A stretch of DNA of 64,000 nucleotides from Amycolatopsis sp. cg9 (GTDB taxonomy: Bacteria > Actinomycetota > Actinomycetes > Mycobacteriales > Pseudonocardiaceae). Below, piece by piece: positions 1-64,000 of this stretch (position 1 is the first letter of the stretch; each line of letters opens with the position of its first letter). The position numbers and the translations under genes are program-made. The notes under the pieces were generated by a model. That model was not told the DNA's origin. It searched no databases and saw only the letters and a program-made list of their open reading frames with translations. Where the stretch lies: NCBI RefSeq assembly GCF_041346945.1, contig NZ_CP166850.1, positions 9,780,501 to 9,844,500 of the forward strand, written 5' to 3'.

Positions 1-447
1 GGCGTGCTGACCTGGCTGGTGGCCTGGTGGTTCAGCCTGCTGGTCGTGCTGCTGCTGGCCGGCCTGCTGGGCCCGTCGGCGGCGCGCGACGTCGGCAGGC
101 GACGGCGGCTGCAGGAGATCGTCGGCCACCGCCCGGGCGCGGCGGACGCGGCGTGGTCCGAGCTGCGCGCCGAGTGCGCGGACCGCGGCCTGCCGATCCC
201 CCCGAGCGACACGGTCCGCGTGGCCGGCCAGAAGCTGGCGGCGAAGCACCACTTGGACGACGAGGGCCGCGAGGGTCTTCGCACGGTCATCGGCGTGGTG
301 GAGCGGTCCTGGTACGGCGGCGAGGGCGAAGGCGACCCGAGGCTGCCCTCGGCGTTCGACCACCTCCGGCGGAGCCTGCACCGCAACGCGCCGCTGTCCT
401 GGAAGGGCCGGCTGTTCCCCAAGTCTCTGTTCCGCAACCGCGACTGA
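1..447 (+). CDS. C-terminal part of a transglutaminase-like membrane protein (TgpA/DUF4129 type), 5' truncated
   Basis: The reading frame is already open at the first base, so the true start lies outside the window. The visible 149 codons begin with one strongly hydrophobic segment rich in Trp and Leu, followed by a GPSAARDVGRRRR basic border and a soluble helical region ending in a Trp-Tyr-Gly-Gly motif. That arrangement (last membrane helix, then a DUF4129-like cytosolic tail) is how actinobacterial TgpA-type transglutaminase proteins end. In relatives the gene sits beside MoxR ATPase and DUF58 genes near mraZ, and the next gene here, DUF3040, belongs to the same neighbourhood. The catalytic transglutaminase domain is not visible, so the family call is inference. 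Confidence 0.6.
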   Translation, partial: GVLTWLVAWWFSLLVVLLLAGLLGPSAARDVGRRRRLQEIVGHRPGAADAAWSELRAECADRGLPIPPSDTVRVAGQKLAAKHHLDDEGREGLRTVIGVVERSWYGGEGEGDPRLPSAFDHLRRSLHRNAPLSWKGRLFPKSLFRNRD

Positions 448-526
448 AGTCCTTCACCCGGCCGGGGGTCACCCGCTGTCACCGCTGTGGGTGACCCGCC
501 GGGGCCGGGCGTAAGAGCACACAAGA

Positions 527-562
527 AGATCCGCGTCCGGCCTGGTGGCCGGACGCGGATCT
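527..562. terminator. Bidirectional hairpin terminator between convergent genes
   Basis: A perfect 16-base-pair stem (arm AGATCCGCGTCCGGCC) closes on a TGGT loop. It lies between the stop of the transglutaminase-like gene and the stop of the convergent DUF3040 gene, where a two-way terminator is expected. There is no long T run, which is usual for high-G+C actinobacteria. Confidence 0.8.
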
Positions 563-577
563 CGTGGTCTTGCGGCG

Positions 578-982
578 CTACTGCTCCTCGAAGCGCTGGC
601 GGAAGCGCTCTTCCATCCGCTGGGTGAAAGAACTGCGGCGCCCGGGTTGCTTGCCCCCGCGGGTGCCCGATCCACCGCCCTTGCCGTCCCCGTCGGCGGC
701 GTGCCGAATCGATGTGACGGCCATCATGACCCCGAAGAACATCACGAGGAACCCGAGCACGCTGATCAGCGGGATGTCGGCCACCCGGAACTGCGGCACC
801 ACCACGCCCAGCACCAGCAGGGCCACGCCCACTACGAACAGGGCGATGCCCTGAATACGCCGTCGGCGAGCGGGGCGACGCAACCGGGTGCCACGCACCG
901 TGGATGCGAACTTGGGGTCCTCGGCATAGAGCTCGCGCTCGATTTGATCGAGCAGCCGCTGCTCATGCTCGGAGAGTGGCAT
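578..982 (-). CDS. DUF3040 small membrane protein
   Basis: The 134-residue protein opens with PLSEHEQRLLDQIERELYAE and DPKFAS, the hallmark start of the DUF3040 family found throughout actinobacteria. Two hydrophobic helices (about residues 44-62 and 71-92) follow an Arg-rich stretch, and the C-terminal tail is highly charged and Gly-rich. Topology is probably a hairpin in the cytoplasmic membrane with both ends inside. No function is established for the family. In mycobacteria a DUF3040 gene lies just upstream of mraZ, which fits this region. The start codon is ATG. Confidence 0.85.
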   Translation of the reverse strand: MPLSEHEQRLLDQIERELYAEDPKFASTVRGTRLRRPARRRRIQGIALFVVGVALLVLGVVVPQFRVADIPLISVLGFLVMFFGVMMAVTSIRHAADGDGKGGGSGTRGGKQPGRRSSFTQRMEERFRQRFEEQ

Positions 983-1704
983 CTTTCCTCCTCCGGCACA
1001 GCTGTCGCGGGCGCCGGGCCGCGCAACGTCCTGGACCCAACAGCCAACCCCAGGCGGGGTGGCACTGTCCAGGATACGAGGCCCGCGCCCGCACGACTAC
1101 CCGATCCCGCATCCAGAAGGGATCGAATTGGGCTAAATCCCGCCGGAGGGGCGTTGCGGACGGTCACCATGGCCCATCGTGACCGGTTGACGGCTTGTGC
1201 GGCGATGTGGGGGAAGGGGCACGAGCGGAAGATCACCTTCCGTGAACGGCCGGCAGAGGGCGGGCTCGGAGGCCCGGCTCGCGGCCGGCCGAGGGCTGGC
1301 GGCCGGGCGGCGGCAGACGAGCGGGTGGCGGGTGGCGACCGACCGACGGGTGGCGGCAGGCGGCAGGCGACCAGGTGTGGCGGCAGGCGACCGGGTGGCA
1401 GGCCAGCGGCCAGCGACCGGGTGGCAGACCGGCGGCCGGCGAGTGGGTGGCGGCAGGCGGATAGCTGGCGGCGGGAAAGTTGCCGAGCGCGCCCCAGGGC
1501 TCCAGCTTCCGCCAGGTGACCGAGCCGCCGCACCACCCGCCGCGCGTGCGGTTCAGCGGCCTGGCGGCTGCACGCCGGCCGGTGCCGCGGCCTCCGGCGG
1601 GCCGGCCGGAAGGGTGCGGGCCCGGCCGTAGAGGGCAGCGCTCCACCCACCGCCATGGCGCTCACCGCACCAACCCGCCCGATCAGATCATCCGCGCGCC
1701 GCCC
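983..1704. other. Gene-free region holding a degenerate repeat
   Basis: No convincing gene is found in this stretch. Open frames here translate to Arg/Gly/Pro-rich low-complexity protein caused by a degenerate GC-rich repeat in its middle. The right-hand end should hold the end of dinB transcription, the left-hand end the promoter of the DUF3040 gene; a TATCCT hexamer read on the minus strand near 1075 is a possible -10 element, without further support. Confidence 0.6.
1321..1475. repeat. Degenerate GC-rich tandem repeat
   Basis: Short units related to GGTGGCGGCAGGCGACC recur about eight times in varied spacing and with point changes. The block is intergenic and has no clean reading frame on either strand. 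It may be a slipped-strand expansion. No known element was recognised. Confidence 0.6.
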
Positions 1705-2919
1705 TCACCGATCCCGCGGTGCCAGGAGCGACGCCGGTCGCACCGCTGCCGAACCGAACTTGGACCTCGCCACGTCTGCCGCCACCTCGGCGTCGCGCCA
1801 GTGCGGGGCCGGGGAGTCGAACAGCAGCTGCTCCCCCACCTCGCCGGTGTCCAGGCCCTCCACCCGGACGCCGATCAGCCTGACCGCCCCCGTCGGGGCG
1901 TGCTCCGCCAGCAGCGACACCGCCACCGCGTGGATCTCCCGCGCCACGTCGGTCGCCGACACCAGCGTGCGGGCGCGGGTGATCGTCCGGAAGTCCGCGA
2001 AGCGCACCTTGATCGACACCGTCCGGCCCCGGACGCCCCGCTCCCGCAGCGTCGCGCCCACCCGGGACGCCAGGCGCAGCAGCTCCAGGCCCACCTCGGC
2101 CCGGTCGTGGCGGTCGACGTCGAACGTGTGCTCCGCGCCGATCGACTTCTCCGGGGAGTCGACCACCACCCGGCGCTCGTCGACGCCGTGCGCGAGGCGG
2201 TAAAGGTGCTCGCCGACCGCCGTTCCCAATGACTTCTTCAGGCGCTCCGGCGGGAACGCCGCCACGTCCGCGATCGTGTCCAGGCCGAGGCGCCTCAGGT
2301 GCTCCTCGGTCCGGGCGCCGACGCCCCACAGCGCCGAAACCGGCAGCGGGTGCAGGAAGGCCAGGGTCTCCGCCGCGGGGACGACGACCATGCCGTCCGG
2401 CTTCGCCATGCCCGAAGCCAGCTTCGCCACGAACTTGACCTTCGCCACGCCGACCGAGCAGGTGATCCCGTGCTCCGCCTCGACCCGCGCCCGGATCTGC
2501 GCGCCCAGCGAAGCCGGCGTCGCGCCCAGGCGGCGCAGCGCTCCGCTGACGTCCAAGAACGCCTCGTCCAGGCTCAGCGGCTCGACCAGCGGGGTCAGCT
2601 CGCGGAAGATCCCCATCACCCCGCGCGAGACCTCGCCGTACAGGCCCGAGGTCGGCGGGATGTTGATCAGGTGCGGGCAGAGCCGCTTGGCGGTCGAGAA
2701 GGGCATCGCCGAGCGCACGCCGAACTTGCGCGCCGGGTAGTTCGCCGCCGCCACGACCGCGCGCGGGCCGCCGCCGGACACGACGACCGGTTTGCCCGCC
2801 AGCTCGGGGCGGGTCCGCAGCTCGACCGACACGAAGAACGCGTCCATGTCGACGTGCAGCATCCCGCAGCCGGCGTCGTCCGGCGCCGGCTCACCCGGCC
2901 GGACGCGGAACCGGGCCAT
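1705..2919 (-). CDS. dinB: DNA polymerase IV (Y-family translesion polymerase)
   Basis: The protein (404 residues from the chosen ATG) carries the Y-family signature: HVDMDAFFVSVE with the first metal-binding Asp near the N-terminus, AANYPARKFGVRSAMP in the fingers, and SLDEAFLDV with the catalytic Asp-Glu pair. A helix-hairpin-helix thumb region (LWGVGARTEEHLRRLG) and a little-finger domain follow. Such enzymes bypass lesions or extend misaligned primers in the cytoplasm. I chose ATG over a TTG 20 codons upstream because the homologous part begins after it; no LexA-like box was seen. The C-terminus lacks an obvious beta-clamp pentapeptide in the last residues, so clamp binding cannot be judged. 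Confidence 0.93.
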   Translation of the reverse strand: MARFRVRPGEPAPDDAGCGMLHVDMDAFFVSVELRTRPELAGKPVVVSGGGPRAVVAAANYPARKFGVRSAMPFSTAKRLCPHLINIPPTSGLYGEVSRGVMGIFRELTPLVEPLSLDEAFLDVSGALRRLGATPASLGAQIRARVEAEHGITCSVGVAKVKFVAKLASGMAKPDGMVVVPAAETLAFLHPLPVSALWGVGARTEEHLRRLGLDTIADVAAFPPERLKKSLGTAVGEHLYRLAHGVDERRVVVDSPEKSIGAEHTFDVDRHDRAEVGLELLRLASRVGATLRERGVRGRTVSIKVRFADFRTITRARTLVSATDVAREIHAVAVSLLAEHAPTGAVRLIGVRVEGLDTGEVGEQLLFDSPAPHWRDAEVAADVARSKFGSAAVRPASLLAPRDR

Positions 2920-3018
2920 CCCGCCCGGCAGTTCAGCATTTCGCCCCACGCCACGGACGCTACCGGGCACCACCGACAATTCCCGGCCGCCCGAACCGCG
3001 ACGGCCGGAATCCGCCGG

Positions 3019-3747
3019 TCAGGCCGGGGGCCGCGCCACGGCGTGCAGGCGGCCCGCGATCTCGCGCAACGCCGGGGTGGCCGCCGCCGCGCGCTCGAAG
3101 TCCGCCAGGTCGTCCTCGCGGACGTCGCCGGTCACCAGGTCCGAGATCACCCGGTCGCCCTGCAGCAGCGTCACGTCCAGGCCGGCGGCCTCCAGCCCGG
3201 CGCGCAGGCCCGCCGCGTCGAATCGGCGCAGCACCGTGTCGCCCGCGACGACGCCGTGCGCGCTCTCGAGCAGCTGCCGGGCCTCGCCGACGCGGCCGGA
3301 GAGCGCCCGGTGGAGGACCGCCGCGTGGCGGTTGGCGACCAGGACCGAGACCGCGCCGCCCGGGGCGACCGCCGTGGCCAGCGCCGTCAGCACCGCCGCC
3401 GGGTCGTCGACGATCTCCAGCAGGCCGTGCGCCAGCACCAGGTCGGCCGAGCCGGCCTCGACGTGCCTGCCGAGTGCGTCCGAGTCGTCCGCGATCACCG
3501 TGATCAGCTCGGAGACGCCCTCTTCCTCCGCCCGGCGCTGCAGCGTGGCCAGCGCGTTCGGGCTCGGCTCGACGACCGTCACCCGGCAGCCCGCCGCCGC
3601 GAACGGCACCGCCCAGCCGCCGCTGCCGCCGCCCACGTCGACGACGCGGGGGTGTTCGACGCCCCGGGCGCGGGCGGCCTTCAGCTCGGCCTCGAGCACC
3701 CGGCGAACGGCGCCCGAACCCCGGGCGGCCACGGTCTCCGTCTTCAT
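3019..3747 (-). CDS. Class I SAM-dependent methyltransferase
   Basis: The 242-residue protein has a glycine-rich SAM-binding motif (VVDVGGGSGGWAVPFAAAG near residue 30), an acidic end of strand beta2 (VVEPSP), and DLVLAHGLLEIV as motif II, which together define the Rossmann methyltransferase fold. Substrate is unknown. In related actinobacteria a methyltransferase of this type lies beside dinB and a ParA gene, and the same neighbours are seen here. The ATG chosen is the one directly before the conserved region; a longer in-frame extension runs antisense through parA and is rejected. Confidence 0.8.
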   Translation of the reverse strand: MKTETVAARGSGAVRRVLEAELKAARARGVEHPRVVDVGGGSGGWAVPFAAAGCRVTVVEPSPNALATLQRRAEEEGVSELITVIADDSDALGRHVEAGSADLVLAHGLLEIVDDPAAVLTALATAVAPGGAVSVLVANRHAAVLHRALSGRVGEARQLLESAHGVVAGDTVLRRFDAAGLRAGLEAAGLDVTLLQGDRVISDLVTGDVREDDLADFERAAAATPALREIAGRLHAVARPPA

Positions 3748-3840
3748 GCCGCACAGGGTAGTGCCCGCCCCCGCCCGCCTCCCCGGCTCCTCCCTTCGAG
3801 TGAACGCCCCTTGCCCGACGGCGCGCCTCGCCCACACCCG

Positions 3841-3846
3841 TAGGCT
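3841..3846 (+). promoter_or_regulatory. -10 element of a leaderless transcript (ParA gene)
   Basis: TAGGCT fits the actinobacterial TANNNT -10 pattern and ends seven bases before the GTG start codon, so transcription would begin at or next to the start codon. There is no Shine-Dalgarno sequence, which supports the leaderless reading. Confidence 0.6.
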
Positions 3847-3853
3847 GGTCGTC

Positions 3854-4747
3854 GTGCACACGGTCGCCGTACTCAGCCTCAAGGGAGGCGTCGGCAAGAC
3901 GACGGTCGCTCTCGGTATCGCCTCCGCCGCCTTGCGTAGGGGCACGCGGACGCTGGTGGTCGACCTCGACCCGCAGGGCAACGCCACCACCTCGCTCGAC
4001 CCGCCGTTCACCGACGCCACCCTCGCGGACGTGCTCGAATCCCCCACCCGGGAGATGCTCGCGCGCGCGATCGCGTCCAGCGTCTGGAGCGAGGACGTCG
4101 ACGTCCTCGTCGGCACCGAAGAGCTGGAGCTGCTCAACGACCCCGACGCCGACAGCGAGCGGCTGGCGAACTTCTCGCGCGCGCTCGACGAGCTGCACCA
4201 CGAGCCGCTGGGCGAGCTGCCCTACGAGCTGGTGATCCTGGACTGCCCGCCGTCGCTGGGCCGGCTGACGAAGTCGGCGCTGGTCGCCGCGGACAGCGCG
4301 CTCATCGTCACCGAGCCGACGATGTACGCCGTCGCGGGCGCGCACCGGGCCCTGGAGGCGATCGAGAAGGTCCGCAAGGACCTCAACCCCCGGCTGCGCC
4401 CGATCGGCGTGCTGGTCAACAAGCTGCGCGTGCGCTCCTACGAACACCAGTTCCGGATCGCCGAGCTGCGCGAGAACTTCGGCTCGCTGGTGATGCCGAC
4501 GGCGATCACCGACCGCCTCGCGGTGCAGCAGGCGCAGGGCGCGTGCAGCCCGATCCACGAGTGGCACTCCCCCGGTGCCCAGGAGATCGCGCTGACGTTC
4601 AACATGGTGCTGGCGAAGATCCTGCGCTCGAACCGGGCCGGGCGGCACCGCGTCGCCGGCGAAGAACCCGAGGGCCCGGACTGGCCCGAAGGCCCGGCGC
4701 CGGAGACGCCCGAGGCACCGGCCGAGGTGTCCGAATCGGCGGGGTGA
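3854..4747 (+). CDS. ParA/MinD-family ATPase
   Basis: The 297-residue protein starts with a deviant Walker A motif, KGGVGKTT (residues 10-17), followed by LVVDLDPQGNATTSLD (switch/Walker A' region) and VILDCPPSLG (Walker B). These mark a ParA-type dimerising ATPase. No parB or parS is adjacent, so chromosome segregation is not supported; orphan ParA proteins of this kind position other cargo or act in cell-pole processes. The C-terminal 30 residues are acidic and Pro-rich. GTG was taken as the start because it lies directly behind a -10 hexamer and just before the conserved region. The next gene begins three bases after the stop, suggesting an operon with the glycosylase. Confidence 0.85.
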   Translation: MHTVAVLSLKGGVGKTTVALGIASAALRRGTRTLVVDLDPQGNATTSLDPPFTDATLADVLESPTREMLARAIASSVWSEDVDVLVGTEELELLNDPDADSERLANFSRALDELHHEPLGELPYELVILDCPPSLGRLTKSALVAADSALIVTEPTMYAVAGAHRALEAIEKVRKDLNPRLRPIGVLVNKLRVRSYEHQFRIAELRENFGSLVMPTAITDRLAVQQAQGACSPIHEWHSPGAQEIALTFNMVLAKILRSNRAGRHRVAGEEPEGPDWPEGPAPETPEAPAEVSESAG

Positions 4748-4750
4748 ACC

Positions 4751-5560
4751 GTGCCCGAAGGTGACACCGTCTACCTCGTCGGGAAGCGCTTCGACCGGGC
4801 ACTGGCCGGGAAGACGTTGCTGCGCGGGGAGTTCCGCGTCCCCCAGCTGGCCACTGTGGACCTCGCCGGGCGCGAGGTGCTCGGCGTCGGCACGGTCGGC
4901 AAGCACCTCTTCACGCGCTTCTCCGGCGACCTGACGCTCCACTCGCACCTGCTGATGGACGGCATGTGGGACGTCTACGCGGCGGGCGCGAAGTGGCGGC
5001 GGCCCGGGCACCACGCCCGCGTGCTCCTCACCGCGGCCGACGTGCAGGTGATCGGCTTCCGCGTGCACGACCTCAAACTCGTTCCCACGCCGAAGGAACA
5101 CGACCTCGTCGCCCACCTCGGCCCGGACCTGCTGGATCCACAGTGGACGGAAGAGCACGCGGAGCGCGCGGTCGCGAACCTGACCGCCGATCCGGACCGC
5201 GAACTCGGGCTCGCGCTGCTCGACCAGCGGATCATGGCCGGTGTCGGGAACCTCTACAAGTGCGAGATCGCCTTCCTGCTCGGGGTCACGCCGTGGGTTC
5301 CGGTGTCCGAAGTGGACGCTGTGACCACGGTCGCGCTGGCCCGCAAGCTGTTGCTGGCCAACGCCCGCTCCGGCCGCTTCGACCAGAGCACCACCGGCCA
5401 CCTCGACCGCAACCGGAAGAACTGGGTCTACGAGCGGACCCGCCAGGGCTGCTTCCGCTGCGGCGGCCGGCTGCTGGTCCGCACCCAGGGCCACGACGTC
5501 CAGCGGCGCCCGACCTGGTTCTGCCCGAAAGACCAGGCCGGGCCCTACCCGCCGCAGTAG
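4751..5560 (+). CDS. nei: Fpg/Nei-family DNA glycosylase (endonuclease VIII type)
   Basis: Base-excision repair enzyme of 269 residues that removes oxidised bases and nicks the DNA. Pro2-Glu3 supply the catalytic imino group and acid, Lys51 (VGTVGKHLF) sits in the conserved position, and a helix-two-turn-helix region (GVGNLYKCEIAFLLGV) follows. The C-terminal zinc finger has Cys234, Cys237 and Cys258, but the expected fourth cysteine is Asp261 (sequence FCPKDQ). Asp can ligate zinc, so the finger may still form. The start GTG lies three bases after the ParA stop, so the two are probably co-transcribed and translationally linked. Confidence 0.88.
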   Translation: MPEGDTVYLVGKRFDRALAGKTLLRGEFRVPQLATVDLAGREVLGVGTVGKHLFTRFSGDLTLHSHLLMDGMWDVYAAGAKWRRPGHHARVLLTAADVQVIGFRVHDLKLVPTPKEHDLVAHLGPDLLDPQWTEEHAERAVANLTADPDRELGLALLDQRIMAGVGNLYKCEIAFLLGVTPWVPVSEVDAVTTVALARKLLLANARSGRFDQSTTGHLDRNRKNWVYERTRQGCFRCGGRLLVRTQGHDVQRRPTWFCPKDQAGPYPPQ

Positions 5561-5563
5561 ACT
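5558..5563 (+). promoter_or_regulatory. -10 element overlapping the nei stop codon
   Basis: TAGACT begins with the TAG stop codon of the glycosylase gene and ends seven bases before a GTG that opens a 20-codon ORF. The spacing is that of a leaderless transcript. It would also give the deaminase gene its own transcript with a leader of about 115 bases. Confidence 0.5.
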
Positions 5564-5570
5564 CGCTCCC

Positions 5571-5633
5571 GTGACGACGTTCAAGCTCCCGCTCTACGGG
5601 GCCGACACCGAACGCGGCGACCTCGCTCCCTGA
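5571..5633 (+). CDS. Possible 20-residue leader peptide upstream of the deaminase gene
   Basis: A GTG-initiated frame of 20 codons (beginning MTTFKLPLY, ending GDLAP) sits directly behind a good -10 hexamer with leaderless spacing and ends 53 bases before the deaminase ATG. I do not recognise the peptide and it has no run of one amino acid that would suggest classical attenuation. A GGGAG Shine-Dalgarno for the downstream gene lies about seven bases before its ATG, partly within a small ccct/aggg hairpin. It may be a regulatory upstream ORF or simply chance. Confidence 0.35.
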   Translation: MTTFKLPLYGADTERGDLAP

Positions 5634-5686
5634 GCCGCGCGCGCCCGAAGCCCGTCACCCCCCAAGCCCTCCCAGGGAGCTTCGTC

Positions 5687-6733
5687 ATGCCCGAAATCCT
5701 GACCGGGCCGGCGTTGCGCGCCTTCGCGCACGCGCTGCCCAAGGTCGAACTGCACGTCCACCTGGTCGGCTCGGCGAGCCTGCCGACCGTGCTCGAACTG
5801 GCCCGGCGGCGGCCGGCCGCCGGCGTCCCCACCGACGAGCGCGAGCTCGCGGAGTTCTTCACCTTCCGCGACTTCAGCCACTTCCTCACCGTCTACCTCG
5901 CGGTCACCTCCCTGGTCCGCGACCGCCACGACGTCCACACGCTGGTGACCGGCCTGGCCGCCGACCTCGCCGCGCAGACCTGCCGCTACGCCGAGGTCAC
6001 CGTGACGCCGTACAACCACCTGCTCGACGGCGTGCCCGGCGACGAACTCCTGTCCGGGCTGGAAACCGGCCGGGCCCGCGCCGCCGAACTGGGCGTGGAA
6101 CTGGCCTGGTGCTTCGACATCCCGGGCGAAAAGGGGGTGCGCGCCGGCCGGGAGACGCTCGTGTTCGCGCTGCGCGAACGCCCTGAGGGCCTGGTGTCCT
6201 TCGGGCTGGGCGGCCCGGAGCCGGGGGTCGGCCGCGCGCAGTTCGAGCCGTTCTTCACGCGGGCGCGGGAGGCCGGGCTGCACAGCGTCCCGCACGCGGG
6301 TGAAACCACCGGCCCGGCCACGATCTGGTCCGCGCTGCACGACCTCGGCGCCGAGCGGATCGGCCACGGCACCAGCTGCGCCGCCGACCCGGCCCTGCTC
6401 GAACATTTTGCGGCGCACCGGATCCCGCTCGAAGTGTGCCCGACGTCGAACGTCCGGACCGGACAGGTCGGCAGCGTCGCCGCGCACCCGGTGCGGCGCA
6501 TGCTCGACCACGGAGTCGTCGTCACGCTCAACACCGACGACCCGCCGATGTTCGGCGCCACGCTGACCGGCGAGTACGTCGCCGTCGCCGAAGCGCTCGG
6601 GCTCACCGCGGCCGAGCTGGCCCGGCTCGCGGGGAACGCCGTCGACGCGTCCTTCCTCGGTGAGCGGCGCAAAGCCGGTCTGCGGAGTGAGATCGCGAAA
6701 ATGACATTGCCGGACCCCGGGAGCTTCGCCTAG
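5687..6733 (+). CDS. Adenosine deaminase-family nucleoside deaminase
   Basis: The 348-residue amidohydrolase keeps every metal and catalytic residue of the adenosine deaminase family: His23 and His25 (ELHVHLVGSA), Glu206 in HAGE, His227 in IGHG, and Asp284-Asp285 in LNTDDPPMFG. The position that normally carries Asp after HVHL, which in mammalian adenosine deaminase contacts the ribose 5'-hydroxyl, is Val27. That favours a nucleoside modified at the 5' position, and I recall Streptomyces aminodeoxyfutalosine deaminase-like proteins with a similar HVxHVGSA start. Reaction class (hydrolytic 6-amino deamination) is secure, the substrate is not. The gene is preceded by a short ORF and followed at once by a structured RNA region. 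Confidence 0.85.
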   Translation: MPEILTGPALRAFAHALPKVELHVHLVGSASLPTVLELARRRPAAGVPTDERELAEFFTFRDFSHFLTVYLAVTSLVRDRHDVHTLVTGLAADLAAQTCRYAEVTVTPYNHLLDGVPGDELLSGLETGRARAAELGVELAWCFDIPGEKGVRAGRETLVFALRERPEGLVSFGLGGPEPGVGRAQFEPFFTRAREAGLHSVPHAGETTGPATIWSALHDLGAERIGHGTSCAADPALLEHFAAHRIPLEVCPTSNVRTGQVGSVAAHPVRRMLDHGVVVTLNTDDPPMFGATLTGEYVAVAEALGLTAAELARLAGNAVDASFLGERRKAGLRSEIAKMTLPDPGSFA

Positions 6734-6736
6734 CGT
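6707..6736 (+). promoter_or_regulatory. Promoter for the structured RNA, overlapping the deaminase stop codon
   Basis: TTGCCG and TAGCGT are separated by 18 bases and match the sigma-A pattern of actinobacteria. The -10 hexamer begins with the TAG stop codon of the deaminase gene. Initiation about seven bases downstream would place the 5' end just before the folded region. Confidence 0.5.
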
Positions 6737-6742
6737 GGAAGT

Positions 6743-6990
6743 ACACGAGAGAGGAGGTGGTCCAAAGTTGTATTCCAACAGGACTCGTGAGGTGGCTGTC
6801 CGCTAGCGGATGGCACGTGGAGGACTTTGAGCAGCGCTACAGCTGAGCCACCTTCTGGCTCATCGCCTGCTCCACGTGATGCCTGATAGCGAATACCAGG
6901 CAGTCACCGTGCCCCCGGGGTTCCCGAGCACCAGTCCGGCTCGGGCTCAAGCGTTTGACGGCGCTTGAGAGGCACCCCGGGGGTTCCTCA
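6743..6990 (+). ncRNA. Candidate structured non-coding RNA (about 250 nt), class not recognised
   Basis: The region after the deaminase gene folds into many perfect helices, far more than chance: CACGTGGAG 6814-6822 with 6870-6878, GAGCCA 6845-6850 with 6856-6861, TGCCTG 6880-6885 with 6897-6902, and a 10-base-pair closing helix CCCCCGGGGT 6912-6921 with 6974-6983. The last encloses two hairpins, CCCGAGC 6923-6929/6939-6945 and CTCAAGCG 6946-6953/6962-6969, giving a three-way junction. A GGAGG at 6753 precedes a TTG-started 12-codon frame (MYSNRTREVAVR, 6768-6806) and an overlapping 29-codon GTG frame (6757-6846). It is not tRNA, tmRNA, RNase P RNA or SRP RNA by their signature sequences. The raiA-motif class, a large structured RNA common in actinobacteria, is the first known class I would test. 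Ends are approximate. Confidence 0.6.
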
Positions 6991-7091
6991 TCTGCGCAGG
7001 TCATGCCACCCGGCGTCGCGGGACGACCGTCCGGCGATCAGCGTTTCCCCGTTCTGTCCCCCGGACGGCTGAAGGTCGCTAGCCTGGACGC

Positions 7092-7664
7092 ATGCTCAGG
7101 CCCGACTACCCGATCACCACGGATCGGCTGCTCCTGCGCCCGTTCACGCCCGGCGACCTCGACGCGCTGAACTCCTTCCAGTCCCGCGCGGACGTCGCCC
7201 GCTACCTCTACTGGGGCCCGCGCAGCCGTGCCGAATCGGCCGCCGCGCTGGCGAAGCGCGTCCACAGCTCGACGCTGACGAAGGAAGGGCAGTTCCTGGC
7301 CGTGGCGGTCGAACTGGCCGCGACCGGGCAGCTGATCGGCGACCTGAACCTCGAGTGGCTCAGCAGCGAGCACCGCCAGGGCGAGATCGGGTTCGTCTTC
7401 CACCCGGACCACCACGGCAAGGGCCTGGCCGCGGAGGCGGCGACCGAACTGCTGCGGCTGGCCTTCGAAGACCTGGGGCTGCACCGCGTGGTCGGCCGGT
7501 GCGACGGCCGCAACACCGCGTCCGCCACCCTGATGGAACGCCTCGGGATGCGCCGGGAAGCGCACCTGAAGGAGAACGAGATCGTCAAGGGCGAGTGGAC
7601 CGACGAGCTGATCTACGCGATGCTCGAAGACGAGTGGAAGGACCTCCGGGCCGCCGGCGCGTAG
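7092..7664 (+). CDS. GNAT-family acetyltransferase (RimJ/RimL-like)
   Basis: The 190-residue protein has the RimJ/RimL layout: an N-terminal TDRLLLRPFTPGDLDAL, then a central core with IGFVFHPDHHGKGLAAEAATELLRLAF, in which the His-x-Gly-Lys-Gly-x-Ala segment is the acetyl-CoA pyrophosphate loop, and RCDGRNTASATLMERLGMRREAH near the C-terminus. Such enzymes acetylate N-termini or small-molecule amines; the substrate cannot be read. The ATG lies six bases after a TAGCCT -10 hexamer, so a leaderless transcript is likely. No partner gene is evident on either side. Confidence 0.85.
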   Translation: MLRPDYPITTDRLLLRPFTPGDLDALNSFQSRADVARYLYWGPRSRAESAAALAKRVHSSTLTKEGQFLAVAVELAATGQLIGDLNLEWLSSEHRQGEIGFVFHPDHHGKGLAAEAATELLRLAFEDLGLHRVVGRCDGRNTASATLMERLGMRREAHLKENEIVKGEWTDELIYAMLEDEWKDLRAAGA

Positions 7665-7666
7665 TG

Positions 7667-7688
7667 GCCGCTTTCACGTGAAAGTGGC
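7667..7688. terminator. Short palindromic hairpin after the GNAT gene
   Basis: The core CTTTCACGTGAAAG is a perfect 14-base palindrome, and pairing extends to GCCG/TGGC through one G-U pair, giving an 11-pair stem with almost no loop. It begins a few bases after the acetyltransferase stop and precedes pyrD, so a terminator is likely. It could also be a protein site because the core is symmetric DNA. Confidence 0.5.
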
Positions 7689-7729
7689 GCTCCGGTCGCG
7701 GGCCGCGGGCGGTTTGGCAGCATGGGGGC

Positions 7730-8767
7730 GTGTTCTTCGACAAGATCGTCCGCCCGGCGCTGTACCGGCTGTCCTACCACGACCCCGAGCTGGTGCACGA
7801 GCGCACGATCGGCGTCCTTTCCCGGCTCGGCAAGGTCGCGCCCGCGCTCGGCGGCGCCCTCCGCGTCGACGACCCGGTGACGGTGCTGGGCCTGCGCTTC
7901 CCCAACCGCGTCGGCCTGGCCGCCGGGATGGACAAGAACGGCCGCGCGCTGGCCGCGTGGGCCGCGCTGGGCTTCGGCTTCGTCGAGGTCGGCACGGTGA
8001 CGCGGCTGGCGCAGCCGGGCAACCCGAAGCCGCGGCTGTTCAGCCTCCCCGCGAGCGACGCGGTCATCAACCGCATGGGCTTCAACAACGACGGCGCCGA
8101 AGCGCTCGCGGCCAAGCTGGCCCGCGCCGGCAAACCCGGCGTCCCGCTGGGGGTCAGCATCGGCAAGTCGAAGGTGACGCCGCTCGAAGACGCCGTCGAG
8201 GACTACCGGTTCTCGCTGCGGGCGCTGTACCCGTACGCGGACTACTTCGCGATCAACGTCAGCTCCCCGAACACGCCGGGGCTGCGGCAGCTGCAGGACC
8301 GCGCCGCGCTGGCCGAGCTGCTCGGCGAGCTGCGTTCGACGTCGGCGGAGCTGGCCGGCGCGGGCACGCCGACGCCGCTGCTGGTGAAGGTCGCGCCCGA
8401 CCTGACCGACGACGCGCTGGGCGAGCTGCTGGAAGTCGCGGTCGAGCACGGCGTCGCCGGGATCATCGCGACGAACACGACGCTCTCCCGCGACGGCATC
8501 GCGGCCGCGGAGAGCGGCCTGGCCGGACAGGCGGGAGGGCTGTCCGGCCGGCCGCTGACGACCCGCGCGGCCGAGGTCGTGCGGTTCGTGCACGACCACA
8601 CCGGCGGGAACCTGCCGATCATCGGCGTCGGCGGCGTCCTGGGCCCGGACGACGCGCTCCGGCTCGTGGACGCCGGTGCGTCGCTCGTGCAGCTCTACAC
8701 GGGTTTCGCGCTGCACGGGCCGGGCCTGGTGCGCCGGGTCAGCCGGGGTCTCGCGGCCCGGCGGTAG
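7730..8767 (+). CDS. pyrD: Dihydroorotate dehydrogenase (quinone), class 2
   Basis: Oxidises dihydroorotate to orotate with FMN and passes electrons to membrane quinone, the fourth step of UMP synthesis. The 345-residue protein has the class 2 N-terminal amphipathic segment ([20 protein letters not shown]), the FMN-binding region [13 protein letters not shown], and [15 protein letters not shown] in which Ser178 is the catalytic base position typical of class 2. [28 protein letters not shown] closes the barrel. The GTG was chosen by the family's usual start. Its 3' end overlaps the convergent amidase-like gene by 29 bases. Confidence 0.96.
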
Positions 8768-10145
8768 AAGCGAACCGGACGTACCCGCGCCAGGACTCGT
8801 AGCGGTCCAGGCCGGGCCCGTCCGCGGCGAGGCACCGGACGGCGAGCGGGGCGGTGCCGTCGTCCAGCTCGACGCGGTCGAGCACGAAGGGTTCCTTGAG
8901 CGCGGCGGCGAACCGTTCGAAGGCGGCCGGGGAGAGCCGCCAGCGTTCGCCGTCGAGCACGGCGCCGCCCGCCAGCACGCCGGGCTGCGGCGGCTCGGTG
9001 CCCAGGAGCACCATCCGGTAGCCCTCGATGGTCCGGACCGGTCCGCCGAACCGGGCGCCAAGGCCGGTGAGCTCCCCGTTGAGCGGCTGGCCGCGCAGGT
9101 GCGCGCCGAACACGACCACGTCTTCGCCCGGCTCGGGGTAGGGCGTCATCGGCTCGTCCGTGCACACGGTCGCGAGGTCGAGGGCGATCTGGTCCTCGAA
9201 CGCCCGCGTCAGGAAGGTGACACCGAAGGGGCGGCGGTCGCCCGGCAGCACCGGGACGGACACCGCGGCCACGTCGAGCAGGTTCGCGAACGCCGTGCAC
9301 GAGGCCAGGCGGTGGCCCACCCCGGCCGGGTCGGCCAGCGCCTCGGCGATCCCGGGGTGCTCCGGCACGGTGGGCACGACGAGGGCGTCGAACCCGTCGA
9401 ACCCGGGCTCCCGCGCGGAAACCGGGATGAGCACGGCCCCCGACGCCCGCAGCCGGGCGACGACGGTTTCGAGCGCCAGGCGCGCCCCCTCGCCCAGGGG
9501 CAGGTCGGCGGGGTAGGCAATCCGCGGGTGCTCGCCGGCCCCGAGGCGGACGTCGGCGGGCCAGGACCGCTCGCCGCCGGTCATCAGGGTGAGCGCGCGG
9601 TGCGCCGGGACCAGGCCGTTCGAGTACACGGAGACGCCGTCGGGGGCGGGCAGCAGTCCGCGCGTCGGCTGCACGGCGGCCACGGCGTTCAGCGCCGCGG
9701 GGACGGGTCCCCCGGTGCTCAGCGCCAGGTCGACGATGCCCAGCGCGACGGCGACCCCCGCCCCGCTGCCACCGGCCCTGGTGCGGTCCCACGCGCCGGA
9801 AACCATGGCGGCACCGGTCTTGCCGAGCACGATGGCCCCCGCGGCGGTGAGCCGGGCGACGACCGTCGCGCTGGTTTCCGGGACGCCGCTCGCGGACCGC
9901 TGCCCGGCGACGTCGATCAGGTCCGGCACGGCGACGACGGTGCCGGCCAGCGGGAGGTCTTCCCCGGCCTTGACGCGTTCGTCGACGGTCTTGGCGTCGA
10001 CGAGGACGTCTTCGACGGCCCGGAGGGTGGTCCAGATTTCGGGGCGGCCGGCTTCGGTGATGCGCTCGAAGGCGGCGATGACGCGGTGCGAGGCGGTGGG
10101 CGGGGTGACCGGCACGGGGTCCGGGTCCGGCGGGAGCGTGTTCAC
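8739..10145 (-). CDS. Allophanate hydrolase-like protein with degenerate amidase active site
   Basis: The 468-residue protein has the two-domain build of allophanate hydrolase (AtzF type): an amidase-signature domain to about residue 340, then the small C-terminal domain that begins [23 protein letters not shown]. The amidase triad is missing. The catalytic Lys of the family motif (AVKDNIDVAG) is Pro74 in [11 protein letters not shown]; the serine-rich GGSSSGS loop is GGSGAGV (residues 125-131); the nucleophile segment (GTDTAGSGRVPA) has shrunk to STGGPVPA with no serine at the right place. There is no frameshift, so this is an intact gene for a probable pseudoenzyme. GTG was chosen for its AGGAAAGGA Shine-Dalgarno. 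No urea carboxylase gene is adjacent. Confidence 0.75.
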
Positions 10146-10541
10146 GGGGCGTCCTTTCCTCGGCGGGTCGAGAAAGTCCACTGTGTACGGTCGGCGCCGG
10201 CGAACCTCAGTGCACGGCGGGCCTCCCGGCGAGTGACACCTCTGCATGCATGACAGAAACGTTAGTTCGCGGACGTTTCCGTCGCGATCAGTTTCCGATT
10301 ACGCGCGTGTTTCGGCACCAAGAGGTGAACAGGGCGCGACGCCGGGGTGAAACGCACGATCACGCACGCCGGGTGACGAACGGGCGGAACGCCCGGGCGG
10401 GCGCCCCCGAACGGCGGAGCGGGACCCCCGGATGGCGCAGCGGGAGGCGGATTCGCGTGATCGTCGGGAAAATCGTGGGATCCGCGTGGGATCAGCCGGA
10501 TTCCGCCTCGGCGCACGGGCCAGCCGAGCGGAATCGCATGG
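10146..10541. other. Intergenic region between amidase-like gene and pspM
   Basis: No gene is supported. Frames on both strands give Arg/Pro-rich translations typical of non-coding GC-rich DNA. The part next to position 10145 must hold the promoter of the amidase-like gene; the part next to 10541 holds the end of the psp transcript. I saw no strong hairpin here. Confidence 0.5.
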
Positions 10542-11522
10542 TCAGGAGAGCTCGCGCAGCGCCATCGCGAGCCCCGCCAGGCGGTCCGTCGCGTCGGTGA
10601 GGTCCTGCTTCGACGTCACCAGGCCGTCGCTGGAGGCGGCGACGGTGTGGCCCGCCGCGGCGACCAGGCCGCGGTAGCCCTCGATGCCGTCGTCGAGCTG
10701 TTCGCGGAGCTTGCCGACCGCCGCGTCCAAAGCGGCCTTCTCCCGAGCCGGCGCGGAGTCGCGGCCGCGCTCGATCGCCTGGATGCGGGCCGCGAGGCCG
10801 CGCAGCGCCACCGCCGCTTCGCTCGCCGTCTGCCGGGCGTCCGCGACGGACACCTCGGACACCGGGACCGTGCCCACCGGAGAGGGCACCGAAAGCTGGC
10901 GCAGCAGCTCGCCCAGCGACGCTTCGCACTCGGCGAGCCGTTCCATGGGTTCACGAGCCGCCGACCGGGCGGGTGGCAGCGGCGGCGGTCCGGCCGGCGC
11001 CGCCGGGATGGGGGTGCGCTTCAGGTCGCGCAGCTTGAGGCCGGACCGGACGCTGAACGTGCCGAAGATGACGACCCCGGCGAACGCCGTGATCGCCTGC
11101 GGCATCATCGCGGCGCCGGTCGGGCTGATCCAGCCCACGGCGGCCGCCACGGTGACGACGCCGCACAGGATCGTGAGGAGGATCCACAGTGTCAGGGCCT
11201 TCGCCGTCCGGCGCTTGCGGCGTTCGAGCTTCGCGGCCGGGTGGTTCCAGCGGTCCCACTTGGCCCGGGCCTCGGCGAACGCCGGGACCTGGTTGGCCAT
11301 CGACGACAGCGAAGCCGTCATGTCGGGCCGCCGCACCGGCGGCCGCTGCAGCGGGTTGGGGCGGGCGGGCTTCCCGCCGGCCTGGTCGGCCGGCGGGAAG
11401 TACTTCTGCACCTTCTGGAGCTTTTCCTGGGCGCGCACGGCGTAGTCGGGCAGCTTCTCGATGTGCTTCTCCAGCTTGGCGCTCAGTTCGCCGAAGTCAC
11501 GCCGCTTGCCCTGCTGCCCCAT
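10542..11522 (-). CDS. pspM: PspM-like phage-shock envelope-stress membrane protein
   Basis: The 326-residue protein has a basic, helical N-terminal half, two closely spaced membrane helices (LTLWILLTILCGVVTVAAAVG and an AFAGVVIFGTFSV segment, roughly residues 150-200), a Pro-rich linker and a long C-terminal helical domain. In mycobacteria PspM is the integral-membrane partner encoded after pspA that holds PspA at the membrane; gene order and topology match. ATG was chosen for its upstream AGGGGG and for the MGQQGKRRDF start; a longer frame reaches into pspA and is rejected. The 31-base gap to pspA suggests one transcript. Confidence 0.8.
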   Translation of the reverse strand: MGQQGKRRDFGELSAKLEKHIEKLPDYAVRAQEKLQKVQKYFPPADQAGGKPARPNPLQRPPVRRPDMTASLSSMANQVPAFAEARAKWDRWNHPAAKLERRKRRTAKALTLWILLTILCGVVTVAAAVGWISPTGAAMMPQAITAFAGVVIFGTFSVRSGLKLRDLKRTPIPAAPAGPPPLPPARSAAREPMERLAECEASLGELLRQLSVPSPVGTVPVSEVSVADARQTASEAAVALRGLAARIQAIERGRDSAPAREKAALDAAVGKLREQLDDGIEGYRGLVAAAGHTVAASSDGLVTSKQDLTDATDRLAGLAMALRELS

Positions 11523-11553
11523 GCTCGCCCCCTCTTCGATCCGGTCGCCCGCG

Positions 11554-12396
11554 TCAGGCCGGGTTCTTGCCCTGCTCGGCCTGCACGCGCGCCTGGATCT
11601 CGCGCTGGATGTCCGCCGAGCTGCTCGCCGGCTTCTGGGCCGCCGCGCCACCGTCGGTCACCTGCGCGACCGAGTCACCGCGCATCGACGCGCGGATCTG
11701 CTCGAGGCGCGAGTGGCCCGCCAGCTGCGTGGTCGAGGCCTGGACCTCCATCATGCGCCCCTGGACCGAGTTCTGGGCGAGCTCCGCCTGCCCGAGCGCC
11801 GTGGTGTAGCGCTTCTCGATCTTGTCGCGGACCTCTTCCAGCGACGGCGTGTTGCCCGGCGCGGCCAGCTGGCTCATCTGGTTCAGCGAAGCGGAGACCT
11901 GCTCCTGCATCTTCGCCTGCTCCAGCTGCGAGAGCAGCTTGGTGCGCTCGGCCAGCTTCTGCTGCAGCATCTGCGAGTTGCGCTCCACGGCCTTCTTGGC
12001 CTGGGCCGCCGCCTGCAGCGACTGGTCGTGCAGCGTCTTCAGGTCCTCGATGTTCTGCTCGGCCGTGACGAGCTGCGTCGCGAAGCTCTCCGCGGCGTTC
12101 TCGAACTCGACGGCCTTCTGCTCGTCACCCTTGGTGCGGGCCTCGTCCGCGAGGACGAGCGCCTGCCGGGTGGACGCCTGCAGCTTTTCGACGTCGCCGA
12201 GCTGCCGGTTGAGCTTCATCTCCAGCTGCCGCTGGTTGCCGATCACGGAGGCGGCCTGCTGCGTCAGCGCCTGGTGGTTGCGCTGCGCCTCCTCGATGGC
12301 CTGCTGGATCTGTACCTTCGGGTCGGCGTGTTCGTCGATCTTCGACGAGAACGCCGCCATCATGTACTTCCAGAACTTCACGAACGGGTTGGCCAT
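11554..12396 (-). CDS. pspA: PspA/IM30 envelope-stress protein
   Basis: The 280-residue protein begins [26 protein letters not shown], the amphipathic membrane-binding helix of PspA, and is almost wholly helical with heptads rich in Ala, Gln and Glu. This ESCRT-III-like family coats and repairs damaged cytoplasmic membrane and, in proteobacteria, also restrains a transcription activator. The C-terminal 35 residues are a low-complexity Ala/Ser/Gln tail. The Shine-Dalgarno GGAGG is very close to the ATG. A candidate ECF-sigma promoter lies upstream, separate from clgR, which in turn ends in its own terminator. Confidence 0.93.
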
Positions 12397-12467
12397 CTCC
12401 TCCGCCTGCCTTCTTGCGTCCCACGGGCCTTGAGTACTCGGGGTGGGGCGTCGCTCCCCTGCTTCTG

Positions 12468-12495
12468 CAACGCACCGACCCCGGCGTTGGGTTCC
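12468..12495 (-). promoter_or_regulatory. Candidate ECF sigma (SigE-like) promoter for pspA
   Basis: Read on the minus strand, GGAAC and CGTTG are separated by 18 bases, matching the envelope-stress ECF pattern (GGAAC ... CGTT) known for mycobacterial SigE. The start of transcription would be about 65 bases before the pspA ATG. Function and context agree, but the motif is short. Confidence 0.5.
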
Positions 12496-12578
12496 ATCGT
12501 GTCAGGTCGGCCACGTCCGTTCCAGGCGACCCGGCGGAATTCAGGGATCGCCCTGATCACCCCGAGTAGGCAACGCGA

Positions 12579-12607
12579 ACGGCCCCGGGCGGGTTGCCCG
12601 GGGCCGT
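12579..12607 (-). terminator. Terminator of clgR
   Basis: A perfect 12-base-pair stem (arm ACGGCCCCGGGC) with a GGGTT loop lies 19 bases beyond the clgR stop codon. It separates clgR from the pspA-pspM transcript, in contrast with the single operon of mycobacteria. Confidence 0.8.
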
Positions 12608-12626
12608 CGTCGTGTCCGACCTGTGA

Positions 12627-13085
12627 CTATGCGGCGATGGTCGAGGCCAGCTTGGGCTGGCCGATCGTCGTCCGCAGGGTGGTGTTCATCCTCGGTGCCG
12701 GGGAAACCCGCAGGTCGGCGAGGTCGTTCCCGATCAGCTCGGACATCAGGCGACCGCCCTCGATGCCGGCCGCCGAAGCCTCGGCACCCCGCTTTTCCCG
12801 GGGCGCGCCTTCCACGATCCGCTCGTCGACCGGTGCGACCTCGACGGTGTCGAGGGCCGAAACGTCCGCCGCCACGTTGTGCAGCAACTCGCCGAGCGGA
12901 AGGTCCAGGGCCTGGCAGATGGACGCGAGCAGCTCGCTCGACGCCTCCTTCTGGCCCCGTTCCACCTCCGAGAGGTAGCCGAGGCTGACCCTGGCGGCGC
13001 GGGAGATGTCGCGCAGCGTACGACGCTGGTTGGTGCGGGCATGACGGAGCCGATCACCGATCGCCTCACGCAACAGCACGGTCAT
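12627..13085 (-). CDS. clgR: ClgR-type transcription activator (XRE family)
   Basis: The 152-residue protein has a helix-turn-helix near its N-terminus ([20 protein letters not shown] followed by [18 protein letters not shown]), the ClgR signature. ClgR activates Clp protease and stress genes in actinobacteria and is autoregulated. The C-terminal half is Ala-rich and the protein ends in Ile-Ala-Ala; a terminal Ala-Ala makes Streptomyces ClgR a Clp protease substrate, so regulated turnover is plausible here. The start ATG has GGGAGG six bases before it. A ClgR-like operator lies about 80 bases upstream. Neighbouring pspA is a known ClgR target in mycobacteria. Confidence 0.9.
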
Positions 13086-13116
13086 CACGCGCCTCCCTTC
13101 CGTACAAGTACCCCCT

Positions 13117-13174
13117 ACGTTACCCAGAGCGGTGCCCTGGGCGCAGGAGTTGGTGTGCCCGTACGCCAAGGGCG
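13117..13174 (-). promoter_or_regulatory. clgR promoter with a candidate ClgR operator
   Basis: On the plus strand CGCCAAGGGCG (13164-13174) followed by AAC fits the published ClgR pattern CGCYNANRGCG. On the minus strand a TAACGT -10 element (13117-13122) lies downstream of a poor -35 (TGCGCC, 17-base spacing). An activator site just upstream of a weak -35 is the layout expected for positive autoregulation. Confidence 0.5.
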
Positions 13175-13184
13175 AACGCCCGAT

Positions 13185-13646
13185 TCACGTCAGATGTTCC
13201 CCGAGCAGGGCAAACGCGGCCTGGACCGATCGGGTCCTGATCAAGTCGCGATCCCCGCTCAAGGCCAGGGTACGGACTGTACGTGTTCCCCGCCCGGCCA
13301 GCCCGACGTGCACTGTTCCGGGCTCGACGCCGTCCTGCGGCGACGGGCCCGCCACCCCGGTGAGCCCGAGGCCCCAGGTGGCCCCGCACCGCTCGCGGGC
13401 ACCCTCGGCGAGCTGCGCGGCGACCTCGGGGTGGACGGCGCCGTGCTCGGCCAGGAGACCGGCGTCGACGCCGGCGAGGACGGTCTTGAGTTCGGTGGCG
13501 TAGACCACGAGCCCGCCACGCAGGACCGCGCTGGCGCCCGGCACCGTCGCCAGGGTGGCGCAGACCAGCCCGGCGGTCAGCGACTCGGCCGCGGCGACGG
13601 TCTCGCCCCGCGCGGTCAGGGTCGCGACCAGCTGCCGCGCCTCCAC
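13185..13646 (-). CDS. CinA C-terminal-domain protein, nicotinamide-nucleotide amidase type
   Basis: The 153-residue protein is the stand-alone CinA C-terminal domain: AAAESLTAGLVCATLATVPGAS near the N-terminus, GGLVVYATELKTVLAGV in the middle, and GLTGVAGPSPQDGVEPGTVHVGLA. Members such as PncC hydrolyse nicotinamide mononucleotide to nicotinate mononucleotide in pyridine-nucleotide salvage. The N-terminal molybdopterin-like CinA domain is absent, which is common. GTG was chosen; only four bases separate it from the pgsA stop, so it is the last gene of a rimO-pgsA-cinA operon. Confidence 0.88.
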   Translation of the reverse strand: MEARQLVATLTARGETVAAAESLTAGLVCATLATVPGASAVLRGGLVVYATELKTVLAGVDAGLLAEHGAVHPEVAAQLAEGARERCGATWGLGLTGVAGPSPQDGVEPGTVHVGLAGRGTRTVRTLALSGDRDLIRTRSVQAAFALLGEHLT

Positions 13647-13650
13647 CCGC

Positions 13651-14292
13651 TCAGCTCCCGGTGACCCGGCGCCCGGCCGCGCGCAGCCGGATCGCGCGGA
13701 CCAGGTAGTCCACGCCGGTCACCACGGTCAGGACCAGGGCCAGGCCCATCAGCGACCAGCGGACCGGGTCCGCGCCCGCCGGCAGGGGCAGCAGGTACGC
13801 CACGATGGCCGCGATCTGCGCCATCGTCTTCGCCTTCCCCCCGCGGCTCGCCGGGATCACGCCGTGGCGGATCACCCAGAAGCGCAGGAGCGTCACGCCG
13901 ATCTCGCGGACCGCGATGACGATCGTGACCCACCAGCCGAGTTCGCCCAGGACGCTCAGCCCGACCAGCGCGGCGCCGGTCAGCGCCTTGTCGGCGATCG
14001 GGTCGGCGATCTTGCCGAAGTCGGTGATCAGGCCGTACTTGCGGGCCACCCAGCCGTCCAGCTGGTCGGTCGCCGACGCGATGGCGAACAGGCCGGTCGC
14101 GATCGCGCGCCAGGTCGTGTCGTGGCCGTCGCCGACGAACAGCGCGACGACGAACAGCGGCACCAGCACCAGCCGCGACAGCGTCAGCAGGTTCGCCACG
14201 TTGAGCGTCGGGACCGGGGTCGGCTCGGGGACCTGGGCGGGAGCGTCGCGGGTCAGGCCTTCGTCGGCGGCGTCGCTGGGGAGCGCACTCAC
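13651..14292 (-). CDS. pgsA: CDP-diacylglycerol-glycerol-3-phosphate 3-phosphatidyltransferase
   Basis: Makes phosphatidylglycerol phosphate at the inner membrane. The 213-residue protein carries the complete CDP-alcohol phosphotransferase motif D-G-x2-A-R-x8-G-x3-D-x3-D: Asp79, Gly80, Ala83-Arg84, Gly93, Asp97 and Asp101. Five or six membrane helices surround it, with a 30-residue Pro-rich N-terminal tail. The GTG start overlaps the rimO stop by four bases (GTGA), showing tight translational coupling. In mycobacteria a paralogue (pgsA3) sits at the same place next to clgR. Confidence 0.93.
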
Positions 14293-15725
14293 CGGTCGGC
14301 GTCCGGTACCGCGCGGACGATCAGGTCGACACCCGCCGAGTCCACGACCTCGCACCGCAGGAAGTCGCCCACCTGCACCTTCTCCGGCGCGTCGAGGATC
14401 ACGCACTCGCCGTCGACCTCGGGGGCCTGGTGCGCGGCGCGGCCGGTGAGCTCGCCGTCGTCGTCCAGCTCGACCAGCACGTCGACGAAGGTGCCGATCC
14501 GGTCCTCGGCGCGCTGCGCGGTCAGCTCCTCGACCAGCGCCGAGATCCGCGTGACCCGCTTCGCCACCTCTTCGGCGTCCAGCTTGCCGTCGAAGCCCTC
14601 GGCCTCGGTGCCGTCCTCGTCGGAGTAGCCGAAGACGCCGACCGCGTCGAGGCGCGCGCCGGTCAGGAAGCGCTCGAGCTCGGCCAGGTCGTGCTCGGTC
14701 TCGCCGGGGAAGCCGACGATCACGTTGGTCCGGATGCCCGCTTCGGGCGCGTACTCGCGGATCTGCTCGGTCAGCGCCAGGAACGAGTCGGTCGAGCCGA
14801 ACCGGCGCATCCGGCGCAGCACCTGCTCGCTGGAGTGCTGGAACGACAGGTCGAAGTACTCCGCGACGCCCGGCGTGGTGGCGATGGCCTTGACCAGCTG
14901 GGGGCGCGTCTCGGCCGGCTGCAGGTAGGAGACGCGGACGCGCTCGATGCCCTCGATCTCCGCCAGGCGCGGCAGCAGGCGCTCCAGCGCGGTGGCGCCG
15001 TCGCGGCCGAAGTCCTTGCCGTAGGACGTCGAGTTCTCGCTGACCAGGAACAGCTCCTTGACGCCGTTTTCGGCCAGCCACATCGCTTCGGCGACGATCT
15101 CGTCGGGCTGCCGCGAGACGAAGGAGCCGCGGAACGACGGGATCGCGCAGAACGAGCAGCGCCGGTCGCAGCCGGAGGCGATCTTCAGCGCGGCCACCGG
15201 CGAGTCGTCGAGGCGCGTGCGCAGCACCCGGGGCCCCCAGCCGTGCTGCGCGTGCCCCGGGACCTCCACGGTCTCCGCGGCGGCGGGCCGCTGGACCGGG
15301 CTGATCGGCAGCAGCTTGCGGCGGTCGCCGGGGGTGTGCGAGGCGATCTTGCGGCCGGCGACGACGTCGTCGAGCCGGGCCGAGAGGTCGGCGTAGTGGT
15401 CGAAGCCCAGGACAGCGTCGGCCTCGGGGAGGCTGTCGGCGAGCTCGTGGCCGTAGCGCTCGGCCATGCAGCCGACGGCGACGACCTTCTTGCCGGTGTC
15501 CGACGCCGCCAGCAGCGTGTCGACCGAGTCCTTTTTGGCCGATTCGACGAAGCCGCAGGTGTTGACCACCACGACGTCGGACTCTTCGGGATCGGCCGCC
15601 AGCTCCCAGCCGCCGGCCGCGAGCCGGCCCGCCAGCTCCTCCGAGTCGACCTCGTTGCGGGCGCAGCCCAGGGTCAGCAGGGAGACGCGTCGGGTGGCGG
15701 CTGGGTCAGTGGCAGGGGAAGGCAC
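14289..15725 (-). CDS. rimO: Ribosomal protein S12 methylthiotransferase
   Basis: Radical-SAM enzyme that adds a methylthio group to an Asp of ribosomal protein S12. The 478-residue protein has three N-terminal cluster cysteines (Cys21, Cys57 in NTCGF, Cys86 in GCMAER), the radical-SAM CxxxCxxC triad (Cys186, Cys190, Cys193 in GCDRRCSFC) and a C-terminal TRAM region. QPAETRP and [14 protein letters not shown] are typical of RimO rather than MiaB. The GTG lies seven bases after a minus-strand TACCCT hexamer, so the message is probably leaderless. A much longer frame upstream runs antisense through argA and is not real. Confidence 0.94.
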
Positions 15726-15821
15726 GACGTTCAGGGTAGCCGCCGGGTGCACGCGGCTTGACGACGGCGTAGCCCGGTCGTGTCGCCGCGCACCACAGGC
15801 GATGTGGCAGGCTTGACGATC

Positions 15822-16331
15822 GTGCCGTCCGACTCCCCCAGCCCGACCGTCCGCCGCGCGCGGATCGCCGACGTCCGCAAGATCAAGACCCTCGTCGACT
15901 CGGACGCCGGGCGCGTCCTGCTGGAGAAGGACCTGGTCACGCTGTACGAGGACGTCCAGGAGTTCTGGGTCGCCGAGGTGGGTGACGAGGTGGTCGGCGC
16001 GGCCGCCCTGCACGTGCTCTGGGAGGACATCGCCGAGCTGCGCACGGTGGTGGTCGACAAGGCGGTCCGCGGCCAGGGCGTCGGGCGGGTGCTGGTGGCC
16101 CGGCTGGTCGAGGAGGCCCGTGAGCTCGGTCTCCGCCGGCTGTTCGTGCTGACCTTCGAGACGAGCTTCTTCGCCGGGCACGGGTTCGTGGAGATCGACG
16201 GGACGCCGGTCTCGCACGAGGTGTACGAGGAGATGCGGCGCTCGCACGACACGGGTGTGGCCGAGTTCCTCGACCTGCCGTACGTGAAGCCGAACACACT
16301 GGGCAATTCGCGGATGCTGCTGCAGCTCTGA
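15822..16331 (+). CDS. argA: Amino-acid N-acetyltransferase (mycobacterial ArgA type)
   Basis: First step of arginine synthesis (acetylation of glutamate). The 169-residue GNAT protein matches what I recall of the mycobacterial short Arg[58 protein letters not shown] with the acetyl-CoA loop, [22 protein letters not shown] and a C-terminal SYVKPN-type ending ([17 protein letters not shown]). It lacks the kinase-like domain of classical ArgA. GTG was chosen over one 14 codons upstream by comparison with that family. It diverges from rimO with under 100 bases between starts. Confidence 0.85.
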
Positions 16332-16387
16332 GCCACCCCTAGCCGGCGCTCGCCCGTCCGAGCACGCGTCGCCGTGGTCCCGGAAGA

Positions 16388-16414
16388 ACGTCATGAACGA
16401 GTCGTTCATGACGT
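16388..16414. repeat. Perfect inverted repeat, ATGAACGA family copy 1
   Basis: Two 13-base arms (ACGTCATGAACGA and its complement) flank one central G, giving a perfect palindrome. It is the first of a group of related elements in the following 200 bases and lies 56 bases after the argA stop, so it may end that transcript. Confidence 0.8.
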
Positions 16415-16470
16415 CTGGCGCCGGGGTCCCCGCAAAGTCGTGGCCGCGCGGTCCGCCCGGCGTCGCGGGA

Positions 16471-16527
16471 ACGTCATGAAAGGGTCGTTCATGTCGTCTG
16501 GCGAGGTGAACGACCCTTTCATGACGT
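16471..16527. repeat. Inverted pair of the ATGAACGA-family repeat forming a long hairpin
   Basis: A 21-base element beginning ACGTCATGAAAGGG (16471-16491) is repeated in exact reverse complement at 16507-16527. The two arms can form a 21-pair stem around a 15-base loop. Each arm is itself a variant of the palindrome upstream, with AAAGGGTCG replacing ACGAGTCG. Confidence 0.8.
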
Positions 16528-16565
16528 GGTGGGCCGCTGTGGTGTCGCGAATGGGTCCGGCGTGG

Positions 16566-16580
16566 TGAACGAGTCGTTCA
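16566..16580. repeat. ATGAACGA-family repeat, last copy
   Basis: TGAACGA and TCGTTCA flank a single G; the right side continues TGACA, as in the first copy but with one change. It makes at least four related elements in this gap between argA and the phospholipase gene. Confidence 0.7.
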
Positions 16581-16652
16581 TGACATCGGGACCGTCCGGG
16601 CGCGCAACCCCTAAGTCATCTGGCCAATTCCCACCTAGGGGGCGAAGTCAGG

Positions 16653-16665
16653 GGGAAATTTTCCC
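16653..16665. promoter_or_regulatory. Palindrome upstream of the phospholipase gene
   Basis: GGGAAA and TTTCCC flank a single T, 88 bases before the phospholipase start. It is unusually A/T-rich for this genome and symmetric, so a regulator site is possible. Nothing else supports it. Confidence 0.3.
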
Positions 16666-16753
16666 GACAACATCCTTTCGGGCGGTGACCTGCACCACTG
16701 CGCTGGCCGAAGCTGATCGGGCACCAAGTCACTCGATCGGCAAGGAAGCAACG

Positions 16754-17188
16754 ATGCGCACGACACTGCGGAACCTGGGGGCCACCGTGGCGGTGGCCGT
16801 GACTGTCGGCGGAGGCGTCCTCGCGGGCGCCGGCACCGCGGCGGCCGTCGACATCCCGACGGTCACCGACCAGTACCTCTTCTCCACGTCCCTGTCCGGG
16901 TTCGAGTCGATCCGGAACCAGGCGCCCTACTCCGGCCAGCTCGACTGGTCGTCGGACGGCTGCTCGTGGTCGCCGGACACGCCGTTCGGCTGGCAGTTCC
17001 TGCCCGGCTGCCACCGGCACGACTTCGGCTACCGCAACTACAAGAAGCAGGGCCGCTTCACCGAGGCGAACCGGCTGAAGATCGACGACAACCTCTACAG
17101 CGACCTGAAGAGCGTCTGCGGGTCCAACGTGGCCTGCAAGGGCGCCGCCTGGACGTACTACCAGGCGGTCCGCAAGTTCGGCGGCTGA
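16754..17188 (+). CDS. Secreted prokaryotic phospholipase A2
   Basis: Hydrolyses the sn-2 ester of phospholipids outside the cell. The 144-residue precursor has a Sec signal peptide (residues 1 to about 31, ending AGTAAA). The mature part has DGCSWSPDTPFGWQFLPGC and the catalytic motif CHRHDFGYRNY with His89 and Asp90, the pattern of the prokaryotic phospholipase A2 family known from Streptomyces. Four cysteines in the mature region suggest two disulphides. ATG was chosen for its AGGAAG and because it directly starts the signal peptide. It stands alone, with a repeat cluster upstream. Confidence 0.92.
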   Translation: MRTTLRNLGATVAVAVTVGGGVLAGAGTAAAVDIPTVTDQYLFSTSLSGFESIRNQAPYSGQLDWSSDGCSWSPDTPFGWQFLPGCHRHDFGYRNYKKQGRFTEANRLKIDDNLYSDLKSVCGSNVACKGAAWTYYQAVRKFGG

Positions 17189-17241
17189 GCCGTCCCCCTG
17201 GCCCCGGGTGCGCTCGCGCGCGCCTGGGCCAGGATGGGGGC

Positions 17242-17847
17242 ATGGAGATCGATCACCTGCTCAGCACGACCCGCGCGGTGCGCCGCAAGCTCGACCTCGA
17301 CCGGCCGGTCGAACCCGGGGTCGTCGAGGAGTGCCTGAACCTGGCGCTGCAGGCGCCGACGCCCGGCAACGTCCAGGCCTGGCGCTGGCTCGTGGTGCGC
17401 GACCAGGAGGTCAAGAACCGGCTCGGCGTGCTGTTCCGCGAGGTCGGTGAGGCCTACCTCGCGACGAAGACCGGCGACCCGCGGGCGCTGGCGTCCGGGC
17501 AGCACCTGATCGACGTGATCGAGCGCGTCCCGGTGTTCGTGATCCCGGTCCTGCAGGGCCGCCCGACCGGCGACAACGCGGCCGACGCGGCCTTCTACGG
17601 CGGCATCTTCCCAGCGGTGTGGAACCTCCAGCTGGCCCTGCGCTCGCGCGGCCTGGGCTCGACGCTCACGACGTACCACCTCTCCCGCGAGGCCGAGGCG
17701 GCCGAGATCCTCGGCATCCCGGACGGCCACACGCAGGCCGGGCTGCTGCCGGTGGCGTACACGACGGTGCCGGACTTCAAGCCCGCGCCGCGGACCCCGC
17801 TGTCCGAGGTGGCCTACCAGGACCACTGGGGCACGCCGCTCAGCTGA
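17242..17847 (+). CDS. Nitroreductase-family flavoprotein
   Basis: The 201-residue protein starts MEIDHLLSTTRAVRRKLDLDRPVEP, the FMN-binding RAVRR pattern of NAD(P)H-dependent nitroreductases, followed by LQAPTPGNVQAWRWLVV and GLGSTLTTYHL, which line the flavin site. Natural substrate is unknown. The ATG follows the phospholipase stop by 53 bases, with no clear Shine-Dalgarno; a CAGGAT hexamer seven bases before it may be a -10 for a leaderless message. Its last bases overlap the convergent secreted-protein gene. Confidence 0.85.
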   Translation: MEIDHLLSTTRAVRRKLDLDRPVEPGVVEECLNLALQAPTPGNVQAWRWLVVRDQEVKNRLGVLFREVGEAYLATKTGDPRALASGQHLIDVIERVPVFVIPVLQGRPTGDNAADAAFYGGIFPAVWNLQLALRSRGLGSTLTTYHLSREAEAAEILGIPDGHTQAGLLPVAYTTVPDFKPAPRTPLSEVAYQDHWGTPLS

Positions 17848-18274
17848 TCCGGACCGTGGCCTGCCCGCCGTCGTCGCTGACCGACACCAGTTCGATCCGG
17901 CTGGCCGCGAACGACGTCGCCTGCGGGCCGGTGCGCGGGCCGCTGTGCAGCTCGGCCGTGGTGCTCTCGCCGCGGCCGGGCTCCTTCAGCAGGAACGCCA
18001 GCGTGGCTTCCCCCTGCCAGATGCACGTCATGTTCGGGCGGCACCGCGAGTCCGCGACGACCCGGGTGTAGCGCACGGTCAGGTCCTTGCCCTGCACGGC
18101 GGCTTCCTGCCCGAGCCGCAGGGTGACGTCGTGGCCCGCCGGGGCGCTCACCGTCGGCGACGGTGGCGCGGCGGAGCCGGGGGCGACGGGCTGCCCGGTG
18201 GCGACCGAGCTCCCGGCGCCCACCGTGACGACGGCGAAGGCGAACAGTCCGGCTACGAATCGCTGTAGGTCCAC
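17840..18274 (-). CDS. Secreted protein of unknown function
   Basis: The 144-residue precursor has a signal-peptide-like N-terminus (a hydrophobic run of about 20 residues ending near VATGQPVAPG) and a Pro/Ala-rich linker. The mature region is predicted beta-rich and has two cysteines six residues apart (RCRPNMTC), probably a disulphide. No lipobox is present. I do not recognise the family. It starts with GTG and ends within the nitroreductase gene on the other strand by eight bases. Confidence 0.65.
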   Translation of the reverse strand: MDLQRFVAGLFAFAVVTVGAGSSVATGQPVAPGSAAPPSPTVSAPAGHDVTLRLGQEAAVQGKDLTVRYTRVVADSRCRPNMTCIWQGEATLAFLLKEPGRGESTTAELHSGPRTGPQATSFAASRIELVSVSDDGGQATVRIS

Positions 18275-18314
18275 GTGTTCAGGACGGAACGGACCCGGCG
18301 GCGGGTTGCACCGG

Positions 18315-18875
18315 CTAGTTGATCTTCTCGATCAGCCTGCCGACCTGGGTGGACGGGTTGCGGCCATGCCCAGCGTCGGGATGGCGTGCTCGTTCGACGG
18401 CCACGTCGACCCCGTCCGCGTAGTCGTTGAACCGCAACGCCGACTTGCGATAGCCGGGAACATGTCGAAGGAGCCGTTTCTCCACGTCCCCGCAGCAGGT
18501 CAACGGTGCTACGCACGCCTCGAAGTGCAGCAACAACCAGTATTCGAAACACGGGTTCGAAACCGCCAGATTCACCTGAAGCCGGCCCGCCGTCTCCACG
18601 GCCTTGTCCAGGTCGAACTCATCGACGTCGACGACACACCAGACTTCGTCGTACCCCGCTTCGCGACTTGCGAGCCCGGCCGCGTACCTGACGACGGTCT
18701 CGGGATCCGCCGGTTTCGCCTTGATTTTCACCGTGACGGCCGGATTTCGCCGGAGTCGCTTCAACCCGTCGAAATAGGCCGGTTCGGTCGCCGCCGCTCC
18801 GCAGACGACGAGGATCGACAAACGCGGGTCCCGGAACGGCGCCCTGCGCCGCCTGCTGTTTTCGCGACGGTTCAT
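18315..18875 (-). CDS. RloB-family protein with altered Toprim-like motif
   Basis: The 186-residue protein has the RloB layout: an Arg-rich N-terminus, a strand with [20 protein letters not shown] (residues about 79-89) and [14 protein letters not shown]. RloB proteins have a Toprim-like core and accompany AAA ATPases in restriction or anti-phage loci. In the family I know the first strand reads CEGxxTEP; here it reads CGAAATEP, so the usual acidic residue is missing, while the Asp-x-Asp motif remains. Its ATG overlaps the ATPase stop by four bases (ATGA), so the two are made together. G+C is visibly lower than in flanking genes. Confidence 0.75.
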
Positions 18876-20080
18876 CGGTTGCGCAGCGCCTCCGCGAAGT
18901 CACCCAGCACCGGCACGGCACCATAACTGCCCGCGAGATAACGCCGCTCGGTGTTCTGGTCCTTGCGCGGTTTGAAGTCGGTGAGCGGATAAAGACTGCT
19001 CGCGCCCTGCGCGTCCCGGTCGACGAACCAGATCTGGTCCCGGTCGAGCACGTGCTCACCGAGCATGCTCCCGAGCAGACTGGTGTCGTGCGTGGTGAAG
19101 ATCAGCTGCGCGCCCTTGGGGTTCACGTCGGCATCCTGGAACAAGCCCACGAGTTTCGCCGTCAGCAGCGGGTGCAGGCTGGCGTCGATCTCGTCGACCA
19201 GCAGGACCAACCCCCTGTCCAGCGCCGAAAGCACCTGCGGCAGAAGCCCGATCCAGTTGCGCGTCCCCGAAGACTCGTCATCAAAGTCGAACGGCTCCCG
19301 AGCGGCACCGTGGAGCAGCTTCAGTTCCAGGTCGAACTCACCAGAACGGCGCCGATGCGAGCCCTCCCGCTCCTTCACGACCACATCGACGATGCCGATG
19401 TCGGCGACACTGAGCAGGGAAACCATGCGTTGCCGGTGTTCCGGGTTCCGGAGCAGGTGGTCGCCGACGACCCACTGCAAGTATTCCGAGTCGAACCACC
19501 CGCCGCCCAAGCCGTTGACCAGCAACCCGGAAGTGAACCACCGGTAGACCGGCATCAGCGGACCGAGTTCGAGCCGGTCGCACACGCTGAGGAACAGCGC
19601 CGTCGGCCGGATCAGCTCTTCCAGGACATCCAGCTTCGGCTTGGAATCGGCCACCGTGGTGCCGAACTTGATGCCTTCCCGGCCACGCTCGAAGACGACT
19701 CGCTTCCTCTTCTCCGGATAGGAGTACAGCCACTCCTCGACTACTTCGTACCCGTCCAGGAGGAAGCCGTAGGTGTACGCGACACCTTCGGCGATCAGTT
19801 CGAACACGAACGTGGACGGCCGTGGTTCCGCCTCGGGATCCAACCGGAAGGGGTCCTGAACGGCCACGATGTCGTGGCGACCGGGGAGGTGCCGGTTCAT
19901 GACGGCCCGCATCACCATGGCCATGGCTTTGAAGAGGTTCGACTTGCCGGACGCGTTGGCGCCGTAGACAGCGATCACCGGCACCGCGGGCCGATCGTCG
20001 CCCGGCAGCGCCGGCATCAGGAGGAGCTCCTGCTCGTCCCGGAACGAACGGTGGTTGCCCAGCCGGAAGCTCAGCAGCAC
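18872..20080 (-). CDS. AAA ATPase of the OLD/RloA type, partner of RloB
   Basis: The 402-residue protein is an SMC/ABC-like AAA ATPase: Walker A GANASGKS (residues 40-47), a coiled insert, a [10 protein letters not shown] signature-like segment near residue 265, Walker [15 protein letters not shown] with Asp296-Glu297, and an H-loop TTHD (His331). The N-terminal [16 protein letters not shown] is typical of AAA_15 proteins that act with nucleases in overcoming-lysogeny, PARIS and related defence systems. GTG was chosen because GGGAGG lies eight bases upstream. A 60-base line counted by eye (19681-19740) is 60% G+C, well below the neighbouring ftsK. A minus-strand two-gene cassette with the RloB gene, inserted next to ftsK. 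Confidence 0.8.
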
Positions 20081-20161
20081 CCTGATCACCTCCCTGGCGA
20101 AGCTTCGAGCCATTCCGTACCAGTAAACCGCACAGAACAGCCTCAAGCATCAACCAGGGAC

Positions 20162-22654
20162 CTATTCGTCCTCGCCGCCGGCGTCCGCGTCCACCGGGCC
20201 GCCGCCGCGGATCATGAACAGGACGCCTTCCAGCTCCTCCGGCTTGATCAGCACGTCGCGGGCCTTCGAGCCCTCCGACGGGCCGACCACGCCGCGGCTT
20301 TCCAGCAGGTCCATCAGCCGGCCGGCCTTGGCGAAGCCGACCCGGAGCTTGCGCTGCAGCATCGACGTCGAGCCGAACTGGGACGTCACGATCAGCTCCG
20401 CCGCCTGCAGCAGGACGTCCAGGTCGTCCCCGATGTCCGGGTCGATCTCCTTCTTCTCGCCGGCCTTCTGCGCCGTGACGCCGTCCTGGTAGTCCGGCTG
20501 CGCCTGCTCCTTGGCGTAGTTGACGACCGCGGCGATCTCCTCGTCACCGACGAACGCGCCCTGGATGCGGACCGGCTTGCCGGCGCCCATCGGCAGGTAG
20601 AGCGCGTCGCCCATGCCGATCAGCTTCTCCGCGCCCGGCTGGTCGAGGATGACCCGCGAGTCGGTCAGCGACGACGTCGCGAACGCCAGCCGCGAAGGCA
20701 CGTTGGTCTTGATCAGGCCGGTGACGACGTCGACCGACGGCCGCTGCGTGGCCAGGACCAGGTGGATGCCGGCGGCGCGGGCCTTCTGGGTGATCCGGAC
20801 GATCGCGTCCTCGACGTCGCGCGGGGCGGTCATCATCAGGTCGGCGAGCTCGTCGACGATCGCCATGATGTACGGGTACGGCCGGTACTCGCGCTCGGAC
20901 CCCGGCGGCGCGGTGATCTCGCCGGACTTCACCTTCTTGTTGTAGTCGTCGATGTGCCGGACCTTGTTGACCTGCATGTCCTGGTAGCGCTGCTCCATCT
21001 CCTCCACCAGCCAGGCCAGCGCGGCGGCCGCCTTCTTCGGCTGGGTGATGATGGGCGTGATCAGGTGCGGGATGCCCTCGTAGGGCGTCAGCTCGACCAT
21101 CTTCGGGTCGATCAGGATCATCCGGCACTCGTCCGGCGTCGACCGCGCGAGCAGCGACACCAGCATCGAGTTGACGAAGCTCGACTTACCGGAACCGGTG
21201 GAGCCCGCGACCAGCAGGTGCGGCATCTTCGTCAGGTTCGCCGTGACGAAGTGGCCCTCGATGTCCTTGCCGAGGCCGATCACCATCGGGTGGTTGTCCT
21301 TGACCGTGGACGGCGCGCGCAGGACGTCGCCCAGGCGGACCATCTCGCGGTCGGAGTTGGGCACCTCGATGCCGACCGCGGACTTGCCGGGGATCGGCGC
21401 CAGCAGCCGGACGTTGTCGGTCGCCACCGCGTAGGCGATGTTCTTGGTCAGCGCCGTGATCTTCTCGACCTTCACGCCCGGGCCGAGCTCGACCTCGTAG
21501 CGCGTGACCGTCGGGCCGCGGGTGAAGCCGGTGACCTGCGCGTCGACGTTGAACTGCTCCAGCACGCCGGTGATCGCCTCGATCATGGCGTCGTTGGCCT
21601 TGCTGCGGGACTTCGGCGCGTCGCCGAGCTTCAGCAGGTCGGGCGGCGGGAGCTGGTAGTCACCTTCCACGGTCCGGGTGACCGCCAGCGGGGGCTCCGC
21701 GGGCTTCTTCGGCTTCTTCTCGGGCACCTCGACCGGCTTGGGCACGGCCTTCGGCGGCTTGATCGGCGTCGGCACCTCGGCGAGCGCGGCGTCGATGTCG
21801 AGCTGCTCGGGGTTCGCGTCGGCGGCCTGGCGGCGGCGCGACGGCTTGCGCAGCCGCGCGGACTTCGGGTCGGCGTCGGTGACGGCATCCTCGTCGGTGG
21901 CGAACCCGGAGCGCAGTGCCTCGGCTTCGGCGATCTCCTCTTCGTCGAGACCCCAGTTGCGGAGCCGCTGCGGGATCTCGCGGACCGGCGTGCCGGTGAA
22001 GACGAGGATGCCGAAGACGAGCGCGAGGATCAGCAGCGGCACCGCGACCCAGGTGGTGACACCCATGGTCAGCAGGCCGCCGGAGAAGGCGCCGATGATG
22101 CCGCCGGCGTACATCCGGCCGTCGTTGGTGGCCGGCAGCGCGGTGAAGATGTGCAGCATCCCGAGCACCGACAGGACGACCATGATGGTGCCGATGACCA
22201 TCCGCGGGCGCGTCTCGGGGTGCGGCTCGGACCGCATCAGCGCGACGGCGACCACGACCAGCACCAGCGGCAGCGTCACCGCCCCGGCGCCGAGCACGGT
22301 CCGGGTGGCGATCTCGACCCCGGCGCCGATCGGCCCGGCGGCCCGCCACCAGACGCCGACGGCCGCGACGATGGCCAGCGCGATCAGGCCGAGCGCGAGG
22401 CCGTCACGGCGATGCTCGGCCTCGAGCTCGCGGGTGCGGCCGACCGTGCGCGCCAGCGTTCCGGTGCCCTTGGCCAGCAGGTTCCAGGTGCCGCGGACGC
22501 CCTTGCCGAAGATCCCGGGCGTCTTGCGGCGCGGGGCGGGCTTGCGAGCGGGCGAAGACCGTGGACGTGGCTTCGCGGGTGTACGCGGCTTACGCGCCGC
22601 TGCCCCCTTCGCGCCGCTTCCCGTGCTTCGCTTCCTCGTCGCCGACCCAGCCAT
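20162..22654 (-). CDS. ftsK: DNA translocase FtsK
   Basis: Septum-anchored hexameric motor that moves chromosome DNA at division. The 830-residue protein has a basic N-terminus, four to five membrane helices (about residues 86-220), an acidic/Pro linker to about 340, the motor domain with Walker A GSTGSGKS (484-491) and Walker [14 protein letters not shown], and a C-terminal winged-helix gamma domain ([36 protein letters not shown]) that reads KOPS sites. Length is that of actinobacterial FtsK. Gene order with pgsA, clgR and argA resembles mycobacteria apart from the inserted accessory genes. Confidence 0.96.
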
Positions 22655-22808
22655 GCGTCAACGGTAACCGCCCGTGGCCGTTCGTCCCGTGCGCCACTCT
22701 CGGCTCAGGGTGAACTTCTGCCTCACACCGGGCGCCGGACGGCCATCCGGGTGAACCGATCCGGCCAGTGCGCATTCGGGTGAAAACGGCGTCTGCCATG
22801 CTCTGCCC

Positions 22809-23624
22809 ATGCTCGCGCTGCGCACCGCCGAACCGCCCCGCCGTGCCCCCGCCATCTGGCGGACGATGCTGAACATCGACCGCGGCCTGGTGAACCTGGT
22901 CGGGCGGCTCACCGTCACCGGCCGGATCCCGGCGCAGCTGCGGGGCAAGCCGCTGCTCATGACCGCGAACCACATCGGCGTGTTCGACGCGTTCGTGCTG
23001 ATGGCGGCGTGCAAGCGGATCGGCATCAACCCGCGGTTCATGCTGGCGGGCGGCATCCTGGACGCGCCCGTGATCGGGCCGGCGCTGCGGGTCAGCGGGC
23101 ACCTGCGGGTCGACCGCAAGAACGCCGGGACCGCCGTCGGGCAGTTCGCCGAGGCCGTGGAGGCGATGAAGACCACGCGCGAGCCGATCATCGTCTACCC
23201 CGAGGGCCGGATCAGCCACGACCCGGGCCTGTGGCCGGAGCGCGGCAAGACCGGGGCGGCCCGGCTGGCGCTCGCCTCGGGCGTGCCGGTGATCCCGATC
23301 AGCCAGTGGGGCGCGCACGAGGCCGTCTACTGGGGCACCGAGACGGTCAACGGCCCGGCCGACCTGGTCCCGCTGGCCCGCTCCGGGCTCAGCGCGCCGC
23401 TGCGCCGGCCTCGGTTCCAGGTGCACTTCGGCGACCCCGTCGACCTCTCGGACGTCGAGCCGGCGCGGCCGGGCGCCGGGGTGCGCGCGCACGCGAAGAT
23501 CATGCAGGCCATCACCGACGGCTTGGTCCCGCTGCGCCGCGGCGAGCTGGACCGTCCGCGCTTCCACGACCCGACGCGGCCGACCGACACCGTCAGCCCG
23601 TGGAAGCCGGCGTCCGGATCCTGA
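22809..23624 (+). CDS. 1-acyl-glycerol-phosphate acyltransferase family protein
   Basis: The 271-residue protein has the acyltransferase motifs in order: NHIGVFD (His-x4-Asp catalytic pair), FMLAGGILDAPVIG, IVYPEGRIS (Glu-Gly-Arg phosphate site) and GVPVIPISQWG. It lacks predicted long membrane spans apart from one hydrophobic patch. Likely acylates lysophosphatidate or another glycerolipid at the membrane face. The C-terminal 30 residues are Pro/Arg-rich. Start ATG lies without Shine-Dalgarno, consistent with a leaderless message. Confidence 0.88.
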   Translation: MLALRTAEPPRRAPAIWRTMLNIDRGLVNLVGRLTVTGRIPAQLRGKPLLMTANHIGVFDAFVLMAACKRIGINPRFMLAGGILDAPVIGPALRVSGHLRVDRKNAGTAVGQFAEAVEAMKTTREPIIVYPEGRISHDPGLWPERGKTGAARLALASGVPVIPISQWGAHEAVYWGTETVNGPADLVPLARSGLSAPLRRPRFQVHFGDPVDLSDVEPARPGAGVRAHAKIMQAITDGLVPLRRGELDRPRFHDPTRPTDTVSPWKPASGS

Positions 23625-23658
23625 GACACCGGGCTCGGCACCCCTAGAGTCGGCGGGC

Positions 23659-24273
23659 GTGAGCACACGGATACTCGTCGTCTACTACAGCTCGACCGGC
23701 AACACCGCGGCCCTGGCCGAGTCCCTCGCCGCCGGGGCCCGCGAAACCGGCGCCGAGGTGCGGGTGCGGACCGTGCCGGAGACCGCGCCCGAGCGGGCCG
23801 TCGCGCAGAACCCGCGCTGGCAGGCCTGGATCGACTCCGGCCCGCACCACGCGCTGGCCGAGCTCGCGGACCTCGAATGGGCCGACGGCCTCGCGGTGGG
23901 CAGCCCGACCCGGTTCGGCGGCCCCGCCGCCCAGCTCAAGTCCTTCCTGGACAGCACGGGCGGCTTGTGGGCGAAGGGGAAGCTCGCGGACAAGGTCGCG
24001 ACGTCGTTCACGACCGCCTCCACGGCGCACGGCGGCCTGGAGTCGACGCTGCTGGCGATCAACAACGTCTTCTACCACTGGGGCGCGATCGTCGTGCCGC
24101 TCGGCTACACCGACCCGCACCTGATGGAGTCGGGCAACCCGTACGGCGGCTCGTTCGTGTCGCGCAAGTCGGCGGCGCCGGACGAACTCGCGCTCGGCGC
24201 GCTGCGCGTCCAGGGACGGCGGCTGGCCACCATCACGACGCACGTGGCGACCGGCCTGAAGCAGGCCGAGTAA
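23659..24273 (+). CDS. Flavodoxin-like NAD(P)H:quinone oxidoreductase (WrbA family)
   Basis: The 204-residue protein opens with ILVVYYSSTGNTAALAESLAAGA, the FMN phosphate loop of flavodoxins, and continues with VGSPTRFGGPAAQLKSFLDSTGGLWAKGKLADKVATSFTTASTAHGG, a typical WrbA pattern. Function is probably two-electron quinone reduction. GTG is eight bases after TAGAGT, a clear leaderless promoter. The C-terminal end GRRLATITTHVATGLK is also WrbA-like. Confidence 0.9.
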   Translation: MSTRILVVYYSSTGNTAALAESLAAGARETGAEVRVRTVPETAPERAVAQNPRWQAWIDSGPHHALAELADLEWADGLAVGSPTRFGGPAAQLKSFLDSTGGLWAKGKLADKVATSFTTASTAHGGLESTLLAINNVFYHWGAIVVPLGYTDPHLMESGNPYGGSFVSRKSAAPDELALGALRVQGRRLATITTHVATGLKQAE

Positions 24274-24322
24274 CCGGAAAAACCCCTTTGGCAGTGACGC
24301 GGTCGCCCTTAGAGTCGCGACG

Positions 24323-25270
24323 GTGACCACCGAGCTGCCCGTCCTCGCCCCGCCCCGGGTCGCCCACCGCGGCCGCGGGACCACCCTGGTCCTGCTCGCC
24401 GCGCTGTTCTTCAGCACGTCGGGCACCCTGGGCAAGTCCGCGATGTCCGCCGGGATCACCCCGGAGCAGGTGGCCGCGATGCGCATCGCGCTGGCCGGGC
24501 TGGTGCTGCTCGCCGGGGTCGCGCTGGTGGCGCCGCGGAAGCTGCGGGTGCGCCGGGCCGAGCTCCCGGTGCTGGCCGGGTACGGCCTGCTCGGCGTCGC
24601 CGGCGTACAGCTGCTCTACTTCGTCGCCGCGGGCCGGATCCCGGTCGGCATCGCGATCCTGCTGGAGTTCGTCTCCCCCGTGCTCATCGCGCTGTGGGTG
24701 CGGTTCGTGCGGCGGCACCGGCTGCCCCGGTCGGTGTGGGGCGGCATCGCACTGGCGATGGTCGGGCTGTCGCTGGTCGCGCAGGTCTGGCAGGGCGTGA
24801 CGCTGAACGGCGCCGGCCTGCTCGCCGGCTTCGGCGCGGCGCTGTGCTCGGCCGGGTACTTCCTGCTCGGCGAGCGCGCGGTGGCCGACATCGACCCGCT
24901 GGGCCTGGTCACCTGGGGGATGGTGATCGGGGCGGTCGCGGTCAGCTTCGCCGCGCCGCCGTGGACGTGGCCGGTCGGGCTGCTCGGCACCGGCGTCGGG
25001 TTCGGCGCCTGGCACCCGCCGGTGTGGCTGCTGATCGGCCTGCTGGTGCTGGTGGCGACCGTGCTGGCCTACGTCTGCGGGATCTCGTCGCTGCGGCACC
25101 TGCCGGCGTCGGTGGCGAGCGTGCTGGGACTGGTCGAGCCGGTGATCGTCACGATCACGGCCTGGGCGCTGCTCGGCGAGGAGCTCACCTGGCTCCAGCT
25201 GCTCGGCTCGGCGATCCTGCTCGGCGGCGCGTACCTGGTGCAGCGGAAGTCCGAGATCCTGACGAGCTGA
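24323..25270 (+). CDS. EamA/RhtA-family drug and metabolite transporter
   Basis: The 315-residue protein has ten hydrophobic helices arranged as two EamA repeats; the first starts LVLLAALFFSTSGTLGKSAM, the second GAGLLAGFGAALCSAGYFLLGERAV. The conserved end LGLVEPVIVTITAWALLGEELTWLQLLGSAILLGGAYL is characteristic. Such carriers export amino acids or metabolites. GTG sits seven bases after TAGAGT, so a leaderless transcript separate from the flavodoxin gene is likely. Confidence 0.9.
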   Translation: MTTELPVLAPPRVAHRGRGTTLVLLAALFFSTSGTLGKSAMSAGITPEQVAAMRIALAGLVLLAGVALVAPRKLRVRRAELPVLAGYGLLGVAGVQLLYFVAAGRIPVGIAILLEFVSPVLIALWVRFVRRHRLPRSVWGGIALAMVGLSLVAQVWQGVTLNGAGLLAGFGAALCSAGYFLLGERAVADIDPLGLVTWGMVIGAVAVSFAAPPWTWPVGLLGTGVGFGAWHPPVWLLIGLLVLVATVLAYVCGISSLRHLPASVASVLGLVEPVIVTITAWALLGEELTWLQLLGSAILLGGAYLVQRKSEILTS

Positions 25271-25311
25271 GTTCTTCACGAGCTGGCGCCGAGGTGCGAG
25301 AATCCCCCACC

Positions 25312-26715
25312 ATGACGACGTCGGGGCTGCGGCCCGAACTCCGGCAGCGGCACGTCCGGATGATCGCCCTCGGCGGCATCATCGGCGCGAGCCTGTTCAT
25401 CGGCAGCGGCGCGGTGATCCACACCGTCGGCCCGGCGGCGGTGCTCTCGTACGCGCTGGGCGGCCTGCTCGTCGTCCTCGTGATGCGGATGCTCGGCGAG
25501 ATGGCGACGGCGGCTCCGTCGCTCGGCTCGTTCATGGAGTACGCGCGGGACTCGCTCGGCGGCTGGGCGGGCTTCACGATCGGCTGGCTGTACTGGTACT
25601 TCTGGGTCGGCGTGGTCGCGTTCGAAGCGGTGGCCGGCGCGAAGATCCTGCAGGGCTGGGTTCCCGGGGTGCCGCAATGGGTGTTCTCGCTGGCGCTGAT
25701 GCTGCTGCTGACCGCGACGAACCTGGCGTCGGCGCGGTCGTTCGGCGAGACGGAGTTCTGGCTGGCCTCGATCAAGGTCGCGACGATCGTGGTGTTCCTG
25801 GTGCTGGGCCTGCTGTTCGTGCTCGGCATCTGGCCGGGCGCGCACTTCTCCGCCGGCAACATCGGCCTGGACGGTTTCGTACCCCACGGCGGCTTTTCGG
25901 TCGTCCACGGCGTGGTGATCGTGATCTTCTCGTACTTCGGCGCGGAGATCGTGACGATCGCGGCCGCGGAGTCCGACCAGCCGGAGACGGCGGTCCGCAA
26001 GGCGACGTCGACGATCGTCTGGCGCGTGATCGTGTTCTACGTGGGTTCGGTGACCCTGCTGGTGATGATCACGCCGTGGCGCGAAATCCCCAGCGAGACA
26101 AGCCCGTTCGCGGCGGCGTTCGGCCGCTTCGGCGTCCCGGCCGCGTCGACGATCGTCAGCGCGGTCGTCCTGACGGCGGCGTTGTCGGTGCTGAATTCGG
26201 GCCTGTACACGGCCTCCCGCATGCTGTTCGCGTTGCGCCGCCACGGCTGGGCCCCGGCGTGGATCTCGGACACGAACGCGCGCGGCGTCCCGTGGAAGGC
26301 GATCCTGGTGTCCACTTCGGTCGGTTACGTGGCCGTGGTGATGAGCTACGTGTCCCCGGACAAGATCTTCTACTTCATCATCAATTCGGCGGGCGCGGTG
26401 GCGCTGTTCGTGTACGCGATCATCTGCGGCTCGCAGCTGCGGATGCGGCGTTCTTTGGAGGCTTCGGCGCCGGAGAAGCTGAAGCTGCGGATGTGGGGCT
26501 ACCCGTGGCTGAGCTGGGTCACGTTGGCGCTGACGCTGGCGGTGGTGGCGTCGATGCTGTTCGTGGACTCGGACGCGCGTTCGCAGCTGTACCTGAGCCT
26601 GATCAGCCTGGCGGTGATCCTGGGCGTGTACGCCCTCATCCGCCGGCGATCCGGCTCAACCGCGACGGTCGACCCACCCGGTCGAGCCGCGACCAGCGAT
26701 GCCGAACCGCAATAG
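25312..26715 (+). CDS. Amino-acid permease (AAT family of the APC superfamily)
   Basis: The 467-residue protein begins RPELRQRHVRMIALGGIIGASLFIGSG, the TM1 signature of GABA/aromatic amino-acid type permeases, and has about twelve membrane helices. The segment EIVTIAAAESDQPETAVRKA is typical of the loop after TM6 in the AAT family, and TASRMLFALRRHGWAP of TM8. It imports an amino acid with a proton; the substrate cannot be read. It follows the RhtA-type exporter on the same strand with a 41-base gap. Confidence 0.92.
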   Translation: MTTSGLRPELRQRHVRMIALGGIIGASLFIGSGAVIHTVGPAAVLSYALGGLLVVLVMRMLGEMATAAPSLGSFMEYARDSLGGWAGFTIGWLYWYFWVGVVAFEAVAGAKILQGWVPGVPQWVFSLALMLLLTATNLASARSFGETEFWLASIKVATIVVFLVLGLLFVLGIWPGAHFSAGNIGLDGFVPHGGFSVVHGVVIVIFSYFGAEIVTIAAAESDQPETAVRKATSTIVWRVIVFYVGSVTLLVMITPWREIPSETSPFAAAFGRFGVPAASTIVSAVVLTAALSVLNSGLYTASRMLFALRRHGWAPAWISDTNARGVPWKAILVSTSVGYVAVVMSYVSPDKIFYFIINSAGAVALFVYAIICGSQLRMRRSLEASAPEKLKLRMWGYPWLSWVTLALTLAVVASMLFVDSDARSQLYLSLISLAVILGVYALIRRRSGSTATVDPPGRAATSDAEPQ

Positions 26716-26851
26716 AGGGCGGCCACGGGTCCCAACATGCTTCCGGATCTGACACAACGCTGCAACTATGACGATCTGCTCCTTCCACGCAGTAACAAGC
26801 CGACGGCCACGACGTTGGTATACGGCAACTGCGAACCAGCGAGGGGCGGCC

Positions 26852-28210
26852 ATGGGGAAACCACGAAAGTGGAAGCGTCGACATGAAAAATCCGAGAACG
26901 ATCCTTTCCGGACTCCTTATCAACGAGACCGCGACCGGGTACTTTATTCGTCGGCGTTCCGGCGACTGTCCGGAGTGGCCCAAGTCGCCGCGGTGAACGA
27001 ACAGCGGGTACTGCACAACCGCCTCACCCACAGCCTCAAAGTGGCTCAACTCGGGCGTCGGCTGGTTCAGCACCTGAAGCAGGATGACTCAGCGGAAGCA
27101 CAGGAGTTCCGGAAGAACTCCGGCGTCAAGGCCGATGTCGTCGAAACGGCAGGACTCGTTCACGACATCGGGCACCCGCCGTTCGGGCACGTCTCCGAAC
27201 CGGTCCTCGACGCCTGCCTCCGCCGAGCCACCGGGCTGGAAGGCTTCGAAGGGAATGCCCAGTCGTTCCGGATCGTCACGAAACTCGCCAGACGCAGAAC
27301 GGAGTACGCGGGTCTCGACCTCACCCGGGCCGCACTCGACGCGATGCTCAAGTACCCCCGGCCGAGGCCACGGTCCGCAGACGATCCGTTCACCGCTCCG
27401 ACCTGGACGGATCGCAGATTCGGCAGCAAGTGGGGTGCGTACGCGAGCGAACTCGAGGACTTCCGCTGGGCTCGCAAAGGAGCGACGGGCAGCCTCAGGT
27501 CGGCCAACGCCATCCTCATGGACTGGGCGGACGACATCACCTACGCGACCCACGACATCGAGGACTATTTCCGAGCCGGGCTCATTCCCCTGCACGACCT
27601 GGTGAGCGACCGGGACCGCATCGCCAGACACGCCCGACGCCGGCTCGGCAAGCTGCCGGACTTCGAGCCGGCTCTGTTCGATGCCGGACTGGACAAAGTC
27701 ATCAGCAGGTTCAGGCAGATCACGTCCTCGTGCTGGGACACCCGCCAGAACCGCTCCGCGATGAACGTCATCACGACGGTGAATATCACCGACTGCGTCA
27801 ATGCTGTTTCCTTCGCGGCGGATCCCCCGCACATAGCAGTCGATGCCCGCTGCCAGTACCTGGTCGAAGCTTTGAAGGAGCTCACTTGGTACTACGTCAT
27901 CGACAAGCCGTCCTTGGCGGTGATGCAGGAGGGGCAGAAACGGATCGTCCAATCCCTCTACGACCGGCTCCGCGACTGCCTGACCGAATCGCCCAAGAGC
28001 CCACGGTTGCCGATCCAGCTTCGCTCGATCTATCGCGAACTGGGACGGGACCCTGACTTCGACTCGGCTTACCAGGGGTCCGCGGAAGCGCGGGAAGCAC
28101 GGGCGGTCGTCGACTACATCTGCGTGCTGACCGAAGCCCAAGCCGTCGATCTGGACGAGCGGCTCAGCGGCCGGTCGCACGGTTCGATGTTCGGTGCCTG
28201 GTTCAGTTAG
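26852..28210 (+). CDS. HD-domain deoxynucleoside triphosphate triphosphohydrolase (dGTPase-like)
   Basis: The 452-residue protein begins with RTPYQRDRDRVLYSSAFRRLSGVAQV, a nucleotide-binding signature of bacterial dGTPase/SAMHD1-like enzymes, then His60 (NRLTHSLKVAQ), His104-Asp105 (VHDIGHPPFGH) and MDWADDITYATHD supplying the fourth ligand. It would convert dNTP to deoxynucleoside and triphosphate. Length and a charged C-terminal helical part fit. The coding sequence is notably A/T-rich: the first line counted (26881-26940) is 52% G+C, and codon use differs from neighbours, so recent transfer is likely. ATG was chosen at MGKPRKWKRR; the frame extends 28 codons upstream without support. dNTPases of this type can block phage replication. 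Confidence 0.88.
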   Translation: MGKPRKWKRRHEKSENDPFRTPYQRDRDRVLYSSAFRRLSGVAQVAAVNEQRVLHNRLTHSLKVAQLGRRLVQHLKQDDSAEAQEFRKNSGVKADVVETAGLVHDIGHPPFGHVSEPVLDACLRRATGLEGFEGNAQSFRIVTKLARRRTEYAGLDLTRAALDAMLKYPRPRPRSADDPFTAPTWTDRRFGSKWGAYASELEDFRWARKGATGSLRSANAILMDWADDITYATHDIEDYFRAGLIPLHDLVSDRDRIARHARRRLGKLPDFEPALFDAGLDKVISRFRQITSSCWDTRQNRSAMNVITTVNITDCVNAVSFAADPPHIAVDARCQYLVEALKELTWYYVIDKPSLAVMQEGQKRIVQSLYDRLRDCLTESPKSPRLPIQLRSIYRELGRDPDFDSAYQGSAEAREARAVVDYICVLTEAQAVDLDERLSGRSHGSMFGAWFS

Positions 28211-29853
28211 CCTCCGCCGGCAATCCGGCTCAGCGCCCCGAAGAACACGTCCGTGATCTTCGCCGGGTCCGGGGTCACGAACGCCTGACCGCCCGTCGCC
28301 GCCGTGATCTGGTCGAGTTCCGGTTTGTCCGCGTCCGGGCCGACGCCCACGCCGATCAGCGGGATGGGGCGTCGCGGGTCCTGGAGTTTCGCCAGCTCGG
28401 CCAGCAGGTCCGCGCGGCTGATGCTGTGCGGGTCCTCGTTGCGGCCGTCCGTCATCACGATCACCAGGTTGAGCCGGCCGGGCTCCCACTCGCGGCGGGC
28501 GGTGCGGTAGGTGTCCAGGACGCTGTCGTAGAGGCCGGTTCCGCCGTCCGCGGTCGCCTTCAGCTGCGCGAGCTTGTCCAGCGCGCCGTTGGCGAGGTGC
28601 TGGGCCACCGGGGCCATCGGCAGGATCTCGCGGTAGTCCTTGTCGCCGTCGAGCTTGGTGGAGAACGCCAGCATGCGCAGCTGGGTCGCCGGTTTGAACA
28701 GGTGCAACGCCTTCTGCGTCGCCTCGACCGTCAGCTGCATCCGGTTCAGCGGCGTGCCGGGTACCTGGGCGTTCATCGAGCCCGACACGTCGATCAGCAC
28801 CTGCACGCGCGCGCTCAGGTTGATGCCCGCCCACTGGCTGAGCAGTTCTTCGACGACGGTGGCCGCCGGCAGGTTCACGGCCTGGATGCCCGTCGGCGAC
28901 ACGCGCGGGTCGTCAGTGTGGTCGCGCAGCGCCTGGCCGCCCGCGGCGCGCAACCCCGTCTTCGCGATCGCGTCGGAGCCGGGGCCGCCGAGCAGGGCCT
29001 CGCGCAGCGCGTCGACGATCGGGCGTTGCCGCGGGGTGATGCCGCCCAGCTCGGCGAACGGGTAGTCCAAAGTGGGCACCGCGGTCGAGTAGACGGCGAC
29101 GAGCGGCGACGACGTGTCCTCGATGTTGTGGCGCAGCAAGGAGTTCTCCGACGCGGGGAACGCCGTGACCGCGGCCGTGCCACCGCCGTCGCTCGAGCCG
29201 GGCAGCCGGGCGATCAGGTCCGTCTCGGCGCCGAGCGTGTTGATCGAGAGCCGCCGCAACAGCGCGACGTACGCGGCCGAGGCCTCGGGCGCCGCCTTGA
29301 CGCTGTCGCGGAGGCCGAGCAGCGCCAGCGCGCCGACCGGATCGCGGGCCGGGTCGGGCATCCCCGGGACGACACCCGGCGCGGCCAGGACCTCCGCCCA
29401 CGTGGGCGTGCGGTCGGGCCAGCCGAGGCCCTTGGCGACGTCCGCGGCGACGCCGAGCACCACCGGAGAGCTGGCCACCGACGCCCCGCTGTCGGGCACG
29501 TCGGCGGCCCCGAGCTGGTGCGCGCGGCGCAGCGCGAGCGTGGAATCGGGCACCCACACCTGCGGGCGCGGGCTCCCGTCGGACAGCGCGAGCCGCTCGG
29601 CGGCCTGCGTCGCCTCCCTGGTCTGCACCTCGACGCCCCCGCACGGGACGTCGAGCCCCCGCGCGACGATCGTCAGCGCGGGCGCGATGTCCGCGGACGC
29701 CGTCACCAGGACGTTCGTGGTCTGCTCGCACGCGGGCCGCGACCGCACGACGGCCACGGTCACCCAGGTGGCGGCGCCGAGCACGAGCACGAGCCCGATG
29801 GCGAGCGCGGGAACCAGCAACCGGCGTCGGCCATCCGGCGAGTGACGTCCCAT
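28207..29853 (-). CDS. Membrane-anchored protein with solute-binding and von Willebrand factor A domains
   Basis: The 548-residue protein has one N-terminal membrane helix (about residues 12-35), a periplasmic-binding-like domain (TNVLVTASADIAPALTIVARGLDVPCGGVEV onward) and a C-terminal VWA domain with the MIDAS sequence DVSGSMN and a second motif MTDGRNED. It probably acts outside the membrane and binds a divalent metal through the MIDAS. Such two-domain proteins are common in actinobacteria, with unknown function. Its stop codon and the stop of the dNTPase gene interlock by three bases at the convergent junction. Confidence 0.82.
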   Translation of the reverse strand: MGRHSPDGRRRLLVPALAIGLVLVLGAATWVTVAVVRSRPACEQTTNVLVTASADIAPALTIVARGLDVPCGGVEVQTREATQAAERLALSDGSPRPQVWVPDSTLALRRAHQLGAADVPDSGASVASSPVVLGVAADVAKGLGWPDRTPTWAEVLAAPGVVPGMPDPARDPVGALALLGLRDSVKAAPEASAAYVALLRRLSINTLGAETDLIARLPGSSDGGGTAAVTAFPASENSLLRHNIEDTSSPLVAVYSTAVPTLDYPFAELGGITPRQRPIVDALREALLGGPGSDAIAKTGLRAAGGQALRDHTDDPRVSPTGIQAVNLPAATVVEELLSQWAGINLSARVQVLIDVSGSMNAQVPGTPLNRMQLTVEATQKALHLFKPATQLRMLAFSTKLDGDKDYREILPMAPVAQHLANGALDKLAQLKATADGGTGLYDSVLDTYRTARREWEPGRLNLVIVMTDGRNEDPHSISRADLLAELAKLQDPRRPIPLIGVGVGPDADKPELDQITAATGGQAFVTPDPAKITDVFFGALSRIAGGG

Positions 29854-30027
29854 CGGCGCGGCCTCTCTGCGCGAGGCGAGGTGGGGATCAAGGTTATCCC
29901 GCGGCAAAGCGGCATCTCGTGGTCCAGACGGCGTAACAGCCCCTAGGGGCGGCCTCATCCCTGAGGGGGACCCGGCCCGTCCCGCAGCGGGATGTCCCGC
30001 CCCGCGTCAGCCGAAACACTGGACCGC

Positions 30028-30126
30028 ATGAAGCCGACACGTGCCGAACAGCGCCGGGCTCGCCGGGCGCTTCTCCGTCAGAGCGCCACCGTCGTTGTCG
30101 CCCTGCTGCTCACCAAAGCCCGTTGA
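30028..30126 (+). CDS. Possible 32-residue small membrane peptide
   Basis: An ATG frame encodes a strongly basic helix (KPTRAEQRRARRALLRQ) followed by a short hydrophobic run (ATVVVALLLT). It lies in an otherwise empty gap and ends just before a terminator. No Shine-Dalgarno or family match was recognised; it could be chance. Confidence 0.25.
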   Translation: MKPTRAEQRRARRALLRQSATVVVALLLTKAR

Positions 30127-30131
30127 ACGCC

Positions 30132-30167
30132 GTGAAGGCCACCTCGAGGATCCGAGGTGGCCTTCAC
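30132..30167. terminator. Hairpin terminator downstream of RNase J gene
   Basis: A perfect 15-base-pair stem (arm GTGAAGGCCACCTCG) with a six-base loop lies 12 bases past the stop of the RNase J gene on the minus strand. It could also serve any transcript coming from the other side. Confidence 0.85.
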
Positions 30168-30179
30168 GAAGCGGAAAAC

Positions 30180-34477
<4,298 letters not shown>

Positions 34478-34555
34478 GGTGCTCCTTTTGGCGGCGGTCG
34501 CGCAGATGCTAGTCGGACCGCCGCCGGCCGCTGGGGGTTCCGCGCAATTCGTGAC

Positions 34556-34993
34556 TCAGCGGGATGATTCGCCGCGGTACGGGAGCCACCGGTAGCCGGG
34601 GGCGAAGTCGCTGAACGCGGCACGCCCGCCCGTCGCCGCCCAGATGTCTTCGCTGACCACCAGGCCGGGGAAGACCGTCAGGTCGTCCTCGGCCAGCAGC
34701 TCGTCGTAGGTGCGGAACCCGTCGGTCCCCACGCCCGCCAGCGCGTAGCGGTAGACCGGTGGCGCGGTCCGCAGCAGCCAGTAGAGGCGTCGCCCGGCGG
34801 CGGTCATGGCCGCCGCCTCTTCGGGTGAGTGCGCGCCGTTGCGGCTGAGCCCCTCGGGCGCGACACCGCACCACCAGCCGCCGCCGGAGTCGCGGACGAC
34901 TCCCGTGGGCCAGCTGTCGAAGTGGCGCGCGAGATCCCGGGCGTGGGTCTCCCGCCCACCGCATTCGGCGTTGAGGGCGAAGGTCCAGGCCAT
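34556..34993 (-). CDS. Uncharacterised protein
   Basis: The 145-residue soluble protein starts MAWTFALNAECGGRETHARDL, rich in Trp and Gly, and has no signal peptide or membrane helix. I do not recognise it. It contains SWPTGVVRDSGGGWWCGVAPEG near the middle, suggesting a small beta-sheet domain. A GGGAG Shine-Dalgarno precedes its ATG. It lies between mntH and the kinase gene on the same strand with modest gaps, so co-transcription is possible. Confidence 0.6.
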   Translation of the reverse strand: MAWTFALNAECGGRETHARDLARHFDSWPTGVVRDSGGGWWCGVAPEGLSRNGAHSPEEAAAMTAAGRRLYWLLRTAPPVYRYALAGVGTDGFRTYDELLAEDDLTVFPGLVVSEDIWAATGGRAAFSDFAPGYRWLPYRGESSR

Positions 34994-35017
34994 GGCCGCG
35001 GCTCCCTGCTCGTGGGC

Positions 35018-36259
35018 TCAGCCGGTGAAGGTGAGGTAGATCAGCACCAGGTTGAGCGCGATGATCACCACCGCGATCAGCGCTGCCGCGATGGTCGTCA
35101 ACCTGCGGTTGGCGTCCGCGCCCATCAGATCACGGTCCGCGGTCAGGCGGATCAGCGGCACCAGTGCGAACGGGATCCCGAACGACAGCACCACCTGGGA
35201 CACGACCAGCGCGGCGCTCGGGTCGGCGCCCAGCGCCAGCACCACGATCGCCGGGGTGAGCGTCACCAGGCGGCGCAGGACCAGCGGAACCCGCTTGTGC
35301 AGCAGGCCCTGCATGATCATCGCGCCCGCGTACGCGCCGACCGACGTCGAGGCCAGTCCGGAGGCCAGCAGGCCGATCGCGAACAGCAGCGCGACGCCCG
35401 GGCCGAGCGCCCCGGCGACCGCGGTGTGCGCGCCCTCGATGCTGTCCACGCCCTCCTGGCCCTGCAGGTTCGTCGCGGCCAGCAGGAGCATGCCGAGGTT
35501 CACCGCGCCGGCCAGGAGCATCGCCAGGCCGACGTCGGCGCGGGTCGCGCGCAGCAGCCGGCGGCGCCGGGCGCCGTCGGGCCGGCCGTGGCGGTCGCGG
35601 ACCAGGCCGGAGTGCAGGTAGACCGCGTGCGGCATGACCGTGGCGCCGAGCATCGCCGCCGCGATCAGGACGCTGCCCGAGCCGTCGAACTTCGGGACCA
35701 GGCCGCCGAGGGTTTCCGCCGCCGACGGCGGTTCGACGAACAGGCTCGCCAGGAAGCCGACGGCGATGACCAGCAGCAGGCCGGTGACGACCCGCTCGAA
35801 CGTCCGCTGGCCGCCGCGGTCCTGGACCGCCAGCAGCGTCAGCGAAACCGCGCCGGTGATCAGGCCGCCGGCGATGAGCGGCAGGTCGAACAGCAGGTTG
35901 AGGGCGATCGCGCCGCCGACCACCTCGGCCAGGTCGGTGGCGATGGCGACCACCTCGGCCTGCGCCCAGTAGGCCAGCCGCGCGGGCCGCGACAGCCGGG
36001 CGCGCAGGGCCTCCGGCAGCGACATCCCGCTGACCAGCCCCAGCTTCGCCGACAGGTACTGCACCAGCACCGCCATCAGGTTCGCCGCGACGATCACCCA
36101 GACCAGCAGGTAGCCGTAGCGGGCGCCGGCACTGATGTTGGAGGCGACGTTCCCGGGGTCGACGTAGGCGATCGCGGCGACGAACGCCGGCCCGAGCAGG
36201 GCCGAGCCCGTGCGCAGGCGGGACGTCAGTCTCGGCCGCGCGGCCTCGGTCACTGCCAT
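35018..36259 (-). CDS. mntH: Nramp-family divalent metal transporter (Mn2+/Fe2+)
   Basis: Proton-coupled importer of Mn2+ with eleven membrane helices over 413 residues. TM1 carries the metal-binding motif DPGN (residues 34-37, AIAYVDPGNVASNISAGA), and TM6 has MPHAVYLHSG with the conserved Met and His. The gap before it holds a strong promoter completely overlaid by a metal-regulator-like palindrome, so expression is probably repressed by metal. The next gene downstream on this strand is unknown. Confidence 0.94.
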   Translation of the reverse strand: MAVTEAARPRLTSRLRTGSALLGPAFVAAIAYVDPGNVASNISAGARYGYLLVWVIVAANLMAVLVQYLSAKLGLVSGMSLPEALRARLSRPARLAYWAQAEVVAIATDLAEVVGGAIALNLLFDLPLIAGGLITGAVSLTLLAVQDRGGQRTFERVVTGLLLVIAVGFLASLFVEPPSAAETLGGLVPKFDGSGSVLIAAAMLGATVMPHAVYLHSGLVRDRHGRPDGARRRRLLRATRADVGLAMLLAGAVNLGMLLLAATNLQGQEGVDSIEGAHTAVAGALGPGVALLFAIGLLASGLASTSVGAYAGAMIMQGLLHKRVPLVLRRLVTLTPAIVVLALGADPSAALVVSQVVLSFGIPFALVPLIRLTADRDLMGADANRRLTTIAAALIAVVIIALNLVLIYLTFTG

Positions 36260-36293
36260 GGCGCCTGCCTCTCAACCGGATGTCGGGGACCCC

Positions 36294-36330
36294 AAATCGA
36301 AGTTTAGGCGTGCCGAACTTTCGATTTCAA
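36294..36330 (-). promoter_or_regulatory. mntH promoter overlaid by a metal-responsive-type operator
   Basis: On the minus strand TTGAAA (36325-36330) and TAAACT (36301-36306) are 18 bases apart, a good sigma-A promoter. Two nested palindromes cover it: AAATCGAA at 36294-36301 with TTCGATTT at 36320-36327, and inside it TTTAGGC-GT-GCCGAA (36303-36317), which resembles the TTAGG/CCTAA boxes of DtxR-family regulators such as IdeR and MntR. A repressor here would block RNA polymerase. Confidence 0.65.
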
Positions 36331-36389
36331 GGGTGACGGTTCCCACCGTCCCGCCCCGAGTACCCGGTGACCGCCCCACCGGAACGGCG

Positions 36390-36785
36390 TCAGGGGTTGG
36401 CGACCTCGTGGCCGGACTCGCGCAGCGCCTTCACCGCGTGCCCGAGGTCGGCGGCCCGGACCAGGATGTGGTCGGTGTCGAACGTCGACATCGAGAACAG
36501 CGCGACACCGGCCGCGGCCAGCTCCGACGCCAGGGCGGCGATGATGCCGGTCAGCGTGAACTCCAGCGGGCCGCGGACCGACAGCAGCCGCCAGCCGTCC
36601 TCCGCCGCCGTGCTCCCGCCCGGCTCGCGGCCGGCCGGGCAGATCACCGACAGCTCTTCGGGGGTGCGGGTCACCGAGACGAAGGCTTCCCCGGGCTCGA
36701 AGAGCTCGGCGGGCACCGGGGCGTCCGCGGGCAGCCGGACGACGGCGTACTCGCCGGGCCGGACGTCGATCGCGAGTCGTTTCAT
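36390..36785 (-). CDS. ACT-domain protein (CASTOR-type)
   Basis: The 131-residue protein is built as an ACT-type ligand-binding domain: EYAVVRLPADAPVPAELFEPGEAFVSVTRTPEELSVICPA in its first half and a second ferredoxin-like unit (LEFTLTGIIAALASELAAAGVALFSMSTFDTDHILV) in its second. Single-copy proteins of this form probably bind amino acids. Its ATG overlaps the thyX stop by one base, so it is translated after thyX. No effector domain is attached. Confidence 0.8.
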   Translation of the reverse strand: MKRLAIDVRPGEYAVVRLPADAPVPAELFEPGEAFVSVTRTPEELSVICPAGREPGGSTAAEDGWRLLSVRGPLEFTLTGIIAALASELAAAGVALFSMSTFDTDHILVRAADLGHAVKALRESGHEVANP

Positions 36786-37537
36786 CAGCCTTCGAACACC
36801 TTCGGGCTAGTGGCGATCTCGGTGCCGTCCGGCAGCGTCGAGATCGTGAAGTCCGCGAAGACGTTCGCGGCCGCTTTCTGCAGCTGGCGCAGGCATTCGA
36901 CGGCGAGTTCCCGGATCTCGACGTCGGCGTGCTCGGTCGCGCGCATCGCGACGAAGTGGCGCCAGGCCCGGTAGTTGCCGGTCACGACGATGCGCGTCTC
37001 GGTCGCGTTGGGCAGCACCGACCGCGCGGCCTGGCGGGCCTGCTTGCGGCGCAGCGTCGCGCTCGGGACGTCGGCGAACTTCTCCTCCAGGCCGGCGAGG
37101 AGCTCGGTGTAGGCGTCGACGCTCGCCTGGGTCGCGGCGAGGAACTTCTCGTGCAGGACCGGGTCGTTCGCGATCACGTCCGGCTCGACGACGGCGGCGG
37201 CGCGCTCCGGGACGTAGCGCTGCGAGAGCTGGGAATAGGAGAAGTGGCGGTGGCGGATCAGCTCGTGCGTCAGCGACCGGGAAATGCCGGTGATGTAGAA
37301 GGTCACCGAACCGTGCTCCAGCACCGAAAGATGCCCGACGTCCATGATGTGCTCGAGGTAGCCGGCGTTGGTCGCGGTGGCGGGGTTGGGCTTCTTCCAC
37401 GACTGGTAGCAGGCCCGGCCGGCGAACTCGGCCAGCGCCTCGCCGCCGTCGGCGTCGGTCGACCACGGGACGTCCTCGGGCGGGAAGAACTCCGTTTTCG
37501 CGATCAGCTGCACCCTGGGTGACACGGTTTCGGTCAC
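36785..37537 (-). CDS. thyX: Flavin-dependent thymidylate synthase
   Basis: Makes dTMP from dUMP with FAD and methylene-tetrahydrofolate. The 250-residue protein contains the ThyX motif [14 protein letters not shown] (residues 95-108) in the actinobacterial form, plus [15 protein letters not shown] and [15 protein letters not shown] segments (sequence here [11 protein letters not shown]). GTG was chosen for AAGGAG seven bases upstream; the frame continues 24 more codons without such a site. In mycobacteria thyX is followed by dapA and rnj; here four genes separate it from dapA. Confidence 0.96.
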
Positions 37538-37583
37538 GTCAGCACTCCTTCTCCACGACTCCCCCGGCAGCCTATCCGCTTCC

Positions 37584-37618
37584 TTGACTGACACCACCGA
37601 TGACGTCATAGTGGTGTC
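37584..37618 (+). promoter_or_regulatory. Promoter with nested palindromic operator for the RHH gene
   Basis: TTGACT (37584-37589) and CATAGT (37607-37612) are 17 bases apart, and the ATG follows six bases after the -10, so the message is leaderless. GACACCAC (37590-37597) and GTGGTGTC (37611-37618) form inverted arms around the promoter spacer, with TGACGTCA nearly at the centre. Because the gene encodes a ribbon-helix-helix protein, autoregulation is likely. Confidence 0.65.
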
Positions 37619-38119
37619 ATGGACTTGACGCCGTACATCGCCAACCTTCGCGAGGACCTCGCGAACACGGCTGCCGCCGGGGACGAGCAGACCCGGCGGG
37701 CGGCCGCGCTGCTGTCATCCGCGCTCGAACCCGCCGTCCGCCTGACCCTGATGAACGCCCTCGCCGACCTCGCCGCCGAGGTCACGGCCGCTTTGCCCGG
37801 CCAGGTCGTGGACGTGCGGCTCGACGGGCGTGACGTCCGCGTGGTCGTCACCGGCGCCGCCGAGGAGCCGGCGTCACGCGCGACACCACGTGACACCACG
37901 CCGCCACCACCGCCGCTCGACGGCGGCGACATCAGCCGCATCACGCTGCGCCTGGTCGAGCAGATCAAGGGCCAGGCCGAGCGCGCGGCGGCGGCGCAGG
38001 GCGTCTCGCTGAACACGTTCGTCTCCCAGGCGGTGCAGGGCGCGCTCGGCGGGCACAAGCAGCACCACGGCAAGGACGACCGGTCCGGGTCGCGCCTGCA
38101 CGGCTGGGTCGAAGGCTGA
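37619..38119 (+). CDS. Ribbon-helix-helix (HicB/Arc-like) DNA-binding protein
   Basis: The 166-residue protein has a helical N-terminal part, a beta strand pair ([17 protein letters not shown]), a Thr/Pro linker and a C-terminal ribbon-helix-helix: [20 protein letters not shown] followed by [20 protein letters not shown]. The last 20 residues are His/Lys/Arg-rich. It may repress its own operon through the palindrome over its promoter. The next gene, a DUF4097 protein, begins 11 bases after the stop. No toxin gene is seen, so a toxin-antitoxin role is not supported. Confidence 0.78.
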
Positions 38120-38130
38120 GGGGGCCGAAG

Positions 38131-39042
38131 ATGAGTGAAGAGCAGACGACACCGGCCGACGAGCTGGTGCGGATCGACGACTTCGAGACCGAGGTCCCGC
38201 TGGAGCTCGACGTCAGCGTGACGATCGGGCGTGTCGAGATCGTCCTCGAAGGGGACTCCGGCGCCCGGGTGGAGCTGCGGCACGACCAGGGCGAGCAGCA
38301 GCCGTGGGTGGCGGGGGTGAACAACCTGCTGTCGTGGGTCGGCGAGCGCTTCGGCGACCAGCTGGGCGTCGACCCGGCGGCCTCCCCCGCCGAAGCGGTG
38401 CGGCAGAGCCGGATCGAGAAGCTCGGCAACCGCCTGGTCGTCCAGGCGCCGAAGGCGTGGCAGCTGCGGAACGTGGCACTGGCGGTGAAGGTGCACGCGC
38501 CGGTGGGTTCGCACGTGGAGGTGCGCGCGGGCGCGGCGGACGTGACGGTGACCGGTTCGGCCGGCCGCGTCGACCTGCTGACGGGCTCGGGCGAGGTCAA
38601 GCTCGACCGCGCGGACGGCTCGGCCACGATCCGCACCGGCAGCGGCGGCATCACCCTCGGCCCGACCCTGGCCGGGTTGCAGCTCCGCAGCGGCAGCGGC
38701 AGCGTCGAGGCGTCCTCGCTGGCGGGTTCGGCCACGCTCGCAACGGGAACGGGAAACGTCTGGCTGGGCGCGGTCTCGGGCGAGGTGATGGCCCGCACCG
38801 GCAGCGGTGACCTGTCCGTGGCGGACGCGGCTTCGGGGTCGCTGGACTTGATCACGGGCTCGGGCGAGGTGCGGATCGGGATCCGCGGCGGGACCGCGGC
38901 GGAGATCGACCTGACTTCCAGCGGGGGCCGGGTTTCGAGTGAGCTGGACGTGCTGGAGACGGCACCCGAGGGGGAAGTGAAGCTGCGGGTGCGAGCCCGC
39001 ACGGGCTCCGGCAACGCCGTGGTGACGCGCGCGGCCGGCTGA
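38131..39042 (+). CDS. DUF4097-family beta-repeat protein
   Basis: The 303-residue protein lacks a signal peptide and has an N-terminal domain to about residue 125, then a run of short beta strands punctuated by TGSGEV/TGSGGI/SGSGSV turns, typical of DUF4097 beta-solenoid domains. Repeat period is about 20 residues. It is the second gene of an operon with the ribbon-helix-helix regulator; a GGGGG Shine-Dalgarno lies before its ATG. Function is unknown; it may bind a cell-envelope or protein partner. Confidence 0.85.
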   Translation: MSEEQTTPADELVRIDDFETEVPLELDVSVTIGRVEIVLEGDSGARVELRHDQGEQQPWVAGVNNLLSWVGERFGDQLGVDPAASPAEAVRQSRIEKLGNRLVVQAPKAWQLRNVALAVKVHAPVGSHVEVRAGAADVTVTGSAGRVDLLTGSGEVKLDRADGSATIRTGSGGITLGPTLAGLQLRSGSGSVEASSLAGSATLATGTGNVWLGAVSGEVMARTGSGDLSVADAASGSLDLITGSGEVRIGIRGGTAAEIDLTSSGGRVSSELDVLETAPEGEVKLRVRARTGSGNAVVTRAAG

Positions 39043-39052
39043 GTAAGGGGGA

Positions 39053-39092
39053 GACGGGCCGTTCCCGGCGGGGGTGCCGGGGGCGGCCCGTC
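39053..39092 (+). terminator. Terminator after the DUF4097 operon
   Basis: GACGGGCCG and CGGCCCGTC form a nine-pair outer stem, with CCCGGC/GCCGGG pairing inside, followed by TCTTGC. It starts 11 bases after the stop codon. Confidence 0.8.
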
Positions 39093-39267
39093 TTGCGTGC
39101 GCGGGAGGGGTCCTTCGCCGGGCAGCGCTGCACTTGTTGCCGCGGTGCACAACCGTGACTGCAACCCCCGCGGCTCCGGACGGCACTGGCGCGATCCCCG
39201 CGCCCGGCGCCGTGGTGCGGCCGAGGCAATCGCTGCCGCACGCCGCCGGGTCCACTGTGGATCGACG

Positions 39268-40389
39268 CTACTGGGCCTGCCCGGTCAGCAAGTTGATGAG
39301 GCTGTGCGGCGTCGCCTCGCCGAAGCACAGCTCGAAGTCGCGGGCCGCCTCCTCGGCCGCCGCCGCGCTGCGGGGGAACAGCTCCCGCTCGTACTCGGCC
39401 AGTGCGGCCTCCATGTCGTCCGGGTGGGCGGCGATCGCTCGGCCCAGTTCGGCGCCGTCCTGCATGGCGAGGTTGGCGCCTTCGCCGTTCGGGACCGACA
39501 GGTGGGCCGCGTCGCCCAGGAGCGTCACGCCCGGGGTGCGGGGCCAGCTGTGGCCGGGCGGCAGGGTGTGGAGCGGGCGCAGCACCGGTGGCGTCTCGCC
39601 GTCGGTGATCAGGGCCGTCAGTTCCGGGGCCCAGCCCTCGAACTCGGCCGCGACCTGTGCCCTGGCCGCCGCGGGGTCGGTGAAGTCGGTGAACCAGTCC
39701 AGCGGCTTGGACAGCACCACGTACGTGTGGAGCGTGTCGCCGGCTTCGCGGTGCGCCTGGATGCCCTTGCCCGGCTCCGGCACCAGCAGCGCTCCTCCCC
39801 CGGCCGCCTTCGCGGTCGCCGGGTGGCGGGTGTCGCCGTCGAACAGGAACGTCTCGACGAACGAGGTGCCGACGTACTGCGGGACCGCGGCCGACACCAG
39901 GGGGCGGACGCGGGACCACGCGCCGTCCGCGCCGACGAGCAGTCCGGTGACCGCCGTCGCGCCGTCGGCGAACGTCAGCTCGTGGCGGCCGTCGCCGAGG
40001 GAGCGGGCGCCGGTGACCTTGCGGCCCCAGCGGACCGTGCCCGCGGGCAGCGAGTCCAGCAGGAGCCGGCGCAGCTCGCCGCGCTGGACCTCGGGACGGG
40101 TGCCGGTGCCGTCGTCCGGCTCGTCGAGCAGGACCTTGCCGGTCCGGTCCAGGACGCGCGTCGCTTCGCGGCCTTCGAGGATCAGGGCGCGGAAGCCGTC
40201 GGTCAGGCCCGCCGCCTCGAGCGCGAGCTGGCCGTTGTGCTCGTGGATGTCGAGCATCCCGCCCTGTGTGCGTGCCGAAGGCGAGCTCTCCGCTTCGCAG
40301 ACCGTGACCGCGACGCCGTGGACGTGCAGGACGCGCGCGAGCGTGAGCCCGCCGAGCCCGGCGCCGACGATCACAACGGGGTCGGACAT
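39268..40389 (-). CDS. FAD-dependent monooxygenase (TetX/PHBH-like)
   Basis: The 373-residue flavoprotein begins with the dinucleotide-binding motif PVVIVGAGLGGLTLARVLHVHG, has a GD-type motif LLVGADGAWSRVR, and ends the FAD site with TLLGDAAHLSVPNGEGANLAMQDGAEL. This is the single-component class A hydroxylase fold, in the subgroup that includes tetracycline-modifying TetX. Substrate is unknown. ATG has AGGAG five bases upstream. It diverges from a TetR-family gene with paired operators between them, so the pair is probably a ligand-induced detoxification or catabolic unit. Confidence 0.9.
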   Translation of the reverse strand: MSDPVVIVGAGLGGLTLARVLHVHGVAVTVCEAESSPSARTQGGMLDIHEHNGQLALEAAGLTDGFRALILEGREATRVLDRTGKVLLDEPDDGTGTRPEVQRGELRRLLLDSLPAGTVRWGRKVTGARSLGDGRHELTFADGATAVTGLLVGADGAWSRVRPLVSAAVPQYVGTSFVETFLFDGDTRHPATAKAAGGGALLVPEPGKGIQAHREAGDTLHTYVVLSKPLDWFTDFTDPAAARAQVAAEFEGWAPELTALITDGETPPVLRPLHTLPPGHSWPRTPGVTLLGDAAHLSVPNGEGANLAMQDGAELGRAIAAHPDDMEAALAEYERELFPRSAAAAEEAARDFELCFGEATPHSLINLLTGQAQ

Positions 40390-40403
40390 GACGGCTCCTC
40401 TCG

Positions 40404-40451
40404 TTGGAATGATGTTCCAATCTTGGAACGACATTCCAGACGTGTCAAGAT
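40404..40451. promoter_or_regulatory. Twin operators and divergent promoter between monooxygenase and TetR genes
   Basis: Two palindromes of the form TTGGAA-N5-TTCCAA (40404-40420) and TTGGAA-N5-TTCCAG (40423-40439) lie 19 bases centre to centre; together they form a larger imperfect palindrome. The second TTGGAA also serves as a -35 with CAAGAT (40446-40451, 17-base spacing), five bases before the TetR ATG. Repressor binding would close both promoters. Confidence 0.7.
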
Positions 40452-40456
40452 GGGGC

Positions 40457-41131
40457 ATGGCACAGCGGCGCGCAGAGGCCCTTTCGCGGGCGCGCATCAT
40501 CGAGACGGCGGTCGAGCTCCTCGACGCCGACGGCGAGCGCGGGTTGACGTTCCGGGCGCTGACCGAGCGCCTCGCCACCGGCCCCGGGGCGATCTACTGG
40601 CACGTGGCGAACAAGGGCGAACTGCTCGACGCCGCGACCGCCGCGGTGGTCGCGGGCGCCTTGGCCGCCGAGCGAGCCGCGGGATCACCGCAGGACGAGG
40701 TGCGCGCCGTCGCGCTCGGCCTCTTCGACGCGATCGAGGACCACCCGTGGCTCGCCCCGCAGCTCTCGGCTCAGCTGACGCGCGGCCCGTCGGGCTCGGT
40801 GACGCCGAAGATCTTCGAGAGTTTCGGACGGCACGTGCGCGACCTGGGCGTGCCGAAGGGCAGCTGGTTCACGGCGACCTCCGCGCTGGTGCACTACGTG
40901 CTCGGCGCCGCCGGCCAGAACGCCGCGAACACGCGCGTCGCGAAGCCCGGCGCGGACCGCAGCGAGTTCCTCGACGCCGTCTCGACGGCGTGGGAGGGAC
41001 TCGACGCCGAGGAGTACCCCTTCGTGCGAGCGGTCGCCGACGAGCTGCGCGACCACGACGACCGCGAGCAGTTCCTCGCGGGCGTCGACCTCATCCTGAC
41101 CGGGATCGGCACGGTCCATTCCCCGGCGTAG
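40457..41131 (+). CDS. TetR-family transcription regulator
   Basis: The 224-residue protein has an N-terminal helix-turn-helix (RARIIETAVELLDADGERGLTFRALTERLATGPGAIYWHVANKGELLDA) and a larger helical ligand domain resembling the TetR C-terminal family that pairs with tetracycline-like ligands. It is divergently transcribed from the FAD monooxygenase and likely represses both. The ATG follows a -10 hexamer by five bases, so the transcript is leaderless. Its 3' end comes within four bases of the convergent YcaQ-type gene. Confidence 0.9.
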   Translation: MAQRRAEALSRARIIETAVELLDADGERGLTFRALTERLATGPGAIYWHVANKGELLDAATAAVVAGALAAERAAGSPQDEVRAVALGLFDAIEDHPWLAPQLSAQLTRGPSGSVTPKIFESFGRHVRDLGVPKGSWFTATSALVHYVLGAAGQNAANTRVAKPGADRSEFLDAVSTAWEGLDAEEYPFVRAVADELRDHDDREQFLAGVDLILTGIGTVHSPA

Positions 41132-41134
41132 GCG

Positions 41135-42349
41135 TCAGCGCACCAGCTTCGCCAGCGGTTTGGCCAGATCGCCGCGACTGCCCACCGCCACGCCGGACAG
41201 GCCGAGCCACTCCGCCATGTGCCGCAGCTCCCCCGCCAGTTCCGGGAGCACGCGCGCCACGTCCGCGCCCTCCTCCGCGAAGGCGCCCTGGACCCGCAGG
41301 ACGCCCGCCGCGCGGTCGGACTTCAGGTCCACCCGCCCGACCAGTTCGCCGTCCAGCAGGAACGGGAACACGTAGTAGCCGTACACGCGCTTCTGCTCCG
41401 GGACGTAGATCTCGATCCGGTAGTGGAACCCGAAGATCCGCTCGGTGCGGGCGCGTTCCCAGATCAGCGGGTCGAACGGGCACAGCAGCGCCCGGCCGGT
41501 CACCGACCGCGGCGTGCGGGCCTCGGCGTGCCGGTACGCCACCGCCTTCCAGCCGCGGACCGAAACCGGCTCCAGGACACCGGATTCGACCAGCTCCGCC
41601 ACCGCCTGGCGCGCCGGGGCCGGACCGAGGCGGTAGTAGTCGCGCAGGTCCGTCTCCGTCGCGACGCCCAGTGCGCGCGCCGAGCGCTCGATGAGGCCGC
41701 GCGCGCCCTCCTCCGCCGAGACCGTGCGCGCCAGGATGTCCGGCGGGACAACGCGTTCGGTCAGGTCGTACAGCCGCTCGAACGACCGGCGCGTGCCCGT
41801 GGTCAGCTGGCCGATGCCGAACAGGTACTCGCAGACGCGCTTCACCTCCGACCGCTCCCACCACGAGCCGGGGCCCCGCCGCTGCGCATCCGCCTCGACC
41901 TCGCGCTCGATGCCGCCCGCGCCGATCGGGCCGAGTTCCTTGACCACCGAAAGGATCTCGTCGACCAGACCCGGCGACTTCTCGATCAACGGGCCGTAGT
42001 GCTTCCACCAGCCATCCCGCTTCGCGCCCGAGCGGATCAGCGGCCAGTCCTCGATCGGCAGCAGGCTCGCCTCGTGCGCCCACGTCTCCACCATCAGGCG
42101 CGGCTGACGCGCCGAGTGCGACCACGCCGCCGCGTCCAGCAGCGCGGGCTCGTACGCGCCCAGCCGGGAGAACACCGGCATGTAGTGCGCCCGGACCGCG
42201 ACGTTCACCGAGTCCAGCTGCAGCAGCTGGACGCGCGAAAGCACGCGTTTCAGGTGCCGCCGGGACGGCTCGCCGGAGGGACGCGGGTCGGTGAAGCCCT
42301 GTGCGGCCAGGAAGGTCTTCCGGGCCGTCGAGACGCTGATCGTTTGCAT
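41135..42349 (-). CDS. YcaQ/AlkX-type DNA crosslink glycosylase
   Basis: The 404-residue winged-helix protein belongs to the HTH_42 family. The catalytic tract reads Gln44-Leu45-Asp46 (LLQLDSVNVAVRAHYMPVFSRLG), the QxD form of the YcaQ branch rather than the QxQ of AlkZ. YcaQ enzymes unhook interstrand crosslinks and remove bulky alkylated bases. Further marks are FGFHYRIEIYVPEQKRVYGYYVFPFLLDGELVGRVDLK. No antibiotic cluster is adjacent that would suggest a self-resistance role. ATG start; divergent from a GNAT gene. Confidence 0.88.
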   Translation of the reverse strand: MQTISVSTARKTFLAAQGFTDPRPSGEPSRRHLKRVLSRVQLLQLDSVNVAVRAHYMPVFSRLGAYEPALLDAAAWSHSARQPRLMVETWAHEASLLPIEDWPLIRSGAKRDGWWKHYGPLIEKSPGLVDEILSVVKELGPIGAGGIEREVEADAQRRGPGSWWERSEVKRVCEYLFGIGQLTTGTRRSFERLYDLTERVVPPDILARTVSAEEGARGLIERSARALGVATETDLRDYYRLGPAPARQAVAELVESGVLEPVSVRGWKAVAYRHAEARTPRSVTGRALLCPFDPLIWERARTERIFGFHYRIEIYVPEQKRVYGYYVFPFLLDGELVGRVDLKSDRAAGVLRVQGAFAEEGADVARVLPELAGELRHMAEWLGLSGVAVGSRGDLAKPLAKLVR

Positions 42350-42408
42350 GGTGAGGTCATGGTGCCAGCCACCACCGACAGTTTTCGACGACCCGATATC
42401 TTCTGGGC

Positions 42409-42966
42409 ATGAGCGACGCCGCCGTCCGCCCCGCCGACCTGTCCGACGCCGCGGAGATCGCCCGCATCCAGCGCGACACCTGGCACGCCGCCTACGAAGA
42501 CCTGCTGGGCAAGCAGGCGCTCGCCGAACTGGACGCCGCCGACCTGGTGGGCACCTGGACCGAGACCATCGACTACCCCGGCAGCCTCGTCTACGTCGCC
42601 ACCGAAGGCGAGTACACGGTCGGGTTCTGCGTCGCCGGCCGCGCGCCCGAGGGCGAGATCGCGGCCGCCGACGGCAGCCTGCCCGAGGACGCGGAGGCCA
42701 CCGGCCTGATCGCCACCCTGCTCGTCGAGCCGCGGTGGGGCCGGCGCGGCCACGCCGGCCGGCTACTCGCGACGGCCGCCGCGGGGCTGCGGGCCGACGG
42801 CGCCGGCCGCGGCATCGCCTGGGTCGCCCAGGGCGACCACGCCTCCCTCGGCTTCTACCGCCGGGCCGGCTGGAACCCCGACGGCACGGTCCGCACCCTC
42901 GACACCGGCGAGCGCCTGCTCCGCGAGGTCCGGCTCACCGGCACCCTCGAGCTCGCGCTCACCTGA
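42409..42966 (+). CDS. GNAT-family acetyltransferase
   Basis: The 185-residue protein has VRPADLSDAAEIARIQRDTWHAAYEDLL at the start, a core GLIATLLVEPRWGRRGHAGRLLATAA with the acetyl-CoA loop (RWGRRGHAGRL), and GDHASLGFYRRAGWNPDGTVRTLD near the end. Substrate unknown. The ATG lies six bases after TATCTT, so the message is leaderless. Its last 204 bases are also covered by the convergent GtrA reading frame. Confidence 0.87.
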   Translation: MSDAAVRPADLSDAAEIARIQRDTWHAAYEDLLGKQALAELDAADLVGTWTETIDYPGSLVYVATEGEYTVGFCVAGRAPEGEIAAADGSLPEDAEATGLIATLLVEPRWGRRGHAGRLLATAAAGLRADGAGRGIAWVAQGDHASLGFYRRAGWNPDGTVRTLDTGERLLREVRLTGTLELALT

Positions 42967-43428
42967 GTCGCGGAAGATCACCCAGCGCATCACGGCGTAC
43001 ATGAACACGCCTTCGCAGGCGCCCGCGAGCAGCCGCGAGAAGTGGTATTCGACGCCCAGCGCCGTCAAGCCCGCGCCCACGCCCAGCAAGAACGCGGCGT
43101 AATTGACGGCGATCGCCACGACGTACAGCACGAGCTGGATTCCGACCGCGGCGTGGGAATGGAAGTTGAACGTCCGGTTCAGCACGAAGCTGAGCCCGAA
43201 CGCGCAGCCGTACGCGACCGTGATCGCGAGCCACAGGGGCCAGCCGAGCAAGCCGTGGAAAACGGTCAGCAACCCGAGGTCGACGCCGAACGTCAGACCG
43301 TTGATGAGGCAGAAGCCGAGAAACGTCGGGGCGACGATCCGCGACAGACCCAGCGGGAGTATCCGGACGACGGCCCGGCAGAGGGCGCCGAAGCGGTCAG
43401 CGGGCGTACGGGGTTGCTCGGCGGCCAC
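42763..43428 (-). CDS. GtrA-family membrane protein with long C-terminal tail
   Basis: Four membrane helices typical of GtrA (FLGFCLINGLTFGVDLGLL, LAITVAYGCAFGLSFVLNRTFNF, LVLYVVAIAVNYAAFLLGVG, LAGACEGVFMYAVMRWVIF) make up the first 155 residues; family members flip or move polyprenyl-linked sugars. The remaining tail of about 65 residues is Gly/Ala/Glu-rich and is encoded wholly antisense to the GNAT gene, so it may simply be read-through after loss of a stop. GTG was chosen because an AACGCT hexamer lies six bases upstream; an earlier GTG 22 codons before is possible. Confidence 0.75.
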   Translation of the reverse strand: MAAEQPRTPADRFGALCRAVVRILPLGLSRIVAPTFLGFCLINGLTFGVDLGLLTVFHGLLGWPLWLAITVAYGCAFGLSFVLNRTFNFHSHAAVGIQLVLYVVAIAVNYAAFLLGVGAGLTALGVEYHFSRLLAGACEGVFMYAVMRWVIFRDSGERELEGAGEPDLAEQALAGVEGADRAVGVPAGPAVEAEGGVVALGDPGDAAAGAVGPQPRGGRRE

Positions 43429-43580
43429 GTGTTCAGCGTTCCAGCGGGAGGTGACCGGGAGCCGTCCGGCAGGTGATCTTCTGGTGCGCACCACCGGCCG
43501 AAGTGGGGGGTCAACCCCCGTGTTTCAAGGTTTCGAACTGATAACGTGAAGAACGCGAGCGATTTTCGGGAGGTGACACG

Positions 43581-44099
43581 ATGAGCTGGATTCTGCTGAC
43601 GCTGGGCGTCGCGTTCGGTTCGGCCATCGTGCCGCTGATCAACGCCGAAGTGTTCTTGATCGGGTTGTGCGCGAGCCAGCCCGGCTTGCACTGGCTGTGG
43701 CTCGGGGCGGCGGTGGCGGTCGGGCAGATCGCCGGGAAGACGCTGTACTACCTCGCCGCGCGGGGGACGATCAAGCTGCCCAAGCCGCTGCACGACCGGC
43801 TGCACCGCGAGCGGCCGCTCACGCCGCGGCGGGTGCGGTGGCAGTTGCGGACGAAGCGGATCCGCGGGTGGGTCGAGCGGCTGCGGGAGCGGTGCCACCG
43901 GCATCCGCACTGGATGGCCGGGACGTACGGGGTCAGTTCGCTCGTGGGGTTGCCGCCGTTCATGGCGACCAGCGTGCTGGCGGGGCTGGTGCGGATGCGG
44001 CTGGCGACGTTCTTGACCACCGGGCTGGCCGGAAGGTGGATTCGGTTCAGTTTGATAGCGGCTTCACCTGCGGTGTTCGCCGGATGGTTGCATCACTGA
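43581..44099 (+). CDS. Small DedA/VTT-like membrane protein
   Basis: The 172-residue protein has helices at about residues 3-30, 36-60 and 125-170, separated by a long strongly basic loop (HDRLHRERPLTPRRVRWQLRTKRIRG). The segment AVGQIAGKTLYYLAARGTIKLPK and the later GVSSLVGLPPFMATSVLAGLVRM resemble VTT/DedA-type proteins, where the Gly-Pro-x-Phe turn is conserved. ATG has GGGAGG five to six bases upstream. Function unknown. Confidence 0.75.
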   Translation: MSWILLTLGVAFGSAIVPLINAEVFLIGLCASQPGLHWLWLGAAVAVGQIAGKTLYYLAARGTIKLPKPLHDRLHRERPLTPRRVRWQLRTKRIRGWVERLRERCHRHPHWMAGTYGVSSLVGLPPFMATSVLAGLVRMRLATFLTTGLAGRWIRFSLIAASPAVFAGWLHH

Positions 44100-44131
44100 G
44101 GAAGTGGGGTCGCTGCGAAGGTTGATCCGCT

Positions 44132-45544
44132 TCAGTTTTTGAGTCGGTTCGGGTTCTTGGTGTTCCGGGTGGCCCATTGCACCGCTACCGCGCCGGCGAC
44201 CGCGATCGCGAACGCCCAGGCGCCGATCAGCTCGGCCAGGACCGCTGTCAGGAAGCAGAAGGCTGCGAAGCCGCGGAGGCCGCGTAGGACGCCTCGCATG
44301 GTTGCGACCGCTGCTGCCGGGCCGCCTTGCGCCAGGGCGAAGGCCGCCACGACGCTCGTCCCGGTCGGGAACGGGGCCAGCACACCGGTCAGATCCGGAC
44401 CGAGCCGCCCGGCGGCGGCCGTCAGCGCCAGGACGAGCGCGGCTGTGGCCAGTGCGCGGGCGGGGAGGTCCCACCAGGGCAGGGTGACCGGGCTGGTTGC
44501 GCGCATGCTCGACGGCTCTGCTGCGCCCGACGACGGCGGGAGCGGCTGTCCGGCCTCGCGGGAGGCAAGCGGGCCCGGACCCGGTGTGCTCAGCGGCCCG
44601 GCTTCACCCGACGCGGGCAAGCTCGGCTCCGCCACGCCCGACGCGGGCAGGCCTCGCGGCCCGGCCACTTCGGGTCCAGGCGAGCTCACCGGCCCAGCCA
44701 CGCTGGTTCCGCGCAGGCTGCCCGGCCCGGCCTCGCCCGGCTCAGCCGCGCCCGACGCGGGCAGGTCCCGCGGCCCGGCCACCTCGGCCCTGGGCAAGCT
44801 CACCGTCCCAGCCTCGCCCGTCGTGGCTAAGCCCGGCTCCGCCACGCCCGACACGGGCAAGTCCCGCGGCCCGGCCACCTCGGCCCTGGGCAAGCTCACC
44901 GTCCCAGCCTCGCCCGTCGTGGCTAAGCCCGGCTCCGCCACGCCCGACACGGGCAAGTCCCGCGGCCCGGCCACCTCGGCCCTGGGCAAGCTCACCGTCC
45001 CAGCCTCGCCCGTCGTGGCTAAGCCCGGCCCAGCCGCGCCCGACGCGGGCAAGTCCCGCGGCCCGGCCACCTCGGCTCCGGGCGAGCCCGGCCCGGCCAC
45101 CTCGGCACCAGGCAAGCTCACCGAACCAGCCCCGCGCAAGCTCGCCTCCCCCGACGCCGGCACGAGTCGCGTGCCTCCCCAAGCCGCCGCCAGTGCCAAC
45201 CCCACCGCGGCCCACGCCGGCACCGGCGCGAACGACAGCGCGAGGTCCAGCACCAGGCACACCAGCCACCCCACGAACACCGTTCCCAGCCACCCGCGGC
45301 CCCGCGCCACCCACGCGAACACCACCGCGAACGCCGCCAATGACACCAGTCCCAGCAACGACGCCGAAGCCGCCCGGGCCGCGAAAGCTGCTCCGTGGTC
45401 CACGTACGTGATCAGCAAGATCGGGCCCGCCACCACCGGCATGGCCACCAGCAGCCCCGTCAGTCCCGGGCCCCAGCGGCGGCCCGCCAGGGAGGAGCCG
45501 ACCACCAGCAGCGGGGCCAGGACGAGCTTCACCACCAGCGTCAC
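44132..45544 (-). CDS. Duplicated four-helix membrane protein with internal 32-residue repeat insert
   Basis: The 470-residue protein has two related membrane halves: residues 1 to about 130 (with GPGLTGLLVAMPVVAGPILL) and about 360 to 470 (with GPDLTGVLAPFPTGTSVVAAF). The shared GPxLTGxLxxxP motif shows an internal duplication. Between them lies some 190 residues of Gly/Pro/Ala-rich repeat with a unit reading EAGTVSLPRAEVAGPRDLP and continuing VSGVAEPGLATTG. Function is unknown; ordinary relatives without the insert would be about 270 residues. GTG overlaps the LysR stop by four bases (GTGA), so both belong to one operon. Confidence 0.72.
   Translation of the reverse strand: MTLVVKLVLAPLLVVGSSLAGRRWGPGLTGLLVAMPVVAGPILLITYVDHGAAFAARAASASLLGLVSLAAFAVVFAWVARGRGWLGTVFVGWLVCLVLDLALSFAPVPAWAAVGLALAAAWGGTRLVPASGEASLRGAGSVSLPGAEVAGPGSPGAEVAGPRDLPASGAAGPGLATTGEAGTVSLPRAEVAGPRDLPVSGVAEPGLATTGEAGTVSLPRAEVAGPRDLPVSGVAEPGLATTGEAGTVSLPRAEVAGPRDLPASGAAEPGEAGPGSLRGTSVAGPVSSPGPEVAGPRGLPASGVAEPSLPASGEAGPLSTPGPGPLASREAGQPLPPSSGAAEPSSMRATSPVTLPWWDLPARALATAALVLALTAAAGRLGPDLTGVLAPFPTGTSVVAAFALAQGGPAAAVATMRGVLRGLRGFAAFCFLTAVLAELIGAWAFAIAVAGAVAVQWATRNTKNPNRLKN
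44755..45042. repeat. 96-bp tandem repeat inside the membrane-protein gene
   Basis: Three head-to-tail units of exactly 96 bases start at 44755, 44851 and 44947, with a further, more diverged unit from 45043 and degenerate ones to the left from about 44580. The unit length keeps the reading frame (32 codons). The high identity of the central copies suggests recent expansion and variable copy number. Confidence 0.9.
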
Positions 45545-46407
45545 TGGGTCCAGTCTGCCGGACCCAGTGAAGCCGCCACGCGGATGAAGCCGCGGACGAG
45601 GGGGCCGGCGGCGGATTTGGGCCAGGCCACCGCCACGGTGCTCGGTGGGCGGTCGGTCACCGGGATGATGCGCAAGCCCGGTGGCAGCGGCTGGCCGAGC
45701 GGGGCGAACGCCGAAATCCCGTTCCACAGCACCGCTTGCAGGCACTCCTGGATCGTCCGCACGACCGGAGCGCCGTCGCCCGGCTCGCCGCCCGTCCAAA
45801 AGGCCGCCCAGACCGGGTCGGTGCCGTCCGGGAGGCGGATCCAGCGGCGGCCGGTCAGGTCCGCCGCGGACAGCTCGGCCCGGCCGGCCAGGGGGTCGTC
45901 GTCGCGCAGCACCACGCCCGTTCGCACCTGGCGCAGGACGTGGACGCCGATTCCCGTGCTCTCGAAGGGGGTCCGGGTCAGCGCCACGTCGACCAGGCCC
46001 GTGCGCAGCCCCGCGGTCGGGTCGGCGAGGTCCGTCTCGTGGACCCGGACGTCGACGTGCGGGTGGCGTTCCCGGAACAGCGCGACCAGCCGGGGGCCGG
46101 CCTGCTCGGCGGTGTCCGCCAGCGTGCCGACCGTCAGGGTCGCCGCGCCCGCCGCCGTGGTGACGCGGTCGCGGATCCGGTCCGCGCGCGCCAGCAGCGC
46201 GACCGCCTCGTCGTACAGCACCGTGCCCGCAGCGGTGAGCGTGACGCCCTTCGGCGTGCGCTCGAACAGCGTCGCGCCCAGTTCGTCTTCCAGCCCGCGC
46301 ACCGCCCGGCTCAGCGGCGGCTGCGCCATGTGCAGCCGCCCCGCCGCGCGGCCGACGTGCCGCTCCTCGGCGACCGCGACGAAGTACCGGAGCACGCGCA
46401 GGTCCAT
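45541..46407 (-). CDS. LysR-family transcription regulator
   Basis: The 288-residue protein has the LysR winged helix at its N-terminus (MDLRVLRYFVAVAEERHVGRAAGRLHMAQPPLSRAVRGLEDELGATLFERT) and an effector-binding domain after residue 90. It is divergent from a periplasmic-binding-fold enzyme gene 70 bases away, which it probably controls. The ATG lies six bases after TACCCT on the minus strand (leaderless), and its stop overlaps the start of the duplicated membrane-protein gene, so it is the first gene of a two-gene operon. Confidence 0.93.
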   Translation of the reverse strand: MDLRVLRYFVAVAEERHVGRAAGRLHMAQPPLSRAVRGLEDELGATLFERTPKGVTLTAAGTVLYDEAVALLARADRIRDRVTTAAGAATLTVGTLADTAEQAGPRLVALFRERHPHVDVRVHETDLADPTAGLRTGLVDVALTRTPFESTGIGVHVLRQVRTGVVLRDDDPLAGRAELSAADLTGRRWIRLPDGTDPVWAAFWTGGEPGDGAPVVRTIQECLQAVLWNGISAFAPLGQPLPPGLRIIPVTDRPPSTVAVAWPKSAAGPLVRGFIRVAASLGPADWTQ

Positions 46408-46476
46408 ACTCGCAGGGTATCGAGTCGACGCAGCCGGTCTTGGACACCCGCGGCCGCGCGCGCCGATGATCGGGGC

Positions 46477-47427
46477 ATGGACCTCAAGATCGGGTGCTTC
46501 CCCTACGACACCACCAGGCAGCTCTTCGAAACCACCACCGTGGAAACCGCCGATACGCTGCCGGAGATCTTCGAACGGCTGATCCGCGGGAACGAGTTCG
46601 ACATCGCAGAGCTCGGCCTCACGTTCTACCTGCGCCTGCTCGAAGAAGACACGCCCTTCGTGGCGCTGCCCATCTTCCCGAACCGGGTGTTCCGGCACTC
46701 GTGCGTCTTCGTCAACACCCACTCGGGCATCACCGGCCCGGCCGACCTCACCGGCCGGACCATCGGCGAATTCGGGACCTACGGCCAGGATTCGGGCGTC
46801 TGGGCCAAGGGCGTCCTGATGGACGAGTACGGCTTCGAGCCCGAAGCGAACCGCTGGGTGATCGGCGGGCTCGAACACCCAGCGGCACCCTTCGGCTTCA
46901 TCCCGCACCCGCACCCGGCCGCCCTCGACGTCACCGCGGCCGGGGACGGGAAGACGCTGAGCGACCTGCTCGACACCGGCGAGATCGACGTGCTGTTCTC
47001 CGCCAACGTCCCGCAGTGCGTGCTCGACGGGTCGCCGAACGTCGCCCGCCTGTTCCCGGACTTCGCGGCGCGGGAACGCGAGTACCACCGCCGCACCGGG
47101 ATCTTCCCGATCATGCACACGGTCGTCGTCCGGCGGGGGCTCCTGCGGGACGACCCCGGGCTGGCCCGCCGCGTCTACACGCAGTTCGAAGCCGCGAAGG
47201 ACGCCGCCGCCGAGCGGTACCGGCGGAACCGGCGGCTCTACCAGGTACAGACGATGGTCCCCTGGGCGAACGCGCTGGTCGACGAAACCCTCGCCGAGTT
47301 CGGCGAAGACTGGTGGCCCTACGGGATTTCCGCCAACCGCGCGACGCTCGAAACCTACCTGCGGTACCACCACGAGCAGGGGCTGTCGTCCCGCCGCTGG
47401 CCGCTCGAGGAGATCTTCGCGCCGGAG

Positions 47428-47442
<15 letters not shown>
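46477..47442 (+). CDS. 4,5-Dihydroxyphthalate decarboxylase-like protein (periplasmic-binding fold)
   Basis: The 321-residue protein begins LKIGCFPYDTTRQLFETTTV and has FDIAELGLTFYLRLLEEDTPFVALPIFPNRVFRHSCVFVN, which match the 4,5-dihydroxyphthalate decarboxylase (Pht5) family that uses a type II solute-binding fold. It has no signal peptide, so it is cytoplasmic. A role in decarboxylating an aromatic acid is inferred from the family alone; no other aromatic-degradation gene is nearby. Divergent LysR is the likely regulator. Its last 15 bases overlap the convergent gene. Confidence 0.8.
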
Positions 47443-49984
<2,542 letters not shown>

Positions 49985-50006
49985 GGGTTCCTTACTCACG
50001 ATGCCG

Positions 50007-50044
50007 CGAAGGCCTCCCCACCGGAATCGGCGAGGAGGCCTTCG
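50007..50044 (-). terminator. Terminator of pnp
   Basis: CGAAGGCCTCC and GGAGGCCTTCG make an 11-pair stem around a 16-base loop that can pair further (CCG with CGG). It lies 33 bases beyond the pnp stop on the minus strand and just before the M16 peptidase start. Confidence 0.75.
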
Positions 50045-50076
50045 ACGGAACTGTCTTGAACCGGACGAGCCGGGTC

Positions 50077-52329
50077 TTACTTGGCGTCGGCCTTCTCGGC
50101 GTCGGCGGCCGGCGCGTCACCCTCGGCGGGCTTGGCGTCGTCCTCCTTGACCACGATCAGGCTGATCTTGCCGCGGTTGTCGATGTCGGCGATCTCGACG
50201 CGGAGCTTGTCGCCCACGTTGACCACGTCTTCGACCTTGGCGATCCGCTTGCCGTTCCCCAGCTTGGAGATGTGCACCAGGCCGTCCTTGCCCGGCAGCA
50301 GCGAGACGAACGCGCCGAACGCGGCCGTCTTCACCACGGTGCCGAGGAAGCGCTCGCCGACCTTGGGCAGCTGCGGGTTGGCGATGGCGTTGATCAGGTC
50401 GATCGCCGCCTCCGCCGACGGGCCGTCCGAAGCGCCCACGTAGATCGTGCCGTCGTCCTCGATGGAGATGTCGGCGCCGGTCTGCTCGGTGATCGAGTTG
50501 ATCATCTTGCCCTTCGGGCCGATGACCTCGCCGATCTTGTCGACCGGGATCTTCACGCTGGTGACGCGCGGCGAGTACGGGCTCATCTCGTCCGGGCTGT
50601 CGATCGCCTCGGCGATGACCTCCAGGATGGTGGTCCGGGCGTCCTTCGCCTGCTTCAGCGCGGCCGCGAGGACCTCCGACGGGATGCCGTCGAGCTTCGT
50701 GTCGAGCTGCAGCGCGGTGATGATGTCCTTGGTGCCGGCGACCTTGAAGTCCATGTCGCCCAGTGCGTCCTCGGCACCGAGGATGTCGGTGAGCGCCACG
50801 TAGCGGGTCTCGCCGTCGACCTCGTCGGAGACCAGGCCCATCGCGATGCCCGCGACCGGCGCCTTCAGCGGCACGCCGGCGTTGTACAGGCTCATCGTGG
50901 ACGCGCAGACCGAGCCCATCGAGGTCGAGCCGTTGGAGCCCAGCGCCTCGGAGACCTGGCGGATCGCGTACGGGAACTCGTCCCGCTTCGGCAGCACCGG
51001 CACCAGGGCGCGCTCGGCGAGCATGCCGTGGCCGATTTCGCGGCGCTTCGGCGAACCGACGCGGCCGGTCTCACCGGTGGAGAAGGGCGGGAAGTTGTAG
51101 TGGTGCATGTAGCGCTTGTGCGTCTCCGGGGACAGCGAGTCGATCTGCTGCTCCAGGCGAAGCATGTTCAGCGTGGTGACGCCCAGGATCTGGGTTTCGC
51201 CGCGCTCGAACAGCGCCGAGCCGTGCGCCCGCGGGATCACGGCGACCTCGGCCGCGAGCGACCGGATGTCGGTGAGGCCACGGCCGTCCATGCGGATCTT
51301 CTCCGTGAGGACGCGCTGGCGCATGATCTTCTTCGTCAGGGCCTTGAACGCCCCGCCGATCTCCTTGTCGCGGCCCTCGAAGGCTTCGCCCTCACCGAGG
51401 CCGACCTTCTCCAGCACGGCGGCCTTGACCTGGTCGGTCGCGGCGTCGCGGTCCTGCTTGCCGGCGATCTGCAGCGCGTTCGCCAGGTCGTCGGTCGCGA
51501 TCGCGGCGACGGCCTCGTAGACGTCCTGCTGGTAGGCCGGGTAGACCGGGAACTCGCCGGTCGGCTTCGCGGCGGCCTCGGCCAGGCGCTGCTGCGCCTC
51601 GCACAGGACCTTGATGAACGGCTTCGCGGCCTCGAGGCCCTCGGCGACGGCGACCTCGTCCGGTGCCTTGCCGCCGTCGGCGATCAGGTCGAGCGTGTTC
51701 TCGGTGCCCTCGGCCTCGACCATCATGATCGCGACGTCGTCACCGACGATGCGGCCGGCCACGACCATGTTGAAGGTGGCCTTCTCCAGCTGCGACCAGG
51801 TCGGGAACGCGACCCACTGGCCCTCGATCAGCGCGACGCGGACGCCGCCGACCGGGCCGGAGAACGGCAGGCCGGCGATCTGGGTCGACGCCGACGCGGC
51901 GTTGATGGCCAGCACGTCGTACGGGTCGTCCGGGTTGAGGCTCTGGACGGTGATGACGACCTGGATCTCGTTGCGGAGACCGTCGGCGAACGACGGGCGC
52001 AGCGGCCGGTCGATCAGGCGGCAGGTCAGGATCGCGTCGGTCGACGGGCGGCCCTCGCGGCGGAAGAACGCGCCGGGGATGCGGCCCGCGGCGTACATGC
52101 GCTCTTCGACGTCCACGGTCAGCGGGAAGAAGTCGAAGTGCTCCTTCGGGTGCTTCGACGCGGTCGTCGCCGAGAGCAGCATGGTCTCTTCGTCGAGGTA
52201 CGCGACCACGGCGCCGGCGGCCTGCTTGGCCAGGCGGCCCGTCTCGAAGCGGATGGTGCGGGTGCCGAACTTGCCGTTGTCGATGACGGCTTCAGTCTCG
52301 TGCACGGTGACTCCGGTGGAGTCGGTCAT
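50077..52329 (-). CDS. pnp: Polyribonucleotide nucleotidyltransferase (PNPase)
   Basis: Phosphorolytic 3'-exoribonuclease and (p)ppGpp-linked guanosine pentaphosphate enzyme of actinobacteria. The 750-residue protein has two RNase PH cores (first with [22 protein letters not shown] and [11 protein letters not shown]; second with [21 protein letters not shown] and [12 protein letters not shown]), a KH domain with GPKGKMI and a C-terminal S1 domain ([30 protein letters not shown]). The tail is acidic/Ala-rich. ATG has GGAGAA eight bases upstream; the longer frame upstream is rejected. A structured leader precedes it. Confidence 0.97.
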
Positions 52330-52415
52330 AGATGTTTCTCCTCTTTGGTTCCTTCGTTCGGCGCGAGTCTCCCACCCTGGGACCCATTTCGCCGGAGGAC
52401 GCTCGAGGAATGAGG

Positions 52416-52471
52416 CCGGTCTTCGATCGAAGCCCCCGGGACGCTTCCCGGGAACCACTACCGAGGACCGG
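52416..52471 (-). ncRNA. Structured pnp leader (Actino-pnp motif candidate)
   Basis: On the minus strand CCGGTC (52466-52471) pairs with GACCGG (52416-52421), enclosing a CCCGGG/CCCGGG hairpin (52447-52452 with 52435-52440) and a CTTCGATCGAAG hairpin (52421-52432). This compact structure lies in the 5' leader of pnp, exactly where the Actino-pnp RNA motif is known in actinobacteria; it probably mediates feedback by PNPase. I matched it by position and structure, not by alignment. Confidence 0.6.
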
Positions 52472-52516
52472 CGGACGGACCCTCGTGCGCGCTCGCGCCG
52501 TTCCTGTGGTGGTGCA

Positions 52517-52550
52517 CCGAGGGGGAGCGACCGCGGTCACTCCCCCTCGG
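52517..52550 (-). terminator. Terminator/attenuator after rpsO
   Basis: CCGAGGGGGAG and CTCCCCCTCGG form an 11-pair stem with a 12-base loop, beginning six bases after the rpsO stop. It separates rpsO from pnp, though partial read-through is common in rpsO-pnp pairs. Confidence 0.8.
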
Positions 52551-52556
52551 GTGAAG

Positions 52557-52826
52557 CTATCGGCGCAGGCCGAGGCGCTGGATCAGCGCACGGTAACGCT
52601 CGATGTCCACCTTCATCACGTAGTTCAGCAGCCGGCGGCGACGGCCGACCAGCAGCAGGAGCCCGCGACGCGAGTGGTGGTCGTGCTTGTGAGCCTTGAG
52701 GTGCTCGGTGAGGCCGACGATGCGCTTGGTCAGCAGCGCGACCTGGGCCTCGGGGGATCCGGTGTCCGAGTCGTGCACGCCGTACTCGGCCAGGATCGAC
52801 TTCTTCTCTTCGGTGGACAGCGCCAC
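52557..52826 (-). CDS. rpsO: 30S ribosomal protein S15
   Basis: The 89-residue protein is a full-length S15: [66 protein letters not shown] and LIQRLGLR are all conserved. It binds 16S rRNA in the central domain. GTG has GAGGAG eight bases upstream. Position just before pnp is universal. Confidence 0.98.
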
Positions 52827-52956
52827 TTGTGTTGCTCCTCGAAATAATCAGTGCCGTGCGGCCCCGGGCGTGGATGCACGCCGGGAAGACGGTCACGGCC
52901 GCCACGGACTGCAGCCGGACCCGCTCGTGAGGTTACCAGCCCGCTGAACAGCGGCT

Positions 52957-53460
52957 TCAGGCGCCGTCCAGCTCGAAGACGCGCGCCACCCGGTAGCGGG
53001 GGCCGCCCGGCTCGCGCTCACTGGTCATCAGCGTCACTTCGGCGGCCCGCCAGCGCCGGCTCGTGAAGCCGGCGAGCTTCCCCGTCCAACGCTCGGCGTG
53101 CCCCGGTTCTTCCCGGGGGAACCGCGCGAGCGTCAGGTGGGCCCGGTACGGCCTCGCCTCGGCGTCGGCGCCCGCGGCGTGCGCGAGCGGCGTCAGCTCC
53201 GTTCCGGCGACAGTCAACCACAGCACCCCGGGGAACGTCGCGGCCTTTTCCAGCCGGACGTCGACACCGGCCCGCCCGGCCAGCCGCTCCTCCAGCCAGG
53301 CACCGCGCGCCTCGACGTCGTCGTGGCCGTAGTAGGCGAGCGTGACGTGCCAGCGCTCCGGCGGCTCCCAGCGAAGACCGCCGTCCGGCTCGCCCAGGGC
53401 CTCGGCGACCGCCGCGACGACGTCGTCCGGCGGGACGAGCGCGCTGAACAGGACCGGCAT
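52957..53460 (-). CDS. thpR: RNA 2',3'-cyclic phosphodiesterase (ThpR/LigT family)
   Basis: The 167-residue 2H phosphoesterase has two HxT motifs, HVTLAYYG and HLTLARF, about 70 residues apart, facing each other in the active site. Such enzymes open 2',3'-cyclic phosphates of RNA. Its ATG overlaps the stop of the upstream XRE gene by one base, so the pair is translationally coupled. The C-terminal VTLMTSEREPGGPRYRVARVFEL strand ends match the family. Confidence 0.87.
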   Translation of the reverse strand: MPVLFSALVPPDDVVAAVAEALGEPDGGLRWEPPERWHVTLAYYGHDDVEARGAWLEERLAGRAGVDVRLEKAATFPGVLWLTVAGTELTPLAHAAGADAEARPYRAHLTLARFPREEPGHAERWTGKLAGFTSRRWRAAEVTLMTSEREPGGPRYRVARVFELDGA

Positions 53461-53990
53461 CAGGAGCCGTGGCCCGCCCGGCGGAGCAGGTCGGCGATGG
53501 CCGGGAACTCGTCGTCGAGGCGCTTGGCGGCCTCGCCGAGGTCCTCGTCCTCGGCCAGGTCGCGCAGGTAGGCGAGGACCTTCGCGTCCTCGTTGACCAC
53601 CGGGATGTTGTCGCGGCCGACGGTGGGGCGCGAGTCGCGGACGTCCTCCATCGCGGCGAGCATCGCGTCGCGGTTGCCGGCGGCGACCTCGGGCACGAGG
53701 ATCTTGCGTTCGAGCATGATCATCCTGGCCAGCACGACCGGGTTGCCGATCTTCGCCCGCCGCCCGCTCATCACCTGGCTGAGCATGGGGGCGCTGATCC
53801 CGAGGACTTCGGCCAAGAACGCCTGCGAAACGTCGAACGCGACGACGAGCCGGCGCACGCGGTCGCCGAGCGGCTCCCCGTACCACTCGCGCTGCAACGC
53901 GATGTTCCGCTGGACGATCTTGTGGTCCTCCACCAGTTCCGCTCCCCTAAACCGCTTCGCCTGCCGCTCGCGCACACCGTCCGTGAGCAT
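53460..53990 (-). CDS. XRE-family helix-turn-helix regulator
   Basis: The 176-residue protein has a helix-turn-helix in its first half (FDVSQAFLAEVLGISAPMLSQVMSGRRAKIGNPVVLARM) followed by an acidic helical C-terminal domain (EDAKVLAYLRDLAEDEDLGEAAKRLDDE). Ligand and targets are unknown. It is coupled to the ThpR gene by overlapping stop and start, so it may regulate that gene or respond to RNA processing, which is speculation. Start ATG has no clear Shine-Dalgarno. Confidence 0.82.
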   Translation of the reverse strand: MLTDGVRERQAKRFRGAELVEDHKIVQRNIALQREWYGEPLGDRVRRLVVAFDVSQAFLAEVLGISAPMLSQVMSGRRAKIGNPVVLARMIMLERKILVPEVAAGNRDAMLAAMEDVRDSRPTVGRDNIPVVNEDAKVLAYLRDLAEDEDLGEAAKRLDDEFPAIADLLRRAGHGS

Positions 53991-54027
53991 CTTGCCATCG
54001 CTGCCACGTGCGTGAACGCGAAATCCC

Positions 54028-55011
54028 CTATTCGTCCCCGGTCGGGGCGTCCGGGGGCACCTCGAGTGCCTTTCTCGTCTCGATCACGTCGTCGTCGATC
54101 TGCGTGACGAGCCCGGCCGAGTCCGCGAAGCGCACCTGGTCGCGCAGCCGCGTCACGAAGTCGATCGCCACGTGCTGGCCGTAGAAGTCCTCGTCGACGT
54201 CGAGGACGAACGCCTCGACGGTCCGTTCGCGCCCGGAGAACGTCGGGTTCGTGCCCACCGAGACCGCGGCGCGCAGCCGGCGCGACGGGTCGGCCGAGCG
54301 GGTGAACCAGGCGCTGTAAACGCCGTCGGCCGGGACGGCGGCGAAGCGCGGCGTCGACAGGTTCGCCGTCGGGTAGCCGAGCTCGTGGCCGCGGCCGTCG
54401 CCGCGGACGACGATGCCCTCCAGGCGGTGCGGGCGGCCGAGGGCCTCCGCCGCCGCGACGACGTCGCCCGCGTCGATGCACGAGCGGACGTAGGTGCTGG
54501 AGAACGTGATCGCCGATTGGTCCTCTTCGGACAGTTCCTTGCCCTGCAGTTCCGCGCCGTAGGCGGCGAACCCGAACCGGCGGCCGAGCGTGCGCAGCAT
54601 CGCGACGTCACCGGCGGCCTTGGCGCCGAAGGTGAAGTTGTCGCCGACGATCACCGCGGCCGCGTGCAGGCGGTCGACGAGCACCTCGTGCACGAACTCC
54701 TCCGGCGCGAGCCGGGACAGCTCCAAGGTGAACGGCAGCACGCAGAAGACGTCGACGCCGAGGCTCTCGACGATTTCCGCCTTGCGCCGCAACGTGGTCA
54801 GCTGCGCCGGGTGACTGCCCGGGCGCAGCACCTCCGACGGGTGCGGGTCGAACGTCAGCATGACGCTCGGCAGCCCCCGTTCGGCGGCCGCGGCCACGGT
54901 CCGGCTGATCAGCTCCTGGTGCCCGCGATGCACCCCGTCGAACACGCCGATGGTGACCACGCACCGGCCCCAGCCGCCGGGGAGGTCCCCCAGCCCACGC
55001 CACCGCAGCAC
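54028..55011 (-). CDS. ribF: Bifunctional riboflavin kinase/FAD synthetase
   Basis: Makes FMN and FAD from riboflavin. The 327-residue protein has the adenylyltransferase start VVTIGVFDGVHRGHQELI with the nucleotide-binding HxGH motif, FTFGAKAAGD, STYVRSCIDAGDVVAAAEALGRPHRLEG and the kinase motif GYPTANL followed by PADGVYSAW. GTG was chosen for GGGAG seven bases upstream. It follows truB closely (29 bases), as in mycobacteria where ribF and truB are near. Confidence 0.96.
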   Translation of the reverse strand: MLRWRGLGDLPGGWGRCVVTIGVFDGVHRGHQELISRTVAAAAERGLPSVMLTFDPHPSEVLRPGSHPAQLTTLRRKAEIVESLGVDVFCVLPFTLELSRLAPEEFVHEVLVDRLHAAAVIVGDNFTFGAKAAGDVAMLRTLGRRFGFAAYGAELQGKELSEEDQSAITFSSTYVRSCIDAGDVVAAAEALGRPHRLEGIVVRGDGRGHELGYPTANLSTPRFAAVPADGVYSAWFTRSADPSRRLRAAVSVGTNPTFSGRERTVEAFVLDVDEDFYGQHVAIDFVTRLRDQVRFADSAGLVTQIDDDVIETRKALEVPPDAPTGDE

Positions 55012-55040
55012 GTCGCACTCCCGTCTCTGTAAGGCCCACC

Positions 55041-55946
55041 CTAGGCGGGCAGCAACACCACCACCGCGCGGGACACGCCTTGTTCGTCGGCGGCCAGCGC
55101 GAGCACCCGGCCGTCGGGCCCGAAGAGCCCGTACGTGCCTTCGAGCCCGGTCGCCGGGATGCGCTGCCCGTGCCGGACCGCCTTCGCCGTGGCCGCGTCG
55201 AGGTCGCGCCTCGGGAAGGCGGCGGCGACGGCGGCGTCGAGGTCCAGGCTCAGCTCGGGCTGCTCCTCGAGCTGGTCGAGGGTGCGCGCCCTGGCCAGCG
55301 TGAACGGGCCGACCGTGGTGCGCCGCAACGCCTTCAGGTGCCCGCCGCAGCCGAGGTCCGCGCCGAGGTCGCGGGCCAGCGCGCGGACGTAGGTGCCGGA
55401 CGAGCACTCGACGACGGCGTCGACCTCGACGTGGTCGTCTTCGTGCCGGACGGCGAGGACGTCGAAGCGGTAGACGGTGACCGGGCGCGCGGGGATCACG
55501 ACGTCTTCGCCGGCGCGGACGCGGGTGTAGGCGCGCTTGCCGTCGATCTTGACGGCGCTGACCGCGCTCGGCACCTGCTGGATGTCGCCGGTCAGCTTCG
55601 CGACCCCTTCGGCGATCTCGTCGTCGGTGATCTTCCCGGTGTCGCCGGTCGTGAGGACTTCGCCCTCGGCGTCGTCGGTCGTGGTGCTGCTGCCGAGGCT
55701 CAGGGTGGCCAGGTAGGTCTTGCGGTCCAGCGCCAGGTGGCCGAGCAGCTTGGTGGCACGCTCGATGCCGAGCACCAGCACGCCGGTCGCCATCGGGTCG
55801 AGCGTGCCGGCGTGCCCGACCTTGCGGGTGCCCATGATGCGGCGGGCGCGGGCGACGACGTCGTGCGACGTCATGCCGGCGGGCTTGTCGACGATCAGGA
55901 GACCGGGCGGCGGGGCGGGGCGGCGGGGCGGTTTGGGGCTCGACAC
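55041..55946 (-). CDS. truB: tRNA pseudouridine(55) synthase
   Basis: Forms pseudouridine 55 in the T-loop of tRNA. The 301-residue protein has GLLIVDKPAGMTSHDVVARARRIMG, catalytic Asp in GHAGTLDPMATGVL, AYTRVRAGE and CSSGTYVRALARDLG, all TruB hallmarks. The C-terminal GQRIPATGLEGTYGLFGPDGRVLALA is a PUA-like end. GTG follows a minus-strand TAGGGT by seven bases (leaderless). It probably heads a transcript with ribF. Confidence 0.96.
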   Translation of the reverse strand: MSSPKPPRRPAPPPGLLIVDKPAGMTSHDVVARARRIMGTRKVGHAGTLDPMATGVLVLGIERATKLLGHLALDRKTYLATLSLGSSTTTDDAEGEVLTTGDTGKITDDEIAEGVAKLTGDIQQVPSAVSAVKIDGKRAYTRVRAGEDVVIPARPVTVYRFDVLAVRHEDDHVEVDAVVECSSGTYVRALARDLGADLGCGGHLKALRRTTVGPFTLARARTLDQLEEQPELSLDLDAAVAAAFPRRDLDAATAKAVRHGQRIPATGLEGTYGLFGPDGRVLALAADEQGVSRAVVVLLPA

Positions 55947-55990
55947 GCGGCAAACCCTAGCTGCCGCCCCTCGGGGAACGATCAGGCCGC

Positions 55991-57316
55991 TCAAGCGGCG
56001 ACGATCGGCGTCTCCGGTAGTGCGGCGTCCCAGCGGCGGCGGGTGATCCGCACCGGCAGCTCCTCGCCGCGCGCTTCGGCGAGGAACAGGTGGGCGCGGG
56101 TCCGGCGCCACCACACCAGCATCCGGTACGTGCCGACGGCGAGGATCGCGACGATCGCCAGCAGCGACAGCCGGAAGTTACCGCCGGTCCACTGCAGCAG
56201 CACGCCGACGGCGAGCGCGGCGATCGTCGTCGCCACGAAACCGCCGACGTTGACCACGCCGGTCGCGGTGCCGACGCGGGACAGCGGGTTGTAGTCGCGG
56301 GCGAGCGCGAACCCGATCATCGACGCCGGGCCGCCGAGGGCCAGGAAGGCGAACGCGGGCACCAGCACGGGCACGGGCACGGTGCCGGGCCAGCTCAGCA
56401 GCACCGCCCAGATCAGCGCGGCGCCGCCGATGTACCCGCCGACCAGCGGCATCCGCAGCGACGGGTGCCTGCCGATCACGCCGCCGAGCAGCGGCCCGCC
56501 CGCCATCGACCCGAAGACGAACACGGTGAGCAGCGCGCTCGCGGCGGCCTTCGACTGCCCTTGGCCCTGGACCAGCCACGGGACGCCCCACAGCAGCGTC
56601 AGGGCGTTGGGGGCGAACATGGTGCTGAAGTGGACCCAGAAGCCCAGCCGCGTCCCCGGCGTCCGCCAGGCTTCGGCGACCTGGTGGGCGAGCTGGCGCG
56701 GCCGGACCTGTTCGCGGACGGGCAGCGCTTCGCCGGCCGGGACGTCCCGGACCCGCAGCGCCACGACCAGCGTGTAGAGCACGGTGAGGGCACCGACGGC
56801 GAGGAAGGTGGGGGTCCAGCCGGAGACGTCGAGCAGCAACGCCAGCGGAACGGTGGCGGCGAGGTTGCCGATGTAGCCGACGGCGGCGGTGAACGACGTC
56901 AGCAGCGCGTACTGGCGGCCCGGGAAGTGGGCCGCGACCAGGCGCAGCACGCTGACGAAGGTCAGTGCGTCGCCGAGCCCGAGCACGCCGCGGGCGAGCA
57001 GCCCGAGGCCGTAGGAGTGCGCGATGCCGAGCAGCAGCTGCCCGGCGCCGAGGATCAGCACGGCGACGACGAGGACGCGGCGGGGACCGTAGCGGTCGAC
57101 CAGGACGCCGGTCGGGATCTGCATGGCGGCGTAGACGCCGACCTGCAGGACGGTGAAGGTGCCGAGCGCGGCGGCGCCGACCCCGAACCGTTCGGCCGCC
57201 TGCAGCCCGGCGACGCCGAAGGAGGTGCGGTGGAAGACCGCGAGGAGGTAGACGGTGACGGCGGCGAGCCAGATGAGCCAGGACCGGGCGGTGGCGCGGC
57301 CGGTGGCGGGCGGCAC
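55991..57316 (-). CDS. Major facilitator superfamily transporter
   Basis: The 441-residue protein has about twelve helices and the MFS loop motif VDRYGPRRVLVVAV between helices 2 and 3, together with RGVLGLGDALTFVSVLRLVAAHFPGR. The opening region SWLIWLAAVTVYLLAVFHRTSFGVAG resembles sugar-phosphate/anion-type carriers. Substrate unknown. GTG has GGAGG five bases upstream. It follows the gene-free repeat region and precedes truB with a 44-base gap. Confidence 0.88.
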   Translation of the reverse strand: MPPATGRATARSWLIWLAAVTVYLLAVFHRTSFGVAGLQAAERFGVGAAALGTFTVLQVGVYAAMQIPTGVLVDRYGPRRVLVVAVLILGAGQLLLGIAHSYGLGLLARGVLGLGDALTFVSVLRLVAAHFPGRQYALLTSFTAAVGYIGNLAATVPLALLLDVSGWTPTFLAVGALTVLYTLVVALRVRDVPAGEALPVREQVRPRQLAHQVAEAWRTPGTRLGFWVHFSTMFAPNALTLLWGVPWLVQGQGQSKAAASALLTVFVFGSMAGGPLLGGVIGRHPSLRMPLVGGYIGGAALIWAVLLSWPGTVPVPVLVPAFAFLALGGPASMIGFALARDYNPLSRVGTATGVVNVGGFVATTIAALAVGVLLQWTGGNFRLSLLAIVAILAVGTYRMLVWWRRTRAHLFLAEARGEELPVRITRRRWDAALPETPIVAA

Positions 57317-57977
57317 AAGGACCTCCAGGGGTTCGGCGGTGTTCGGGGCGTGGAACGCCCACGCTGCCGTCCCTACTACTTGTATCGCCTAAGCAACGGC
57401 GAAACATAGCCGTTATCCGGGTGGTTTTCGCCACAGGGTCGGGGGCGTCACACGTGGTCAGGGGCTCGGGTGGGGGTGATCGCTCGGACGGGTGAACGGG
57501 TCCGGGGGCTGGGCGCGCGGGGAGGCGGCGCGCGGCGCGACGCTCGCTGAGTGGACCAGGTGGCCGGGGCCGGTCGGGCCGCGAGCCGGCAGCCCACGAC
57601 CGTCGGCTGGGTTCGGGTTGCGGGCAGGGAGGCGGCTGCGCGCGACTCGGGGCTCGCTGGCCGGACCCGGCCAGCGAGCCGGCAGCCCGTGATCTGCGGC
57701 TGGGTCAGGGCTTCGGGCCTGGCGCGCCGGGAGGCGGCTGCGCGCGGCTCCGACCTCACCGGGCGGGCCGCGTGGCCGGGGCCGGTGAGCCGGCAGTCCA
57801 TGGCCGACGGGCTGCGTTGGGGCTGCGGGCCTGGCGCGCAGGGAAGCGGCTGCACACAGCTCAGGGCTCGCCGACCGAGGCCGCCCGGCCCGCGAGCAGG
57901 TAGCCCATGACCGATGGCTGGCACCCGGCCGGTGAGTGCCGCGGCCGGATGCGAAAGGCCGCCAAGCCCACGCCGGG
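57317..57977. other. Gene-free stretch with a degenerate repeat
   Basis: No supported gene. Open frames on both strands are Arg/Gly/Ala-rich and follow a degenerate repeat. The left end should hold the MFS promoter and the right end the MATE stop side. No terminator with a clean stem was seen. Confidence 0.55.
57581..57910. repeat. Degenerate tandem repeat of about 100 bases
   Basis: A core resembling GCGAGCCGGCAGCCCATGAC followed by a GGCTGGGT-like and a GGAGGCGGCTGCGCGCG-like part recurs with starts near 57581, 57674, 57785 and 57892 (spacings 93, 111 and 107). Copies differ at many sites. It has no coding frame and is not a CRISPR array, because spacing varies and the units are homologous throughout. 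Confidence 0.65.
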
Positions 57978-59300
57978 TCAAGCCGGGCGGATCGCGCCTG
58001 TCACCGCCCAGTTGCCCGACCGCCAGCGCGCCACCACGAACGCCAGCCGGATCACCATGAACAGCGACAGGCCCGTCCAGATCCCCGTCAACCCCCAGCC
58101 GAACGCCAGGGATGCCCAGATCAGCGGCAGGAAGCCCAGCGCCGCGCTGCCGAGGGTGGCGTTGCGGAGGAAGGCCGCGTCGCCCGCGCCCAGCAGTACC
58201 CCGTCCAAGGCGAACACCACGCCGGCGATCGGCTGCAGGGCCACGAAGAACCACCACGCGTGCGGGATCTCCGCCAGCACGCCCGGGTCGGATGTGAACG
58301 CGTGCGGCAGCACCCACGACAGCGCCGCGAACAGGACGCACAGGAAGCACCCCAGCAGCAGCCCGTACCCCGTGATCTGGTTGGCGACCCCGCGCGCCTG
58401 CCGGGCCGCGTTCGCCCCCAGTGCCGCGCCGACCAGCGACTGCGCCGCGATCGCCACCGAGTCCAGGACCAGCGCCAGGAACGTCCACAGCTGCAGCACC
58501 ACCTGGTGGGCGCCGACCGCCTCGGTCGACGTCCGGGCCGCGACCGCCGCCGCCGAGACGAAGCACGCCTGGAACGCCAGGCTGCGCAGGACCAGGTCGC
58601 GGCCCAGGCCGAGCTGGGCGCGCATCACCGCGAAGTCCGGGCGCAACCCGACCTTCTCCTTCACCAGCGCCGCGAAGAACAGCGCCGCCGAGATCACCTG
58701 CGCGACGACGTTCGCGATCGCCGAGCCCTCCAGGCCGAGCCCGGCCCCGTAGACGAGCACCGGGCACAGCACGGCCGAAATCCCGTTGCCCGCCAGCACG
58801 TACCGCAGCGGTTTGGCGGCGTCCTGGACCCCGCGCATCCAGCCGTTGCCCGCCATGGTGACGAGGATCAGCGGCGCCCCGAACAGCGCGATGCGCAGCC
58901 ACGACACGGCCGCGCCGGCGATCTCGTCGCTGCCTGACAGCGCGCGGGCGATCGGCCACGCGAGCAGCTGGCCCGCGCCCAGTACGACGAGCCCGACGAG
59001 CAGCGCCAGCCACGTCGCCTGCACGCCTTCGCGGACCGCGTCCGGGCGGCGGCCGGCGCCGTGCAGGCGCGCGGTGCGGGACGTCGTACCGTAGGACAGG
59101 AACGTCAGCTGGCTCGACACCTGCGCCAGCACGACCCCGCCCAGCGCGAGCCCGGCCAGCGACAGCGCGTCGAGGTGGCCGACCACGGCCGTGTCGACCA
59201 GCACGTACAGCGGCTCGGCGGCCAGCACCCCCAGCGCGGGCACGGCCAAGCCCAGCACGCGCTTCGCCGGAACCCGCTCGGTCTCCTCCACGTTCACCAC
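57978..59300 (-). CDS. MATE-family efflux protein (DinF type)
   Basis: The 440-residue protein has twelve helices with LAVPALGVLAAEPLYVLVDTAVVGHLDALSLAGLALG at the start, the DinF branch signature, and SVAIAAQSLVGAALGANAARQARGVANQ in the second half. It exports cationic or organic compounds by ion exchange. GTG was chosen because TAGAGT lies seven bases upstream on the minus strand; an earlier start 8 codons before is possible. In mycobacteria dinF neighbours the NrnA-type gene, as here. Confidence 0.9.
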   Translation of the reverse strand: MVNVEETERVPAKRVLGLAVPALGVLAAEPLYVLVDTAVVGHLDALSLAGLALGGVVLAQVSSQLTFLSYGTTSRTARLHGAGRRPDAVREGVQATWLALLVGLVVLGAGQLLAWPIARALSGSDEIAGAAVSWLRIALFGAPLILVTMAGNGWMRGVQDAAKPLRYVLAGNGISAVLCPVLVYGAGLGLEGSAIANVVAQVISAALFFAALVKEKVGLRPDFAVMRAQLGLGRDLVLRSLAFQACFVSAAAVAARTSTEAVGAHQVVLQLWTFLALVLDSVAIAAQSLVGAALGANAARQARGVANQITGYGLLLGCFLCVLFAALSWVLPHAFTSDPGVLAEIPHAWWFFVALQPIAGVVFALDGVLLGAGDAAFLRNATLGSAALGFLPLIWASLAFGWGLTGIWTGLSLFMVIRLAFVVARWRSGNWAVTGAIRPA

Positions 59301-59381
59301 GATCCGGACTCTAACCGGCCCCACCGGCAGTTCTGACCGGCGGGAAGCCGGGAACTTTCCCGGGCCGCCGTCCGACGCCGG

Positions 59382-60371
59382 CTACAGCAGCGGTGCCCGG
59401 TCCAGCGCGGCGCGCAGTCCCGCGAGGACCTCCTCGGCGGTGCCCGGGATCGTGCAGCCCGCGGCCTGCCGGTGCCCGCCGCCGCCGAACTCCGCCGCGA
59501 CCGCCGAGACGTCGATCCCGATGGAGCGCAACGAGATCTGCCACTGGGCCGGGTTCGCGAGGTCCTGCTTGAGCACCGCGGCGACCGCGGCCTCGCGCAC
59601 CGAGCGGACGACGTCGACGACCGACTCGACTTCCTCCGCGCGCACCGTCCCGGCCGCTTCGACGCCGACCACGGCGTGCACGAAACCCTTGCCCCGCGCG
59701 GCTTCCGGTTCCAGCCGGGCCCCGCTCAGCACGGCCGACAGCATCGGCAGCCAGGCGAAGGGGCGCTCGTCGGTGATCCGCCGCACGACCGCTTCGGCGT
59801 CGACGCCCGCCTCGATGAGCCGCGCCGCCATCCGGTGCGTCTCCGGGCTGGCCCGGCGGAACCCGCTGGTGTCGGTGACGATCCCGGCGTAGATCCCGCG
59901 CGCGATCGGCTCGTCCGGCGCGACGCCCAGTTCGTCCAGGATCCGGAACACGAGGACGGCGCTGGCCTCGGCCGCCTCGTCGACGACGTGGCAGGTGCCG
60001 TAGCGCGTGTTGGTGGCGTGGTGGTCGACGACCAGCACGGCGCCGGCGGTGTCCACGCGCCCGGCGAGCCGGCCCAGCCGCTTCGGCGTCGGCGTGTCGA
60101 CGCAGATCAGCAGGGGCTCGGTGGCCGGGAGGTCGGCCGGGTGGGTGAGCAGCCCGTCCTCGTCGAGCCACCGCAGCGTCTCGGGCGCCTCGTCGGGCTC
60201 GCCGAAGGAGACACGCACCTTCGCCCCGCGCTGGCGGAGGGCCCGGCCGAGGGCGAGCGCGCTGCCCAGCGCGTCCGCGTCCGGGCGGATGTGGCCGAGG
60301 ATCGTCACGTCGGTGGCCGAGGCGAGCAGCGCGGCCGCGTCCCGGATGTCCTGCGCCGAAGTAGGGGTCAC
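59382..60371 (-). CDS. DHH-family phosphoesterase (NrnA-type oligoribonuclease/pAp phosphatase)
   Basis: The 329-residue protein has HIRPDADALGSALALGRAL with the first metal ligands, ICVDTPTPKRLG, VVDHHATNTRYG (the DHH motif) and a DHHA1 domain ending GGGGHRQAAGC. It probably degrades nanoRNA and cyclic-dinucleotide products and dephosphorylates pAp. GTG is eight bases after a minus-strand TAGCGT hexamer that overlaps the -10 of the divergent methyltransferase gene. Confidence 0.92.
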   Translation of the reverse strand: MTPTSAQDIRDAAALLASATDVTILGHIRPDADALGSALALGRALRQRGAKVRVSFGEPDEAPETLRWLDEDGLLTHPADLPATEPLLICVDTPTPKRLGRLAGRVDTAGAVLVVDHHATNTRYGTCHVVDEAAEASAVLVFRILDELGVAPDEPIARGIYAGIVTDTSGFRRASPETHRMAARLIEAGVDAEAVVRRITDERPFAWLPMLSAVLSGARLEPEAARGKGFVHAVVGVEAAGTVRAEEVESVVDVVRSVREAAVAAVLKQDLANPAQWQISLRSIGIDVSAVAAEFGGGGHRQAAGCTIPGTAEEVLAGLRAALDRAPLL

Positions 60372-60379
60372 GGTGCGTC

Positions 60380-60389
60380 ACGCTACGCT
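60380..60389. promoter_or_regulatory. Overlapping divergent -10 elements
   Basis: The ten bases ACGCTACGCT hold a plus-strand -10 (TACGCT, 60384-60389, seven bases before the methyltransferase ATG) and a minus-strand -10 (TAGCGT, 60385-60380, eight bases before the NrnA GTG). The two hexamers share two bases, so the promoters cannot both be occupied at once. Confidence 0.6.
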
Positions 60390-60396
60390 CTGCGGG

Positions 60397-61428
60397 ATGC
60401 CTGAGTACGCGATGCTGGTCTACCCGTCGGCCAACCGGGTCTACGCCGCCTCCTCCGCCGCCCTGCTGCGCGCCGAGCTGGCGGTCTTCGGCACGGCACT
60501 GGCGGCCGAGCTGTCCGCGATCGAGGAGGCCGAGCTCGGCGGCGTGGGGTACGTGCGCTTCACGAGTTCCGCCCCGCTGGGCGAGCGCGACCTGGCGGTC
60601 CTGTCGAACCTCTCGTCGTTGTACGCGCTGTTCGAGCTCGGCGACGGCGTCCTCCGCCCGGTGACCGTGACGCCGCTGGCGAAGGCGGACTCGGACCTGC
60701 TGACCATCCAGAAGTACGCGGGCAAGACGAACGAGCTGTTCACGAAGCTGCTGGTGAACGTGACGCTGATGGCGACCGCGGACCCGTTCTCCCCGAAGGC
60801 GAAGTACCTGCTGGACCCGCTGTGCGGGCGGGGGACGACGCTGAACCAGGCGATGATGTACGGCCTGCACGCCACCGGCCTGGACGTCGACGGCAAGGAC
60901 TTCGAGGCGTACGAGGCGTTCATCAAGACCTGGCTCCGCACCAAGCGCGTGAAGCACACCGCGGAGTCCGGCCAGCTGCGCCGCAACAAGGTGCGCCTGG
61001 GACGGCGGCTCGACATCGAGTACGCGCTGGACAAGGAAGCGTACAAAGCGGGCGACACCCGCAAGCTCACCTACTTCCAGGCCGACACGCTGACCACGGA
61101 CGAGGTGCTGCGGGCGAACTCGTGCGACGTGATCGTGACCGACGCGCCGTACGGGGTGCAGCACGGCAGCCACCGCGAGGCGGGGTTGCAGCGGAGCCCG
61201 CGTGATCTCCTGGCGGCGGCCGTCCCGGTGTGGACGCGCGTGCTGCGTCCCGGTGGAGCGCTGGGGATCTCGTGGAACACGACGGTGCTGCCGCGGGAAG
61301 AGCTGGTTGCGGTGCTGCGCAAGGCCGGGCTCGACGTGCGCGAGGGCGGGCCGTGGGAGGAGTTCGCGCACCGGGTGGACCAGGCCATCCTGCGTGACCT
61401 GGTCGTCGCGGTGAAGCCCACGTCTTGA
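60397..61428 (+). CDS. TRM11/RlmL-like nucleic-acid methyltransferase
   Basis: The 343-residue protein has an N-terminal THUMP-like region and a Rossmann methyltransferase with LLDPLCGRGTTLNQAMMYGLHATGLDVD (SAM site) and the catalytic DAPYGVQHGSH in place of the usual NPPY. This is typical of RNA guanine or adenine N-methyltransferases. The substrate RNA is not known. ATG lies seven bases after the shared divergent -10. Confidence 0.85.
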   Translation: MPEYAMLVYPSANRVYAASSAALLRAELAVFGTALAAELSAIEEAELGGVGYVRFTSSAPLGERDLAVLSNLSSLYALFELGDGVLRPVTVTPLAKADSDLLTIQKYAGKTNELFTKLLVNVTLMATADPFSPKAKYLLDPLCGRGTTLNQAMMYGLHATGLDVDGKDFEAYEAFIKTWLRTKRVKHTAESGQLRRNKVRLGRRLDIEYALDKEAYKAGDTRKLTYFQADTLTTDEVLRANSCDVIVTDAPYGVQHGSHREAGLQRSPRDLLAAAVPVWTRVLRPGGALGISWNTTVLPREELVAVLRKAGLDVREGGPWEEFAHRVDQAILRDLVVAVKPTS

Positions 61429-61455
61429 GCCGGCGGAGCCGGAGTCGACAAAGCG

Positions 61456-62598
61456 CTACTGCGTGAGCTCGGGCTTGGTCACCTGCCCGTTCTCCTGCGC
61501 CGCCGCGGCGGGCGCCGGCGGTGCGCTCAGGCCCCGCTTCACCGAGTCCAAGATGGACAGTCCCTGGCCGACGAGGCCCGCGGCCATCTCCCCGAGGCCG
61601 TCCGCGCCGTTGAGGATGTTGACGTTCGCGCCGGCCAGCCCGCGGCCGGCTTCCTTGACGATCTGCGGCAGCTGGTCGATGAGCATCCGGTCGAGCGCCA
61701 CCCGGTTGTTCGACGCGGCCGCCTCCGCCTGCACGCGCATCTTCTCCGCCTCGGCCTGCGCCAGGATGCGGATCCGCTCGGCTTCGGCGTCGGCGGGCTT
61801 GATGACCTCGGCGACCAGTTGCTGCTGCCGCAGTTCCGCCTCGCGCTGCGCCAGCTCGGTGCGCGCGTCGATGACCTCCTGCTGCGCCCGCGCCTGCGCG
61901 AGCGGGCCGGCCTGGGCCGCCTCGGCCTGTGCCTTGTCGACCTCGGCGCGGTACTGCGCCTGCACGATGGACGTCTGGCGCGCGTACTCCGCCTGCGTCC
62001 GCTGCGACTTCTGCTCCGCCTCCGCCGCGGTCTGGTTCGCGATCGCCTGCGCGATCTGCGCGTCGCGCTGGATGGCGGCGTTGTGCGGAGCGGCCATCGC
62101 GGCGATGTAGCCGAGTTTCATGTCGTCGATCGACTGGATCTGCAACGCGTCGACGCTGAGCCCGATCTTCGCCATCTCGACCGCCGAACCGTCGAGCACC
62201 TCGGTCGCGAGCTTCTGCCGCTCGGTGATGATCTCCTCGACCGTCATCGACCCGATGATGGACCGCAGGTGACCGGAGAAGATCCGGCCGGTCAGCACGG
62301 ACATCTGGTCCTGGTCGGAGAGGAACCGCTGCCCGGCGTTGACGATGCTCTCGGTGTCGTTGCCGACCTTGAACGCGATCACCGCCCGGACGGTCAGGGC
62401 GATGGCCTGCTTCGTGACGCACACTTCGGTCACTTCGGCCTCGCACATGGAAAGCGTGAGGAACCGGACTTTCCGGAAGACCGGCATGACGAACGCGCCG
62501 TGGCCGGTGACGACCCGGAACGGCGACGAGCCCTTGCTGTGCTTGCCCCCGGAGATGAGCATCGCCTCGTTGGGGGCCGGAACGCGATAACCGAACAC
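61456..62598 (-). CDS. SPFH/flotillin-family protein
   Basis: The 380-residue protein has an SPFH (band 7) domain to about residue 190 and a long Ala/Gln/Glu-rich coiled coil, ending with LSAPPAPAAAAQENGQVTKPELTQ. It lacks a strong N-terminal membrane helix but begins VFGYRVPAPNEAMLISGG, as in bacterial flotillins that organise ordered membrane patches. GTG has AAGGA five bases upstream. An NfeD-like gene 19 bases upstream is the usual partner. Confidence 0.9.
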   Translation of the reverse strand: MFGYRVPAPNEAMLISGGKHSKGSSPFRVVTGHGAFVMPVFRKVRFLTLSMCEAEVTEVCVTKQAIALTVRAVIAFKVGNDTESIVNAGQRFLSDQDQMSVLTGRIFSGHLRSIIGSMTVEEIITERQKLATEVLDGSAVEMAKIGLSVDALQIQSIDDMKLGYIAAMAAPHNAAIQRDAQIAQAIANQTAAEAEQKSQRTQAEYARQTSIVQAQYRAEVDKAQAEAAQAGPLAQARAQQEVIDARTELAQREAELRQQQLVAEVIKPADAEAERIRILAQAEAEKMRVQAEAAASNNRVALDRMLIDQLPQIVKEAGRGLAGANVNILNGADGLGEMAAGLVGQGLSILDSVKRGLSAPPAPAAAAQENGQVTKPELTQ

Positions 62599-62617
62599 CG
62601 CTGTCCTTCCGCGAACA

Positions 62618-62845
62618 CTAAGAAGCCGGATCCGAGACGTCCCACGCCACGACGTCGACCGTGCGCCGTCCCCGGGCTTCCACGACCAGGACGGTCGTGC
62701 CCTTCGGCAGCTCCGTGTCGGACCAGGCAAGGAAGGTTTCCAGGCCACCCCTGATCCTGATCAGCACCTCCCCGGGGCCCCGCTGCCCGCGGGTGCCGAC
62801 CAGGAGGACTCCCGTCCGGCCCGCCGGGGAGAGGTCGGAGTGCAT
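62618..62845 (-). CDS. NfeD-like OB-fold protein
   Basis: The 75-residue protein lacks the membrane part of NfeD but its second half, GEVLIRIRGGLETFLAWSDT and the following PKGTTVLVVEARGRRTVDVVAWD, is the NfeD soluble OB-fold. It precedes a flotillin gene on the same strand, as NfeD genes do, so it probably acts with it. ATG start. Confidence 0.78.
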   Translation of the reverse strand: MHSDLSPAGRTGVLLVGTRGQRGPGEVLIRIRGGLETFLAWSDTELPKGTTVLVVEARGRRTVDVVAWDVSDPAS

Positions 62846-62999
62846 GGCGCCGACCTCCCTCGCTGACCGCCTCGGTGCGGGTTGCGCCCCCGCTGAACCC
62901 CATTGTGCTCCTGGTGGCCACGGGCGGTGGGCGCTGTGAGGTTCCGATCAGGGGGCAACCGGGCGGGTCGTTCGAGCGTGGAGGGGCTTTCCGCTTGGC

Positions 63000-63005
63000 T
63001 ATACT
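63000..63005 (+). promoter_or_regulatory. -10 element of a leaderless TetR gene
   Basis: TATACT ends seven bases before the GTG start of the TetR gene; it is the most perfect -10 hexamer in the window. Confidence 0.7.
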
Positions 63006-63012
63006 CCGGAGC

Positions 63013-63555
63013 GTGACCGTCGACCACCGTCCCCTGCGCGCGGACGCCCGGCGCAACCGGGAGGCGCTGGTCGCCGCCGCCCGGGAGGTCTTCGGGGCCA
63101 AGGGCGTCGACGCTCCGCTCGACGAAGTCGCGCGGCGGGCCGAAGTCGCCATCGGGACGCTCTACAACCGGTTCCCCACCCGGGCCGACCTCGTCGAGGC
63201 CGCGTTCCTGCCGACGCTCCGGGAAGCCGAAGCCATCACCGAAGAAGCGCTCGCCTGCGAGGACCCCTGGGACGGTTTCGTGCTCTTCCTCGAACGCTCG
63301 ATCCTCATGCAGGTCGCCGATCGCGGGTTCACCGAGGTGTGCTCGCGGGTGTTCGACCCGGACTCGGGAATCGAGAAGGCCAAGCACGCCAACGCTTCCC
63401 GGATGAACCGGATCATCGAGCGGGCGCAGGAGGCCGGCGCGTTGCGGGCGGATTTCCGCGGGCCCGACCTCGCCGTCGTCTTCGCCGCGGCGACCGCCAC
63501 CCCGGATTGGCGGCGGGCGCTCGGCATGGTCCTCGACGGCCTGCGCGCGCGATGA
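63013..63555 (+). CDS. TetR-family transcription regulator
   Basis: The 180-residue protein has the TetR helix-turn-helix (ALVAAAREVFGAKGVDAPLDEVARRAEVAIGTLYNRFPTRADLVEAAF) and a helical C-terminal domain. It starts with GTG at a strong leaderless promoter; a longer frame upstream is rejected. The last four bases overlap the start of a methyltransferase gene (ATGA), so the two are coupled. Ligand unknown. Confidence 0.9.
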   Translation: MTVDHRPLRADARRNREALVAAAREVFGAKGVDAPLDEVARRAEVAIGTLYNRFPTRADLVEAAFLPTLREAEAITEEALACEDPWDGFVLFLERSILMQVADRGFTEVCSRVFDPDSGIEKAKHANASRMNRIIERAQEAGALRADFRGPDLAVVFAAATATPDWRRALGMVLDGLRAR

Positions 63556-64000
63556 GCTGGCTCGCGGACACCCGCACCTCCTACGACACCGTCGCCGAGA
63601 GCTACGCCGAGTTCATGCGCGACGCCGTCGCCACGCGGCCGTACGTGCGGGCCGCGCTCGACGTGCTGGCGGCCCGGGCCGACGGGCCCGTGCTGGACGC
63701 CGGGTGCGGGCCCGGCCACGTCACCGCGCACCTGCACGCACTGGGGGTCGACGCCGCCGGGGTCGACCTCTCGCCGAACATGGTCGAGCTCGCGCGGCGG
63801 AACCACCCCGGGCTGCGGTTCGACGTCGGCTCGATGACCGACCTGGACCGGCCCGACGCGTCGGTGGCCGGGGTGCTCGCGTTCTGGTCGCTCATCCACG
63901 TGCCGGACGACGAAGTCCCCGTGGCGCTGGCGCAGTTCCGGCGGGTGCTGCGGCCCGGCGGCGTACTCGTGCTCGGCTACCACGTCGGGGCCGGGAGCCG
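63552..64000 (+). CDS. SAM-dependent methyltransferase, 3' end outside the window
   Basis: The frame opens with ATG overlapping the TetR stop and stays open to the window end. It encodes SWLADTRTSYDTVAESYAEFM, then the SAM motif VLDAGCGPGHVTAHLHALGV and DLSPNMVELARRNHPGLRFDVGSM, then LRPGGVLVLGYH. This is a class I (UbiE-like) methyltransferase missing its C-terminus. It is likely the target or partner of the preceding TetR regulator. Confidence 0.85.
   Translation, partial: MSWLADTRTSYDTVAESYAEFMRDAVATRPYVRAALDVLAARADGPVLDAGCGPGHVTAHLHALGVDAAGVDLSPNMVELARRNHPGLRFDVGSMTDLDRPDASVAGVLAFWSLIHVPDDEVPVALAQFRRVLRPGGVLVLGYHVGAGS

Follow-up and report, generated by a model that had tools for sequence, protein, structure and literature searches.

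A conserved micro-ORF and a 16S rRNA-complementary strip in Ms_IGR-5, a stand-alone RNA gene of Amycolatopsis sp. cg9 and other Actinomycetota: a possible ribosome-capturing RNA

The 64,000-nt stretch of Amycolatopsis sp. cg9 DNA analysed here (the window) contains, between a gene for an adenosine deaminase-like protein (A_deaminase) and genes for a GNAT acetyltransferase and then a dihydroorotate dehydrogenase (DHO_dh), an RNA gene that matches the Rfam family Ms_IGR-5 (RF02471) over the full length of the model (84.6 bits against a gathering threshold of 45, model positions 1–184 of 184, by cmscan). A structured RNA at 6743–6990 had been proposed in a sequence-only reading, and the model coordinates, 6743–6992, agree with it to within 2 nt. 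The same reading had called the RNA unexplained and had named the raiA-motif model as the first to be tried; the family proved to be catalogued already, and the Rfam search returned RF02471 instead of raiA. No raiA (RF03072) match was found at E up to 1 in 6600–7150 or at E up to 0.5 in 20 divergent relatives, and raiA identity was dropped on that basis; a whole-genome RF03072 search also gave no match and carries little weight, as its positive control likewise gave none. In a covariance-model scan no Rfam family other than Ms_IGR-5 matched the RNA stretch, and the genome as a whole has one RF02471 match. The expected lack of tRNA and tmRNA signatures was confirmed by ARAGORN, which reported 0 genes in the window. 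A phage or plasmid origin was dropped, the 250 nt having no match in phage or plasmid collections at blastn sensitivity. Apart from Ms_IGR-5, a single Rfam family passes its gathering threshold in the window: the cis-regulatory RNA Actino-pnp (RF01688), at 52415–52472 on the minus strand (68.2 bits).

The features of the RNA and its promoter region are collected in Table 1. The promoter hexamers TTGCCG and TAGCGT lie exactly where the sequence-only reading had placed them, and their elements are conserved in the class loci (n = 43, window included); the −35/−10 signal is weaker in 41 outer loci. A simple promoter/terminator consensus scan of the window scored nothing, these hexamers included. 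Upstream of the −35 element, at about −44 to −41, an A-run is conserved in class loci and is possibly an UP-like element. The gene that follows the RNA in the window begins 100 nt further on and has the same orientation. At the five genus loci compared, the RNA begins 10 nt past the same upstream gene cluster and is followed by one of two kinds of downstream cluster. When 158 loci are compared, the first gene downstream comes from many different families, and it is on the opposite strand (convergent) in 27/40, 27/41 and 31/70 loci, approximate counts that rest on heuristic (GC-frame) gene calls; no conserved co-directional downstream gene was found across the loci compared. Because the promoter is conserved and the neighbouring genes are not, Ms_IGR-5 is best regarded as a gene of its own, and the window RNA is a stand-alone RNA gene and a new member of this known Rfam family.

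Table 1. Positions of the Ms_IGR-5 RNA gene, its promoter elements and its internal features (window coordinates).
Feature	Position	Strand	Basis
−35-like element TTGCCG	6707..6712	+	position; TTG near −36 conserved in 43 class loci
−10-like element TAGCGT	6731..6736	+	position; TAnnnT near −13 conserved in 43 class loci
RNA gene, RF02471 (Ms_IGR-5)	6743..6992	+	cmscan, full-length model match
P1 5′ strand, partner 6785–6789	6744..6748	+	covariation (helix 1)
17-nt strip complementary to 16S rRNA 3′ end (AGAGAGGAGGTGGTCCA, G-U allowed)	6748..6764	+	complement count; own-genome 16S end
Shine-Dalgarno core GGAGG	6753..6757	+	sequence, loci comparison
P2 5′ strand GTCC, overlapping the 16S-complementary strip, rival of the pseudoknot for 6781–6784	6760..6763	+	supported within class only
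Micro-ORF, TTG + 11 codons + TAG, reads LYSNRTREVAVR then stop, first residue formally fMet	6768..6806	+	sequence, loci comparison
GGACT pseudoknot strand (6781–6784 also the P2 3′ strand)	6781..6785	+	family-wide pairing test; window letters
P1 3′ strand, partner 6744–6748	6785..6789	+	covariation (helix 1)
P3 5′ strand GGTGGCTG, within ORF	6791..6798	+	covariation (helix 2)
P4 5′ strand CGCTA, contains first two bases of stop codon	6801..6805	+	covariation (helix 3)
Variable stem, 9 pairs: CACGTGGAG 6814–6822 with CTCCACGTG 6870–6878	6814..6878	+	sequence; region variable in alignment
P4 3′ strand TAGCG	6887..6891	+	covariation (helix 3)
P3 3′ strand CAGTCACC	6901..6908	+	covariation (helix 2)
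P6, 3′ stem, 10 pairs: CCCCCGGGGT 6912–6921 with ACCCCGGGGG 6974–6983	6912..6983	+	sequence, covariation (helix 4)
P7 hairpin CCCGAGC/GCTCGGG (6923/6939), conserved GTCC in loop	6923..6945	+	sequence, covariation (helix 5)
AGTCC in 3′ hairpin loop, partner of 6781–6785	6933..6937	+	family-wide pairing test; window letters
Hairpin inside P6: CTCAAGCG/CGCTTGAG	6946/6962	+	sequence

Ms_IGR-5 was reportedly first described by Li et al. in RNA in 2013. In the available portions of later reports, RNA-seq backs the Ms_IGR-5 of S. lividans, which the annotation places at 3.70 Mb (PMC8079986), the S. avermitilis sRNA forms its own transcription unit (PMC8780764), the M. smegmatis transcript ncMSMEG15794c overlaps IGR-5 (PMC10454040), and both M. 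abscessus and M. smegmatis have ribosome-protected reads over Ms_IGR-5, a result to which the authors add the caveat that most characterised non-coding RNAs of E. coli show a ribosome footprint (PMC4974804). From gene order we infer that scr4389 of S. coelicolor is the Streptomyces member. The literature searched for the family name or accession yielded no description of a function, and that searched for the family none of a micro-ORF, a 16S-tail complement or a pseudoknot. A smORF in the 5′UTR of Rv0813c (PMC11133741) was considered as the same ORF and is probably a different one, the accessible part of that report describing a transmembrane domain.

RF02471 matched in 88/396 genomes drawn from across the phylum, with scores that exceed the cut-off in 50, and in 95/120 genomes of the window's own family. 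A model built from the 66-position 5′ domain alone (R1) matched in 176/396 phylum genomes at E up to 0.001 and in 157 at E below 1e-6, the E-values being rough and 19 of the 176 lying above 1e-6; it reached several families where RF02471 had found nothing. The remaining 220/396 genomes gave no R1 match, among them all 8 listed genomes of one family (f9), and Ms_IGR-5 is not universal in the phylum. Two R1 matches were seen in each of six genomes (G103, G045, G055, G293, G135 and G375), which possibly carry second copies. A pattern scan of named genomes gave at least 119 stretches; among the matches listed, 77/80 are labelled Actinomycetota or groups within it (Solirubrobacterales, Conexibacter, Patulibacter, Svornostia, Acidimicrobiia and others). 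The other three matches listed come from metagenome-assembled genomes labelled otherwise (L175, L197 and L234; Acidobacteriota, Chlamydiae and Tectomicrobia). A stretch of 55 nt in L197 recurs unchanged in L180, which is labelled Actinobacteria, so at least the label of L197 may be wrong; no identical twin was found for L175 or L234.

The helices named from the sequence, including a 9-pair stem and a 10-pair stem enclosing two hairpins, were all found. The segment folds better than 200/200 dinucleotide shuffles (z −4.1), and since the opposite strand folds equally well (z −4.1), folding alone cannot settle the strand; the plus strand is settled by the Rfam match and by covariation. Covariation across relatives, put forward in the sequence-only reading as a check, was strong: P1, P3, P4, P6 and P7 covary in an alignment (A1) of 84 sequences, window included, with L067, L072, L079 and L087 omitted here and from the pairing tests. 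Paired cells amount to 87.7% against 76.6 ± 0.4 in shuffled data, and changes on both sides of a pair were found in 301 cells against 96 ± 9, distributed over 26/33 pairs; when the helices were slid as a control, pairing fell to 33–41%. In these and the other comparisons the sequences are related and are not independent observations. P1, in relatives, is formed by the 5′ end and the stretch just before GAGGTG. The covarying fold has P4 and the 3′ stems in common with the RF02471 structure line, which lacks P1 and P3. Conversely, the 5′ helix of the Rfam line (positions 14–19/55–60), which uses part of the Shine-Dalgarno strip and conflicts with covarying P3, is paired in 82.9% of cells against 83.1 in shuffled data, with zero both-side changes in the 84 sequences. 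The 5′ helix of the RF02471 model could be revised. P6 is the likely end of the transcript.

A pseudoknot absent from the Rfam line joins GGAC(C), just 5′ of the P1 3′ strand, to GUCC in the P7 loop; the two stretches in the window are AGGACT (from 6780) and AGTCC (from 6933). In 83 loci, pairing of the two strands within their own sequence scored 13.87 against 12.02 ± 0.19 when partners were permuted, a value reached in 0/2000 permutations; one more locus had no loop, and the loop was misassigned in some rows (among them L001, which is the window's own, as well as L018 and L076), as it was in some rows of the two tests that follow. The excess is also present within the class and within the outer set separately. 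In 32 divergent loci outside the discovery set, 8/40 (L312–L318 and L325) being left out, the score was 14.25 against 12.26 ± 0.52 (0/2000), with compensating changes such as GUGACC/GGUCAC and GCGACC/GGUCGC. Among held-out own-family loci (69/70) the test was not significant (12.33 against 12.20, 411/2000), because both strands hardly vary there. The same GGAC can alternatively pair with GUCC at the end of the Shine-Dalgarno strip (P2). This pairing is supported within the class (0/2000) and finds no support in the outer set (696/2000), and P2 was dropped as a phylum-wide helix. Some loci (L312–L318, L067, L072 and L079) have a short form of the RNA, with an ORF of 10–12 codons, most ending GGGSS before the stop; the GGAC element is not clear in them, and they may lack the pseudoknot or have another form of it.

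The 5′ end of the RNA holds the Shine-Dalgarno GGAGG that had been noted in the sequence, and it is kept across much of the phylum. GGAGG is part of a longer strip, placed between P1 and P2 just after the P1 5′ strand, that is complementary to the 3′ end of 16S rRNA. The three 16S rRNA genes of the genome end GCGGCTGGATCACCTCCTTTCT and are followed by an AAGGA stretch; the position of the mature 3′ end is assumed. Complementarity in the window strip runs over 17 contiguous nt, and the next longest complement to the 16S tail on either strand of the 64 kb is 13. Taking the 16S tails of other genomes as equal to that of the window's genome, the complement is at least 16 nt in 85/88 loci and 16–19 nt in 70/70 held-out own-family loci. 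By duplex energy the window strip ranks first among 25,584 windows of 40 nt (−34.2 kcal/mol), with GC-rich windows close behind at −33.2; the random-flank control for duplex energy gave no valid mean, and the count of contiguous complements was used instead. The genome contains the 12-base core AGGAGGTGRTCC at 7 sites, of which three lie opposite the 16S rRNA genes, and the reversed pattern at 6, so the core is no commoner or rarer than chance would give. Since the core is not rare, the argument for the strip rests on its conservation and length.

Two short ORFs, of 12 and 29 codons, had been read from the window sequence, and both are present. The longer begins with GTG at 6757. The shorter, at 6768–6803 with its TAG at 6804–6806, is conserved across much of the phylum. 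In 84/88 of the first loci a stop (TAG 64, TGA 14, TAA 6) lies exactly five codons past the conserved GAG, and in one it lies six codons past. The held-out own-family loci have the stop at the same five-codon position in 70/70 (TAG 48, TGA 15, TAA 7) and a canonical start 10–11 nt past GGAGG in 70/70 (TTG 49, GTG 16, ATG 5). In the outer set of named genomes (80 loci listed minus 10 duplicates) the five-codon position holds in 69/70, with the stop one codon later in 1/70, and neither of the other two frames is open to such a stop in any of these loci. This GAG-anchored rule failed in L067, L072 and L079. A more general rule, an open frame from a start-like codon 7–13 nt past GGAGG to the stop in P4, fits these loci too and holds in 87/88 first, 70/70 own-family, 40/40 divergent and 70/70 outer loci (267/268); the two control frames of each set give 0 and 3, 0 and 0, 0 and 6, and 1 and 14. 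The exception, L068, has TTG at 5 nt. Because the general rule was framed after L067, L072, L079 and the 40 divergent loci had been seen, only the own-family 70 and the outer 70 count as held out for it, as they do for the GAG-anchored rule; the 88-locus counts include L067, L072, L079 and L087. Both R1 and RF02471 contain the Shine-Dalgarno and stop columns, so that their matches are not independent of the motif; the frame is not modelled in either.

Across the family the ORF has about 10–16 codons, and the three stop codons interchange among loci. The frame is also preserved in eight held-out loci whose ORF has 13 codons. In the short variants the frame relative to GAGGTG differs, yet start and stop shift together. 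The start is ATG, GTG or TTG in 195 of the 267 loci and CTG, ATT, ATC, ATA or ACG in 72, the commonest being TTG (107 of 267); weak start codons at such a frequency would be unusual for genes of such genomes. In 48/70 outer loci (e.g., L177, L179 and L181–L183) only near-cognate starts (CTG, ATC, ACG, ATA, ATT) are available, 8–9 nt past GGAGG, as if weak initiation itself were under selection there. Codons 2–4 of own-family ORFs have 34% GC and look like a stretch kept weakly structured. Further on, the reading frame runs through the 3′ strand of P1, the GGAC element, the 5′ strand of P3 and finally that of P4, where its stop codon lies. Based on these comparisons, the dual coding and regulatory character that the sequence-only reading had suggested is plausible: a discrete structured RNA, its promoter, a strong Shine-Dalgarno strip and a short ORF all stand, in an RNA that had been described before and is not raiA-like.

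The reading that we favour, tentatively and at slightly less than an even chance, is that Ms_IGR-5 may be a ribosome-capturing RNA whose fold is gated by translation of the micro-ORF; ribosome binding and an effect in trans are proposals drawn from sequence comparison. According to this proposal, 30S subunits would bind the 16S-complementary strip with far more pairing than an ordinary Shine-Dalgarno sequence provides, and initiation at the often weak start codon would hold initiating ribosomes for long; 16–17 pairs to the 16S tail together with an often weak start suggest long-lived initiation complexes. Because strands of P1, the GGAC element, P3 and P4 lie in the ORF, a ribosome translating it would have to melt P1, the pseudoknot or P2, P3 and P4, and a ribosome-free molecule would refold, allowing the core and the pseudoknot to form. 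Such an RNA would be a translation-gated switch or ribosome trap that acts in trans and not on the neighbouring gene, either through the supply of free 30S subunits or through exposure of the strands that ribosomes free. Leaderless mRNAs are common in Actinomycetota, and in a more specific version, which we consider quite doubtful, Ms_IGR-5 would titrate or park 30S subunits by covering their anti-Shine-Dalgarno tail and engaging them in very short, weakly initiated translation, shifting translation off Shine-Dalgarno-led mRNAs, for example to leaderless ones. Through its weak starts the RNA would then sense how stringent initiation is, and the trap would be reset by the pseudoknot.

The main rival, possible though on the unlikely side, is a regulatory RNA that acts in trans on specific targets by base pairing or protein binding, with translation of the micro-ORF controlling only its stability or folding. 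A stand-alone gene, strong structure and the conserved GTCC of the loop would all suit such an RNA, as would the melting of P1, P3 and P4 that translation would bring about through their strands within the ORF; the longest conserved complement found, however, is to 16S rRNA itself. That Ms_IGR-5 is instead the mRNA of a functional micropeptide appears improbable. Start, stop and frame are kept in 267/268 loci, LSDSS.GTLEV is frequent in outer loci, and among close pairs, which are not independent of one another, the class (50 against 29) and the outer training set (26 against 11) show more synonymous differences than neutrality predicts. There is, in contrast, no clear excess in the family (104 against 115), the outer test set (27 against 42) or the divergent loci (8 against 7), and a narrower family count, made without a neutral expectation, gave 11 synonymous to 135 non-synonymous differences. 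Moreover, GAG GTG never occurs in a synonymous form in the 61 family ORFs tabulated, as expected for a paired RNA strand, and in the short variants the RNA is translated in a different frame, with GGGSS as the ending in most. Selection on the peptide would thus seem weak or none, a judgement from sequence that falls short of proof of none; as the peptide is near neutral in most sets, it may be translation itself that is selected.

Two further explanations would give the RNA a role of a known type. Ribosome-mediated attenuators have a short ORF overlapping alternative helices, followed by a GC-rich 3′ stem, and the layout of Ms_IGR-5 matches this; in the window, moreover, the next gene, encoding the GNAT acetyltransferase, is co-directional at 100 nt. 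We nevertheless think it very improbable that the RNA is a cis-acting leader or attenuator of the downstream gene, given that downstream genes belong to many families, lie on the opposite strand in the 27/40, 27/41 and 31/70 loci mentioned above, and fall into two different clusters even among five genus loci; a cis leader was set aside on these non-conserved neighbours, with the heuristic gene calls as their basis. An RNA of the Ms1/6S type, binding RNA polymerase, or a raiA/ModT RNA, with the Shine-Dalgarno strip serving another purpose, is given equally little credence. Structured actinobacterial RNAs that bind RNA polymerase do exist (Ms1 and scr3559), and in the available parts of the reports on them the synteny of Ms1 centres on a HAD hydrolase (PMC9130861, PMC11077062), whereas the window neighbours are A_deaminase, GNAT and DHO_dh. 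By gene numbering, the place of scr3559 would be away from the 3.70 Mb at which the S. lividans Ms_IGR-5 is annotated in the accessible portion of PMC8079986, and the stretch matches no Rfam family but Ms_IGR-5. With different neighbours in the window and no model match, Ms1/6S identity was set aside.

Returning to the proposed ribosome-capturing RNA, its closest parallels are of several kinds. 6S and Ms1 are likewise stand-alone structured RNAs that bind a core machine of gene expression, and Ms1 is also actinobacterial; as described in the available parts of PMC9130861 and PMC11077062, they bind RNA polymerase, whereas the conserved feature of Ms_IGR-5 points to the ribosome. The raiA motif/ModT, according to the accessible part of PMC11706538, is likewise a large structured RNA and occurs in Bacillota and Actinomycetota; the window RNA differs in its lack of a raiA model match in 6600–7150, as do the 20 relatives. 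Like Ms_IGR-5, leader-peptide attenuators and translation-gated riboregulators place a short ORF over alternative helices, and the sequence of their peptide is not necessarily important; Ms_IGR-5 differs in having no conserved downstream gene. Near its 5′ end the consensus of CC2171 (RF01867), a Caulobacter sRNA, has GAAAGGAGGUGAUCCAGUG, which is the same full complement to the 16S tail and precedes a GUG that could be a start codon. One divergent locus, L057 (1479–1695, minus strand), matches CC2171 weakly, at 28.5 bits against a gathering threshold of 75. CC2171 is a possible parallel RNA in Alphaproteobacteria, which we offer as a lead and not as a claim of homology.

The family itself is known, catalogued as an sRNA for which the literature searched gave no stated function; what appears to be new here is the revised structure together with the family-wide anatomy and range, which we did not find described. 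Should the comparative picture hold, a translated micro-ORF whose product seems to be of little importance and a complement to nearly all of the 16S tail are carried by an RNA detected in 176/396 sampled genomes of the phylum. Ms_IGR-5 would then be the ribosome's counterpart of the 6S and Ms1 RNAs that bind RNA polymerase and, if ribosome binding is confirmed, a new kind of translation regulator. Short frames in RNAs regarded as non-coding may, on this evidence, be selected for their translation and not for the peptide.
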